Part shown: piece by piece, positions 1 through 44,532 of the stretch | How the letters are laid out: every line of letters begins with the position of its first letter | Position numbering within the stretch: position 1 is the first letter of the stretch | IMG/VR virus record: IMGVR_UViG_3300045412_000366 | Coordinates: 1 to 44,532 of that record | DNA length: 44,532 nt | Direction: 5' to 3' (one strand) | Origin: a virus | The notes under the pieces: generated by a model | Seen by the model: only the letters and a program-made list of their open reading frames with translations | Told to the model about the DNA's origin: nothing | Database searches by the model: none | Translations under genes and position numbers: made by a program

Positions 1-1426
1 TTTCATATTGTTTTTTTGCCTCAAGCATTTTCTTTTTAAATATGACTCTTTCATTATACATTTTTTCCATCAATTCTGGAAGAAATCCACGAACATCTTT
101 GCGATACATTGCACCATTCGGACATACCGCATAATCCTTATAAGGTTCAAAATCAATCTCTTGGTTTAGAATCTTATCAACCGTAACATTTGGATGTCTC
201 TCATCCATAAGAGTTTCGGGACTTACATTAAACTGCATAATCAAATGTGGATAAAGCGAATTCAAATCAAAACTTACCACGTAATCATACATTCCAGGAA
301 TAGGTTCCTTTACATAAGCACCAGCATACTTAGAATCCTTATCGGCCTTTTCCTTTGGCGGAATTACAATATTACGTTTTTTCAGATAGTTGTAGATGAT
401 TGTATCCCACATCTTAACTTGATAAAATACGTCTGCAAAATTTACCTTAGCATCAAATGCCAAAGTAATTGCAAGTTCAATCAACTTAAGTTTATCCTCC
501 AAACGATCAACAAGTTCTACGTCAATGATATTATATTCTACAAATTTTTGCCAATCTTTAGTATAAAACTCTTTAAAAGTTTCAAATTCCGAGTGATCTA
601 ATTTATTTGATCCAAGTTCAACCTCAGCAATGTAATCTAAGCGATATGATTCTCGGTTTACATAAGTAAATTTTTTGTAAAGATCCAAATAATCAAGAAC
701 AGTAACTCCTCCAATATCACACACAATATGATCTTTGTGATTAATTTGAATTTCGTTTTCAGTTAATAACTTCCAAGGAGAAAGACGCTTAGCTTCGGAT
801 TCTCCAAAGATCCTAGAAATTCTTCGGGTAATATAAGGAATATCATAAAGACTACAATTCCACCCAGTAATCACATCTGGAAAATTATTTTCCCAAAAAT
901 AAAGAAATCTTTGAAGAAGATTTGACTCATCTTGACATAGAATATATGTTGAATTTTTTTGTTGCTGAATAAAAGGACTACATCCCCAAGTAATAATATC
1001 CTTAGTTGCATAATCTTGAATTGAAATAGTTAACAGCTCTTCACAACAATCTTGAACTGTAGGGAATCCACTTTCGGAAGCAACTTCAATATCAAGTGTA
1101 AAAATTTTAATTTTTGTGATATCAAACTTAATTTCATCTTCTGAATAATTATCGGAAATATATTGATAGATAAACCGATTATTTCCGTAAACTTTAAAAT
1201 TATCTACATTTTCATATTGCTTATAGAGTTCTCTACAATCTCTAACTGTTCCTGGTTTTATTGGTGTTACATATTTTTCATCTAAAGTTTTATATTCTGT
1301 GGGTTTGGGAGAAGGTAAAAACAATGTTGGAGAATATCTTTCTCTTGTCATAAATGAGTCTTCACCATCATATCCCCGAACTAAAAATTCGTTACCAACC
1401 AATTGGACGTTTGTGTAAAACCTCAT
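1..1426 (-). CDS. 43: DNA polymerase gp43, family B (3' end cut by window edge)
   Basis: Replicative DNA polymerase of the T4 gp43 type. The frame is open from an ATG at 1426 to the left edge, giving about 475 N-terminal residues of a protein that is usually 800-900 aa. The 3'-5' exonuclease domain is visible: Exo I DIEVASE near residue 110, and an Exo II-like NCSLYDIPY further on. Polymerase motif A (SFDLNSLYP) lies near residue 385, close to its place in T4. Fingers, motif B, motif C and thumb lie outside the window. The start overlaps the stop of the upstream 109-aa gene as ATGA (1423-1426), so translation is probably coupled. It works with the gp45 clamp and gp44/62 loader encoded upstream. 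Identification is firm; only completeness is unknown. Confidence 0.96.
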   Translation of the reverse strand, partial: MRFYTNVQLVGNEFLVRGYDGEDSFMTRERYSPTLFLPSPKPTEYKTLDEKYVTPIKPGTVRDCRELYKQYENVDNFKVYGNNRFIYQYISDNYSEDEIKFDITKIKIFTLDIEVASESGFPTVQDCCEELLTISIQDYATKDIITWGCSPFIQQQKNSTYILCQDESNLLQRFLYFWENNFPDVITGWNCSLYDIPYITRRISRIFGESEAKRLSPWKLLTENEIQINHKDHIVCDIGGVTVLDYLDLYKKFTYVNRESYRLDYIAEVELGSNKLDHSEFETFKEFYTKDWQKFVEYNIIDVELVDRLEDKLKLIELAITLAFDAKVNFADVFYQVKMWDTIIYNYLKKRNIVIPPKEKADKDSKYAGAYVKEPIPGMYDYVVSFDLNSLYPHLIMQFNVSPETLMDERHPNVTVDKILNQEIDFEPYKDYAVCPNGAMYRKDVRGFLPELMEKMYNERVIFKKKMLEAKKQYE

Positions 1427-1752
1427 TCCCCAACAGTCTTCATATACCTTTCCAGTAGTATAGCAGACGGCTCATAAATTGTCAAGAAATTTTCTGAAGA
1501 AATAATTAATTCTTCCTGATCCGTATGAAGAGGCCACCTCTCAAGCGAATCTGATTTAATAGTTCTTGGATTTATCAATTTACAATTTGGTTGACCAAAA
1601 TCAACAAGTAGTTCCTCAATAAAAGATATAATATAAATTCCATTTTTGAATAAAATACATTTGATAACTACTTCAGGTTCTTCAGAATCAAATTCAGTTT
1701 CAAATTCCTGCTGAATATCATCAATTAATTCAATTGTTTCAAGATCGTCCAT
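1423..1752 (-). CDS. Conserved phage protein, small beta-barrel-like (109 aa)
   Basis: I do not recognise a named family. The N-terminal 25 residues are very acidic. The rest alternates hydrophobic beta-strand-like segments (CILFKNGIYIISFIEELL) with a conserved-looking INPRTIK turn, a tryptophan, and a C-terminal TIYEP...RYMK segment. Its layout resembles the 127-aa protein at 14760-15143 (NP turn, W, T-x-x-E, final Y), so the two may be paralogues with an Sm/Lsm-like fold; this is inference. The start has a good ribosome site (AGAGGAA just upstream). It sits between a nucleotidyltransferase and gp43 and overlaps gp43 by four bases, so it is co-expressed with the polymerase. Existence as a gene is likely; function is unknown. 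Confidence 0.8.
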   Translation of the reverse strand: MDDLETIELIDDIQQEFETEFDSEEPEVVIKCILFKNGIYIISFIEELLVDFGQPNCKLINPRTIKSDSLERWPLHTDQEELIISSENFLTIYEPSAILLERYMKTVGE

Positions 1753-1759
1753 GGTTCCT

Positions 1760-2473
1760 CTATAGTGAAAGTTCTTTTACTTTTTTAGACATAATATAAT
1801 CTGAAAATTTTTTCAGATATTCATTGTTTCTCAGTTCTTTAAAGACTAAATTTTCTAATGAAAATTCTCCACCCCTACGAATTGCAGAGGACCTCATATC
1901 TTTGATTTTATCTTTCAGTCTTTTCATTTCTTCAATATCATCAGATTTCCCATTAATAAAAAAATCAATCTTAGTCATAATATCTTTAGTTTTTTTCTTA
2001 AGTAAAATCTTGTCAATATTGGGATTAATTTTTTCAGGTTTTACTAACCATCTACCAAATTTAATAGAATATACTCCTTGATTTGAAGGTCTGGGTAAAC
2101 CTTCTTCTTCGGCATAAAGTTCTACATCATGACCATAAATTTTAATGTCGTGAGTAAAAGCCCATAACTGTTTTTTATCTTGCAGATAATCATCAATTAA
2201 GTCTGGACAATCTGGAAGTTCTGCTTTACTTACAACAAGATGAAGATCAATATCAGAATATTTGGTATAATTGTAGTTTGCATTACCTCCAACGATTATC
2301 ATATCTTTAATTGCCTTTCTGGGAATATTTGCAAAATCTGCCCAAGAATTCCCAATCATAGCTAATTTTATTCTAACCTCTGACTTTAATTTAAAATTAT
2401 TCCAAAGTTTAGAGTTAAGTTCATCATGATAATTGAAAGTTATTCTTTGCTCAAAAAAAGAATTATATTTCAT
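1760..2473 (-). CDS. Nucleotidyltransferase-fold protein (MNT/Pol beta-like)
   Basis: A 237-aa protein with a minimal nucleotidyltransferase signature. It has GGNANYNYTKYSDIDLH near residues 62-78, matching the GG/GS...DxD metal-binding pattern, and a later HDVELYA supplying a third acidic residue. The C-terminal half is lysine-rich and helical, possibly for nucleic-acid binding. Family knowledge: MNT-type enzymes transfer nucleotides to proteins, small molecules or RNA ends; the substrate here cannot be told. No Shine-Dalgarno is evident before the ATG (AAATAAAAATG). A strong hairpin followed by TTTT (2491-2528) precedes the gene, so it is probably separated from hsp20. It lies seven bases upstream of the 109-aa gene and may be cotranscribed with gp43. 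Confidence 0.78.
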   Translation of the reverse strand: MKYNSFFEQRITFNYHDELNSKLWNNFKLKSEVRIKLAMIGNSWADFANIPRKAIKDMIIVGGNANYNYTKYSDIDLHLVVSKAELPDCPDLIDDYLQDKKQLWAFTHDIKIYGHDVELYAEEEGLPRPSNQGVYSIKFGRWLVKPEKINPNIDKILLKKKTKDIMTKIDFFINGKSDDIEEMKRLKDKIKDMRSSAIRRGGEFSLENLVFKELRNNEYLKKFSDYIMSKKVKELSL

Positions 2474-2490
2474 TTTTATTTGTATTTAGG

Positions 2491-2528
2491 AAAAGGGGGA
2501 GATGGATAGTCGTAATCATCCTCTCCCC
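2491..2528 (-). terminator. Hairpin plus TTTT after hsp20
   Basis: On the minus strand GGGGAGAGGA (2528-2519) pairs with the TCC(A)TCTCCCC arm at 2506-2496. This is a ten-base-pair stem with one bulge and a 12-nt loop, followed by TTTT at 2494-2491. It lies just after the hsp20 stop, as expected for an intrinsic terminator. Confidence 0.65.
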
Positions 2529-2554
2529 AACGGCAACGATAGCAACACTATTTA

Positions 2555-3001
2555 TTATGAAATATCATAAACTTTTCTGTTTTGATGATCTGGAATAATT
2601 TTAGTTAGTTTAATTGTAAGTAGTCCATCTACAAAAAATACATCGCCAACTACTACATCATCTGAAAGTGTCCATGTTTTAGAAAATGATCTACAAGCAA
2701 TTCCTTTGTGTATGTAGTCACATTCAGTTTTTACTTTGTTGCACCCAACAAATAATGTATTCCATTCTGTACTAACTTCAATGTCTTCCTTTTTATATCC
2801 AGCAAGAGCAACTTCTAAAGTAAACTCTGTGGAATTTTCTTTAATTAAATTGTATGGTGGATAATTTGATGTGGATTCATGAAGAGATCCAAATCTGTGA
2901 AACCATTCATCCATTCCAATTGAATTTTTTCCAATATCTTGAACTAATTTTTCAAGTCCATTATTTGATGAATAATATTTGGTGATAGTAGAATTAAACA
3001 T
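2555..3001 (-). CDS. hsp20: Small heat shock protein Hsp20 (alpha-crystallin domain)
   Basis: A 148-aa sHSP. The alpha-crystallin domain runs from about residue 50 to 140. It has the usual beta-strand pattern with the VALAGYKKEDIEVS signature, a later GIACRSFSKTWTL segment equivalent to the conserved R-x-F-x-R/K-x-F-x-L region, and an IxI-like C-terminal tail. Family role: an ATP-independent holdase chaperone; marine T4-like phages commonly carry one. The Shine-Dalgarno is the best in this part of the window (AAGGAGAA, 3007-3014). The gene stands alone between two hairpin terminators, preceded by a 10-bp inverted repeat in its leader, so it seems to be regulated separately from its neighbours. 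Confidence 0.93.
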   Translation of the reverse strand: MFNSTITKYYSSNNGLEKLVQDIGKNSIGMDEWFHRFGSLHESTSNYPPYNLIKENSTEFTLEVALAGYKKEDIEVSTEWNTLFVGCNKVKTECDYIHKGIACRSFSKTWTLSDDVVVGDVFFVDGLLTIKLTKIIPDHQNRKVYDIS

Positions 3002-3028
3002 GAAGGTTCTCCTTAAAAGCGAGGTTTA

Positions 3029-3057
3029 TAATGTCAGACCCGAAGCATCTGACATTA
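3029..3057 (-). promoter_or_regulatory. Perfect 10-bp inverted repeat in hsp20 leader
   Basis: TAATGTCAGA at 3029-3038 is the exact reverse complement of 3048-3057, with a nine-base loop. It lies between the regA terminator and the hsp20 ribosome site. A TATAAT box is present on the minus strand at 3061-3066, just before it, but no good -35 is seen. There is no T-run after the stem, so a leader hairpin or operator is more likely than a terminator. Confidence 0.6.
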
Positions 3058-3075
3058 CTAATTATAATACAAATT

Positions 3076-3101
3076 AAAAAAAATGGGGCATGAAAACCCC
3101 A
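3076..3101 (-). terminator. Intrinsic terminator after regA
   Basis: On the minus strand TGGGG pairs with CCCCA across an eight-base loop (3084-3101), followed directly by eight T residues (3083-3076). It lies seven bases past the regA stop and would end the replisome operon. Confidence 0.75.
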
Positions 3102-3107
3102 CAAAAA

Positions 3108-3545
3108 TTATTCGGTTTCCTGAACCTTTTTCTTTTTACCAATATTGTACTTAGTTTCAAGAGTCCATTCATCCTTTTCTTTATATGAAAGGACTTTGAT
3201 TTGATTCAAAGGGGCAATATCTTGAATCCTATTAATGTCAACAATCTCAATCAATCCCCAATCGGCAAGAAGTTGGGAAATACGATTACGACGTTGAACA
3301 TCATTTACAGTTAAGTTTGCATGTTTACCATCAAGAGCAAAAAGTTCTTTAAAGTGAACAATATAATATCTACCTTGCTTATGCAAAATATGACAAGACT
3401 GATAGATCTTTTTTTCCTTTCTACTGGCTACACCAATTCTGGTAAGTGTTTCACGAACCTTCAGAAAATCATCTGGCTCATTTAAAATCACTTCAACCAT
3501 TTGGTCTGGTGACCAATTTACTTCGGGTTCCTGTATAACACTCAT
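3108..3545 (-). CDS. regA: Translational repressor RegA
   Basis: A 145-aa homologue of T4 RegA, the RNA-binding repressor that blocks translation initiation of early phage mRNAs, including its own and those of clamp and clamp-loader genes in T4. Recognisable segments are VILNEPDDFLKVRETLTRIG, IYQSCHILHKQGRYYIVHFK, and LLADWGLIEIV. It has an N-terminal extension of about 15 residues compared with T4 and a lysine-rich C-terminus. The start overlaps the gp62 stop as ATGA (3542-3545). It is the last gene of the gp45-gp44-gp62-regA operon, the same order as in T4, and is followed by a terminator. Confidence 0.95.
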   Translation of the reverse strand: MSVIQEPEVNWSPDQMVEVILNEPDDFLKVRETLTRIGVASRKEKKIYQSCHILHKQGRYYIVHFKELFALDGKHANLTVNDVQRRNRISQLLADWGLIEIVDINRIQDIAPLNQIKVLSYKEKDEWTLETKYNIGKKKKVQETE

Positions 3546-3928
3546 TTTAATCCTCCAGTTTCAAGCTTTTTTTTAATAAATTTAATTTGATCTTCAGTCA
3601 GAATTCTCAAAGCTTGTTCTGCCTTTTCATTACTATAGCCATAGTATGATTTGACACATTCAAGATCTTTGATATTTTCTTTCTTGGGCCAGAGAGAAAA
3701 TCTCTTCCTTTTTCTCAAACTATTTAGTAAAAAATCATACTGCATTTTTTTATTCAAGAAATGATTTATATTCATTTCATTTGCAAACATTATAGAATCA
3801 ATATGCCCCGAAAAACATTTATTAATAACATAAGGTACATAATCATGAACACTATCAGGATCAGTGTTCATTATACTGATCTTTGTCTGATTAATTGAAT
3901 TCAACCAATCCTTCAATTCAATACTCAT
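3542..3928 (-). CDS. 62: Clamp loader small subunit gp62
   Basis: A 128-aa protein in the T4 gp62 position between gp44 and regA. It overlaps gp44 by ATGA at its start and regA by ATGA at its end. It is shorter than T4 gp62 (about 187 aa), as in other marine T4-like phages. It begins with an ELKDWLNSIN segment and has LLNSLRKRKRFSLWPKK in the middle. In T4, one gp62 joins four gp44 subunits to open the gp45 clamp. Sequence similarity is modest; the assignment rests mainly on position and length. Confidence 0.86.
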   Translation of the reverse strand: MSIELKDWLNSINQTKISIMNTDPDSVHDYVPYVINKCFSGHIDSIMFANEMNINHFLNKKMQYDFLLNSLRKRKRFSLWPKKENIKDLECVKSYYGYSNEKAEQALRILTEDQIKFIKKKLETGGLK

Positions 3929-4881
3929 TTAAATTTTGCCTCCACCATTATCTCAGTAAATGCGGCAAGAAGATTTATCTCTTGATCTGCTACAAAAGCC
4001 GATTGGTACTGATACTTTGCCACAATAAGTACGCAAGCAGCAATACTGGGACCATCCAAATGTTGATATAAAGCATCATATACACTCCGAAGAATAGTAC
4101 TAGAGTCATTATCAAGATTTGAAACAATCCATTTACGAACTTCCGTAAAGTTCTTCTCTTTGATATGTTTAATGAGATCATTTGTTTTTATGTCCGAAAA
4201 ATTTACAAGAATACCAGAATCAATTTTACCAGATACTGAATATCGTTGACATTCATTTAAAACCCTTCTCCAATCGGGAAAATGTTTATTAATTAACCGA
4301 AAGAGAACTTTCTTATCGTATTCAATTTTTTGCTCAAGCAAGATTTCTGAGATTCTTTTGAAAAATTCTGCTGATAGTTGTGCTCTCTGTTCAGATCCAA
4401 TTCTAAAGTCCACAACGGAACAACGGGAATGGAGTGGTTCAATGATTTTGTTTTTATAGTTGCAGGTAAATATAAATCTGCAGTTGCTATAATACTTCTC
4501 AACATTCGCCCGTAAGAGGAGTTGTACATCGTTGGTTGTGTTATCAGCTTCGTCAATAATGATGACTTTGTGCTTAGCATCCGATGTAAGTGAAACGGTT
4601 GTAGAAAAGTTCTTTGCTTGGTTTCTAACTGTATCAAGAAATCTTCCCTCATCACTACCATTAATTACATAGTTATCTGCTCCCAATTCATTACACAATG
4701 CTTTAGCTATTGTAGTTTTACCAATTCCCGGAGGGCCAGCAAGAAGAAGGTTGGGTATTTCTCCTTGTTTTACAAAATCTTTAAAAGTCTGTTTAATGTC
4801 TGGCGGAAGAATGCAATCTTCAATTATTCTTGGCCTATACTGCTCTACCCAAAGAAAATCAGTTTTTTCAGTTTTCATCAT
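3925..4881 (-). CDS. 44: Clamp loader ATPase gp44
   Basis: A 318-aa AAA+ ATPase, the same length as T4 gp44 (319 aa). It shows WVEQYRP at the N-terminus (the RFC-box-like start), Walker A GPPGIGKT at residues 49-56, Walker B IIIDEAD near 107, a sensor-like FTCNYKN, and the SRC motif (LHSRCSVVDF) that supplies the arginine finger in clamp loaders. It forms the motor that loads the gp45 sliding clamp on primed DNA. The first of two adjacent ATGs (4881 or 4878) is used here; neither has a clear Shine-Dalgarno. It lies 69 bases after the 169-aa gene. Confidence 0.96.
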   Translation of the reverse strand: MMKTEKTDFLWVEQYRPRIIEDCILPPDIKQTFKDFVKQGEIPNLLLAGPPGIGKTTIAKALCNELGADNYVINGSDEGRFLDTVRNQAKNFSTTVSLTSDAKHKVIIIDEADNTTNDVQLLLRANVEKYYSNCRFIFTCNYKNKIIEPLHSRCSVVDFRIGSEQRAQLSAEFFKRISEILLEQKIEYDKKVLFRLINKHFPDWRRVLNECQRYSVSGKIDSGILVNFSDIKTNDLIKHIKEKNFTEVRKWIVSNLDNDSSTILRSVYDALYQHLDGPSIAACVLIVAKYQYQSAFVADQEINLLAAFTEIMVEAKFK

Positions 4882-4950
4882 ATAAATAAATCAAAGGAAT
4901 GTTATTAATTTCGGTTAAAATTTCATTCAAAATTTTAATCTGACTCATAA

Positions 4951-5460
4951 TCATACCCAATCAGGTTTTCTGGACGGAATACGAAGATAATTATCTTTCA
5001 CCCAAGGCTTGGATGCAATATACATCTTGTAAGCAGTAAAAGTGTCAATGCTGTCGTCAAGTTTATACTCATCAGGCATCGCACGAACAAAGTTTTCTAC
5101 ACTGGTAATCTTACCTTTTGGAAAAAGATAATATGCGTGTAAAAGAGTATTATAGCACGAATGTGTTTTACCATATCGTACAGAGTACTCATCGCAGAGA
5201 TTCATACCGTGTTTAATCAACCAATACGCATTATGAATGGACTTCGCAACCCATTGAGTACAGGGGTGATTACGAAAAGCACCCTTTTCAGTTGCATAAG
5301 GTGTACCATCTGCTTTGGGAAGAGTGCCGTAATTATGATACCATTTAGATGCCACGATTGCCAAAAGTTGGCAAGTTTCTACTGGCATTTTTGTTATATG
5401 TCGGTCAGGAAGTACAATTGCACTTTCTGCAGGAAATTTATTTGTCACAAAAACATTCAT
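4951..5460 (-). CDS. Conserved phage protein, 169 aa, in replisome operon
   Basis: Not assigned to a named function. Visible features are an N-terminal beta-strand (MNVFVTNKFP), LPDRHITKMPVETCQLLAIVA, an RNHPCTQWV motif, and LCDEYSVRYGKTHSCY with several conserved-looking H, Y and R residues, followed by a hydrophobic helix. I recall similar proteins with the D-x-H-x-x-K-M-x-x-E and NHP-x-x-x-W motifs in many phages, usually annotated hypothetical; the polar residues suggest an enzyme. It sits between the clamp gene (ATGA overlap at 5457-5460) and the clamp loader, so it is co-expressed with the replisome. The gene is certain; function is open. Confidence 0.85.
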   Translation of the reverse strand: MNVFVTNKFPAESAIVLPDRHITKMPVETCQLLAIVASKWYHNYGTLPKADGTPYATEKGAFRNHPCTQWVAKSIHNAYWLIKHGMNLCDEYSVRYGKTHSCYNTLLHAYYLFPKGKITSVENFVRAMPDEYKLDDSIDTFTAYKMYIASKPWVKDNYLRIPSRKPDWV

Positions 5461-6128
5461 TCGCCAAAAGTGGAATCGGGTTCAAGTGCAATGTAGTATA
5501 CCAGATCTATAGTCGTATGACGGAACCTAGAAAAATTTTGTTGCGAAATGACAACTTCGTATTTTCCAGGAAGAATCTTTAAATTCTCTACCCTAAAGTT
5601 GAAGGTAAAGATTGAATCTGTTTGACCCACATTAATAGAAAATTCATTAGAAGTTGAATTTTCTTTATCCCTTACCAATAGTTTAATTGACTTACCATCT
5701 CCAATTACAGTAAGATCAAATATTTGATAAACTGCAGAAGCTTTCAATAAACTTTTAAGTTGATCTGAACTGAGTTCAAAACAAACGTCTTCAGATGGAA
5801 GTTTAATTTCCTTATCCAGTGAAGGACTGATAATAAGAGATGGATCTGCAAAATAATATTTTGTCTTATGACCGCCACCATGAATTGTTAGGTAAGAATC
5901 ATTATCAAAAGTAATTTCTGGATTTTGATGAAGGGACACTCCATTCAAAAATTGGCCCAGATCATAAATTGCAAAATCCCGAGGAATCGTTTCAGTAATT
6001 GAAGCTTCAGCAAAAAGATTTTTCATCAGGGACATTGTTTTGATTTTATTGCCCGAACGAAACATCAAAGATTGATTCACATCAACAAAGTTCCTAAGCA
6101 GTGAAATTGTTTTGTCAGAAAGTTTCAT
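5457..6128 (-). CDS. 45: Sliding clamp gp45
   Basis: A 223-aa processivity clamp. The start MKLSDKTISLLRNF at 6128 is chosen because it aligns with the start of T4 gp45 and has AAGGGA upstream; an in-frame upstream start at 6161 would add 11 residues inside the preceding gene. Two-domain clamp features include FAIYDLGQFLNGVSL and a central LPSEDVCFELSSDQL segment. The clamp tethers gp43 to DNA. In T4 it also serves as the mobile activator of late transcription by binding gp55 and gp33, which matters here because gp55 and late promoters occur in this window. It overlaps the DUF3310 gene by 14 bases. Confidence 0.94.
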   Translation of the reverse strand: MKLSDKTISLLRNFVDVNQSLMFRSGNKIKTMSLMKNLFAEASITETIPRDFAIYDLGQFLNGVSLHQNPEITFDNDSYLTIHGGGHKTKYYFADPSLIISPSLDKEIKLPSEDVCFELSSDQLKSLLKASAVYQIFDLTVIGDGKSIKLLVRDKENSTSNEFSINVGQTDSIFTFNFRVENLKILPGKYEVVISQQNFSRFRHTTIDLVYYIALEPDSTFGE

Positions 6129-6471
6129 AGGTTCCCTTAGTTTCATTGTCAAGACCAGCAAAATGATAAAGTAAAATACAATAGTGAATTACTTTGAGAA
6201 TATCAAGTTTGGACTTACCATTCTTCTTACCAAACCGACTCAAATACTTAATTGCATTGCTTCGGCAAAATGGTTCAGCATCACCAATAGATTCAATCAA
6301 ATCTAGAGTTTGGACTTTTGAACTTTCGGAGGTGTAGTGTGAATGGTAAGTTCTAGCAACATATTCTTGAACTTCTTTTAAAATTTTATCTTCATTATAT
6401 TTCCAATGAAGATCAATAGTATTAGTTTCCTTGCATTTCAAGGTATATTTGGTATCAGATGTTTCAGACAT
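6115..6471 (-). CDS. DUF3310-like protein
   Basis: A 118-aa protein whose second half matches the DUF3310 pattern: a leucine-rich DLIESIGDAE, then FCRSNAIKYLSRFGKKNGKSK, then a hydrophobic helix. Such proteins are widespread in phages and are sometimes labelled nucleotide kinases, but they lack a P-loop and the activity is unproven. It is the first gene of the replisome operon, 36 bases after a perfect sigma70 promoter (6507-6535), and it overlaps the clamp gene. Confidence 0.82.
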   Translation of the reverse strand: MSETSDTKYTLKCKETNTIDLHWKYNEDKILKEVQEYVARTYHSHYTSESSKVQTLDLIESIGDAEPFCRSNAIKYLSRFGKKNGKSKLDILKVIHYCILLYHFAGLDNETKGTYETF

Positions 6472-6485
6472 AATTTGAATTATAG

Positions 6486-6504
6486 GGGGAGGACATGCCT
6501 CCCC
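6486..6504 (-). terminator. GC-rich hairpin between cobS and the replisome operon
   Basis: GGGGAGG (6486-6492) pairs with CCTCCCC (6498-6504) across a five-base loop. There is no T-run on either side. It follows the CobS stop but also overlaps the expected transcription start of the promoter at 6507-6535, so it could be a weak terminator or a 5' hairpin stabilising the replisome mRNA. Confidence 0.5.
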
Positions 6505-6506
6505 AA

Positions 6507-6535
6507 ATTATATCATACCGATTCATCTTTGTCAA
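6507..6535 (-). promoter_or_regulatory. Perfect sigma70 promoter for the replisome operon
   Basis: On the minus strand TTGACA (6535-6530), a 17-base spacer and TATAAT (6512-6507): both hexamers and the spacing are exact consensus. It overlaps the 3' end of cobS and points at the DUF3310-gp45-gp44-gp62-regA operon. This matches an early promoter read by host RNA polymerase. Confidence 0.88.
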
Positions 6536-7649
6536 CTACATTTGAAGAATTAGATTCTTTAAATTCTTCAGATTCACCGGTTCCATCAACCGCATTGTAC
6601 AAATTCATAAACGATTGTTTGGTGATTTCATCAAACCGATTGATGCAATGGCGAATGGCCTTGTCTTTATTCTTAAAGATTGCATATGTACGAATGATGT
6701 GAACCAAACGACGAGTACTAATTACCTCTTCAATTCCACCATCATAGAAGGTTTTACGAATGTTATCTGCCCAACGAACTAGGTAATTGCAAAATTCACT
6801 GCAATCTTCAATATTCAAACTGGAACAAACTTTTTCCAGAATCTTAAGTTCAATAGCCGTTTGGGGATACTTTTGCTCTAAGGTGATGTAGAACCTTTCA
6901 AGAAAGGCTTCGTTGAGCACATTAGTTCCAATGAACCTTCCATCATCTGAACCTTTGCCTTTAGTATTGGCGGTTGCGATGATTGTAAATCCGGGTTTTG
7001 GTTGAATAAATTTTCCAATTTTTTTAAGGAATACTCCCTTCCCTTCCAGGATAGATTGGAGACAGAGAATTTTGTTAGAGGCAAGGTCAATTTCGTCAAG
7101 AAGCAATACAGCTCCTCGTTGGAGGGCTTCAATGACTGGGCCGTTGTGCCAGACGGTATCCCCATCAATAAGACGAAAACCGCCAATAAGATCATCTTCA
7201 TCAGTTTCAATTGTAATATTTACACGAATAAGTTCTCGCTTTAGTTGAGCACAAGCTTGTTCTACACAAAAAGTTTTACCATTACCAGAAAGGCCAGTAA
7301 TGAAGGTGGGATAAAACAAACGAGTAGAAATGACTTTTTTAATGTCTAAGAAATTGCCAAAGTTGACAAAGTTATCATCTTTTTCTGGAATAAGATTTTG
7401 TTCAATTGCTGGAATTGCTGCAGGAGCAATATATGCATTTTCAATTTTTTCAACTTCTTGAGGAGTAATCTCAAGATTCCACTTACCGTGACCAGTTTTA
7501 AATTTTTCCAAACGACGAGTTACAGTGGGATATGAAATATCTTTCATAGCACAATATCCACGAATATCACCTGAGGTTATTTCTGGACCATAAGTAGCCT
7601 TAAGATCTTGAAGGATCTGATCATCAGTCATCATAATTGTTTTGGGCAT
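6513..7649 (-). CDS. cobS: CobS-like MoxR-type AAA+ ATPase
   Basis: A 378-aa AAA+ ATPase of the CobS/MoxR group. The start MPKTIMMTDDQ at 7649 is the first ATG; a TTG at 7670 would add seven residues. The N-terminal 60 residues resemble a small DNA-binding-like helical segment (SYPTVTRRLEKF). Walker A is GLSGNGKT (residues 119-126), Walker B LLLDEID (182-188), sensor I IIATANT, and the arginine-finger region NEAFLERF. Family knowledge: CobS powers cobalt insertion with CobT and CobN, while related MoxR ATPases act as chaperones with vWA proteins. Its partner here is probably the vWA protein at 8743-10923. No CobN is in the window, so a role in cobalamin synthesis is not shown. Confidence 0.9.
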   Translation of the reverse strand: MPKTIMMTDDQILQDLKATYGPEITSGDIRGYCAMKDISYPTVTRRLEKFKTGHGKWNLEITPQEVEKIENAYIAPAAIPAIEQNLIPEKDDNFVNFGNFLDIKKVISTRLFYPTFITGLSGNGKTFCVEQACAQLKRELIRVNITIETDEDDLIGGFRLIDGDTVWHNGPVIEALQRGAVLLLDEIDLASNKILCLQSILEGKGVFLKKIGKFIQPKPGFTIIATANTKGKGSDDGRFIGTNVLNEAFLERFYITLEQKYPQTAIELKILEKVCSSLNIEDCSEFCNYLVRWADNIRKTFYDGGIEEVISTRRLVHIIRTYAIFKNKDKAIRHCINRFDEITKQSFMNLYNAVDGTGESEEFKESNSSNVVDKDESV

Positions 7650-7684
7650 TGGTTCATTTGTTATCAGCAATGTAATACTACATG

Positions 7685-7709
7685 AAAAAGGGGGCTATCA
7701 TAGCCCCCC
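7685..7709 (-). terminator. Intrinsic terminator after the 318-aa gene
   Basis: GGGGGCTA (7690-7697) and TAGCCCCC (7701-7708) form a perfect eight-base-pair stem with a three-base loop. On the minus strand it is followed by TTTTT (7689-7685). It lies between the stop of the 318-aa gene (7731) and the cobS start. Confidence 0.85.
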
Positions 7710-7730
7710 TGTGCCAGTTTGGAAAGTGGT

Positions 7731-8687
7731 TTATTTATCACCACTCATATGTCTTTCAGATTCTCTTGCTTTCTGTAGTGCTTGCCCAGTATTTTGCTTT
7801 CCAGGAATAAAAGTAAGAGCAGAACCAGATTTTTTCTTGTTTTCTTTATTAAATTTTTTTTGAAGATATTCGGTTCTTGTAGTTTCTTCAACAATACTCC
7901 GCTTCCACTCCTCACTCATATTTGCCATAATTACAATAGCATTTTTATTCGTATCAGCATAACCTTCAGAAATTAAATAGTCCATCATCATATCAAAGAA
8001 ATCATAAGAATCTGTGGTATAGCTTTTACCCTGAAAATTGAATGTCTTTGCTCCAGCAGACTTTTGCTTAGCATATTCTTTGTCAAAAGATTGAGCAACT
8101 GTTCCAACTTTACCTTGACCAACTGCTAAACGATTCCGAATTCTTCCACCAGGATCCATAGTATTATATTTTCCAACAGATTGCTGAGCCTTCGTTGATT
8201 TTGAAAGAAGAGCAGTAGAAGGAGTATCTTGTGAAGATGTTGGAGTTGGCTCCATAACTGCAGCAACAATTCCTAGAGGAGATCCAATTCTGGCAGCTCT
8301 AGCAATACCCAAAGCTTTAGATGCAGGAACTAACATTCCCGAACTTGGCTTATTGATATAACGATTCAATTGTGGAAAATTTCCAGTTGGCCCTGTGGCA
8401 CGAACTGTTGCTCCAGGAGGAGGGCCAGGAGTACCACCAGTAGCCCGCAATGTATTTAATGACAATTGACCTGGAGATGTTTTTGGAGTAGGAGATTCAA
8501 CTGACGTAGATGTTGGTTTAGAAGTTGAAACTGGATCAGTTGCTCTAAATGTAGTTGAAGATCCTCCGCCTTTGCGATTAAACTTATATGGAGTTGCATC
8601 ATCCCTCTTTAAAAGTCTACCTTGAAGGGCATCTTCATAAATGCTAGTATAAACTTCTGTTAAACTTTGTATTGTTTTAGAATTCAT
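7731..8687 (-). CDS. Linker-rich protein between CobS and CobT-like genes (318 aa)
   Basis: Unnamed marine-phage-type protein. It starts with an amphipathic segment (MNSKTIQSLTEVYTSIYED). Residues 40-190 are low-complexity, rich in P, T, S, G and A, with a short hydrophobic helix around SKALGIARAARIGSPLG. The C-terminal third has YDFFDMMMDYLISEGYAD and AIVIMANMSEEWKRSIVEE, a motif pair I associate with several marine T4-like virion or hypothetical proteins, then a basic tail. SLTE fits the T4 prohead protease rule (L/I-x-E), so it could be an internal head protein; this is inference. A late-promoter-like AATAAATA lies 21 bases before its start and a terminator follows it. Confidence 0.8.
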   Translation of the reverse strand: MNSKTIQSLTEVYTSIYEDALQGRLLKRDDATPYKFNRKGGGSSTTFRATDPVSTSKPTSTSVESPTPKTSPGQLSLNTLRATGGTPGPPPGATVRATGPTGNFPQLNRYINKPSSGMLVPASKALGIARAARIGSPLGIVAAVMEPTPTSSQDTPSTALLSKSTKAQQSVGKYNTMDPGGRIRNRLAVGQGKVGTVAQSFDKEYAKQKSAGAKTFNFQGKSYTTDSYDFFDMMMDYLISEGYADTNKNAIVIMANMSEEWKRSIVEETTRTEYLQKKFNKENKKKSGSALTFIPGKQNTGQALQKARESERHMSGDK

Positions 8688-8707
8688 AATTCTAATTAGT
8701 TTTATTT

Positions 8708-8715
8708 TATTTATT
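8708..8715 (-). promoter_or_regulatory. Late-promoter-like AATAAATA before the 318-aa gene
   Basis: The minus strand reads AATAAATA, one base from the T4 late consensus TATAAATA. It lies after the terminator of the CobT-like gene and about 20 bases before the ATG at 8687. In such AT-rich DNA a single match is weak evidence; position raises its value. Confidence 0.4.
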
Positions 8716-8738
8716 AAAAAAGGGGGCCTAAACCCCCC
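8716..8738 (-). terminator. Intrinsic terminator after the CobT-like gene
   Basis: Five to six G/C pairs (GGGGG 8722-8726 with CCCCC 8733-8738) across a short loop, followed on the minus strand by six T residues (8721-8716). It lies just past the CobT-like stop at 8743. Confidence 0.75.
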
Positions 8739-8742
8739 AATA

Positions 8743-10923
8743 TTAAGAAATCAAAGAAACAAATTCATTTAGAAACTTTTTATTCATTTTATTCAAATTT
8801 ACAGATCTTTTAAAAGCAGTTAGAACGCTTTCATTTGGCTTTACTTTTAAAGAACTATCTTGATTTAAAGAGCTAAGAGATATTCCAAAATATTTGGTAT
8901 ATCCACAATTAGTGAGACTAATTGATTTATTTTTTTTCCAATCATCTTTCAGAGATTTGATTTTATCATCATCCATAGGATAACGATTGATAAAATAATT
9001 AAACTCACCAGATTCCACTAAACGTATTCCAATGAAATTAACTTCAGGATTAGCTTCCTTTACACATTCAAGAATTTTAGAGTTAATTTGATAATGACCT
9101 GAATCTAAATTATAGGTCTTTCCGGTTGAACGATTCCGAAGACATACTCCTGGGCGAAGTGAGCGATATCCCATATAGCAATCTTCACCATTACTAGTTT
9201 TAATCATTTTGTGATATGGAATGCCAGCAGCATCTCCATCAGTTAGAATAATACAATGCAGTTTCTGAACCTTTGTTTTTTTCCTAAACTCTGGAATAAT
9301 TTGCCCCAAACTAATCATAGCCTCATTTAAAGGAGTTCCAGAAAGAGAAGCAAATGCAGGAATAGTATAGGAAGCATATCCACGATCATTATAATAGTAA
9401 GCAATACGAAAAATATTTTTCATATAACTATCTAAAATATTTACTCTAGATTCGCTGGTAAGAATTTTAATCATTTTAAAATCGCTTGGAACTGAAAGTA
9501 AATATTCTGCAATTTCATAGGATCTCTTTAGAATAATTTTTTTGTCATTCTCCACTTCATAATATTCATTTGAAAAAGCATAAACTTCAAAGGGAATACT
9601 AGCTTTTTTGCAGAATAGAACAATATTAAACATCTGCTTTACAGTATCAAAAATACATCCATCCATAGAACCAGACCAATCCAAAACAAAAATCAATCCG
9701 TGATTTTTTCCATCAGATAGAGTTGTTACTTTTTTAAATAGATCTTCATTATACTTGTAAGTATGAAGCTTGGAGCAATCTAAAATTCCAGTGCGAGAAG
9801 TTTTTGCACGAGCATAAGAATCCGCAGTTTTTTTGCATTCAAATTCCTTCATCATATAATTGACTTGGTTTTGAGCATCTTGCTTATATTTCAAATATTT
9901 ACCATCCGGTATTGAAGTATCACTATCAACATCTTTCCAATATTTTAAAAGTCTACTATGAAAAATATCAGACTCAATAATAATATTTTTCAAATTCAGT
10001 TTTGGAAATTCAACATACACAGTTTCTTCACTGGTACCATTAATTAATTTTTTAATAGATTCTTCAAAACTTTTGTCTGTACGAACTGTAGGTTCAGAAT
10101 CAGTTTTGTCTCCACCTAGATTAGATTTTGATTGAGATTCTGTAGATTCAGAATTCAATTCATCTAATTCATTTTTTGCCTCTCCATCAGAAGGAGTTTC
10201 CGTAGTTTCTGGTTCTGGACTTGAACCATCCGTAGAACTTCCTTGAGAAGATTCTTGTTCTGAAGATTCTGGAGTAAATTCCGAAGTAGATTCGGAAATT
10301 TCTGAAGATGCTTCACCATCAGAAATAATTTCATAGTTCTCTACATGCTCATTTATAGAATTTAAATTTTTTAGTTCTTCTTTACAATATTTGTACATAA
10401 GACGAGCAGCATTTAGAGCATCTTCAAAAGTCTCAGATTTCTCTATAAGATCTAAAATTTGCTGTTCTTCTTCATTAAATTCAATAATTAGAAAATTACC
10501 GATCTTAAAATGAAGATTAACTCGGTCTGCCAAATTGAAAGTAGTGATATCAAAATCTTCGCCCAGACAGAAAAAATCTATATCATAAAGTTCTTTGTAT
10601 CCAGTATAAAAAATCCTATTCAATCCATTATACCTACGCTTCATCAATTTTTCAATACGAGCATCTTCAGTAATATTGACATAAGACTTTGGAACATCTT
10701 GAATCTGTTTCCAATCTTCTATTGGAGTATACAATGCATGACCAACCTCATGGCCCACCAGAAGGTCGTATACGGTCGCAGAAGCCCTTTCCCAGATGGG
10801 AAGGGTCAAAACCCTCGTATGGATGTTAAAGCAGGCCGTAGAGACCTTCTTATGCTCTACTACGAGATCTTCAGTAGCAAGAAGACGAGCAAGATTTCCT
10901 TTGACTTCGTAATTAATGGTCAT
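8743..10923 (-). CDS. CobT-like vWA protein with predicted zinc metallopeptidase motif
   Basis: A 726-aa protein in three parts. The N-terminal domain has a zinc-peptidase motif HEVGH at residues 58-62, followed by NITEDARIE (83-91), whose E86 is a plausible third metal ligand. Residues 200-290 are an acidic S/E/T-rich linker, as in CobT. The C-terminal domain is a von Willebrand A domain with the MIDAS motif DWSGS (415-419) and a later LTDGDAAG. Classic CobT has the acidic linker and vWA domain; the HExxH domain points to a protein-processing role. The CobS-like ATPase encoded downstream is the expected partner. The ATG at 10923 is the only good start; no Shine-Dalgarno is clear. Confidence 0.9.
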   Translation of the reverse strand: MTINYEVKGNLARLLATEDLVVEHKKVSTACFNIHTRVLTLPIWERASATVYDLLVGHEVGHALYTPIEDWKQIQDVPKSYVNITEDARIEKLMKRRYNGLNRIFYTGYKELYDIDFFCLGEDFDITTFNLADRVNLHFKIGNFLIIEFNEEEQQILDLIEKSETFEDALNAARLMYKYCKEELKNLNSINEHVENYEIISDGEASSEISESTSEFTPESSEQESSQGSSTDGSSPEPETTETPSDGEAKNELDELNSESTESQSKSNLGGDKTDSEPTVRTDKSFEESIKKLINGTSEETVYVEFPKLNLKNIIIESDIFHSRLLKYWKDVDSDTSIPDGKYLKYKQDAQNQVNYMMKEFECKKTADSYARAKTSRTGILDCSKLHTYKYNEDLFKKVTTLSDGKNHGLIFVLDWSGSMDGCIFDTVKQMFNIVLFCKKASIPFEVYAFSNEYYEVENDKKIILKRSYEIAEYLLSVPSDFKMIKILTSESRVNILDSYMKNIFRIAYYYNDRGYASYTIPAFASLSGTPLNEAMISLGQIIPEFRKKTKVQKLHCIILTDGDAAGIPYHKMIKTSNGEDCYMGYRSLRPGVCLRNRSTGKTYNLDSGHYQINSKILECVKEANPEVNFIGIRLVESGEFNYFINRYPMDDDKIKSLKDDWKKNKSISLTNCGYTKYFGISLSSLNQDSSLKVKPNESVLTAFKRSVNLNKMNKKFLNEFVSLIS

Positions 10924-10965
10924 GAAATTTGTTTCAACTGATCATATAATACATAAAAAGATACC

Positions 10966-11121
10966 TTATAGACACCTTAATGGCCAGTTTGAATACTGGC
11001 TGCCTTGTTGGATACGTTTCTTGAGTGCTTGTCTTCTTGCTTTTGCTTGACGAAGAGCTTGAGGTTTAAGCCTTCGTTTCTGATCCTTTTTAGAGTGATG
11101 CTGCCAATTTGGAATTTTCAT
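10966..11121 (-). CDS. Small basic protein, 51 aa
   Basis: An ATG at 11121 opens a 51-codon frame ending in TAA at 10966. The product is rich in K, R and Q (for example KKDQKRRLKPQALRQAKARR) with W and H near the N-terminus, so it could bind nucleic acid. It lies 18 bases after gp46 in the same orientation and fills an otherwise empty 215-base gap. No strong ribosome site is seen. Probably real from position and composition, but short. Confidence 0.55.
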   Translation of the reverse strand: MKIPNWQHHSKKDQKRRLKPQALRQAKARRQALKKRIQQGSQYSNWPLRCL

Positions 11122-11138
11122 TGAAGGTTTATAGCTAT

Positions 11139-12848
11139 TTAGACTATAGCACTAAATCCACGAACTTTATCAAATTTGATGACACTTTCAAATTTGTCAT
11201 TTAATTCAGATTTATGAGAAATTATAAAAATATTAGCATCTTTAATAATATACCGAATAATTTTTAAAAATTCATCAGTACCAAATCCATCTAAACTACT
11301 ATCAAATACTTCATCCAAAATTAACAAGTTTGTATTCACTGAGTTTTTAATTCTTGCAATTTCTCTCCAAGTAAATAAAAGTGCTAAATCAATTCTCATT
11401 TTTTCACCTTCACTAAAAGATGAATATGAAAAATTTTCATGAATTGGTGAAATTACATTTTCATTAAACTCTTCATCCAAGCTAAAATTAATATAGAAGT
11501 CTAAGAGTTGAAGATACTCATTTACCTTCCGATTAATAACTGGAAGATAATGTTTAATAATTTTAGTTTTTACTCCACCATCTTTTAATAATTGATAGAT
11601 GAAATCATAATGATTCAGTTCTTCTCCAGTAGTGTCAATAGTATTTTGAATTTTAAGAAGATCTTCTTCATACTTTTCTAACTTTTCATGTTCAATATTT
11701 TGGTTTTCAATTTTGTTGGCAATGTCTTGAATTTCTGATCGTAAATCTTTGACCTGCCTTTTAAATCCAGAAATTCTAAGGTTATTTTGAGAAATTTCAT
11801 GTGTGATTGATGTTATTTTTTTAGAAAGAGAAATAAACTGTTTTTCACGATCTTCTTCTTTTTGAATTGTATCTTCAAGTTCCTTGTAACCATCATGAAG
11901 TTCTTTACTCTTCTTTTCTGTAGTCTCAAGTTTATTTAACCGAAAACTTTCATCAATTGATTGCGTACATGTAGGGCAAACCGTATTATCGGTAAAAAAT
12001 TTATGAGCCTTTAAAATTGAAGAGATTTTTTGTGATATTTTTCCTTTCACTCCTACTAATTTTTTTAAGTTAGTTGTTGCATCAGATACTATCTCCAACT
12101 CTTCAGTAAAATTTGCAAGGTCCTTTCCGAGATTATCATTCTCAGAGGAAATTTTAATCTCATTCTCATTCAATTCTTCAATCTTAGATTTTTTCTCATT
12201 AATATTTTCAAAACCTCTTTTTTCAAGTTCTTCAATAAAGTTATTTTGCATTTTAACTTTATCCTGAAAAAGTTCTTTCTTTACATAAAATGTTTTTAGA
12301 TCTTCTCGGATTTCTTTAAGTTTATTTTTAACAATATCATTCATGGATGAAAAAATTCTAATATCCAAAAGATCCTCAATTACTTCTCTACGACTTGCAG
12401 CCGTAAGTTGCATAAATGGAATAAAATTACTAGATCCTAAAATTACAATTTGAGTAAATGATTTGTAATTTAATTTCAGGATAGTTTGCTCTAAAAGTTT
12501 TTGATCTTCTTTTATGTCAGAACTTTGAGCTAATTTTTTTCCATTCTTATAAATTTCAAAAATATTCGGCTTCATTCCACGAACAACTTTCCAATCTATA
12601 GATCCAATTTCAAATTCAATTTCAACTACACAGTCGGAATCATTTGTAGAATTAACTAGTTGTGGTTTATTAATTTTGCGAAATGGTTTATTAAAAAGTC
12701 CAAAGGTTAATGCATCCAAAAATGTACTTTTTCCAGCTCCATTACTACCTATAATTAAGGTATTTGAAACTTCGTTTAAATTAATTTCTGTATAGTGATT
12801 GCCGGTACTTAAAAAGTTCCGCCATTTAATTTTCTTAAAAACTATCAT
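11139..12848 (-). CDS. 46: Recombination endonuclease subunit gp46 (SbcC/Rad50-like)
   Basis: A 569-aa SMC-like ATPase. Walker A is GSNGAGKS (residues 34-41). Two long coiled-coil halves flank a CPTC zinc hook near residue 290. The signature SFSEGEKMRIDLALLF and Walker B LLILDEVFD (near 510) follow. Length matches T4 gp46 (560 aa). With gp47 it resects DNA ends for recombination-dependent replication and host DNA breakdown. The start overlaps the small gene upstream by 14 bases. The order gp47, small ORF, gp46 is typical of T4-like phages. Confidence 0.96.
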   Translation of the reverse strand: MIVFKKIKWRNFLSTGNHYTEINLNEVSNTLIIGSNGAGKSTFLDALTFGLFNKPFRKINKPQLVNSTNDSDCVVEIEFEIGSIDWKVVRGMKPNIFEIYKNGKKLAQSSDIKEDQKLLEQTILKLNYKSFTQIVILGSSNFIPFMQLTAASRREVIEDLLDIRIFSSMNDIVKNKLKEIREDLKTFYVKKELFQDKVKMQNNFIEELEKRGFENINEKKSKIEELNENEIKISSENDNLGKDLANFTEELEIVSDATTNLKKLVGVKGKISQKISSILKAHKFFTDNTVCPTCTQSIDESFRLNKLETTEKKSKELHDGYKELEDTIQKEEDREKQFISLSKKITSITHEISQNNLRISGFKRQVKDLRSEIQDIANKIENQNIEHEKLEKYEEDLLKIQNTIDTTGEELNHYDFIYQLLKDGGVKTKIIKHYLPVINRKVNEYLQLLDFYINFSLDEEFNENVISPIHENFSYSSFSEGEKMRIDLALLFTWREIARIKNSVNTNLLILDEVFDSSLDGFGTDEFLKIIRYIIKDANIFIISHKSELNDKFESVIKFDKVRGFSAIV

Positions 12849-13104
12849 GATAATCTGGAGGAATCAATAGGTCTTCTGAGTCAATAACAAAGTAACTGTA
12901 ATTTTGTTGCTGGCATATTTTAAGAGCAACATCATCTTCAATTTCGTATATTTGAAGTTCTGGATAATCGTCAGCTTCTAAAAGTCCAGCAAATCTTTTT
13001 GCATCATCAGGATCAGAAAACATATAAAGAATTTTTTTACCGGTTTGTGATGGGGCAGCATACAATCCTTCAATTGCTTTTCCTTTTAATCCAATAACAT
13101 ACAT
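12835..13104 (-). CDS. Small protein between gp47 and gp46 (89 aa)
   Basis: Start MYVIGLKGKAIEGLY at 13104 is chosen because it forms a TAATG junction with the gp47 stop; an in-frame start at 13119 would add five residues within gp47. The product has alternating strand and helix segments (KILYMFSDPDDAKRFAGLLE) and a C-terminal DSEDLLIPPDYHDSF. I do not recognise the family. Its place inside the gp47-gp46 operon suggests co-expression with the Mre11/Rad50-like complex, but no interaction can be inferred from sequence. Confidence 0.8.
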   Translation of the reverse strand: MYVIGLKGKAIEGLYAAPSQTGKKILYMFSDPDDAKRFAGLLEADDYPELQIYEIEDDVALKICQQQNYSYFVIDSEDLLIPPDYHDSF

Positions 13105-14144
13105 TATTCTAGCTCGCAAGCTTCTTTATATATTTGTTCAAGTTGAGTCTTTACTTTAATCTTATTAATTGGAAGTTCTGTTTCTTCAACATAACGATTT
13201 AAAATTGAAATTGTATCTTCAATTTTTTCAAAATCAACATCTTCTGCTTCAGAGATTTTAAAATTTTCAATAACTTTAATCTCGTGACAACCACACTTTG
13301 AAAGTTTATCAAAAAAAATTTCAAACTTTTTCTGATTTGTTTTCTTTTCAACTACCAACTTAATAAACTTATCTTTACAATCCCGATAATCAAACATTTG
13401 ATGATCAGTATCACTGTAATAGATTTTTTTAAAAATACGAAATGGGTTATTGATTGTAGTTAGTTCATATGTCTCAGTATCATAAAGATGAAATCCTCGT
13501 GAATCTCCGAGATCATTCCAAAACATTTCATAAGGATTTCCAAGATAAAAAATTCTACCATTACTACTTCTAGTATGATAGTGTCCCGAAAACACTCTGT
13601 CAAATTTTTTAAATGGTGTTGAATCCATTCCATGATCTTGAAGCATTCCCCGATACATTTCAAATCCTGTTAATTCCAAATGACCCATTACAACTTTAGC
13701 TTTACTTTTTTCAATTATTTTTAAAGTTGAAGGTTCATTTTCAGAATTAATCCAAGGAATGAATAGTATATTAGTATTTCCAACTGCAATTTCTTCAGTT
13801 TCTGAAATAACTCTAATATTATCATATCCTCTTAATAATAAATCTATGCTGTTAATAGTATTTGAATTTTTATAATAAGCGGTATGATTTCCAATTACAG
13901 TTAAAATTTCAATATTCAATTCTTTCAATTTATCATAATAATTTTTTTGTGCCCAATCAAGACTCCAAAAGTCAATTACCTTTCTATTATCAAAAGTATC
14001 ACCCATATCAATTAATATGCTGATATTTTCTTTCTCTAAAGTTGGAAAAAAGATTTCATCATAAAACTTTTTAAAATAATCGTGAAAAATCTTACTTCCC
14101 TTTCTAGCTCCAAAATGTTGATCAGTAATAATAGCAACTTTCAT
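13104..14144 (-). CDS. 47: Recombination endonuclease subunit gp47 (SbcD/Mre11-like)
   Basis: A 346-aa metallophosphoesterase, close to T4 gp47 in length (339 aa). All five phosphoesterase motifs are visible in order: TDQHFG at the N-terminus, DMGDTFDNR, VIGNH, VMGHLEL and FSGHYHTRS. It is the nuclease of the gp46/47 complex that resects double-strand ends. The start overlaps the gp55 stop as TAATG (14142-14146) and its own stop overlaps the next gene the same way, implying coupled translation from gp55 through gp46. Confidence 0.96.
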   Translation of the reverse strand: MKVAIITDQHFGARKGSKIFHDYFKKFYDEIFFPTLEKENISILIDMGDTFDNRKVIDFWSLDWAQKNYYDKLKELNIEILTVIGNHTAYYKNSNTINSIDLLLRGYDNIRVISETEEIAVGNTNILFIPWINSENEPSTLKIIEKSKAKVVMGHLELTGFEMYRGMLQDHGMDSTPFKKFDRVFSGHYHTRSSNGRIFYLGNPYEMFWNDLGDSRGFHLYDTETYELTTINNPFRIFKKIYYSDTDHQMFDYRDCKDKFIKLVVEKKTNQKKFEIFFDKLSKCGCHEIKVIENFKISEAEDVDFEKIEDTISILNRYVEETELPINKIKVKTQLEQIYKEACELE

Positions 14145-14626
14145 TAGTTATAAAGCATTTTATTATGAACACTATTTTTAATTGCATTGTAATCAGATTC
14201 TGAACTATCTAAAATATTTCCATCAGAACCAAAAACTTGATCAAATCCAGACTGTTCTAAAATTTTGGTTTTAATTTCCAATTGTTTCTTCTCCTTTGAA
14301 ATTCTACGAAGAAATGCATAATAGATGATTTGAGTAAAATATGCAAATGGGTTTCCTCTGTTTGGATCAAAGTTATCAATATATTGTACACAATTTTCCA
14401 TACCATCCGAAACCATGTCTTCCCTGAACATGTAGTTCATAAAATTTGGTTTATACGATAGATGTGTTGCAATCTTAAGAAAGCATTCACCAATATATGG
14501 GGGTATCCTTGGTCTAGGTAGTTCTTCCTTTTTTGCTTTATTTACAGAATTTTTATATTCTGACAAAGCCAAAAGAAATTCTCTATTATTAACGTAGTGT
14601 TCAGAATTTTTTTTTCTTTTAACCAT
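14144..14626 (-). CDS. 55: Late-transcription sigma factor gp55
   Basis: A 160-aa homologue of T4 gp55 (185 aa). The start at 14626 (MVKRKKNSEHYVNNREFLLAL) is preferred: the 22 codons between it and an in-frame upstream start at 14692 would cross the promoter at 14649-14677 and do not resemble the family. The conserved region 2-like segment is NCVQYIDNFDPNRGNPFAYF followed by FLRRISKEKKQ. With gp45 and host RNA polymerase it recognises TATAAATA late promoters, several of which are present to the right. A strong sigma70-like promoter precedes it. gp47 follows by TAATG. Confidence 0.93.
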   Translation of the reverse strand: MVKRKKNSEHYVNNREFLLALSEYKNSVNKAKKEELPRPRIPPYIGECFLKIATHLSYKPNFMNYMFREDMVSDGMENCVQYIDNFDPNRGNPFAYFTQIIYYAFLRRISKEKKQLEIKTKILEQSGFDQVFGSDGNILDSSESDYNAIKNSVHNKMLYN

Positions 14627-14648
14627 GGTAGAAGTCGTGTTTGTTACT

Positions 14649-14677
14649 AATATAAGACATATATCCCGATTTGTCAA
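14649..14677 (-). promoter_or_regulatory. Near-perfect sigma70 promoter for gp55
   Basis: The minus strand reads TTGACA (14677-14672), a 17-base spacer and TATATT (14654-14649). The -35 is exact and the -10 has one mismatch. The start of transcription would fall near 14643, about 17 bases before the gp55 ATG. It fits early expression of the late sigma factor. Confidence 0.82.
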
Positions 14678-14685
14678 TAAGGGGG

Positions 14686-14714
14686 TTGACAAAACTGCCG
14701 AAATCTGCTATGAT
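14686..14714 (+). promoter_or_regulatory. Divergent sigma70-like promoter, antisense to neighbouring genes
   Basis: The plus strand reads TTGACA (14686-14691), a 17-base spacer and TATGAT (14709-14714). The -35 is exact and the -10 has one mismatch. It diverges from the gp55 promoter with only eight bases between the two -35 boxes. No plus-strand gene follows, so its product would be antisense RNA to the 127-aa gene and possibly uvsW. Confidence 0.6.
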
Positions 14715-14738
14715 AACTCTGTCAGGGTTAAAGGGGTA

Positions 14739-14785
14739 CTTTAGAGTCTCTTAGAGTCTTTAAGACTTAAAGATCTTCTCTAAAG
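14739..14785. repeat. Nested inverted repeats with direct repeats
   Basis: The outer arms CTTTAGAG (14739-14746) and CTCTAAAG (14778-14785) are exact complements. The inner arms AGTCTT (14755-14760) and AAGACT (14762-14767) are also exact. TTAGAGTCT is directly repeated at 14741 and 14751. The structure spans the stop codon of the 127-aa gene and lacks a T-run on the minus strand. Confidence 0.6.
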
Positions 14786-15143
14786 ACTTTCTGAAATCTT
14801 CTAGTTTAGAGATGTATCCCATTGATTTATTAGGTAATGCTTTTTTATTTCTTTGTGAATCAATTTCATATAAGTATTGATTATACAACTTAATAATTTT
14901 AGAGTCCTTTACTTCAATCATAGTCATAACTTTATCCATATCAATAAAATATAAAGATTCACCACTATACTTGATCCATGGTTCTATTTTAACTACAGGA
15001 CCTAGGGGAGTATCTATATCTTTCATTATGATGGGATTATTCAATGCTAATAAAGTTCTATCTTCTTCATCAAATGCACATACTATAGTTAATACTTCTT
15101 CTCCAGAAGTTAATTTAACAATTGCTAAGAATTCTTCATTCAT
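14760..15143 (-). CDS. Conserved phage protein, small beta-barrel-like (127 aa)
   Basis: Function not recognised. The N-terminal half looks like an Sm/Lsm-type strand pattern (LAIVKLTSGEEVLTIVCAFD, then LALNNPIIMKD). Next come KIEPWIKYSGE, DMDKVMTMIEV and a tyrosine-rich helix. The C-terminus is basic. The same arrangement (NP turn, W, T-x-x-E, Y) occurs in the 109-aa protein next to gp43. It overlaps uvsW by ATGA (15140-15143), so it ends the gp3-uvsY-uvsW operon. Its 3' end lies in a nested inverted repeat and faces an antisense promoter. Confidence 0.8.
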   Translation of the reverse strand: MNEEFLAIVKLTSGEEVLTIVCAFDEEDRTLLALNNPIIMKDIDTPLGPVVKIEPWIKYSGESLYFIDMDKVMTMIEVKDSKIIKLYNQYLYEIDSQRNKKALPNKSMGYISKLEDFRKSLEKIFKS

Positions 15144-16606
15144 GGTTTTTTCATATCAATGGTAATAATTTCATAGTTAAACTTTTCTTCATTATAGATT
15201 TTGATTCTTTCCATTAGATGATTTAGAGTATAGTTCTTTAATTTTTTATTACTGATATCATCAGAAATGTCATAAAGAATTGCTTTTATTTTATTTGTTC
15301 CTTTTCTTAAAACTCTTCCAATACTTTGAAGATTTCTTATCCTAGATTTGCCTGGGCTAGCAAATATAATATTATGAAGGTTACGAATATTAATACCAGT
15401 TGAAAAAGTCCCATAAGAGGCAACAATAATGGCATTTTCTTCAGTTTCAGTCAAACTTCTTACATTCTCTCTATCTTCAGTATCTACACCACCATGAACA
15501 AAGAAAAGTTTTCGCTTATCATCTTTGGAATTATTTATAAGGTCGTATAAAACCTTTCCATGGCTTTCTACTCGGGTAAATAATATCAAAGTATTTCCTT
15601 TCAAATCTAAAGCTAGATTCTTGATAAAAGTATTTCTATGATCATTCTGAATTAAAAATTGTATCTCTTTTCCATAGTTTTCAAATTTAACATAATTATG
15701 TTTTAATAGTAAAATTTTGATATCTAATTTAGATAAGTATCCCCTATCAATTAATTCTTTAATTTTAGTTACATTGTAAGATGGACCAAATAATCCTTCT
15801 AAAATCCATTTATGAGTTTGACTTCCATCTAAAGTTCCAGTAAAACCAAATCTATATTTGCAGTCCAATAACTTAGTCATGATATCAACTAAAGATTTAG
15901 ATTTAAATAGATGTGCTTCATCTCCAATTACTACATTAAAATTTTTAAAAAATGATTTGTCTAATTTATAAATGGACTGCCAAGTTGTAATTACAACAGG
16001 TTGATTTGTAATTTTTTCTCTTCCAGAATAAATTTTATGACAGTACTCTTCAGAATTCCAACCATATTCAGTAAAATCTTTATACATTTGTTCTACTAAT
16101 GATGTAGTTGGAACTACAATTAATGTTGACATATTTTTCTCAGTAAAATATCTAACAAGAGAATAAATCATTAAAGATTTTCCTGATGCTGTTGGAGATA
16201 TTAATAATTTTCTGTTATATTTTAAAGCACTATAAACACCATCAATTTGATAATCTCTAGGATCATGACTAGAAATTTTTTTCATATAATCGGAGACACC
16301 TTCTCTAGAAATAAGTTCATTTACTTCAAAGGGAACTCCATAGAATTTACTATCTACAAACTTATAAGTATACTTATGTTGATCGCAAAAGTCTATTATT
16401 TTATCTAAAAGCCCAACATAAATTTCTCCAGTTGCAGTAGAAAATAAACGAATCTTTCCATCCCAATACTTTTTTCGGTATTGTGGCATGAATTTTGCAT
16501 TTGGAACTTCAAATGTAAATCTTTCAGAAAGTTCTTGAAAAATATAAGGTTCTCCTTGTAATTTCAAATAAACTTCATTTTTCTTAGATATTATTAAGTC
16601 GGCCAT
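15140..16606 (-). CDS. uvsW: RNA-DNA / DNA helicase UvsW
   Basis: A 488-aa superfamily 2 helicase, near T4 UvsW (503 aa). Motif I is SPTASGKS, motif II DEAH (VVIGDEAHLF), motif III FTGTLDG, and motifs V-VI ASYGTFSTGINIRNLHN and SIGRVLRKG. The N-terminal domain (about 100 residues) contains FMPQYRKKYWDGKIRLF, as in UvsW. In T4 it unwinds R-loops and recombination intermediates and drives the switch from origin-dependent to recombination-dependent replication. It starts in a TAATG junction with uvsY. Confidence 0.95.
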   Translation of the reverse strand: MADLIISKKNEVYLKLQGEPYIFQELSERFTFEVPNAKFMPQYRKKYWDGKIRLFSTATGEIYVGLLDKIIDFCDQHKYTYKFVDSKFYGVPFEVNELISREGVSDYMKKISSHDPRDYQIDGVYSALKYNRKLLISPTASGKSLMIYSLVRYFTEKNMSTLIVVPTTSLVEQMYKDFTEYGWNSEEYCHKIYSGREKITNQPVVITTWQSIYKLDKSFFKNFNVVIGDEAHLFKSKSLVDIMTKLLDCKYRFGFTGTLDGSQTHKWILEGLFGPSYNVTKIKELIDRGYLSKLDIKILLLKHNYVKFENYGKEIQFLIQNDHRNTFIKNLALDLKGNTLILFTRVESHGKVLYDLINNSKDDKRKLFFVHGGVDTEDRENVRSLTETEENAIIVASYGTFSTGINIRNLHNIIFASPGKSRIRNLQSIGRVLRKGTNKIKAILYDISDDISNKKLKNYTLNHLMERIKIYNEEKFNYEIITIDMKKP

Positions 16607-17037
16607 TAGCTATACCCAGCTATAAATTTTTGAAACTCTATGGAATTTTTAATTTGATATGTTCGGTTTAAAATTACCTTTAAAATCTCTTCAATAAAAT
16701 TTAAAACGATCAAATAATATTCATTTTTCATTTTAAGCTCATTTAATTTTTTATCTGCATCTATGTACCGAACTATAGTATCTTTATCAATTAGTTTTTG
16801 TGGAAATGGTTCTTGTGCATAAATTTCTGGAGAAGCTTTTCCCTTATAAAAATCATATCTTTCTTTCTTTAATACACAATATTCGTAATTTAATTTTTTT
16901 TGAAGAAGTTTGAAATTGTTATAAATTTGAAAATACTTTGAATGTAGTTGTGGAATTCGGATAGATTCTAAATGTAAATTATCAGGATCAATCACAGAGT
17001 CTTTATTCCACATATCCTGAATTTCCTCAATAGTCAT
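16606..17037 (-). CDS. uvsY: Recombination mediator UvsY
   Basis: A 143-aa protein close to T4 UvsY (137 aa). It starts MTIEEIQDMWNKDSVID like the T4 protein and has RYDFYKGKASPE (the R-x-D-Y-Y-x-G region) and a DADKKLNEL segment. UvsY loads UvsX recombinase onto gp32-covered single-stranded DNA; neither UvsX nor gp32 is in this window. It overlaps gp3 by ATGA (17034-17037) and uvsW by TAATG. Confidence 0.9.
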   Translation of the reverse strand: MTIEEIQDMWNKDSVIDPDNLHLESIRIPQLHSKYFQIYNNFKLLQKKLNYEYCVLKKERYDFYKGKASPEIYAQEPFPQKLIDKDTIVRYIDADKKLNELKMKNEYYLIVLNFIEEILKVILNRTYQIKNSIEFQKFIAGYS

Positions 17038-17588
17038 AAAATCGCACCTTCTATAGTTTGTATTTCAAATACAGTATATTTAAATGTAGCTACTGCAGTA
17101 AAGTAATTTATATCAGTTGCAGTTGAATCAAATTCCAAAGAGCTTAATGAGGTTGGAAATAAATCTTTATATTTAATTTTAAATTTTGCTCTATAATTAC
17201 TATCCAATATTTCTAATGATCCATCTGAATATTGATTATAAGAATCTCTAGCATTTCCAGAAGGATTGTATGGATCTCTAAGTCTTAAATCATTAAATTG
17301 AGAAACATTTTCTGGATATCCTAATCCAATTAACCAATCATAAATGGTAAGATAATTTTCTATATTTTCATCTACAAGAAAATTTAAAGTTAAATCATCA
17401 TATTCTAGTTTATCTCCAGGAATAGGAATATCCTTTAAATAAGTAGATTGAATTGCTACTCCTAAACTAATTCCTGGTAACTGTGCTTTATTACTGAAGA
17501 AATCTACCTTTGGGTATTTTGATAGATTAAATTTAAACCCTACTGGAGATAGAAAATTTCTATTTCCTATCTGAGATGTTAATGACAT
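17034..17588 (-). CDS. 3: Tail completion / sheath stabiliser protein gp3
   Basis: A 184-aa protein in the gp23-gp3-uvsY-uvsW position seen in marine T4-like phages; T4 gp3 is 176 aa. The ATG at 17588 (MSLTSQIGNRNFLSPVGFKF) is chosen over an in-frame TTG at 17609 that overlaps the terminator. It is beta-rich, with NKAQLPGISL, IPIPGDKLEYDDLTLNFLVD and YDWLIGLGYPENV, resembling the tube/terminator fold. In T4 gp3 caps the tail tube before head joining. Name assigned mainly on position and length. Confidence 0.75.
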   Translation of the reverse strand: MSLTSQIGNRNFLSPVGFKFNLSKYPKVDFFSNKAQLPGISLGVAIQSTYLKDIPIPGDKLEYDDLTLNFLVDENIENYLTIYDWLIGLGYPENVSQFNDLRLRDPYNPSGNARDSYNQYSDGSLEILDSNYRAKFKIKYKDLFPTSLSSLEFDSTATDINYFTAVATFKYTVFEIQTIEGAIL

Positions 17589-17607
17589 TTTATTTTTATT
17601 TAGATAC

Positions 17608-17632
17608 AAAAAAGGGAGGCTTTCGCCTCCCT
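17608..17632 (-). terminator. Strong intrinsic terminator after gp23
   Basis: GGGAGGC (17614-17620) pairs perfectly with GCCTCCC (17625-17631) over a TTTC/GAAA tetraloop. On the minus strand it is followed by six T residues (17613-17608). It lies 21 bases past the gp23 stop, as expected after a very highly expressed gene. Confidence 0.9.
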
Positions 17633-17653
17633 AAAATTAAACTGTGATATTGA

Positions 17654-19051
17654 TCACATTAAGTTGGTAACTTGAACTCTTCTATAGTAGCGATTAGCGT
17701 TAACACGAAGAGCACCAGATCCCTGATAAGTACCTTCAGCGAATGGGTTTGCAACCATACCATAACGAGTTTTAAACCCGATTTTTGGCTGGAAGGTGTT
17801 TTCGCCAACGGCACGAACCATTTGAAGGGGAACGTAGGGGCAATAGAATAGGCCAGCATCATAAGGATTGGTTCCTTTATAGCCGATAACGTAGTACTGT
17901 TGAGCAGATACGTTAGCAGAATAAGGATCAATATAGACCTTATACTTACCGTTGATAACACCAGCAAAAGTGTTGCCGGTATCATCTACATTTAGACCTA
18001 CATTCAGAGCAGGGGTGTAATCAAGAACACCTGCCATAGTTAAGGCAGAAGCCACATCTGCAGAGCAGATGATCATATTGCCTTTTCCTCTACGAGTTCT
18101 TTGAGCGATTGCATTAGCATCTCTCTCAAGTTGGAAAAGAAGTCCTTTGAACTTCTCAACTGACCAACGACCGTTTGAATCAACATCAAGGTCAAAATAA
18201 CCTGCGGTGGCAGTATTTACCTGAGCACCAGCTTCAGCAATTTTGTAAACTGTACGAACAACTTCACGGTTAATTTCAGCAAGAATCTCAGTGCTGAGGA
18301 TATTCGCAAGTTCGGCTTCTGCATCCAGACCGTGAATTGCTTTGATATCCTGAGCGAGTTCTAAGCTGTACTCAGCCTTGAGTGCTCTTGACTTCGCAGA
18401 AACTGTAACTTTCTCAATTGAGAAAGCCATTTCATTGAAGAAATTTGAGTTTACTCCATCACCGAGAGCCTCAGCCTCGGCATTACCCATTGCACCACCA
18501 ACATTATATGAAGTAGAACCGATGCCAGCAACGCCAGCAAGTTGATCGTTCAGAATTGCAGGATTGGTTCCAGTTTGAGCTGTAGTACCAATACCAGCAG
18601 CAGCATCTGCAAAACCGGCAGAAAGGCTCAGAGCCCTATTTTGACCAGAGAATGCAGAATCTGCTTCGTTGAAGAACGCTTCAGTTCCACTTTGATTATT
18701 ATAACGGGTTCTCATTGCAAAAATGAGTCCAGTAGGACCATTCATTGGCTGAACACCGCAAATATCATAAGCGATAAGTTGTGGCATTGACCGACGAATG
18801 AGGCTGATTAGAACAGGGTCAAAACCAGCAACAGGACCAGTGGCGGTAGAAGAACCAGTAAAACCGGTAGCTCCAGCAGACATTGTGGGTGAAGCTTCAG
18901 AAAGAAATCCTCTTTCTTCTTTTAAAAATCTTTCTTGATTTTCTAGCAAGATAGCGGTAACAGACTTCCTATAATTATCAGTGATAGGATTTAGTCCTTC
19001 GCAATTAAGAAGTGGTGACCACTTTTCTTGCAAATGTTGGGAATTGTACAT
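17654..19051 (-). CDS. 23: Major capsid protein gp23
   Basis: A 465-aa major head protein (T4 gp23 is 521 aa). The N-terminal pro-segment ends in RGFLSEASP, which fits the T4 prohead protease rule (L/I-x-E|A), so cleavage after E52 is predicted. Recognisable capsid segments include LIRRSMPQLIAYDICGVQPM, YNVGGAMGNAEAEALGDG and VKIGFKTRYGMVANPF-like C-terminal sequence (PKIGFKTRYGMVANPF). A T4 late promoter (19100-19107) and a GGAGAT ribosome site lie upstream and a strong terminator follows. No gp24-type vertex paralogue is present next to it, as in other marine relatives. Confidence 0.97.
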   Translation of the reverse strand: MYNSQHLQEKWSPLLNCEGLNPITDNYRKSVTAILLENQERFLKEERGFLSEASPTMSAGATGFTGSSTATGPVAGFDPVLISLIRRSMPQLIAYDICGVQPMNGPTGLIFAMRTRYNNQSGTEAFFNEADSAFSGQNRALSLSAGFADAAAGIGTTAQTGTNPAILNDQLAGVAGIGSTSYNVGGAMGNAEAEALGDGVNSNFFNEMAFSIEKVTVSAKSRALKAEYSLELAQDIKAIHGLDAEAELANILSTEILAEINREVVRTVYKIAEAGAQVNTATAGYFDLDVDSNGRWSVEKFKGLLFQLERDANAIAQRTRRGKGNMIICSADVASALTMAGVLDYTPALNVGLNVDDTGNTFAGVINGKYKVYIDPYSANVSAQQYYVIGYKGTNPYDAGLFYCPYVPLQMVRAVGENTFQPKIGFKTRYGMVANPFAEGTYQGSGALRVNANRYYRRVQVTNLM

Positions 19052-19099
19052 TTGCGGAATCTCCGTTTGTTTGTCTTGAAAAAGTGTTTACTTATAATT

Positions 19100-19107
19100 T
19101 ATTTATA
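19100..19107 (-). promoter_or_regulatory. T4-type late promoter for gp23
   Basis: Exact TATAAATA on the minus strand, 49 bases before the gp23 start, in the gap after gp22. It fits recognition by gp55-directed RNA polymerase. Confidence 0.82.
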
Positions 19108-19108
19108 A

Positions 19109-20347
<1,239 letters not shown>

Positions 20348-20385
20348 TTTACTCTCCGAATAAAAATTATCTTTATTCTATTACT

Positions 20386-20393
20386 TATTTATA
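20386..20393 (-). promoter_or_regulatory. T4-type late promoter for gp22
   Basis: Exact TATAAATA on the minus strand, 39 bases before the gp22 ATG, overlapping the gp21/gp22 intergenic gap. Confidence 0.8.
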
Positions 20394-20395
20394 AA

Positions 20396-21040
20396 TTAAA
20401 GATTTCTAAGATACTGATTGAATAGATTTAAAATTCTATCTTCACGAACTGTTTTATCAATTGTTGGAGTTAAAGATTTGATTGAACGCAGAGTTTTTTC
20501 TGATAAAACTCCATTACTCCATACCCATTCCTTACCTTCCATAATTCCTTGAATAAATGCATCTGGAGCAGAAGGATCTGCTACAATATCTGCAGCAGTT
20601 GAAAGCATAAAATCATCTCCAACATATTTAATTCCATTACGTTCAATTAATGAACCAACTCCCCTAGAAGAAACACCAAGTTTTACACCACCCTCTAAAA
20701 GATTTTTTGCAATTGATCCCATAGGAGTTTCAAGAATTTTTGCCTTTCCAATAAAGTTTGTTCCTTCTGGGACAAGACTAGTAATCATGTGAGAAACCCG
20801 ATGTAAATTCACTGTTGGGCCATCAGGATGCCCAAGTTCACCTAAAGCTCTTCCACTTTTAATATAATTTTCATTATATTTTTTAACTTCTCTTTCAAGA
20901 ATATCATAAGAATAATGCCTGCCATTACGATTTGTAATTTCAGCCTGAAGAAAAGGCCCAGTCACGTACATGGACTTTTTACCGTTTTTACTTTCGGTAA
21001 TAACTTTAACTTCTTCTACTTGTTCGGTGATAAGTTTCAT
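20396..21040 (-). CDS. 21: Prohead protease gp21
   Basis: A 214-aa serine protease of the T4 gp21 family (T4: 212 aa). The ATG at 21040 (MKLITEQVEEVKVITE) has AGAGG upstream and gives the family length; an in-frame upstream start would run through the preceding gene. Motifs include the N-terminal YVTGPFLQAEITNRNGRHY, ELGHPDGPTVNLHRVSHMI carrying the catalytic-type histidine, and LGVSSRGVGS carrying the serine. It cleaves gp23, the scaffold and internal proteins after L/I-x-E. It follows the 175-aa gene by two bases. Confidence 0.95.
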   Translation of the reverse strand: MKLITEQVEEVKVITESKNGKKSMYVTGPFLQAEITNRNGRHYSYDILEREVKKYNENYIKSGRALGELGHPDGPTVNLHRVSHMITSLVPEGTNFIGKAKILETPMGSIAKNLLEGGVKLGVSSRGVGSLIERNGIKYVGDDFMLSTAADIVADPSAPDAFIQGIMEGKEWVWSNGVLSEKTLRSIKSLTPTIDKTVREDRILNLFNQYLRNL

Positions 21041-21041
21041 T

Positions 21042-21569
21042 TTATGCCTCTGAGCTAATTTGAACTTCTGAAATGCTAAGAACTGAAGTTGACACATTTG
21101 CACGGGCAGAAATTTTAATACTTCTTGCAACAACTGCACTACTTCCAATTGCAACATTCGTAAGTGAAGTACTATTAAAATTAATTACGATTGAATCTGA
21201 ATTTGAAAATAATATTTTTGTATGAGTAGTATTAATTCCTGATGTAGTTGCTCCTTGAATTGCAACATAATCATTTACTGAAAATGGATTTCCTGCATTT
21301 TCAGCAAATGAAATAGTGGTAGTTGTTCCTGTAGTAATACCGGAAATTGCTTGTCTAGCAACTCTTTCTTTTAAAATTTGTGCAGTTTGAATTGGGATAT
21401 GAAAAGAATTTACTGTAGCAACAGGATCATTTCCAATTTCTAAATATGCAGCAGTTGCAGCAGTAGATACTCTAATATATCCAGTCTTTAATGCAATTCC
21501 TGCAGTTGTTGTAGCAGCTCCAGAAGATGCTTCTAGTTGGGCATATGTTTGAACTATTTTTAATGCCAT
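21042..21569 (-). CDS. Putative head-region structural protein (gp68 position)
   Basis: A 175-aa beta-rich protein full of T, S, A and I, beginning MALKIVQTYAQLEASSGAAT. It contains FSVNDYVAIQGATTSGINTTHTKI-type strands like the modules in the tail proteins of this phage. T4 has gp68 (a prohead core protein) in this slot, but this sequence does not look like a helical core protein, so homology is doubtful. A different possibility is a capsid decoration protein. GATAAATA, a near match to the late promoter, lies at 21595-21602. Confidence 0.75.
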   Translation of the reverse strand: MALKIVQTYAQLEASSGAATTTAGIALKTGYIRVSTAATAAYLEIGNDPVATVNSFHIPIQTAQILKERVARQAISGITTGTTTTISFAENAGNPFSVNDYVAIQGATTSGINTTHTKILFSNSDSIVINFNSTSLTNVAIGSSAVVARSIKISARANVSTSVLSISEVQISSEA

Positions 21570-21594
21570 TAGTGAGAGACTAACATTTATTAAT

Positions 21595-21602
21595 TATTTA
21601 TC
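21595..21602 (-). promoter_or_regulatory. Late-promoter-like GATAAATA
   Basis: Minus strand GATAAATA, one base from TATAAATA, 26 bases before the 175-aa gene and in the gap after the gp67-like gene. Confidence 0.5.
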
Positions 21603-21635
21603 ATTTAAAATGAATCATCAATAATTTCATTTAAA

Positions 21636-21806
21636 TTACTCTTCATCATCTTCTAAAGTTGGATCAAAAAGTTGAGAAGCTACTATTGGACGAATATCGT
21701 TAACCATACGTGAAGATTTATCATATAAAAGCTGCTTAATACTATCACTCAATTCCGAAGGTGAAGCATCGGACATAACCATTCCAACAAAATCAGAAGA
21801 ATCCAT
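21636..21806 (-). CDS. 67: Small acidic prohead core protein, gp67-like (56 aa)
   Basis: An ATG at 21806 opens a 56-codon frame ending in TAA at 21636. The product starts MDSSDFVGMVMSDASPSELS and ends LFDPTLEDDEE: a small, helical, acidic protein. T4 gp67 (80 aa, acidic, prohead core) occupies the same slot between portal gp20 and protease gp21. An exact TATAAATA lies 22 bases upstream and AGGA precedes the ATG. The identification as gp67 rests on position, size and charge. Confidence 0.75.
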   Translation of the reverse strand: MDSSDFVGMVMSDASPSELSDSIKQLLYDKSSRMVNDIRPIVASQLFDPTLEDDEE

Positions 21807-21827
21807 AAAATCCTATAAATCTAAAGT

Positions 21828-21835
21828 TATTTATA
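21828..21835 (-). promoter_or_regulatory. T4-type late promoter for the gp67-like gene
   Basis: Exact TATAAATA on the minus strand, overlapping the gp20 stop codon, 22 bases before the gp67-like ATG. Confidence 0.78.
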
Positions 21836-23537
21836 ACTTACTTATTTTTTTAGTATTAATTCCCTTTGCTTCTGTTCCTGTTTTTTTAATTTCAGGATCC
21901 GATGAATTTTTTCCTAATGATATTTTTTCAGTTTCTTTTTGGCCACGTTTTACCATATTTTGACCAACATTTATCACTTGAGAAATTGGCATTCCAGTTT
22001 CTGGATCTACAGGTGGGGGAATAATTCCAACTTCTTTTTCATAATTCATTTGACCGTCAATATCTATGATTTCAGAATCAGTTTGACGTAAAATATTTCT
22101 TCTAATATAATTTACAGAAAAATATTTTCCAACAAAAGGTTCAACTTGATTTAAAAGATTAATTCTCTCATTCATGAGTTCATTTTCTTTCAATTCAGCA
22201 AAATGATTATCATAAACATAATCATATTGAATATGATCACTCATCCATTTCCAATCTTCTGGAGCAATAATGTTTTTCAAAATAAGTTGAGTTTTCAACA
22301 TATCGTGAAATACATTACTGAATTTTTTACGAAGTCTTCCTACAAATCGGGAAAACATAATTTCATCTCTTAAAATTTCAGAAGATCTTCCAAGATTAAA
22401 CCCACTATCAGAAGCTACTCTAGATTCTGGAATACCTAAAGATTCATATAGTTTTTTCTTAAAATATTCAATATCATTTAATTCCCCAAGATTTTGTCCT
22501 CCAGAAAGTGTAGTAACTTCAGTTCCTCTTCCACCTTCACGACGAGGAAGCCAAAAATCTTCCATCATGCTTGTAAATTTCTTATCATCCCGAACTTCTC
22601 CAGTATTTGCATCGTAAACTAATTTATTACGATACCGCGACATAACTTCACGAAGATATTGTTCTGCTTTAATTTTTGGCAGATTACCAACGTCAATATA
22701 AAATATTCTTCTTTCAGGGGCACGAGAAAGACGATAAATTACAAGACTATCTTCAACCATTCTCAATTGATTGAGAGCCTTAATTGCTTTATGTAAGTAT
22801 GAAAGAATTGTCTGTTTATTCCGATCTACAAGACCAGAAGTTACAAAGGTGACTGCATCCTTTGCAATTTTTAATCCTTTACCATATCCAGTTGCACCAG
22901 TGGTAAATCCTTGAACTCTGGGAGTATATACAAAGTATTCCTCAATTTCAGGAAAATCTAGTTTTGTAACATCATTACCAATTGCACTTAAATTATTAAT
23001 ATCTAAAACATCTTTATTTTTTCTTTTAGCCTCACGAACATATTTAATTTTCATTGCATCAATATAACGGATTTCTTGAATTCCATTTTGGGGATTATCT
23101 AAATCAATTACTTTATGGTAATATAAACGTCCATCTACATACCAATTGCGAAAAATCTCATGGGCTTTTTTATCAAAGTCCATGAGTTCTTTAATATATT
23201 TAAATTCTTGTCTGATAATATTTTTGATATCATCTCCAACGTCCAAATTGGAAAGTTCAATTTCAACTGGAGAATCATTTAAATCTGATACGATAGCTTC
23301 ATTTACAACACCCTCAATTGCTCTATCACATTCGGGATGAAGAGACATTTCTCTATATCTTTTAATTAAATCATATTCAGTTTTATATACTCCCTCAATA
23401 TCTACATATTGACCATAAAATCCCGAAGAAATATAGTAATCAACCCCGTCCTCATTGTTAGGTGAGACCGGGGAGATTAATTTCTTAGGCTTTTTATCTT
23501 TTCCGTCATCAATAGAAAATCCAAATAGACCTGCCAT
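21831..23537 (-). CDS. 20: Portal protein gp20
   Basis: A 568-aa portal (T4 gp20 is 524 aa). Conserved portal stretches include RYREMSLHPECDRAIEGVVN, IRYIDAMKIKYVR, EDSLVIYRLSRAPERRIFYI, FWLPRREGGRGTEVTTLSGG and LYESLGIPESR. Twelve copies form the connector at one vertex, where the terminase docks and the tail joins. The N-terminal 40 and C-terminal 60 residues are polar. No Shine-Dalgarno is clear; AATAAATA at 23560-23567 may be a late promoter. The gp19-gp20-gp67-gp21-gp22-gp23 order is as in T4. Confidence 0.97.
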   Translation of the reverse strand: MAGLFGFSIDDGKDKKPKKLISPVSPNNEDGVDYYISSGFYGQYVDIEGVYKTEYDLIKRYREMSLHPECDRAIEGVVNEAIVSDLNDSPVEIELSNLDVGDDIKNIIRQEFKYIKELMDFDKKAHEIFRNWYVDGRLYYHKVIDLDNPQNGIQEIRYIDAMKIKYVREAKRKNKDVLDINNLSAIGNDVTKLDFPEIEEYFVYTPRVQGFTTGATGYGKGLKIAKDAVTFVTSGLVDRNKQTILSYLHKAIKALNQLRMVEDSLVIYRLSRAPERRIFYIDVGNLPKIKAEQYLREVMSRYRNKLVYDANTGEVRDDKKFTSMMEDFWLPRREGGRGTEVTTLSGGQNLGELNDIEYFKKKLYESLGIPESRVASDSGFNLGRSSEILRDEIMFSRFVGRLRKKFSNVFHDMLKTQLILKNIIAPEDWKWMSDHIQYDYVYDNHFAELKENELMNERINLLNQVEPFVGKYFSVNYIRRNILRQTDSEIIDIDGQMNYEKEVGIIPPPVDPETGMPISQVINVGQNMVKRGQKETEKISLGKNSSDPEIKKTGTEAKGINTKKISKL

Positions 23538-23559
23538 TATGTTTTAGCTTAGTTATATC

Positions 23560-23567
23560 TATTTATT
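23560..23567 (-). promoter_or_regulatory. Late-promoter-like AATAAATA before gp20
   Basis: Minus strand AATAAATA, one base from consensus, 23 bases before the gp20 start and overlapping the gp19 stop. Confidence 0.45.
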
Positions 23568-24198
23568 AACGTACCTGAACGGAATTATTTCCGTCATAGG
23601 CCTCCCACCATTGTACTTGTAAATCAACTTGAAATTCTTCAATTTGACTATTAGCATCATATGAAAGAGTAATTCCCGAAACCGAAGTTGGGAAAATGCC
23701 GTGGAAGTTGTAATATCTCAAAATTGGAACAGAATTTGCACTTTGAATTGCATTAGTTGTTGGTGCTCTACCCAATTGGTAAACTTTAGCATCAACTTGA
23801 TAAACTGCAGGATCAATTTGACCCGAGTTATCAGAGTTTCTGTTAATGAAATTCATCCATCTTTCAAATGAATTTCTAATTACAAAATCAGTATCATTCA
23901 GAACACTGATTGTCCAAGGTTCAAATGTTCTGTCTCCAGCAATTTGAAGAGTTCTTCCTCGGAAAGGAACTGGAATCGGGGTAATTGTAGAAGCTGGAAG
24001 TGAAGTAGCTTTTACAAGGAAACGAATTTTGTCGTTGATCTGAGAATCACTTACTCCTGATGGAAGTGCAGCGGCTGGAAAAGGAATTTCAACTTCAAAT
24101 AAATTTGGACGAACTCCACCACCAGCCAATCTTCCTTTGAAATTATCTAAAAATCTTCCGTCAGATCCTGAATTTGGAATTTGTTGAATGGAAGGCAT
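23566..24198 (-). CDS. 19: Tail tube protein gp19
   Basis: A 210-aa tube subunit (T4 gp19 is 163 aa). The family pattern is visible: NLFEVEIPFP near the start, FLVKATSLPASTITPIPVPF, GRTLQIAGDRTFEPWTISVL, and a C-terminal SYDANSQIEEFQVDLQVQWW. It stacks as hexamers inside the sheath. AAAGGAG lies ahead of the ATG and the gene follows gp18 by 21 bases. Confidence 0.95.
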   Translation of the reverse strand: MPSIQQIPNSGSDGRFLDNFKGRLAGGGVRPNLFEVEIPFPAAALPSGVSDSQINDKIRFLVKATSLPASTITPIPVPFRGRTLQIAGDRTFEPWTISVLNDTDFVIRNSFERWMNFINRNSDNSGQIDPAVYQVDAKVYQLGRAPTTNAIQSANSVPILRYYNFHGIFPTSVSGITLSYDANSQIEEFQVDLQVQWWEAYDGNNSVQVR

Positions 24199-24219
24199 TT
24201 TTTATACTCCTTTAGGTAA

Positions 24220-26586
24220 TTAAACTTTGCCGACGACTTCTTCAAAGCTGATACCAGATCTGGTAGCAACAAAGGTTAAGCCAATGAAATTAATACTACG
24301 AGCTGGTTTCACATAAATATCAGCTCTGAATTCATTTGCATCAATAATAGCCGGAGTGTTATTGCTTTCATCACAAATAAGTCTATAATCAATAATACCT
24401 CTCTTAGCAACTACGTCACGAAGATATGGTTCAACAATATTTACAAAATTAGATCTTGTAATTGCATCATTAAACTCAAACAATTGAGTTCTTGCTGCAA
24501 CTTCAATTGCACCTTCAATTGTAAGGAACAACATTCTAATATTAATTCTATCAAAAGCTGAAGCATATGATAGCCCAGTTTTATCACCAAAAAGAATAAT
24601 TCCAGCACCAGGAGAATAAATTACGGGATTAACTCTACTAGAATAAAGTTGATCTCTTTGAGTTTGTGATGGATTATATGCAAGTTTTACTGCATTGTTA
24701 ATAACACCTCTTTTAGCTCCAGCTGGAGAGAACCAAGGGAAATCTCTATATGCAGTTCTAGCTAAACAGCCAGCAACATCAGCATTTAAAGGAACATAAA
24801 CAAACTGACTATTAAATCTGTCATAAGTATACTTATACCCACTATCAAAAATTGCATAAGATGATGAAGTTATTGGCGAATAGAAGTTAAGAACATTTGT
24901 AGTTTGAGTTGCACTATTTGTAATATTTAAAATTGAAGCTTTATCAGGAGAAATTGTAGCAACACAATCTTTTCTAAGATCTGCAATAGAAATTAGTTTA
25001 TTTGCCTTTGCCTGAGTTGTAACTTTATCAGTAATATCTGGACCCATAATTAAATAATTTACAGAGTATTCTCTGATATTTTCAAATAAACTGTAGGAAG
25101 AAATTAAATCACTTAAAGTGGTAGAATACTGTGGATTTGTGTATGCAGATGCAATTCCAGAAGTTCCATAAGAATTTCCGCCCAAGAGATTATAAGTTAC
25201 TGAACCGGTTGCATTAAAAGTTACTCCTTGAGCTTTTTGTCCCCAAACTCCACCACTAGTTCCAGCAAATCCAGTTGCTGATCCAATTGGTGCAGCTCCT
25301 GCATAAACATATGATGAATTTTGAGCAACATAAGTTTTATAGTAATTATTTACTGCAACTGATGAAACTGAATCAGAAGCTTTTGATAATCCAATATGCT
25401 TCTCTAAAATATTTCCAGAAATTCCAGTAACTGAACCACTATCGTCTACAACCACAAGATGCATTTCATCATTTTTACAATTTCTTGTAGATGCATATGC
25501 AGTTGTTCCTGGTTTTGGAGCAATTTGAGACCAATAAACAGTTGAATTGGTTAATTTCAAAGTTTGATTAGAATACCAATCCGTGATTGTGGCAGTAGTA
25601 GTGCCAGTAGATCCGATTCCAATAAATGATCCAGTAGGAGTGAATTGGTAAGTTCCTGGAGAATATGAAACTGGAAATTCTCCTACAGTTGAATCTACAA
25701 CACCTACAATCTTTACATCAACTGATGCACTTCCGACACCTGTTACAATTCCTTTCAAATAACCACTTACAACTGATACAGTTCCAACTCCACTGACACT
25801 AGAGCTAAAAAATTGTGTTACAGCAGCTCCGACAGAAACTTCAGAATACGTTTGAACTGTTGAAGTTCCTCTACTGAAAGTTAAAGTTGTAGTAGCAACT
25901 CCCACCGAAGATGAAGGAAGTGAAAGATATACAGTTCCTACTCCAATGGAAAGAATTGTAGTTCCTGAAGTGATAAAAGTTCCGTTAACTGAATCTCCAA
26001 TCAAAAGATTTGAAGTATCAACGCCGACACTTACATCAAAAGCTTCACTAAAAGTTCCCGCAGTCGTAGCAATACCAGTAACTACTGTTGTTAATGAAGT
26101 TGAAACTCCGGTTACAACTCCAGAAAGTGTTTGATCCGCAAGAGCATCAATTAAACAGACCTTTAAATTATTTGCCCAAGTTCCAGGTTCTCTAGCTGCC
26201 CATCCCCAACTGGATGCACTAGTATGATTGGTATTGTAATCTTCGTAATTTTTAATTTTAACTGTAGTTGAACCAATACCCGCATTAGTAGGAGCATTAG
26301 CATTATTTAAATTTGTACCATCACATCTTACAAGTTGAAGTACTCCCCCATAAGAAAGATAACTAGAAGCCGAATACCAATACTCATATTGTGCATCATT
26401 TACTTGGGGTTTCCCAAAATTATCAATTAATTCTTTTTCGTTAGATATTAAAATTGGATATTCTACTGGACCTCTTTCAAATGGCCCTGCAAAGGCTCCC
26501 GTTAAAGGAGTTGCAGCATTAGTTCTTCCAGTAGTGAGATCAACCTCTCTTGTTTTTACCCCAGGTGAAATTAAACCTAAAGCCAT
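24220..26586 (-). CDS. 18: Tail sheath protein gp18
   Basis: A 788-aa contractile sheath protein (T4 gp18 is 659 aa). The N-terminus (MALGLISPGVKTREVDLTTG, then GAFAGPFERGPVEYPILISN) and the C-terminus (GLTFVATRSGISFEEVVGKV) are typical. Around residues 153-335 there is a G/T/S/V-rich beta segment, which accounts for the extra length and lies where T4 sheaths carry surface domains. An exact TATAAATA late promoter (26624-26631) and GAGGAA ribosome site precede it. Confidence 0.97.
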   Translation of the reverse strand: MALGLISPGVKTREVDLTTGRTNAATPLTGAFAGPFERGPVEYPILISNEKELIDNFGKPQVNDAQYEYWYSASSYLSYGGVLQLVRCDGTNLNNANAPTNAGIGSTTVKIKNYEDYNTNHTSASSWGWAAREPGTWANNLKVCLIDALADQTLSGVVTGVSTSLTTVVTGIATTAGTFSEAFDVSVGVDTSNLLIGDSVNGTFITSGTTILSIGVGTVYLSLPSSSVGVATTTLTFSRGTSTVQTYSEVSVGAAVTQFFSSSVSGVGTVSVVSGYLKGIVTGVGSASVDVKIVGVVDSTVGEFPVSYSPGTYQFTPTGSFIGIGSTGTTTATITDWYSNQTLKLTNSTVYWSQIAPKPGTTAYASTRNCKNDEMHLVVVDDSGSVTGISGNILEKHIGLSKASDSVSSVAVNNYYKTYVAQNSSYVYAGAAPIGSATGFAGTSGGVWGQKAQGVTFNATGSVTYNLLGGNSYGTSGIASAYTNPQYSTTLSDLISSYSLFENIREYSVNYLIMGPDITDKVTTQAKANKLISIADLRKDCVATISPDKASILNITNSATQTTNVLNFYSPITSSSYAIFDSGYKYTYDRFNSQFVYVPLNADVAGCLARTAYRDFPWFSPAGAKRGVINNAVKLAYNPSQTQRDQLYSSRVNPVIYSPGAGIILFGDKTGLSYASAFDRINIRMLFLTIEGAIEVAARTQLFEFNDAITRSNFVNIVEPYLRDVVAKRGIIDYRLICDESNNTPAIIDANEFRADIYVKPARSINFIGLTFVATRSGISFEEVVGKV

Positions 26587-26623
26587 TTGAATTCCTCAGT
26601 AATTCTTCATTTGCTCTAACAAA

Positions 26624-26631
26624 TATTTATA
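26624..26631 (-). promoter_or_regulatory. T4-type late promoter for gp18
   Basis: Exact TATAAATA on the minus strand in the gp17/gp18 gap, 38 bases before the gp18 ATG. Confidence 0.82.
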
Positions 26632-26642
26632 AATTAAATCTC

Positions 26643-28337
26643 TCAGCGATATTCCCACATGTAAGATCTATCACCATATTCGTCTAAATTATATTTTTCT
26701 GTCCAAAATTGTTGCTCATCATCCTTCGCAAATATCCAACGATCTCCTTGAACATCTACCACACCCTCTAAATCATCTATACCAGTAGAAACAAATCCAA
26801 ATGGAGCCATATCTGCATCAATTTGATCTTGCTGATCTTCATAAATTCTTTTACGAACATCATCATCAGTCATCTCCTTAAAATATGGCTGAAGAGCCAG
26901 CCAAGAAAAGATAACTAAACACATTGCTAAATCATCATTACAACCTTCTTCTGCTTCAAACGAATGGTTTTTTTGAATGAATGTAGTCAATTCGCTGATA
27001 ACGTCATAGTCCGAAAAAATTAATTTATCATCCTCAATTAAAGTTTTTAAATTTGCACAACCAATTTTTTTAACAGTCCTTGACATCTTAACGCCAAGTT
27101 GTGTTTTATTTCCAGAAAAACCAGAACCAACAAGTTGACCAGCTCTTCCTCTCATAGCACACATTAAAATATTATCATATTCTAAATCATAATGTAGTAT
27201 ATTTGCAATTTGATCTCCAATATCATTAATCTCAACTAAAATAAAAGAATTATTATATGCTGTTGAAATTTGATGAATAATTGCTGGAAAAAGCATAGGT
27301 TTAATTTCATTATTTTTATATTTTCCTACAATTTTATATGGAAAATTAGTTATATCAAAAACAATAAAGGCTGAGTAATCATTTCCAATTCCTCTAGCCA
27401 CATCTACAGTAATAATATAGTTATGATCATCTTTGGGATCTTCGTATACATCCAATCCACGATTAGACTTTATTGGATCATCATAGATTAGTGATTTTAA
27501 TTTTGATGGAGTAATTAATGTATCAACTGATCCTAAAAATTCACATTCAAATTCAACAGCAAATTGTTGAGCTGAAGTATTTGCAATCGTTTGCTCTCTC
27601 CATTCTTGATCTCTTCCGGGAACTTCTGACCAATGAACTTCAGTTGGAACATATTCATTTTTATTTCTTTCAGCATCATGCCAAAGACGATAAAAATGAT
27701 TCATTCCATGAGGAGTTGATACAATAATTACTTTAGTGGACTTTCCAGATGAAATTGTTGGATATACAGAAGAGAAGAATTGATCAGCAATATTATTAGG
27801 GATAAATGCAAACTCATCAAGAAATATAATGTTAAAGGACATTCCTCGGACTGCTGAAGCAGAAGTTGAAGCTGCGATAATTTTAGATCCATTTTCCAAC
27901 TCTAAACTACCTTTGTTCCATGATAAAATACCCTGTTGCATCCATTTGGGTAAATTTTCATATGCAAGTTGCAGTCTAGCTAATAACTCTCTGGCAGTAG
28001 ATGCCTTGTTAGCTAGAATACCTATATTCACATTATCATTAAATACTGCATAATAAAGTAAATATGCAACTACCGTAGTAGATTTGCCTGTTTGACGAGG
28101 CATTTTACAAATATTAAATCTATTATTGTGGAAATTATTAATTAATTTTTCTTGAAAATCATACATTATGAATGGTACTAAACCATGATCAAGTGATACA
28201 ATTTTAATATAATTTTTTGCAAAATATATGGGATCTTTTTTACACTTTACAAACTCTACGATATTATCTTCTGTAAACTCAATCGGAGTGTTTGCTTTTT
28301 TGAGTAGAGGATTGCCCAAATAGACATCACTAGACAT
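26643..28337 (-). CDS. 17: Terminase large subunit gp17
   Basis: A 564-aa DNA-packaging motor (T4 gp17 is 610 aa). The ATPase domain has the Q-like YDFQEKLI, Walker A CKMPRQTGKSTT (about residues 78-89) and Walker B NIIFLDEFAF (about 168). The RNase H-like nuclease domain shows TVDVARGIGNDYSAF, an acidic LVEINDIG and CNDDLAMCLVIF. It pumps DNA through the gp20 portal and cuts concatemers with gp16. GGAG lies upstream. The tail (after about residue 510) is acidic. Confidence 0.97.
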   Translation of the reverse strand: MSSDVYLGNPLLKKANTPIEFTEDNIVEFVKCKKDPIYFAKNYIKIVSLDHGLVPFIMYDFQEKLINNFHNNRFNICKMPRQTGKSTTVVAYLLYYAVFNDNVNIGILANKASTARELLARLQLAYENLPKWMQQGILSWNKGSLELENGSKIIAASTSASAVRGMSFNIIFLDEFAFIPNNIADQFFSSVYPTISSGKSTKVIIVSTPHGMNHFYRLWHDAERNKNEYVPTEVHWSEVPGRDQEWREQTIANTSAQQFAVEFECEFLGSVDTLITPSKLKSLIYDDPIKSNRGLDVYEDPKDDHNYIITVDVARGIGNDYSAFIVFDITNFPYKIVGKYKNNEIKPMLFPAIIHQISTAYNNSFILVEINDIGDQIANILHYDLEYDNILMCAMRGRAGQLVGSGFSGNKTQLGVKMSRTVKKIGCANLKTLIEDDKLIFSDYDVISELTTFIQKNHSFEAEEGCNDDLAMCLVIFSWLALQPYFKEMTDDDVRKRIYEDQQDQIDADMAPFGFVSTGIDDLEGVVDVQGDRWIFAKDDEQQFWTEKYNLDEYGDRSYMWEYR

Positions 28338-28347
28338 AATAATTCTC

Positions 28348-29667
28348 CTACGTCAAATCATAAAAACTTAAAGAACCAATCGCATCTCCACTTCCAGAAA
28401 TTGCTCTGACTGCTAATGTATATGTATCACTCACCTTTGTTTGTGTTCTTCCAAGTTGCAAATCCCAATTATATTCTTGTTCTGCACTTAAAGAAGTAGA
28501 TGCCTTATTTGCAGAAGTCATATATTCTGATCTTACTATTGTTCCTCCACTCATAGAAGTTGCAGTTGTATTTTCTTCTACATTTGCTGAAGAAGAATTA
28601 ACCCAAGTTCCTCCACTAATTGTAGCATTTTTAATCAGTGCAACCTCATAATAAACCGAAGTTGAACTATTTGGAAGTGCGTTAATTTGATTTGGAATTA
28701 TGACTGCATCTTCTCTTCTCGCTTTAAGACGAATGCTCACCAAAGGAATAAAATTTGTAGATGCGACAGACACTAAACTTAGTTGTCTTGCAACATCGGG
28801 TGCAACCTTCTTTTCATAACCACCATTAGATTGGATAGATACACAAATCTGTTTCATTGTGGAAGATGATGTAGTAATTCCAGTATTAAAAATCTCATAA
28901 CGAACTGGAAGAGTTGCAGTAGTCATATAAGTGCTATCAATCACATTTGAGTGATTAAATATGTGTAGAATATGGAAAATACCATTTTCATTCACAACAC
29001 CACAACGAACTGCACCAACACCCAACCATTCATATTCAGTAAATAAAATTTGTGCCTTTGTTAAATTTAATGCAATACCACTTGGATTGCTTGTACTAAA
29101 TCCAGTCCCATCAAAAGTATCTCTATTCCATTGAGATTGTGGAACTCGGATTTCTGTACTAATTCCAGACCTTTCAGTTCTCATTACCCAGTATGCTGTG
29201 GTAACTCCAGCAGCACCCGTTTCTTGTTCTAGAAATACACCATTTGTTGATGATGCATAACCAACTCTTTGTGTAAGATTTGATTTTGGTGGTGCCATTA
29301 CAAATGTCTGTAGAACTTGTAAAGACTTTCCTGGTTGATATGAAAATACTCTTTTACTTTCTCTTATGAGAGAACATCCTGCAGTAGTTCCAATTCCTAA
29401 TGTTGTAGTACTCTGATGAGTTAAGATTCCAACAGTTGAACCTGCACCAAGAACCACATCATCAAAATCTCCGCATTGAGAATAACGATGGGTAGAATCA
29501 AAAAGTGTAAATGGTTGGGAAATTTTTAGACGACCAAAAAGGTCTCCAGAAAATCCTTGACCTAAATCATCATAAATCTCACCGTACCTATTGGAACGCA
29601 TATAAACTTCAAAAAGTGTTTTTTCTTGATCTAGATAATCTTGTTTATTCTTGTTCCACTGAGCCAT
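28348..29667 (-). CDS. Marine T4-like virion structural protein (439 aa)
   Basis: A protein found next to gp17 in marine T4-like phages; function not established. The N-terminus is helical and polar (MAQWNKNKQDYLDQEKTLFE), then GQGFSGDLFGRLKISQPFTL, followed by beta-rich sequence with FVMAPPKSNLTQRVGY, WNRDTFDGTGFS and many S/T residues to the end. The composition and late-region location suggest a surface or tail component. A GGAG ribosome-type site precedes the start. It is followed by gp17 after ten bases. Confidence 0.8.
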   Translation of the reverse strand: MAQWNKNKQDYLDQEKTLFEVYMRSNRYGEIYDDLGQGFSGDLFGRLKISQPFTLFDSTHRYSQCGDFDDVVLGAGSTVGILTHQSTTTLGIGTTAGCSLIRESKRVFSYQPGKSLQVLQTFVMAPPKSNLTQRVGYASSTNGVFLEQETGAAGVTTAYWVMRTERSGISTEIRVPQSQWNRDTFDGTGFSTSNPSGIALNLTKAQILFTEYEWLGVGAVRCGVVNENGIFHILHIFNHSNVIDSTYMTTATLPVRYEIFNTGITTSSSTMKQICVSIQSNGGYEKKVAPDVARQLSLVSVASTNFIPLVSIRLKARREDAVIIPNQINALPNSSTSVYYEVALIKNATISGGTWVNSSSANVEENTTATSMSGGTIVRSEYMTSANKASTSLSAEQEYNWDLQLGRTQTKVSDTYTLAVRAISGSGDAIGSLSFYDLT

Positions 29668-29691
29668 GAATCAGTCGCTCCAGGTTAAACT

Positions 29692-31557
29692 TTAGTTACA
29701 ATTCCAACGACGTAGTGCTTTATTTATCCTGCTATTTGGGTCTCTAGCAGTTTCAGCAGAAGTTAATCTTTTCTTCATTCCCGACATACGAGAACAGAAA
29801 GATTTTCTTCTATTTGATGATTTACTTCCTGGCTTGAGTTTGGATGGCTTGGTTGTAACTGCCTTTTGAAGCTTTGACCCAGGATGTTCTTTTCGGTAAG
29901 AACTAATTCCTTCGTCATTAAGACCACCTTTTGGATTTTTACCAGCCTTTCTTTGCCAAGCAGGAGATTTTGCTTCTCCTATCACACCAATATTTATCAA
30001 ATAGTTTTTTGATCTTTTCCTCATTTCATCTTCAACTTCCACACATCTTGCTGCAATCGCATGATCTACCGATTCTCTTGCAAGCAAATAACCGCTGTCT
30101 ACGGCCTTCACAGAGGGATAATACGCATAAACGATAGCTCCAGGGTAAATCTTATTTACGGCATCTTGTACGTCCTCCTGGGTGGGTCTCTGTTGGCTTG
30201 GGAAGTATATTTTCAAGTTGTATGTTTTAGCCTGAAAATTTAATACGATATTATAAAGCTGTCCTACAGTTTGAATTCTTTTTACAGCTTCATATACTAA
30301 AGATCCATCAATGCTTTCTTTAACTTCTTCACCCTTTCCTGCCATATAATTTGCAGCAGTATCCAAATAATCTGCAGCAAGAGTTATTTTTGATTGAACC
30401 CAAGCAGGTACTTGCATTTCATCATCTTGTATATTTGAACGAAGCATTTTAATAAATCTATTAATTTGTTCAAGTTGATTTTTAATCATACCTCCTTCAT
30501 CATCAAGCTCCTTTCCCATTGCAATTGCAATATGACTTTCTTTTACTGGAACACAATTTGGAACCATTTTCTTACCCCTTTTCTTCATACCTTTCTCGGT
30601 ATACCCATCCCAACATGCTTCACTAACTTTAGATTTTGGTTTAATTCCTTTCTTTTTCATAAAAATTGCAATCGCTGCTTGTTGAGCAGGATTTACTGCT
30701 TCACTTTTATTTCCCCAATTACTAGCACCAACTTGGCGACATTTGACAAGTGCTCCAGAAGCATATGCACTTGGCCAAACTGAATATCTAGATTTTACTT
30801 TAGTATAACAAGCATCTTTTTTTCCACTACCTTTTCCCGGTTTATCTTTTACTTCTTGTAAATCCATTTCTTCTGTCCTAACATTAGTTGGTTTTGCTGC
30901 ACCAGTTTTTTCTGGTTGATTTGGATCTTGTCTATTTTTTCTAAGTCTTGCTGATTCTTCTTCTTCTGGTGACAAATTTGCTGCCATTTTTGAACTTCCA
31001 CACTTTGGAGTAGAAGTTTGTCCTGGCTGCCGAGCACAAGGTTTTCCTGCAAACTTTCCACCCAATTGAACCCAACCTTTTTTTCCAGTGGATGATTTTG
31101 ATTTTTCAAACCAATCATGAAGTCCTTGGTCTCCAGATGTAGTTTCTTCTTTCAACTTTAGGGGAAATGAAAATAAATCCCAATATCTTGCTCCATATTT
31201 ACATTCATGTCTCAATTCTTCCTTTTTGCATTTTGGGCAATATCTTTTTTCATATTTAATATGCATAGGAACATCCATATCAAATTCATTTTTCTCCTTT
31301 ACATCTTTAAATTTTTTATGATGCTTTTTAGCATCTGCCTCCATTTTTTTCAAACGAGTATAATAATCTGGAATTTCGTCAAGATGTTGAAGAGCAATTT
31401 CCCTGGCAAGTTCACGATTTTTTGTATGCTCGTGCTCAATCGGTTCTCCAATTTGAAGCTGTTTTTTAATAAAAGAAACATCTAAGCGATGCTTTTTAGC
31501 AATCTGTTCTGGAGTTTTGAATGACTTAAGTTGTTCAATTAAATTAGACCAGTTCAT
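29692..31557 (-). CDS. Mosaic basic protein with several marine-phage domains (621 aa)
   Basis: Built from separate modules. Residues 1-80 (TPEQIAKKHRLDVSFIKKQL, EHTKNRELAREIALQHL, IPDYYTRLKK) resemble DUF5661. Near 110 there is a CPKCKKEELRHEC zinc-ribbon-like segment. Next come a GWVQLGGKFAGKPCARQPGQ segment, then KKDACYTKVKSRYSVWPSAY (DUF5872-like), an EACWDGYTEKGMKKRGKKMV segment, and a helical middle. A basic C-terminal domain from residue 531 (SPAWQRKAGKNPKGGLN...) resembles DUF6321 and ends RRWNCN. The DUF names are from memory. VIGE|A at 525-529 fits the prohead protease rule. It lies between gp16 and gp17 in the late region; an internal head protein that binds DNA is possible but unproven. 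Confidence 0.82.
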   Translation of the reverse strand: MNWSNLIEQLKSFKTPEQIAKKHRLDVSFIKKQLQIGEPIEHEHTKNRELAREIALQHLDEIPDYYTRLKKMEADAKKHHKKFKDVKEKNEFDMDVPMHIKYEKRYCPKCKKEELRHECKYGARYWDLFSFPLKLKEETTSGDQGLHDWFEKSKSSTGKKGWVQLGGKFAGKPCARQPGQTSTPKCGSSKMAANLSPEEEESARLRKNRQDPNQPEKTGAAKPTNVRTEEMDLQEVKDKPGKGSGKKDACYTKVKSRYSVWPSAYASGALVKCRQVGASNWGNKSEAVNPAQQAAIAIFMKKKGIKPKSKVSEACWDGYTEKGMKKRGKKMVPNCVPVKESHIAIAMGKELDDEGGMIKNQLEQINRFIKMLRSNIQDDEMQVPAWVQSKITLAADYLDTAANYMAGKGEEVKESIDGSLVYEAVKRIQTVGQLYNIVLNFQAKTYNLKIYFPSQQRPTQEDVQDAVNKIYPGAIVYAYYPSVKAVDSGYLLARESVDHAIAARCVEVEDEMRKRSKNYLINIGVIGEAKSPAWQRKAGKNPKGGLNDEGISSYRKEHPGSKLQKAVTTKPSKLKPGSKSSNRRKSFCSRMSGMKKRLTSAETARDPNSRINKALRRWNCN

Positions 31558-31562
31558 TGATC

Positions 31563-31991
31563 TTATTTTTCCTCTTTAATATTTAGAACACCTTGCTTTA
31601 AGAATTTTGAAAGTTCGGCAGTTGAACCCACAAATAATGCATTTGTAACATTTTTTGGACCATGATATTTATCATCAAGATCTTTCATTTTCTTTTGAAG
31701 ATCAATTAATTTATCAGTAATATCTGCTACATTTTTTATAAGTTGTCCAGCAACTTCATAAGCCCTTGGATGTTCTGTATCCGTTGCTACAGTTAAAATT
31801 CCGTTAACAGCTTCTTGACCCTTTTCAATCAATGAATATAATTGAGATCTTGTATATTCATAATCCCTAGTTGGATCTTGTCCACTTGAGGTTTCAGTTT
31901 CAACTTCTTTAGTTTCAGTGGGTATAATTTTAGTAGATACAACATTTGTATCTATGTTAAGTATTTCACTTATTTTATTAAAAGCCGTCAT
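31563..31991 (-). CDS. 16: Terminase small subunit gp16
   Basis: A 142-aa helical protein (T4 gp16 is 164 aa). The central coiled-coil region is typical: DYEYTRSQLYSLIEKGQEAV, then HPRAYEVAGQLIKNVADITD and KLIDLQKKMKDLD. gp16 forms rings that recognise viral DNA and regulate gp17. It lies eight bases after gp15. Unlike in T4, two other genes (621 and 439 aa) separate it from gp17, as in marine relatives. Confidence 0.93.
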   Translation of the reverse strand: MTAFNKISEILNIDTNVVSTKIIPTETKEVETETSSGQDPTRDYEYTRSQLYSLIEKGQEAVNGILTVATDTEHPRAYEVAGQLIKNVADITDKLIDLQKKMKDLDDKYHGPKNVTNALFVGSTAELSKFLKQGVLNIKEEK

Positions 31992-31999
31992 TTTACATC

Positions 32000-32851
32000 C
32001 TAGATATCTAAATCTGTCTGTTGAGATGGGCTATATGTTTTATAATCTTGGAAAAATGATGTTGTCTCATTAAAACCAAAATCGTCTCCGGGTGGAATCA
32101 AAGCATCATCAGCAGAATTAATAACATTATCATTATTATAATCTTGAAGAGCTTTTGGAGTTGCAACATATCGCAACACTCTCTTAGAATTAATAATGTC
32201 AGTTCCATCATGAAAATCAACCTGAACTTTTTTGATCAGTTTATCTGTACTATCAACAACAGGGCCAAACAGATTAGTTTTTGCAGTAAACCCTAAAGTA
32301 TATATTAAGACTCTAACTTCATCAAAATTTCCTTCATAATTGTCACTGGTCTGTTGAATAGAATTGAGAATAATTGGAGTATCTTTTTTTTCTCCAATAG
32401 ATTCAACTAAATCAATTGTAATTGTAAAAGCTGGTTGAAAATATGGTAAAATTTGTTCAATTATTTCAAGTATATCTTCATTTAATTTTGCCATAATATT
32501 TAATTGAAATTTTAAATTATATGGGACAGGCATATAAACTTTATTCAATCTATTAGTAGAACTTACGGCAACGAAAGATTGTGTAATGGAAGATTTTCTT
32601 GATGGATCATATTCCAATCCCGTCATTTCAAATGACATTCTAGGTAAAGTTAATGTTCCTTTCTTACTTAAATCTGGCTGTTGTAAAATTCTTGCAAGAT
32701 ATTTTTGAATTGGACCATAGGCCAAAGGAACTTTCATGATTGAAATATCGCCATCTACATTGGAATGATGAATTTCAATATTATTGAACAATGTTCCAAA
32801 GGCAATAATATTTTTTCTAATTATTTGATGGTAAAAATAAGTTCCTAACAT
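32000..32851 (-). CDS. 15: Tail sheath terminator gp15
   Basis: A 283-aa homologue of T4 gp15 (272 aa). It begins MLGTYFYHQIIRKNIIAFGT like the T4 protein and contains LPRMSFEMTGLEYDPSRK, MPVPYNLKFQLNIMAKLNED and the highly conserved EIIEQILPYFQPAFTITID. It caps the finished tail and binds gp3 and the neck. Its start overlaps the gp14 stop as TAATG. Confidence 0.95.
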   Translation of the reverse strand: MLGTYFYHQIIRKNIIAFGTLFNNIEIHHSNVDGDISIMKVPLAYGPIQKYLARILQQPDLSKKGTLTLPRMSFEMTGLEYDPSRKSSITQSFVAVSSTNRLNKVYMPVPYNLKFQLNIMAKLNEDILEIIEQILPYFQPAFTITIDLVESIGEKKDTPIILNSIQQTSDNYEGNFDEVRVLIYTLGFTAKTNLFGPVVDSTDKLIKKVQVDFHDGTDIINSKRVLRYVATPKALQDYNNDNVINSADDALIPPGDDFGFNETTSFFQDYKTYSPSQQTDLDI

Positions 32852-34233
32852 TAGTATTCTCCAAATGGATTTGATTCTGAAAAATCTATAATTTGATCTG
32901 CTTCATTTTCAATATCATCATTAGATTCAAAATTTTGATTATCGTTAAAATAATCAATTGATTCTAAGAAGTATTTTGCACCATTTGAAATTCCTGTAAT
33001 TACTTCTCCAACTATAAATTTACCGTCTAATCTATAAGCATGAAGTTTTCCAGTTGAAGCATCCCAAGTTTTTACAAGTGCAGTAGTACTTGTGGCGCTA
33101 CCAATAATATTTTCATTTAATACATATGTATCATAAGTACCAATTCCTGCTGTTGCAGTTGGGAATGTAATTTCTGGAATTGTAGTATATCCAGCACCAG
33201 CATTTGAAATGTAAATATTAGTAATTGTACCACCAGCACCAATATTTGCAGTTGCAATAGCAGTTATTCCTCCTGCCGGAGGAGGAGCAATTGTAATTGT
33301 TGGTGGAGATGAATATTTTGTTCCAGGATTTGTAATTGTAATCCTTGAAATGCAATTAGTTGCAATTCCTGCAGTTGCAATTGCTCCAGAACCTCCACCA
33401 GCAATAAATGTAATAGTTGGCGCAATTGTGTATCCAGCACCAGGATTTGTAATTAAAACTTGATTTACCGAATATGTAGTTGTAATTCCAGATTTAATCA
33501 TTTGAGCAATTGCTGTAGCATTAGTTCCTCCAGCAGGAGCAGATGAAATTGCTACAGTTGGTGTAGAACTATATCCATAACCATCATTAACCATGTAAAT
33601 TCTATTTACTCCACCAGTTACTAAAGAAGTAGAAGCTTGGGCTGTAATTCCATATCCACTTAAAGTTAAAATGGTATCAATTCCACGATCAGATTGAATA
33701 CTATCAATTTCTTCAATTCCAGTAGTAATCTCTTCATCTTCAAACATAAATGGTTCGCAACGAAGTTCATAGACATAAAGTTTATTCAATTGATAAAATT
33801 CAGTTTCGTGTTCAACAAATTTAATTTCGTATAAAATATTAGTAAATGGAAAATAAATTAAATCTCCTTCCTTAGGTCTATTTGAAATTTTATATTTCTC
33901 ATCTTCAAATGCAGTTTCAATAAATGGGGAAATAAAATCTTCAAAAATTTCCCTAGAAATAATTAAAGTCAATTCATCACTTGCTTTAATGCCAAATTTT
34001 GACATTATATCTCCCCCACCACCAAATCCATTATAAGATCCTACATAAGCTTCAATATAAAAATTGTCTTTAAAATTTCCAATAATATTTTCACTAATAA
34101 TTGTATTTTCTACAGCAAATCCTCTTGGCATATAGCCAACACTCACCCCATACATCTTTAATTGTTCATTAATTAAATCTTGAATTAATCTTTGTTCGGA
34201 GGAACTTCCTTGAAGAAAATATGGATTAAGCAT
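32851..34233 (-). CDS. 14: Neck protein gp14 with a repeat-rich insertion
   Basis: A 460-aa neck protein, much longer than T4 gp14 (256 aa). Family segments flank an insertion: MLNPYFLQGS and PKEGDLIYFPFTNILYEIKF at the N-side, and ADQIIDFSESNPFGEY at the C-terminus, matching the T4 ends. Residues about 208-365 are four tandem beta repeats of roughly 40 residues, each with the core I-x-I/V-T/S-N-x-G-x-x-Y-x-x-x-P-x-I/V. A further G/T-rich segment follows (NENIIGSATSTTALVKTWD). gp14 with gp13 seals the packaged head and joins it to the tail; the insertion would probably face outward. Confidence 0.92.
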   Translation of the reverse strand: MLNPYFLQGSSSEQRLIQDLINEQLKMYGVSVGYMPRGFAVENTIISENIIGNFKDNFYIEAYVGSYNGFGGGGDIMSKFGIKASDELTLIISREIFEDFISPFIETAFEDEKYKISNRPKEGDLIYFPFTNILYEIKFVEHETEFYQLNKLYVYELRCEPFMFEDEEITTGIEEIDSIQSDRGIDTILTLSGYGITAQASTSLVTGGVNRIYMVNDGYGYSSTPTVAISSAPAGGTNATAIAQMIKSGITTTYSVNQVLITNPGAGYTIAPTITFIAGGGSGAIATAGIATNCISRITITNPGTKYSSPPTITIAPPPAGGITAIATANIGAGGTITNIYISNAGAGYTTIPEITFPTATAGIGTYDTYVLNENIIGSATSTTALVKTWDASTGKLHAYRLDGKFIVGEVITGISNGAKYFLESIDYFNDNQNFESNDDIENEADQIIDFSESNPFGEY

Positions 34234-34235
34234 GA

Positions 34236-35039
34236 TTATCCAATAAGATCTAATGGTGGTAATTCATATTCATTAGACATTCTTTGCTTAATGTCTGATA
34301 GCTCATTTACCGCATCTTCATACATTTGTCTGCCATTTAATTCCACACCACCCGGCAATTTAACTCCAGAAAATTTACTCATATTTTGACCCCATTGTTT
34401 TTTAATTAATGATGTTAAATATAATTTTAAAAATGAATCATTCCAAACTTTAGGAAAATTTGATGGATCTAAAATTCTGTAACAGTCAATAACCACATAA
34501 CTATTAACAGGAACACTTGACCAATTCATATCAATATATAATCGGTTCTGTCTTTTTGAATATCTAATTTTTTTCTGAGGACTAATTAAAAATTGAATAG
34601 TTTCCAGATATTCCTTTACCATACTATAATTTAAAAGTTCAATAGAAGTAAAATTGTAAACATCATTTAGAAAAATTTGATATGCAATATTGAACATTCC
34701 ACTTGAAAATGTACTATCATCAAATCTAAAAATTCCCTCAATACCAATCACACTATCGGGAATTTCAATATAATTTGTAGATTCTAGATAATTGTAAGTA
34801 GTAATACCTACAGTTTTACTAGTAGTGACATTTGCTTTTGCACGATCAATATCACTTTGAGTAATTTTATATTTTAAATACATTCTTTCTACGCCATCAA
34901 AATGACGTTCTTGAAAATATTGAAGTGCATCATCAACTAAATCATCAATCTGATCTTCATCCACATTAATTTCTAATACTGGATATCCCAGTCTTCTCAG
35001 ACAATAATCTATTAGTCCTTGTCTACTGGATGGTTTCAT
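34236..35039 (-). CDS. 13: Neck protein gp13
   Basis: A 267-aa head completion protein (T4 gp13 is 309 aa). The N-terminus is diagnostic: LIDYCLRRLGYPVLEINVDE followed by QIDDLVDDALQYFQERHFDG. Later segments include IEIPDSVIGIEGIFRFDD and VVIDCYRILDPSNFPKVWND. It binds the portal and gp14 after packaging. It ends two bases before gp14 and its start overlaps the small upstream gene by 17 bases. Confidence 0.95.
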   Translation of the reverse strand: MKPSSRQGLIDYCLRRLGYPVLEINVDEDQIDDLVDDALQYFQERHFDGVERMYLKYKITQSDIDRAKANVTTSKTVGITTYNYLESTNYIEIPDSVIGIEGIFRFDDSTFSSGMFNIAYQIFLNDVYNFTSIELLNYSMVKEYLETIQFLISPQKKIRYSKRQNRLYIDMNWSSVPVNSYVVIDCYRILDPSNFPKVWNDSFLKLYLTSLIKKQWGQNMSKFSGVKLPGGVELNGRQMYEDAVNELSDIKQRMSNEYELPPLDLIG

Positions 35040-35184
35040 TTGCTGTTAACTTTGAATGAATTTCATTATAATCTTTAAGTAAACTTTTATATTTTGCATC
35101 AAGTATAACGTTTTCTCGGTATAATGTAGACATTCTATCTGTAAAAGTCTGAATTAAAATGTTAATATCAACTTCGGGATTCAT
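35023..35184 (-). CDS. Small helical protein before gp13 (53 aa)
   Basis: Start MNPEVDINILIQTFTDRMST at 35184 is preferred because it makes a TAATG junction with the upstream fibre-like gene; an in-frame start at 35217 would add 11 residues within that gene. The product is a single amphipathic, coiled-coil-like helix (RMSTLYRENVILDAKYKSLL). Such small coiled-coil genes sit before gp13 in relatives. Function unknown; it could be a virion oligomerisation peptide. Confidence 0.72.
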   Translation of the reverse strand: MNPEVDINILIQTFTDRMSTLYRENVILDAKYKSLLKDYNEIHSKLTANETIQ

Positions 35185-36539
35185 TAGAAAGTTCCTCCAT
35201 CTATACGATTTGTCCAAACAGGAACATCAGTTCCCGTAACTGTCGTTAGTATATAGTTAGAAGTAGTTGTTCCACTTCCAGGAGCAACTGTAGAATTCAT
35301 CAATCCAGAAGAATCAAAATAAACAACTCCATATTGACTTATATCTGCTGGCTGATAATAAAGTCCTTTAATATCCAAATAACCTTTAGTTCCACTTACA
35401 TAACCATATAATCCAGTTGAAGTAGTAACTCCAATAGTTGCATCTGGAACAAAGGTGAATCTTTTATTATAATCTTGATATCCAAAAAATCCAGTTTTAG
35501 TTGCAGAGGTTCCTAATCCAACACTGTCATCATTATAATTAAATGAAACTCCACGATTAGTTTGAGTATCCCAAGCATGAGTAATTATAAGTTGAGTTGA
35601 TGATGATAACCCAGAAATTGTTCCAGCAATTTGAATTGTATTAACTGAGGAATTATAATAAGTAACTGTTCTTAAATTTTCATTTGCAGGTAATCCTAAG
35701 CTATATGTAATAACATCACCAGTATTAATTCCAACTATACTATCTAAAGTAATAGTTGTAGAGCCTGCAGAAACATTTCCAATAACGGTTCTATTGCTTA
35801 CAACATTTCCTAGACTTATAATCGGAGAATTAATTGTTATGGTTGTGGAATCTACAGAAGTTGTTGTTCCATCAACTTGCAAATTTCCTTTAATTATGAC
35901 GGTTCCTTGATTACTAAATCCACTAGGATATGGATCAATATACAATACATTTCCAGATCCAACTTTAGTTGAAATTATATTGGAGCTAATTCCAATACTA
36001 GCAACATCTAAACTAGTAGAGTATATGTTTCCACTTATACTTAAAGATCCTCCAATTGAAACTCTCCCAGTTATATTCAATGTATCAATATTAGAGTTTT
36101 GATCAACAATTATAGCACTAGATGGAGTTAATACTCCAGGTTGATGATCTGCAAGATCTGCAAAATATTTTCCTCCAATAACTACTGGAACACCTGAACC
36201 ATTTCCTACCCATAATCTTCCACCATTATCATTCCAAAGACCAGAATTTACACTTACCGCCAATTCACCATATTGAACTGTAGGAGTAGATGAAATTCCA
36301 GATCTTTTAATTCTAATAGTAGTTAAAGGTGTGGTAAAAGTTCCAGCATCAATATTCAATCCGGTAATATTAGATGTAGCAGTCCATTTTCCAGTTGTAG
36401 AATTATATACTAAAATATTTCCATTAGATAATCCAGTTACATCAACATTTAATAATGAATTAATAGTATTAAAAGATTTTAAACTTTGTGTAACTTTTAC
36501 CCGATTTTGATCGGATAATTGAATATTAAATTGACTCAT
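35184..36539 (-). CDS. Fibre-like structural protein (451 aa)
   Basis: A beta-structured protein rich in G, S, T, I and V. Near residue 75-135 it has YGELAVSVNSGLWNDNGGRL, WVGNGSGVPVVIGGKYFADL, and DHQPGVLTPSSAIIVD, patterns common at the head end of marine phage fibres and whiskers. The middle holds repeated strand pairs (ISGNIYSTSLDVASIGISSN) and a VSAGSTTITLDSIVGINTGD module. The C-terminus ends VPVWTNRIDGGTF. It overlaps the 113-aa gene by ATGA. Neck position next to gp13 suggests a whisker or collar fibre analogous to fibritin; this is inference. Confidence 0.78.
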   Translation of the reverse strand: MSQFNIQLSDQNRVKVTQSLKSFNTINSLLNVDVTGLSNGNILVYNSTTGKWTATSNITGLNIDAGTFTTPLTTIRIKRSGISSTPTVQYGELAVSVNSGLWNDNGGRLWVGNGSGVPVVIGGKYFADLADHQPGVLTPSSAIIVDQNSNIDTLNITGRVSIGGSLSISGNIYSTSLDVASIGISSNIISTKVGSGNVLYIDPYPSGFSNQGTVIIKGNLQVDGTTTSVDSTTITINSPIISLGNVVSNRTVIGNVSAGSTTITLDSIVGINTGDVITYSLGLPANENLRTVTYYNSSVNTIQIAGTISGLSSSTQLIITHAWDTQTNRGVSFNYNDDSVGLGTSATKTGFFGYQDYNKRFTFVPDATIGVTTSTGLYGYVSGTKGYLDIKGLYYQPADISQYGVVYFDSSGLMNSTVAPGSGTTTSNYILTTVTGTDVPVWTNRIDGGTF

Positions 36540-36877
36540 GAGGTTGAAACTCCTGCGGTTACAATCACTGATCCTTCAACAATTCTTGTTTTAATTCCAG
36601 TTGAAGTTTCGGTGATCAAAACATCATAACGATATCTCCCTTCTTTCAATGTAGTTGTTAAAGTAGATCCTAAAGAAACTTTAACTTCACCATATACAGC
36701 ATTTGGGAAGGATACTGCCATTCCAACTTTAGTTGAACTTGAGGGATGTTTTTTAATATCACAAACTGCAGTATAGCCAGTAAAATCTATAGGCAATCCA
36801 TTAAATTCCTCAACTAAAAATGAGGTATTAAAATCAGTTCCCTGAGGTATTACCAGATTTACTACTCTTACTGCCAT
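36536..36877 (-). CDS. Small beta-sandwich-like structural protein (113 aa)
   Basis: A 113-aa protein with strands and a DFTGYTAVCDIKKHPSSSTK segment followed by GRYRYDVLITETSTGIKTRI. The pattern (ranges over I-P-Q-G-x-D-F, then D-x-T-G-Y) resembles the N-terminal domain of BppU-type baseplate or receptor-attachment proteins. An exact TATAAATA lies 29 bases upstream, so it may begin a late operon running through gp13-gp16. No ribosome site is seen. Confidence 0.75.
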   Translation of the reverse strand: MAVRVVNLVIPQGTDFNTSFLVEEFNGLPIDFTGYTAVCDIKKHPSSSTKVGMAVSFPNAVYGEVKVSLGSTLTTTLKEGRYRYDVLITETSTGIKTRIVEGSVIVTAGVSTS

Positions 36878-36905
36878 GCTTAAATCTTGGCAAATTATCT
36901 TTAAG

Positions 36906-36913
36906 TATTTATA
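36906..36913 (-). promoter_or_regulatory. T4-type late promoter before the 113-aa gene
   Basis: Exact TATAAATA on the minus strand, overlapping the end of the 73-aa gene, 29 bases before the ATG at 36877. It is the only exact late box in the right-hand structural block. Confidence 0.75.
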
Positions 36914-37130
36914 ACTTACTGATTACTTGCTGTAACAAGGTTTTCAATTCCGAAATTTCTGTTTTAATAATTTCAATTTCAGTTCTTTCTTCTATTTTTT
37001 TCTGACGCATTATCACGTACTCTTCATATGAGTTTTTATCAATATTTACAATTGCATTTGAAGATATATCACGTTTCAGTGAAGTATTTCCTTCAACGGA
37101 TATTAAATCTCGGTCGTAAATGTTATTCAT
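36909..37130 (-). CDS. Small protein with C-terminal coiled coil (73 aa)
   Basis: A 73-aa protein with a polar N-terminus (NNIYDRDLISVEGNTSLKRD) and a heptad-like C-terminus (IEIIKTEISELKTLLQQVIS). It is joined to the giant structural gene by a TAATG overlap at 37128-37132. The form suggests a small trimeric connector or a chaperone for the giant protein; no family is recognised. Confidence 0.75.
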   Translation of the reverse strand: MNNIYDRDLISVEGNTSLKRDISSNAIVNIDKNSYEEYVIMRQKKIEERTEIEIIKTEISELKTLLQQVISKL

Positions 37131-40100
37131 TAGGCTAATGCGATGGCTCTAAATTCTTTAATTCTAGGGACACTTGCTTGATTTGTACCTACCATAATGA
37201 GTTTAATTACAAATCCATTGAATGGAGATAAATTATCTACGGTATATCTATAATCTAAAAATTCATCAATTTTACTAGTTGCTACAATAGAATCTGAAGT
37301 TCCATCTCCAAGTTTATTATAGCCTGGGAATAGAATGTATGGTTGATCTCCATCGGGAGAATCTGCTCTAAAAATTTTATAAAGAACACGGATATCGTTA
37401 GATAAATTTCTAACTGCTGCAAATCTAACATCAATTGAGGTTGCTGGATTTTCCAAATTAATTCTCTTAGTTACATATGTTGCCGAAGAAGGATCTATTT
37501 GATCTAGGTTTACTCTAGAATCATTTATAAAATCAATAATTGGTCTATCAATTCTATTGGAAGTTGTAATAATATTAATTCTGTCAAGATCAATTGCAGG
37601 GGATAAATTAGGACTAAATGAACTTAAAGTCATTTCCATAGTAAAGGATTTATTTCCAGGAAGATTAGAAAGTTTATCCGTTTCATTTACTTGTGAACAA
37701 ATAATTCTTGGACTATTTAAATTATTAATGGAATTTAAATTGATAGGCTCATATCCAACATCATTGAATGAGATTTCAGTTCCATCTACACTTGTAGAAG
37801 TTACTGTTCGTATTCTTGTTGAAATTTCAGTATTTGTTGGAACAGATAACTGAACATTTGGAGTAATTGTTTCAAATTGAATATTTTGAGTAGCTCTTAC
37901 ACCAGAACCCCCACCAAAAGTAGAAGATTCTGCACCTAAAATTGGTAATCCATTTGTACCATCCCGTGCAGTACCAATTCCAGTTGAAGTTGTATTCACT
38001 TTAATATAATAAGAATCTAAAGTAATTTCATTTGCAACATCAACATCTACAAAATTATGAGTTGTATTAATTCTTCTGAGAGAAATTCCTCCCAACTCAT
38101 ACTTCATAACTACATCATTTATTGAATGTGTTTGTGGAATTGTTGAATCAATTCCTCTACCAATTCCAGTTAAACGTGGAGGATTTGAAACTAAATCTGT
38201 TCCGGTATACGATAAAATTTCATTATTAATTCTAATGTAACCTGGATTTGTACTAGATACTCCAACATTTTCAAAACTGGTAAAGATTCCGACTGAATTT
38301 AATGATATATTTGTAGTTGAACTATTCAAATAATTTAATGCTAAGTTTGTAATTGGTTTATCTCCAATTGCATTGGAAATAGTAACTTTATTATTTCTAG
38401 AATGCATACCATGATTTCTATGATTTACTTTTACATATAAACCATTTCTATCTGGAAGGCTAGTAATATTAGTCGGAATTGCTCCAGGTAAAGTAGATGC
38501 TATACCCACGTTTGGTCCACTTGGAACTATCCACGCAATTTGATTTGTAGTATCAAAATTACCTTGTACGTTGTCTAATATTAAGAAATTTGTTGCAGAA
38601 ACAATTCCAACATTAAATCTTACATTTTGACTCAATGAACCAATTTTGGCAGTAACAACATCACCAACTGCGTAACCATAACCACCACTAGTTACAGTTA
38701 CAACACCAATTGCACCTGAGTTTATAGAAATTTGAATTTGAGCACCTGTACCAACTCCAGTTACTGAAGTTAAGTTGACTCCGGTAAATGTGAAATTGCC
38801 AGTTGAAGGAGTTAGCCCAGATCCAACATTATTTGTAGTGAGTGCTGAGGTATTATTAATTTGAATTGCACCTGCGGTTTTTGTAATTTTTCCAATAGCA
38901 TTTAAATTATTTAATTGTGTAATATTAGTTCCTGGATTTAAAAATGTAGTAGAAACAGTAGAACCTAAGCCAACACGAACTTCTTTAGAAAGAACGTTCA
39001 ATGGATTTGGTCTCAATTGAGGAATTTGATTATTTCCAACTCCAAGTTTTGGATTATATAATTTCAATACTCCTGGGGTTTGAACGAATTTTGCTTTGTA
39101 TAATGTAAATTTAAGATCTTCTAATTGACTAGAATCCCAAGTTGAACCATTTTGAGATTTGAATAATACTCCCAAATATGGTTGCTGAGATACAATAATT
39201 TTTTGAGTTTCTGCAAGATTTCTAGTACTAATATCTTCCTCACCCATTCGTGAAATCCAAGCGGTATAATTGTTAGAATCTGATAGAAGAACTATTGCAT
39301 ATTCTCTACTTCCCTCTAAGAAAACTGGAGAACTGAAAGTAAATTTTGTTGGAATAGTGGCATCATTTGATACTCTTACCTGACTCGCTTCTATAGTAGT
39401 TTCACTAAATGGAATAATTTCTGCGCCTGGGATTCCAGTTTGAGTAGTTCTAATTTGACAAGTTACTGGAATACTAGTATCCTTAGTTGCAAAATATATG
39501 TCAAGTGAAGTAACAAAAATACCACCATTATCAGTTACTAAAATTGTTTCTGCAAGAGGATCAACCCAAGCTTGAGTTTTTTCAGTTCTAGTTTGATTAG
39601 TTGTTGTTCTTGATGTGGTTGTTACAACACTTGATCTTGTTGTTGTATCTGTAGTTTGTTGTCTCTGAATAGTTGCATTTCTGGTTGATATTACAGTTTC
39701 TTGAGTTATATTTAGTTCGCCAGATGCAGTAAATGTACTTTGAGCCTGACTAGTATATGAACCGGGAAGTGGATTATTTGTTTCATCTGCTGTTAATAAT
39801 AATGTTTTTTTGCCGGTTTGGAATTTTGGAGTATTTGCTAAATTTGGATCTGGCAAATAAATTGATGCAATTAGAGTTCCACTTTCATTAGAAACAAGTC
39901 TCAAATCTGTAATAATTGCCTGAGCCCCACTAGTTTGTCCAACCAGTATTACATCCTTTCCAACATATCCATAGAAGGAACTTTCAGATTGAATTTGTAA
40001 AGAATATGTATCTACATTCAATATTTGACTAGTTGCCGAATATGATGATCCTAAAGTAACGGTATCAGAATATGGACTTGTTTGATAAGTTTCAGTTGCA

Positions 40101-43100
40101 GAATTATATGGTCCATACTTATGATTAAGTTGAGCAACTCTAAACCGAATTAAACTATTTTGAGTGTTTCTAACAGTACTTCCAGCAACATATCCAACTA
40201 CAGTTTCCCCAGTTTGAAAAACACCATGAGTCATTGAAATTTCAAGAAGTTTTGGAATGCAATAATTTGTCATTATTACATTATCAAAAAATGCATAAAA
40301 ACGAGTTCTGGGTTTTAATTTTTTTGCAGTAAATTCAATATTTCTTGAACGGCAATATGGTATAATTTCTCTACTAACTATAGAAGATCCAAGACTTCTT
40401 TGATCAATTTTTTGAGATACTTGAAATTGAACTCCAGTTCTAGATAATTTTTGATCTACCTGAGAAGTTTGTAAAAATAAATTATTGACAGTATCTGAAA
40501 ATGTTTGAGTTCTTACTGCTAAAATAAATGGCCAATCCTCTTGTCTAGTTCCAGTACGAACAAATCCCGTATCCGAAATGGGAGTTGTTCCACGAACTGT
40601 ATCAGATCTTACTAATTCAGTATTAAGAACTCTTGTACCGGACCAAGTTTCTTCCCAAGCACCCCAATCTACAGGAGAAAATCCAGTATTTGGATCTGCA
40701 TTTGTAAGAGTAAGAAGTTGATTATAGTTTCCTTCTTCTTGGATATTTCTTATATCTAATTTCTTTTCAGACATCCAAGTATCTGATTCTGGATTTAATT
40801 TAAGAGTTCCAATCCAAGTAGACACAGCAAATGGATTTAGATTTTCAGTTCTAGTTGCAAATTTCTGCTGAATTGCTACAGTTTCTGTGTAATTTAATGT
40901 TATAATTTCTCCAGTTTTTCTAATATTTGGAGATTGTAAATCGGCAACATATTGTATATCTGCATTTGGGTTGGATGTAGTTCCAATTCCAATTAATGAT
41001 TCGGAACCAATTAATAGATCTAATGCTGTTGTATAATGAGATGGTCTTAACTCTCCTCGCATTGAATCAATGCTAGAATTCCTTAAAATGTGACCAGAAT
41101 GATTTTTAAAATTATCTACAAAAAATCCAGACTTAAATCTATCAAGGCCAGTTGATGCATCCTTAATACTTAAATTTGAAGTGTCACTTTCTAATAAAGA
41201 TAATGATGTGTAAGTTTCAACATTTGATAATCTAGTCTCAAGTTTTGTGATATCCGACATCCGATATCTTTTATGTTCAATTGGAGATATTTTAATTCCT
41301 GTTTTTGCATCATACCCAAATGGAGATAATTTAATGGTTGCAATATTTAATGAAGTTGAGATGTCAATCGGCGGTTTTGGATTATCTGATGGAACCCCCT
41401 TTCTAAGTTCAAAAAATCCATCTTTGGTTAGCATCAATATATCAATTCTAGGTAAATAGTAAGAATACCCAAGAATAATTTGACTATTAGTTAGAATTGG
41501 GTAATTTGCATATGTTCCAGTAGAAACAAAAGATCTAGTGTTAAACTCAAACGGAGATAATGTGTTGGAAGATGGATTATATACCGAAACTCTTGGACGA
41601 ATATCAATAGCATCCGTAGATCTCACATTTTTAATTGTAGGAATATCTCTGGTATATTGATCTGAGCTATAACTTGAGAATGATATAAAGTCTCCAGTAT
41701 CTCCTGAGGGAATACTATAGTAATCAAATACTATAGTAATTGATTTACTTGGTGCGGATGAAGTTTTCTTTCTTACAATTCTAGAATAGTCTAAATATTC
41801 CAATCTTTGGCCATTATCCAATTCAAATTGATCTGAAATATTGTTATCACCATCAGAAACTGTTAAAATTCTTCCAGTTATTCCAGATTTCTTTAAATAT
41901 AAAGTTTCATCTCTTTTAAAAGTATTTTCAGTTTGATATGCAAATGTGATTGAAGATGGTGTTGTAGAAATTAGTCTAGCACATGCATTAGAAGAATTTC
42001 CAATCACCAAATCTCCAACAATTGCATTTAGTAAATTTCCAGAAATTTCTGTTAAAGTTACATTCGGAAGAGTTGGACTACTTGTATCTGAAGATTCAAA
42101 AACACCTTGAACACGAAGAACATCTGGAACATTTAAGGAAATTTCAGGATCTTGGACTCGTGTTCCATAAATTGAACTGAAAGTCAGTCCGTCATTCAAT
42201 GAAGAAGTTCCAATTCCAGATTGAGTTAACGATGACCTGCTAATAGTTACAGTTGCACAACGATTTAGGAATTTTTGTTTAGATGATGTTTTAATTTTGT
42301 CTAAAGTTGCTATAACTTTTACACTACTATCTGAAGCTTTAGATAATTGAATAAATGTTATAGTTTTTCCGCCATTGGTTAATATTAGATTTCCACTTGT
42401 TAAAGGTTCAACAGTTCCATCAGAATATGTTAACAAATAATCTTCAACATCAAAATTTACAAAAAACAAATTATTATCAGTTTCTGTAATACTTACTTGA
42501 TTTCCAGAAGCAGTAGTAGTATAAGTTTTTCTTATCTTAATTGTAGAACTATCTAAATTAATTCCACTAATATCTTGATTGGGTAGGGGATTAATGAGAG
42601 CTGACTTATTTGCATTATACAGCGAAGAACTTACGATAGTTAAATCATTGATAGTAAAAGTGCTAGTGCTGGCTTGCCCATCACAAACTCCAGATACTGT
42701 AGAAACTCCAGTTACTGTAAAGGTATTTAATTGAGGACTTACGGCAGTTACTTTATTATAAGTTGATGTCGTAAATCCCGAACGAGTATATTTGATAATA
42801 TCTCCAGTTTTAATACCAACAGAAGCAGCAGAAGTAATTCCTACAGTAACTGTACCATTGGTATATGTAAATTGTGTTCCTTGTGGAGCAAGATACTTTG
42901 GAGTATTTAATAGGAGATCTGCATTAAATGTATTAATTCCAACACGTGTATATAATGACTTTACATCAGTTAAATCATAATCCCGAATACTAGAAATTGT
43001 TGGGGTTGAACTAATTCCATTTACAGAAACAGATTCTCCAAGTAAAAACGATCCATTAGTGCAATATAATACTAAATTTGGAGTATTAGATACTGTAGAT

Positions 43101-44532
43101 TGAAGATATCCAACTGCACCACTACTATTTCCACGAATATGTGCAGGAGTACTTAAAGTTACATTGGAAGATAAAGAAACTTTAGTATAAGTCTGAATAT
43201 CATATAAGTAAGCTTCTGCAGTTGTAGTTGGATCACTATATTTTGAATTTTCTAATTTATAATCATACAGTCTAGCTACACCGATTTCATTTCCACCAGC
43301 AACATAGCCACTGGATCCAATTCGGCTATCAATAAGTTTAATTATTGTAGTTGTTCCAAGTCCAACTGGAGGACTTCCAAACACATTGTTTACAATTACT
43401 TTATTTGTACTATTGAATGATAATGAAAATGAATCTACAGTATTTGAAGTTCTTGGTTTTTCAATATCTACAAAGGTTGAATTAATTTTTGCAATATCAT
43501 AACCTCTGACGTAAGCTTTCCCCGGAGAAACTTGAATAATTGCTAAATTTTCATCTGGAGTTCTTCCTTCTGAAGTTTTTTGACTTGAATTATAAATTCC
43601 ACCATTACCTTGAAGATCATTGAGACTTTCTTTTGCAAAAAGTTCAAATGGTTCTACAATATAATCTCCAGATTCATCATAGGTTCTTCTAGCAAGTTCA
43701 TCACGAATATTATCAGAAATATTTTCCTTTGGAAAAACTTGCAAAACTCCATCAATAATTCTCATCAGTTCAATGAAATTTTCATCATTGAAATCTTCAA
43801 GACCTTTTTTAATTAAATTTGTAGAAATTTTAAATCTATCTGCTCCTGGGGCAGAAAAATTAGAATAACCCTGAGCATTATCATATAAAGAAGAATCGTC
43901 ATAAGCAGTAATAAATTCCTCACTGATTAATAATCCAACTCTATTACTAGGAGTATTGCTATATTGATCTAAAATGATAGTTTCATTTAAGACTTTTACA
44001 AAATGACCTCTCAAAAAATATATTCCATCAGAAATGGATGCAGAAGATGCAGTTCCAGTTGCAGAAGAAGAAACACAAGTAGCAAATGAATTTCCGGATT
44101 GAATTGTAATATTATCATTGGTAATTGTTGATTCTACAATCAATCTTTCTCCGTCTGTAAATTTAGAATCTCTAAAATCTGTACTATTTCCTTTAATATA
44201 TTTTATATAAAGTGTATTACTATTCCCATCAGATTCTACGTCGGTAATTACTTTTAATACTTTTGCAGTTACTCCTGAAATTTCTCCAATAATTGTTTGA
44301 TCTACTAAAAGCTCAATATAATCTCTAAGATTAACTCCAAAAAATGTAGGATCTAATTTAACATATTCTAATTGATTATCATATGAAGTTTGCCCAGGAA
44401 TTACTTTTGCACCTTCCTTGAAGAAATATTGACCAAACTTTTCAATCTGATTTTGGAGAATTGATTGTAGTGTCGTTAATTCTCTAGATTGAATAGCAGT
44501 TCCTGGTTTAAAAAGAACTCTCTTAAAATTAT
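37130..44532 (-). CDS. Giant DUF4815-like virion protein (5' end beyond window)
   Basis: At least 2466 residues, open to the right edge. The visible N-terminal part reads NFKRVLFKPGTAIQSREL then TTLQSILQNQIEKFGQYFFK, which is the typical start of DUF4815-type marine phage structural proteins, so the true start lies a little outside the window. An in-frame TTG at 44143 could be mistaken for a start, but the same frame codes on for about 130 codons upstream. Further inside there are IIQVSPGKAYVRGYDI, repeated G-x-x-V-x-G-x-x-S-G-A modules, a Thr-rich stretch (TTDTTTRSSVVTTTSRTTTN) and a jelly-roll-like domain (VTSLDIYFATKDTSIPVTCQ). Probably a baseplate or fibre-associated tail protein; exact place in the virion is unknown. 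Confidence 0.88.
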   Translation of the reverse strand, partial: NFKRVLFKPGTAIQSRELTTLQSILQNQIEKFGQYFFKEGAKVIPGQTSYDNQLEYVKLDPTFFGVNLRDYIELLVDQTIIGEISGVTAKVLKVITDVESDGNSNTLYIKYIKGNSTDFRDSKFTDGERLIVESTITNDNITIQSGNSFATCVSSSATGTASSASISDGIYFLRGHFVKVLNETIILDQYSNTPSNRVGLLISEEFITAYDDSSLYDNAQGYSNFSAPGADRFKISTNLIKKGLEDFNDENFIELMRIIDGVLQVFPKENISDNIRDELARRTYDESGDYIVEPFELFAKESLNDLQGNGGIYNSSQKTSEGRTPDENLAIIQVSPGKAYVRGYDIAKINSTFVDIEKPRTSNTVDSFSLSFNSTNKVIVNNVFGSPPVGLGTTTIIKLIDSRIGSSGYVAGGNEIGVARLYDYKLENSKYSDPTTTAEAYLYDIQTYTKVSLSSNVTLSTPAHIRGNSSGAVGYLQSTVSNTPNLVLYCTNGSFLLGESVSVNGISSTPTISSIRDYDLTDVKSLYTRVGINTFNADLLLNTPKYLAPQGTQFTYTNGTVTVGITSAASVGIKTGDIIKYTRSGFTTSTYNKVTAVSPQLNTFTVTGVSTVSGVCDGQASTSTFTINDLTIVSSSLYNANKSALINPLPNQDISGINLDSSTIKIRKTYTTTASGNQVSITETDNNLFFVNFDVEDYLLTYSDGTVEPLTSGNLILTNGGKTITFIQLSKASDSSVKVIATLDKIKTSSKQKFLNRCATVTISRSSLTQSGIGTSSLNDGLTFSSIYGTRVQDPEISLNVPDVLRVQGVFESSDTSSPTLPNVTLTEISGNLLNAIVGDLVIGNSSNACARLISTTPSSITFAYQTENTFKRDETLYLKKSGITGRILTVSDGDNNISDQFELDNGQRLEYLDYSRIVRKKTSSAPSKSITIVFDYYSIPSGDTGDFISFSSYSSDQYTRDIPTIKNVRSTDAIDIRPRVSVYNPSSNTLSPFEFNTRSFVSTGTYANYPILTNSQIILGYSYYLPRIDILMLTKDGFFELRKGVPSDNPKPPIDISTSLNIATIKLSPFGYDAKTGIKISPIEHKRYRMSDITKLETRLSNVETYTSLSLLESDTSNLSIKDASTGLDRFKSGFFVDNFKNHSGHILRNSSIDSMRGELRPSHYTTALDLLIGSESLIGIGTTSNPNADIQYVADLQSPNIRKTGEIITLNYTETVAIQQKFATRTENLNPFAVSTWIGTLKLNPESDTWMSEKKLDIRNIQEEGNYNQLLTLTNADPNTGFSPVDWGAWEETWSGTRVLNTELVRSDTVRGTTPISDTGFVRTGTRQEDWPFILAVRTQTFSDTVNNLFLQTSQVDQKLSRTGVQFQVSQKIDQRSLGSSIVSREIIPYCRSRNIEFTAKKLKPRTRFYAFFDNVIMTNYCIPKLLEISMTHGVFQTGETVVGYVAGSTVRNTQNSLIRFRVAQLNHKYGPYNSATETYQTSPYSDTVTLGSSYSATSQILNVDTYSLQIQSESSFYGYVGKDVILVGQTSGAQAIITDLRLVSNESGTLIASIYLPDPNLANTPKFQTGKKTLLLTADETNNPLPGSYTSQAQSTFTASGELNITQETVISTRNATIQRQQTTDTTTRSSVVTTTSRTTTNQTRTEKTQAWVDPLAETILVTDNGGIFVTSLDIYFATKDTSIPVTCQIRTTQTGIPGAEIIPFSETTIEASQVRVSNDATIPTKFTFSSPVFLEGSREYAIVLLSDSNNYTAWISRMGEEDISTRNLAETQKIIVSQQPYLGVLFKSQNGSTWDSSQLEDLKFTLYKAKFVQTPGVLKLYNPKLGVGNNQIPQLRPNPLNVLSKEVRVGLGSTVSTTFLNPGTNITQLNNLNAIGKITKTAGAIQINNTSALTTNNVGSGLTPSTGNFTFTGVNLTSVTGVGTGAQIQISINSGAIGVVTVTSGGYGYAVGDVVTAKIGSLSQNVRFNVGIVSATNFLILDNVQGNFDTTNQIAWIVPSGPNVGIASTLPGAIPTNITSLPDRNGLYVKVNHRNHGMHSRNNKVTISNAIGDKPITNLALNYLNSSTTNISLNSVGIFTSFENVGVSSTNPGYIRINNEILSYTGTDLVSNPPRLTGIGRGIDSTIPQTHSINDVVMKYELGGISLRRINTTHNFVDVDVANEITLDSYYIKVNTTSTGIGTARDGTNGLPILGAESSTFGGGSGVRATQNIQFETITPNVQLSVPTNTEISTRIRTVTSTSVDGTEISFNDVGYEPINLNSINNLNSPRIICSQVNETDKLSNLPGNKSFTMEMTLSSFSPNLSPAIDLDRINIITTSNRIDRPIIDFINDSRVNLDQIDPSSATYVTKRINLENPATSIDVRFAAVRNLSNDIRVLYKIFRADSPDGDQPYILFPGYNKLGDGTSDSIVATSKIDEFLDYRYTVDNLSPFNGFVIKLIMVGTNQASVPRIKEFRAIALA

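Follow-up and report, generated by a model that had tools for sequence, protein, structure and literature searches.

The CobS/CobT-like gene pair and the gene between its members

Two viral genes usually labeled cobS and cobT raise the question of whether their products are cobaltochelatase subunits or parts of a protein-processing system and, in the DNA studied here, of how a 318-aa protein encoded between them relates to the pair. The window, meaning the whole stretch of 44,532 nucleotides that was analyzed (IMG/VR record IMGVR_UViG_3300045412_000366), is a genome fragment of a freshwater T4-like cyanophage (Kyanoviridae). A pair labeled CobS/CobT is carried by nearly all T4-like cyanobacterial viruses. 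The preliminary description of this DNA had proposed a MoxR-type system whose substrate or adaptor would be the 318-aa protein; the first part, a MoxR-vWA-metallopeptidase pair in place of a cobaltochelatase, held, and the second did not. With a probability of about 0.7, we favor a reading in which the pair combines a MoxR AAA+ motor with a vWA co-chaperone bearing an intact zincin (gluzincin-like) domain and is not a cobaltochelatase, while the 318-aa gene forms a separate late cassette, most likely for an internal head protein. The features are listed in Table 1.

Table 1 Features of the CobS/CobT-like locus
Feature	Position	Strand	Remarks
MoxR/CobS-type AAA+ ATPase, 385 aa	6513-7670	-	PHROG 249, E 1e-130; AAA_5, E 2e-18
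Walker A GLSGNGKT, residues 126-133	7272-7295	-	G126, G129, G131, and K132 invariant in the phage alignment
Intrinsic terminator, gap between 318-aa and cobS-like genes	7688-7710	-	10-bp stem, then TTT
Late, low-complexity, modular 318-aa protein	7731-8687	-	Own late promoter, flanking terminators, shared modules
43-aa helical module DxFDxILxxLxxEGYADTxxxAxxIMxNMSEEWxxSIVEE	7884-8012	-	Family alignment
N-terminal MNSKTIQSLTE, resembling T4 capsid-targeting sequence	8655-8687	-	Resemblance; possible cleavage after LTE-11
T4-type late promoter AATAAATA	8708-8715	-	Starts 28 nt upstream of the 318-aa start codon
Intrinsic terminator, gap between cobT-like and 318-aa genes	8721-8738	-	GGGGGG-TTTA-GGCCCCC, then T run
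Zincin-like metallopeptidase domain (N-terminal), acidic linker, and vWA, 726 aa	8743-10923	-	PHROG 459, E 9e-244
vWA MIDAS DWSGSM, residues 415-420	9664-9681	-	With T530 and D562
NITEDARIE, residues 83-91, in predicted helix 79-97	10651-10677	-	N83, E86, D87, R89, and E91 in 82/82
HEVGH, residues 58-62, in predicted active-site helix 49-65	10738-10752	-	H58, E59, and H62 in 82/82
Head maturation protease gp21	20396-21157		Separate gene

A conserved zincin-type motif pair in the CobT-like protein

PHROG 459, to which the CobT-like protein belongs, is named 'peptidase', and such proteins are usually annotated as 'peptidase' or CobT. HEVGH and the downstream NITEDARIE were found at the residues given in the preliminary description, with E86 as the candidate third zinc ligand. 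For these motifs, comparison was made with 82 IMG/VR proteins and with proteins of marine cyanophages and of Stenotrophomonas and Ochrobactrum phages, using those that span the region. H58, E59, H62, N83, E86, D87, R89, and E91 were kept in all 82 IMG/VR homologues and in every distant phage homologue reaching the site, the lone change being Glu to Asp at position 91. The loss of HExxH from most homologues, named beforehand as a point against a peptidase, was not seen. Because of this conservation, a chance occurrence of the HExxH and NxxEDxR motifs was rejected. Both the HExxH helix and the downstream Glu ligand position of a gluzincin-like zincin are therefore present and conserved.

The vWA domain has a complete MIDAS (D415xS417xS419, T530, and D562) that is invariant in the alignment of CobT-like homologues. 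This DxSxS...T...D pattern, together with vWA folds as the top matches of the whole-length model, placed the protein among the vWA co-chaperones. The same N-terminal domain occurs in many vWA proteins of phages and haloarchaeal viruses. A search of cellular genome contigs returned 14 loci, all apparently on phage contigs binned with cells, and so no close cellular homologue was recognized.

Predicted fold and profile relatives of the N-terminal domain

The AlphaFold2 model of the entire CobT-like protein had a pLDDT of 78. The fold search with this model was topped by vWA folds only, MDN1-MIDAS and NorD among them, and the N-terminal domain was therefore modeled alone (pLDDT 87). In the DSSP assignment of the domain model, HExxH and E86 lay on two successive helices following a small sheet, a zincin-like order of secondary structure. 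Its best PDB folds, ArdC, selecase/minigluzincins, and PprI, were all zincins, although the matches were weak (E 0.013-0.3). The structure prediction called for in the preliminary description is in line with a zincin (gluzincin-like) topology. In the profile comparison that it had also suggested, HHalign related the domain to ICE/plasmid vWA-metallopeptidases with 95.5% probability (E 1e-8; the ICE profile held two sequences only), whereas genuine CobT reached 3%. As judged from the profiles, the domain is homologous to that of the ICE/plasmid vWA-metallopeptidases.

The CobS-like ATPase and the cobaltochelatase alternative

The CobS-like gene probably starts at the ATG at 7649 rather than at the listed TTG at 7670, since homologues begin at Met8 of the listed open reading frame. 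Walker A, Walker B, sensor 1, Arg259, and the Arg320-Arg321 pair were invariant in the phage alignment. A core with Walker A and B, sensor 1, Arg finger, and sensor 2, together with MoxR-clade matches, assigned the protein to the MoxR AAA+ ATPases and, with PHROG 249 and AAA_5, bore out the earlier claim that all core motifs are there. Among PDB sequences, midasin, CobS, NorQ, and CbbQ were matched.

According to the published alternative, viral CobST stands in for, or adds to, two subunits of the aerobic cobaltochelatase, with host CobN as its partner, so that class II ribonucleotide reductase is supplied with more B12 (PMC8651126, PMC5083919). In one of these reports the same genes are read as cobaltochelatase subunits: viral CobST hijacks host CobN, the cobST cluster is part of the cyanophage core, and cobT had been 'mistakenly annotated as a peptidase' (PMC8651126). 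Phage CobS is truly homologous to cobaltochelatase CobS (PDB matches, E 5e-37), the vWA partner is adjacent to the ATPase as in cobST, and a PF02514 protein is present in cyanobacterial hosts (control genome). However, the window's ATPase scored 82.3 bits against TIGR01650 (CobS), far under the equivalog cut-off of 558.55, while genuine CobS from 12 control genomes scored 565-723 bits, and phage CobS is only 25-30% identical to genuine CobS. In an AAA+ tree, phage CobS stood apart from genuine CobS; the tree is unrooted and was given little weight because of its long branches and the lack of an outgroup.

The CobT models PF06213 and PF11775 did not match the window's CobT-like protein at E<=1, and among 55 homologues there was one weak match (E 0.018). 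HExxH was missing from genuine bacterial CobT in 11/11 cases; because the phage domain keeps the HExxH and Glu that genuine CobT lacks, the 'peptidase' label is supported. The ICE protein of pR997, also a vWA-metallopeptidase, matched PF06213 with 48 bits, and CobT is therefore a distant relative, a kinship that the chelatase alternative can claim in its favor. As had been stated, cobN was absent: it was found neither in the window fragment nor in 12 complete related phages, by a search of perhaps imperfect sensitivity, which also missed the subunit in Caulobacter, where CobT and CobS were detected; a host might supply it.

The distribution of the pair also argues against a chelatase. It occurs in the Pelagibacter phage HTVC008M, whose host, it has been proposed, obtains nutrients of this kind by scavenging (PMC4303638), and related pairs reside on Enterobacterales plasmids. 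Furthermore, S-SRM01 and S-CREM2 have their own alpha/beta RNR genes, annotated as class Ia in S-CREM2. We therefore consider a cobaltochelatase role distinctly improbable. The invariant HExxH with its Glu, the zincin-like predicted fold, the ICE/plasmid profiles, the low TIGR01650 score, and the missing cobN support, from sequences and models, the proposed MoxR ATPase with a vWA-metallopeptidase partner.

The 318-aa gene as a separate late cassette

The 318-aa gene has its own T4-type late promoter, AATAAATA, and terminator-like hairpins on both sides, in agreement with the earlier claim of separate regulation. The published late promoter of cyanophages, NATAAATA (PMC2984593), preceded 50 of 59 genes of the 318-aa family but 0/82 cobT and 0/77 cobS genes (Fisher p 3e-29).

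That the protein is a dedicated substrate or adaptor of the pair was suggested by the position of its gene between the two, and 27 of the 49 IMG/VR loci with full context have a related gene in the gap between cobT and cobS or immediately next to one of them. Against this stand the different promoter class, the flanking terminators, and the variable content of the slot, which in other phages holds pcyA, speD, or nothing. Further members of the family are located elsewhere in the same genomes. Moreover, family and pair dissociate both ways: phage B23 has the family without cobS/cobT, and marine phages and S-CREM2 have cobS/cobT without the family. This double dissociation led us to reject an obligate partnership, and a dedicated substrate or adaptor is very improbable. 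The gene is a separate late cassette, independent of the CobS/CobT-like pair.

The modules of the 318-aa protein are common to a family of freshwater cyanophage proteins. The 43-aa helical module was present in two to five copies per freshwater cyanophage record, and it was found neither in the marine phages tested nor in S-CREM2, the phage for which a virion proteome is published; a plasmid search with the 318-aa protein gave no match. In 42 of 59 family members, (L/I/V/M/F)xE followed by A, V, S, or G lies within the first 20 residues. The N-terminus of T4 IPII/IPIII (MKTYQEFIAE-A) served for comparison, and for T4 Alt the cleavage sites are ITE-6 and LTE-619 (PMC5694885). The late promoter expected of a T4 internal-protein gene is also in place. 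Since its N-terminus resembles T4 capsid-targeting sequences, the 318-aa protein would more likely be an internal head protein than a substrate of the pair, and this is also the identity that appears most likely for it.

Proposed mechanism and role of the pair

For the favored motor and co-chaperone pair, the AAA+ ring would bind the vWA protein via its MIDAS domain, the vWA/linker region would capture a protein, ATP hydrolysis would remodel it, and the zinc domain would clip it. Our inferences are that the ATPase forms a ring, that the N-terminal domain binds zinc and has peptidase activity, and that there is a substrate. A point against an active zincin is that such motifs may persist for structural reasons.

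Alternatively, the two proteins could serve virion assembly as a chaperone-peptidase for structural proteins, the role suggested for a MoxR-vWA pair of a jumbo phage (PMC7824862). That proposal describes the same domain architecture, and an archaeal virus MoxR-vWA pair without peptidase serves tail assembly (PMC7824862). However, cobT and cobS lack late promoters and sit among replication and recombination genes; gp55, gp47, gp46, gp45, and gp44 are near the pair in phage gene neighborhoods, and uvsX and primase adjoin it in phage DLP_6. In addition, the window has a gene of its own for gp21, the head maturation protease. We regard the assembly role as unlikely, though deserving some weight. 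These neighbors, the ssb, bet, and exonuclease genes next to the pR997 cluster, and the missing late promoters suggest that the MoxR-metallopeptidase pair works during replication/recombination or takeover and not in virion assembly.

Implications

In viruses of marine and fresh waters, cobS is widely listed among the auxiliary genes for B12 or nucleotide metabolism, and its presence has been taken to mean that viruses boost B12. Should the two proteins form a protein-remodeling protease, such ecological conclusions would not hold for hundreds of genomes, and a biochemical activity that can be tested would be assigned to a gene pair that ranks among the most conserved yet unexplained ones of cyanophages. 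The 318-aa family would provide candidate head-packaged proteins in freshwater cyanophages, by T4 resemblance only. A wider view, to which we give clearly less than even odds, is that nearly all T4-like cyanophages, together with pelagiphages and haloarchaeal tailed viruses, carry an ATP-driven metalloprotease machine for replication or takeover that has been counted as a B12 auxiliary metabolic gene. Bacterial CobT would then go back to the zincin-vWA ancestor of this machine and have lost the active site. Separately, freshwater cyanophages would possess a modular family of late internal head proteins, targeted to the capsid, whose genes are inserted around the pair.

Comparison with known systems

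The 318-aa protein shares with T4 IPI-III and Alt a short N-terminal targeting-type sequence ending in an (L/I)xE prohead-protease-like site and a variable body; it differs in having no body homology and in its 43-aa helical module, which is absent from T4.

For the pair, a literature search for phage cobS together with MoxR and chaperone found nothing. NorQ/NorD, CbbQ/CbbO, and midasin, MoxR-clade motors with MIDAS partners, resemble it in ATPase sequence and vWA fold; we know of no intact zincin domain in their partners. Bacterial cobaltochelatase CobS/CobT likewise joins an AAA+ motor to a vWA protein, and CobT retains an EDxR-like EQARVE helix, but it is without HExxH and works with CobN.

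Iyer et al. 2021 (PMC7824862) assigned a MoxR-vWA-metallopeptidase pair of group 2.2 jumbo phages to virion assembly; the main text of that paper does not mention CobS/CobT. Compared by its described architecture, the jumbo-phage pair ASV44729.1/ASV44728.2 is alike in that its MoxR AAA+ gene neighbors one in which vWA is fused to an N-terminal metallopeptidase. Atu_ph07 was considered as the source of ASV44729 and rejected, as it bears other accessions. The AAA-DUF3150-vWA clusters of ICEs and plasmids (pR997, Polaromonas plasmid 2) encode a vWA protein with HExxH and NxxEDxRIE, and in pR997 a MoxR-type AAA gene is nearby. These clusters differ by an extra DUF3150 gene and by their location on conjugative or mobilizable elements, and that of pR997, an ICE-type plasmid, adjoins ssb, bet, and exonuclease genes.

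The cobS/cobT-like pair is widespread in cyanophages

The positions given in the preliminary description held for all three open reading frames, for their motifs, and for both the terminators and the late-like box; CobS probably starts at ATG 7649. The window carries a T4-like cyanophage gene set (gp23, gp22, gp21, portal, and terminase), its closest named relatives being freshwater Synechococcus phages such as DSL-LC03 and S-SRM01, and gp55, gp47/46, and gp45/44 surround the cobS/cobT-like locus. The ATPase falls in PHROG 249 ('porphyrin biosynthesis'). The vWA protein falls in PHROG 459 ('peptidase'), and roughly 460 phage records, almost exclusively from cyanophages, matched each of the two over most of its length. 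This is an ordinary, core cyanophage pair, and its usual name is probably wrong.

Features of the window and of comparison loci
Feature	Record	Position	Observation
ATPase gene	window	6513-7670, minus	
318-aa protein gene	window	7731-8687, minus	helical module at 7884-8012
vWA protein gene	window	8743-10923, minus	726 aa
Promoter-like site	window	6507-6535	perfect sigma-70 type (TTGACA-17-TATAAT, extended TG) at the cobS gene end, directed at gp45/gp44
vWA gene locus	pR997 (ICE/plasmid)	L128 3893-8765	HExxH and NxxEDxRIE intact; adjoins DUF3150 and AAA
vWA gene locus	Polaromonas plasmid 2	L126 3900-6887	HExxH and NxxEDxRIE intact; adjoins DUF3150
CobT-like/MoxR gene pair	Acinetobacter plasmid	L127 1502-4813	vWA protein without HExxH, unlike the phage/ICE proteins
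gp46-gp45 interval	Synechococcus phage B23 (MN695335), complete	177936-183030 (L197)	two hypothetical genes in place of cobS and cobT, one module-bearing
Late gene cluster	S-SRM01 (MW015081)	175050-179308 (L193 11051-15309)	three large hypothetical genes; one begins MKSFSQFLEESY like T4 internal proteins, two module-bearing
Phage-like contigs	genome bins	L111-L124	cobT-like gene, mostly with cobS; binned as bacteria/archaea (e.g. 'Euryarchaeota', 'Rhodopirellula'), likely binning contamination

The N-terminal domain of the vWA protein resembles zincins

Residues H58, E59, H62, N83, E86, D87, R89, and E91 were invariant in 82 distinct IMG/VR homologues, which as best-scoring matches are biased toward close relatives. 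The same motif was found in P-HM2, Syn9, P-SSM4, S-TIM4, Stenotrophomonas phage DLP_6, Ochrobactrum phage OC, and 14 phage-like contigs from genome bins; residue 91 is Asp in some distant homologues. Across phages, the N-terminal 118 residues were mostly 60-75% conserved, compared with below 60% for the whole protein. The AlphaFold2 model of residues 1-198 (pLDDT 87, pTM 0.81) featured three strands followed by helix 49-65, bearing HEVGH, and helix 79-97, bearing E86, which is the zincin order. The top PDB folds were all zincins (ArdC, selecase/jannalysin/abylysin, and PprI), although the matches were weak (E 0.013 to 0.3), and among predicted viral structures the domain recurred in numerous vWA proteins of phages and haloarchaeal viruses. 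Half of the earlier proposal was supported, namely a MoxR ATPase paired with a metallopeptidase-vWA protein; the other half, the 318-aa protein as their substrate or adaptor, was not.

Comparison with genuine cobaltochelatase subunits

The doubt previously raised about a cobaltochelatase agreed with the HHalign comparison, in which the N-terminal domain scored 3% against genuine CobT. HExxH was absent from all 11 genuine bacterial CobT proteins, where the region reads like HDAKLH...EQARVE, whereas two plasmid vWA proteins, one from the ICE-like pR997 and one from Polaromonas, carry HExxH and NxxEDxRIE like the phage protein and matched its domain at 95.5% (E 1e-8). Since the pR997 protein also exceeds the PF06213 CobT cut-off (48 bits), it appears, like the Polaromonas protein, to bridge the phage metallopeptidase-vWA proteins and CobT; CobT may belong to their superfamily and have lost the site. 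On TIGR01650 (cut-off 558 bits) the window ATPase scored 82 bits, compared with 565-723 for genuine CobS. No cobN match was found in the 44,532-base window record, and PF02514 (CobN) gave none in 12 complete phages, in a search that was also silent in Caulobacter, one of its controls.

The 318-aa protein belongs to a modular, probably late-expressed family

The 318-aa protein is a member of a low-complexity family in which modules have been shuffled; a 43-aa helical module stands out. Of the 49 IMG/VR loci with full context, 27 carry a related gene immediately upstream of cobT or in the cobT-cobS interval, and the same genomes also have family genes at other sites. Among 59 family genes, 50 had the late promoter published for cyanophages, NATAAATA (PMC2984593), in the 60 nt before the gene, typically at 24-37 nt (background in random 60-nt stretches, 1.7%); none of 82 cobT or 77 cobS genes did. 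The window has further copies of this box ahead of the gp23, gp22, and portal genes and of the large ORF 24220-26586.

The intergenic slot varies: pcyA occupies it in P-SSM4, no gene does in P-HM2, and in S-8S55 speD adjoins cobT. Marine cyanophages and S-CREM2 possess cobS/cobT, with the module not found, whereas the 243,633-base record of Synechococcus phage B23 contains four matches to the module, one of them weak, and lacks both cobS and cobT throughout. Because the slot varies and family and pair each occur without the other, the 318-aa protein is not a conserved partner. The late cassette is an insulated, separate feature, and possibly an interesting one.

The N-termini of the family, MNSKTIQSLTE-VY in the 318-aa protein, resemble T4 capsid-targeting sequences such as MKTYQEFIAE-A of IPII/IPIII; the first ten residues of T4 internal proteins have this targeting function (PMC9026906), and T4 Alt is cleaved at ITE and LTE (PMC5694885). 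Even more T4-like is an S-SRM01 late gene starting MKSFSQFLEE-SY, flanked in its late cluster by two module-bearing genes; its linker match to the 318-aa protein (E value 3e-8, filters off) is at most suggestive, because the linker is of low complexity. The products of this cluster are candidate internal head proteins, and the 318-aa protein may be packaged in the head.

Timing and precedent of the pair

The cyanophage pair, which has no late promoters, is located among replication and recombination genes, as are the DLP_6 and OC pairs, and the pR997 pair neighbors ssb-bet-exonuclease. This combination favors action in the replication/recombination or takeover phase, where, by guilt by association, the pair would act on a protein of that phase. 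Several known systems use MoxR motors together with MIDAS/vWA partners for protein remodeling (PMC7159879). The MoxR-vWA-metallopeptidase idea has published precedent in jumbo phages, where such a pair, its metallopeptidase being N-terminal, was proposed as a virion-assembly system (PMC7824862).

Follow-up and report, generated by a model that had tools for sequence, protein, structure and literature searches.

A conserved antisense promoter set back to back with that of gp55, the late sigma factor gene of T4-like cyanophages

Upstream of the late sigma factor gene gp55, a T4-like cyanophage genome carries two sigma70-type promoter sequences placed back to back. Judged by its conservation, the one pointing away from gp55, antisense to the neighbouring genes, is real and under selection; it is the better conserved of the two and probably a working control element. 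Its sequence places it in a promoter class of T4-like cyanophages, TTGACA-17-TAnnnT-AACnCTGnnAGGGTT. How these phages, without MotA, AsiA or Alt, set the timing of early, middle and late expression has been described as unclear (PMC2984593). A conserved antisense promoter that overlaps the late-sigma promoter, and belongs to a class with its own start-site motif, may bear on that timing.

The promoter pair and its gene neighbourhood

The DNA analysed, hereafter the window, spans the 44,532 bases of a virus record and has its genes arranged as in T4-like cyanophages: uvsY, uvsW, the Sm-like gene of 127 aa, gp55, gp47, a small gene and gp46. The order matches that of DSL-LC03 and, with small insertions, that of P-SSM2. 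An earlier reading made from the sequence only had placed all local genes on the minus strand, and this holds for every gene-sized ORF from uvsY to gp46. The target of the sense promoter, gp55 (14144-14626, minus strand; 160 aa), matches Sigma70_r2 and is 75% identical to the annotated gp55 of DSL-LC03; downstream of it lies gp47 (13104-14144, minus), a calcineurin-like recombination nuclease subunit assigned from PF00149 and synteny. On the other side, 133 bp separate the gp55 start (14626) from the stop of the Sm-like gene (14760), whose 3' end is the first feature that the predicted antisense RNA would cover. The uvsW helicase gene (15140-16606, minus; PF21241 UvsW_N) is next on that path, and uvsY (16606-17037, minus; PF11056) follows.

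The Sm-like gene (14760-15143, minus; T4-GC 139) was recognised by synteny with P-SSM2 and Syn1 and by a match to PF16243 Sm_like (E=2.5e-6, 28 bits) just below the cut-off of 29.4. Elsewhere it is labelled 'methylamine utilization', and it has a weak match to PDB 3by7; from its sequence it is a candidate phage RNA-binding protein. Farther off, a strong intrinsic terminator on the minus strand (17613-17632; AGGGAGGCGAAAGCCTCCCT, then T-rich) stands directly after a 465-aa gene (17654-19051) that is probably the major capsid gene.

The gp55 promoter (14649-14677, minus) consists of TTGACA (14677-14672), a 17-bp spacer and TATATT (14654-14649), with a predicted start near 14643. The antisense promoter core (14686-14714, plus) has TTGACA (14686-14691), again 17 bp, and TATGAT (14709-14714), with TG one base ahead of the -10; its predicted start, 14721, is 78 bp from the other. 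Both match the consensus at 11/12 positions, on both strands the hexamers with 16-18 bp spacing are better than chance, as expected of sigma70-type sites, and 8 bases (14678-14685) separate the two -35 boxes. All of this, including the recomputed starts, agrees with the sequence-only reading. The two -35 boxes make up an inverted repeat with perfect 8-bp arms, TTTGTCAA-8-TTGACAAA (14670-14693), and only one site in the window, reported for both strands, fits the pattern TTGTCA-N6-12-TTGACA, against an expectation of 0.17.

The two promoters are the best two among 77 sigma70-like sites in 14 kb. Sites matching at least 11/12 number 10 in the window (4 plus, 6 minus), compared with shuffle means of 1.4 and 1.6. 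There is one back-to-back pair, defined by a -35 gap of -6 to 20 bp, and none of 300 dinucleotide shuffles yielded any. The suspicion that such a pair is unlikely to be background is upheld by this result and by the retention of the plus-strand promoter in relatives. In Syn9 (L204-L207), 24 sites of at least 11/12 lie on the plus (gene) strand and three on the minus strand, the gp55 antisense promoter being one of the three. A scan for intrinsic terminators found no terminator-like site at 14630-14760, so that read-through from upstream is plausible. The T4 late promoter sequence TATAAATA does not occur between 4889 and 15531.

Conservation and geometry among relatives

Conservation was measured in gp55 relatives fetched by protein similarity only, blind to the promoter. 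There were 80, mostly 64-80% identical to the query, and 78 had enough upstream sequence. The antisense element is present in 78/78, a count inflated by the relatedness of the phages, which are not independent: TTGACA, a spacer of 17 (rarely 18), a TAnnnT -10 and, usually, AACTCTGTnAGGGTT or a variant. It adjoins gp55 with a 17-bp spacer in 74 of the 78, has an 18-bp spacer in L013 and L068, and lies about 600 bp upstream in L009 and L018, where a gene is inserted beside gp55. The sequence-only reading had staked the plus-strand promoter on conservation of TTGACA/TATGAT in close relatives, and conserved it is. Among 68 distinct copies, all six -35 bases and T1, A2 and T6 of the -10 are invariant, while most of the spacer carries 0.1-0.4 bits; invariant hexamer positions beside a loose spacer are what a promoter, and not some other type of site, would be expected to show. 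Scored with a weight matrix, the copy in the window reaches 36, against 3.8 at best in 20 mononucleotide shuffles, and no second match above 8 was found in the window. A near-identity DNA search in phages gave matches in the gp55 coding sequence only.

The element also lies upstream of gp55 in 10 of 12 cultured cyanophages tested (Syn9, P-SSM2, Syn1, S-RSM4, S-MbCM100, S-WAM1, Sf-CH8, S-RIM2, P-TIM68 and DSL-LC03), which provides exact coordinates: the antisense start is predicted at about 123698 (minus) in Syn9 DQ149023 and about 124805 (minus) in P-SSM2 AY939844. P-HM1 has a weak version, and among the phage genomes tested the element is absent in S-CREM2, Caulobacter phage Cr30 and Rhizobium phage RL2RES. 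In P-HM1 (L323) and S-CREM2 (L330) the gap before gp55 contains a dyad, ACACT-N3-AGTGT, which includes the -10 TACACT and replaces AACnCTG; possibly it performs the same function with a different operator.

The sense promoter scores at least 10/12 in 184/191 relatives, some of them loci retrieved through the element itself; its -10 is often a perfect TATAAT and its -35 usually TTGTCA. In 111 of 180 element-bearing relatives, again including element-pattern loci and so not unbiased for element presence, one -35 sequence (TTGTCAA) is shared at an offset of 1, the gp55 -35 reading as the antisense -35 in reverse complement with a one-base shift. The boxes are shared or abutting in nearly all relatives, and the window's layout of separate boxes 8 bp apart is among the less common ones. 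Since most relatives share one -35 sequence, the geometry implies that a polymerase is unable to occupy both promoters at once in most of them. The earlier proposal that binding at one promoter may exclude binding at the other is thereby made likelier than claimed. The spacing of the two -35 boxes varies among the relatives, and three phages have an antisense element without a partner promoter.

The plus-strand promoter had been described as having no gene to serve, and at gp55 no gene is found downstream of it. At three loci a 2OG-oxygenase-like gene has been inserted between element and gp55, and the element is intact at 590, 605 and 653 bp from gp55. There it stays beside the Sm-like gene, and gp55 has a separate promoter of its own. 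Survival of the element after separation argues against a role in occlusion only; tuning of gp55 by occlusion, one of the roles suggested in the sequence-only reading, cannot be its sole function. An activator site for gp55 was considered and rejected as the main reading, as the distance from start-site motif to gp55 promoter varies and the class also occurs in sense orientation before other genes.

A promoter class with a conserved start-site region

Pattern scans allowing up to 3 mismatches show one to three class copies per genome where the class is present; the reversed pattern gave zero matches in the same genomes. With the weight matrix built from gp55 copies, the window yields a single copy and the Syn9 genome two, one antisense at gp55 and one sense 53 bp before gp88. 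In the TATAAT form, 115 contigs were retrieved, 63 at gp55 and 52 elsewhere. Copies away from gp55 are mostly sense promoters, preceding a PDDEXK-like nuclease gene (a weak Pfam match), a small gene upstream of a ThyX-like gene (assigned by eye), gp88-like genes in Syn9 and S-RIM2 and, in Syn1, the first small gene of an early-looking cluster. The plus-strand promoter picked out in the sequence-only reading is conserved; what that reading missed is that the promoter belongs to a phage class with a conserved start-site region, mostly sense elsewhere. A search for over-represented words in the presumed early region of Syn9 gave none above threshold.

At two copies before the nuclease gene (L171, L201), a terminator-like hairpin, for example CGGGGTCTTGACAGACCCCGTTTTTTT, carries the -35 TTGACA in its loop, so that terminator and next promoter overlap. 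A host origin of the element was rejected: an exact-pattern scan of 84,980 genomes returned just three contigs. Exact motif copies are present in two Synechococcus cellular assemblies, a UW140 MAG and the single cell AG-670-B23 (L366:3408-3451 and L368:3020-3063), one near a resolvase and one near an Mrr-type restriction nuclease. In each, the first ORF of 45 or more aa on that strand lies 328 bp downstream of the -35, and these copies are possibly phage-responsive promoters on mobile islands or satellites.

In several metagenomic phages a class promoter at the junction of fibre/structural block and small genes faces back into the end of that block. At L213, L280, L215, L235, L222 and L115 it is paired with a second TTGACA promoter aimed at the small genes. 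This site is unrelated to the gp55 locus, so the gp55 arrangement does not stand alone. Directly downstream of the backwards promoter, L240, L265 and L266 have a gene convergent to the fibre block, which suggests that the promoter is transcribed productively; L215, L235 and L222 have none. The gene was called 2OG-oxygenase-like by eye, and the 120 aa tested gave no Pfam match.

The start-site region itself (14715-14729, plus; AACTCTGTCAGGGTT) is an imperfect palindrome around the predicted +1, G14721, recognised by column conservation and by its recurrence at non-homologous loci. Perfect palindrome arms of at least 4 are found in 22/68 copies compared with 5.5 expected, which is suggestive only. 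For the AACnCTG part, agreement is 0.96 within genomes and 0.83 between them, and 0/5000 permutations reached 0.96, in a test of 22 copies from 9 genomes that, being related, are not independent. Spacer agreement between class copies is 0.47 within and 0.39 between genomes. AACCATG, for example, occurs at all three S-RIM2 sites and AACACTG at both Syn9 sites. That the motif agrees within a genome and the spacer hardly does speaks for a trans-acting factor common to the copies and against recent copying. We read this pattern as co-evolution of the motif with such a factor, the alternative being shared ancestry of part of the element. The palindrome-like region probably binds a putative regulator or sets promoter escape.

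Possible roles and comparison with known systems

For the gp55 locus, the reading we favour, at about even odds, is that the pair is an operon-boundary module, one arm starting gp55-47-46 and the other firing antisense into uvsW and the Sm-like gene. Host sigma70 polymerase bound in one orientation would start the gp55-47-46 unit, and in the other would start an antisense RNA running into the Sm-like and uvsW 3' ends, the abutting or shared -35 sequences making the two binding events mutually exclusive. The most likely job of the antisense arm would be to oppose transcription arriving from the uvsY-uvsW-Sm unit, through polymerase collision and antisense RNA. It may also draw polymerase off the gp55 promoter early on, such competition being a side effect or second function of the boundary module. 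The late sigma factor would then have both a promoter and a timing of its own. The early or late status of the neighbouring blocks is inferred here from gene content. Against a boundary module, most copies elsewhere are ordinary sense promoters, and the antisense placement might exploit an available cassette. Tentatively, the start-site operator (AACnCTGnnAGGGTT) could mark a small promoter regulon under one putative regulator, with the antisense gp55 copy its most conserved member, sharing its -35 with the late-sigma promoter as a mutually exclusive late-timing switch.

A pure occlusion switch, in which the antisense promoter only competes with the gp55 promoter until a regulator binds the start-site region and shuts it, seems unlikely. 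The shared or abutting boxes, the perfect consensus of the antisense -35 and the within-genome agreement of the start-site motif, with the trans-acting factor that it suggests, would suit it well; however, the element outlives its separation from gp55, the pair spacing varies and the same module stands before unrelated small genes. The antisense RNA might instead be the product, pairing with uvsW/Sm-like mRNA and altering its stability (e.g. by masking RNase E sites, a mechanism proposed in other cyanophages) or acting as a small RNA. In our analysis an effect on mRNA stability is a serious rival, even if the product reading as a whole appears rather improbable. CfrI of S-PM2 provides a precedent (PMC2984593), protection from RNase E by antisense transcription is described in PMC10976474, which cites Stazic 2016, and after insertions the element remains with the Sm-like 3' end. 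Yet there is no Rfam match at E up to 1 on 13900-15700, antisense terminators are not conserved (scattered sites in 9/75 loci) and the first 100 nt of the predicted RNA are mildly structured (mean z -1.35 against mononucleotide shuffles).

We consider it improbable that the element is an orphan cassette, the mobile early promoter of a gene now lost, kept by chance or recombination. Such an orphan should have decayed, and 68/68 distinct sequences keep the core although the gp55 proteins have diverged to the identities given above. It would nevertheless account for the same class standing in sense at many loci and for a fibre-junction promoter that serves a gene at some loci and none at others, and PeSL promoter cassettes are known from T4-like phages. 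T4 origins such as oriF, near uvsY, are primed through an R-loop, and a strong promoter beside uvsY/uvsW, with a purine-rich first 15 nt (alignment of gp55 relatives) and few copies per genome in mixed orientation, could conceivably prime DNA synthesis likewise. This is highly improbable given that in Syn9 the cumulative GC skew does not turn at 123.7 kb (after detrending, its extremes fall at 44 and 102 kb) and that sense copies lie directly before genes.

In the literature covered by our search, no published description of the gp55 back-to-back module was found. Antisense RNA in cyanophages and bidirectional promoters are both known in kind. Bidirectional promoters of the Warman/Grainger type typically have a -10 region in common and about 18 bp between their starts. 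The gp55 pair resembles these in its overlapping opposite-direction sequences, where one binding event would exclude the other (PMC12825309), a likeness of sequence; it differs in that the -35 is shared or abutting and the window starts are about 78 bp apart. In E. coli, polymerases are known to compete at bidirectional promoters with one strongly active direction, and basal ones fire too rarely to compete (PMC12825309).

The antisense RNA CfrI, found in cyanophage S-PM2, extends over psbA and a homing endonuclease (PMC2984593), and antisense transcription is also on record in Kyanoviridae (PMC10976474). The gp55 locus shares with CfrI an antisense setting in a T4-like cyanophage, here with a predicted RNA, and differs in that no Rfam match was found at the locus. 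The PeSL cassettes, said to have been described by Arbiol in 2010, offer another likeness: a strong sigma70 promoter at several loci of one genome, with some sense class copies on a terminator-like hairpin. Unlike them, the gp55 copy has no stem-loop terminator, and spacers differ within one genome. The likeliest overlap is with Doron 2016, reportedly describing for Syn9 a new early element along with middle promoters of host-like type, and part of the present findings may already be published there. Early genes of S-PM2 and Syn9 carry sigma70-like motifs (Clokie 2010, PMC2984593). The present class resembles the host sigma70-type early and middle promoters of cyanomyoviruses, TTGACA/TATAAT read by unmodified host polymerase (PMC2984593), but is set apart by the extra conserved AACnCTGnnAGGGTT around the start and by its antisense placement at gp55 throughout the unbiased set.
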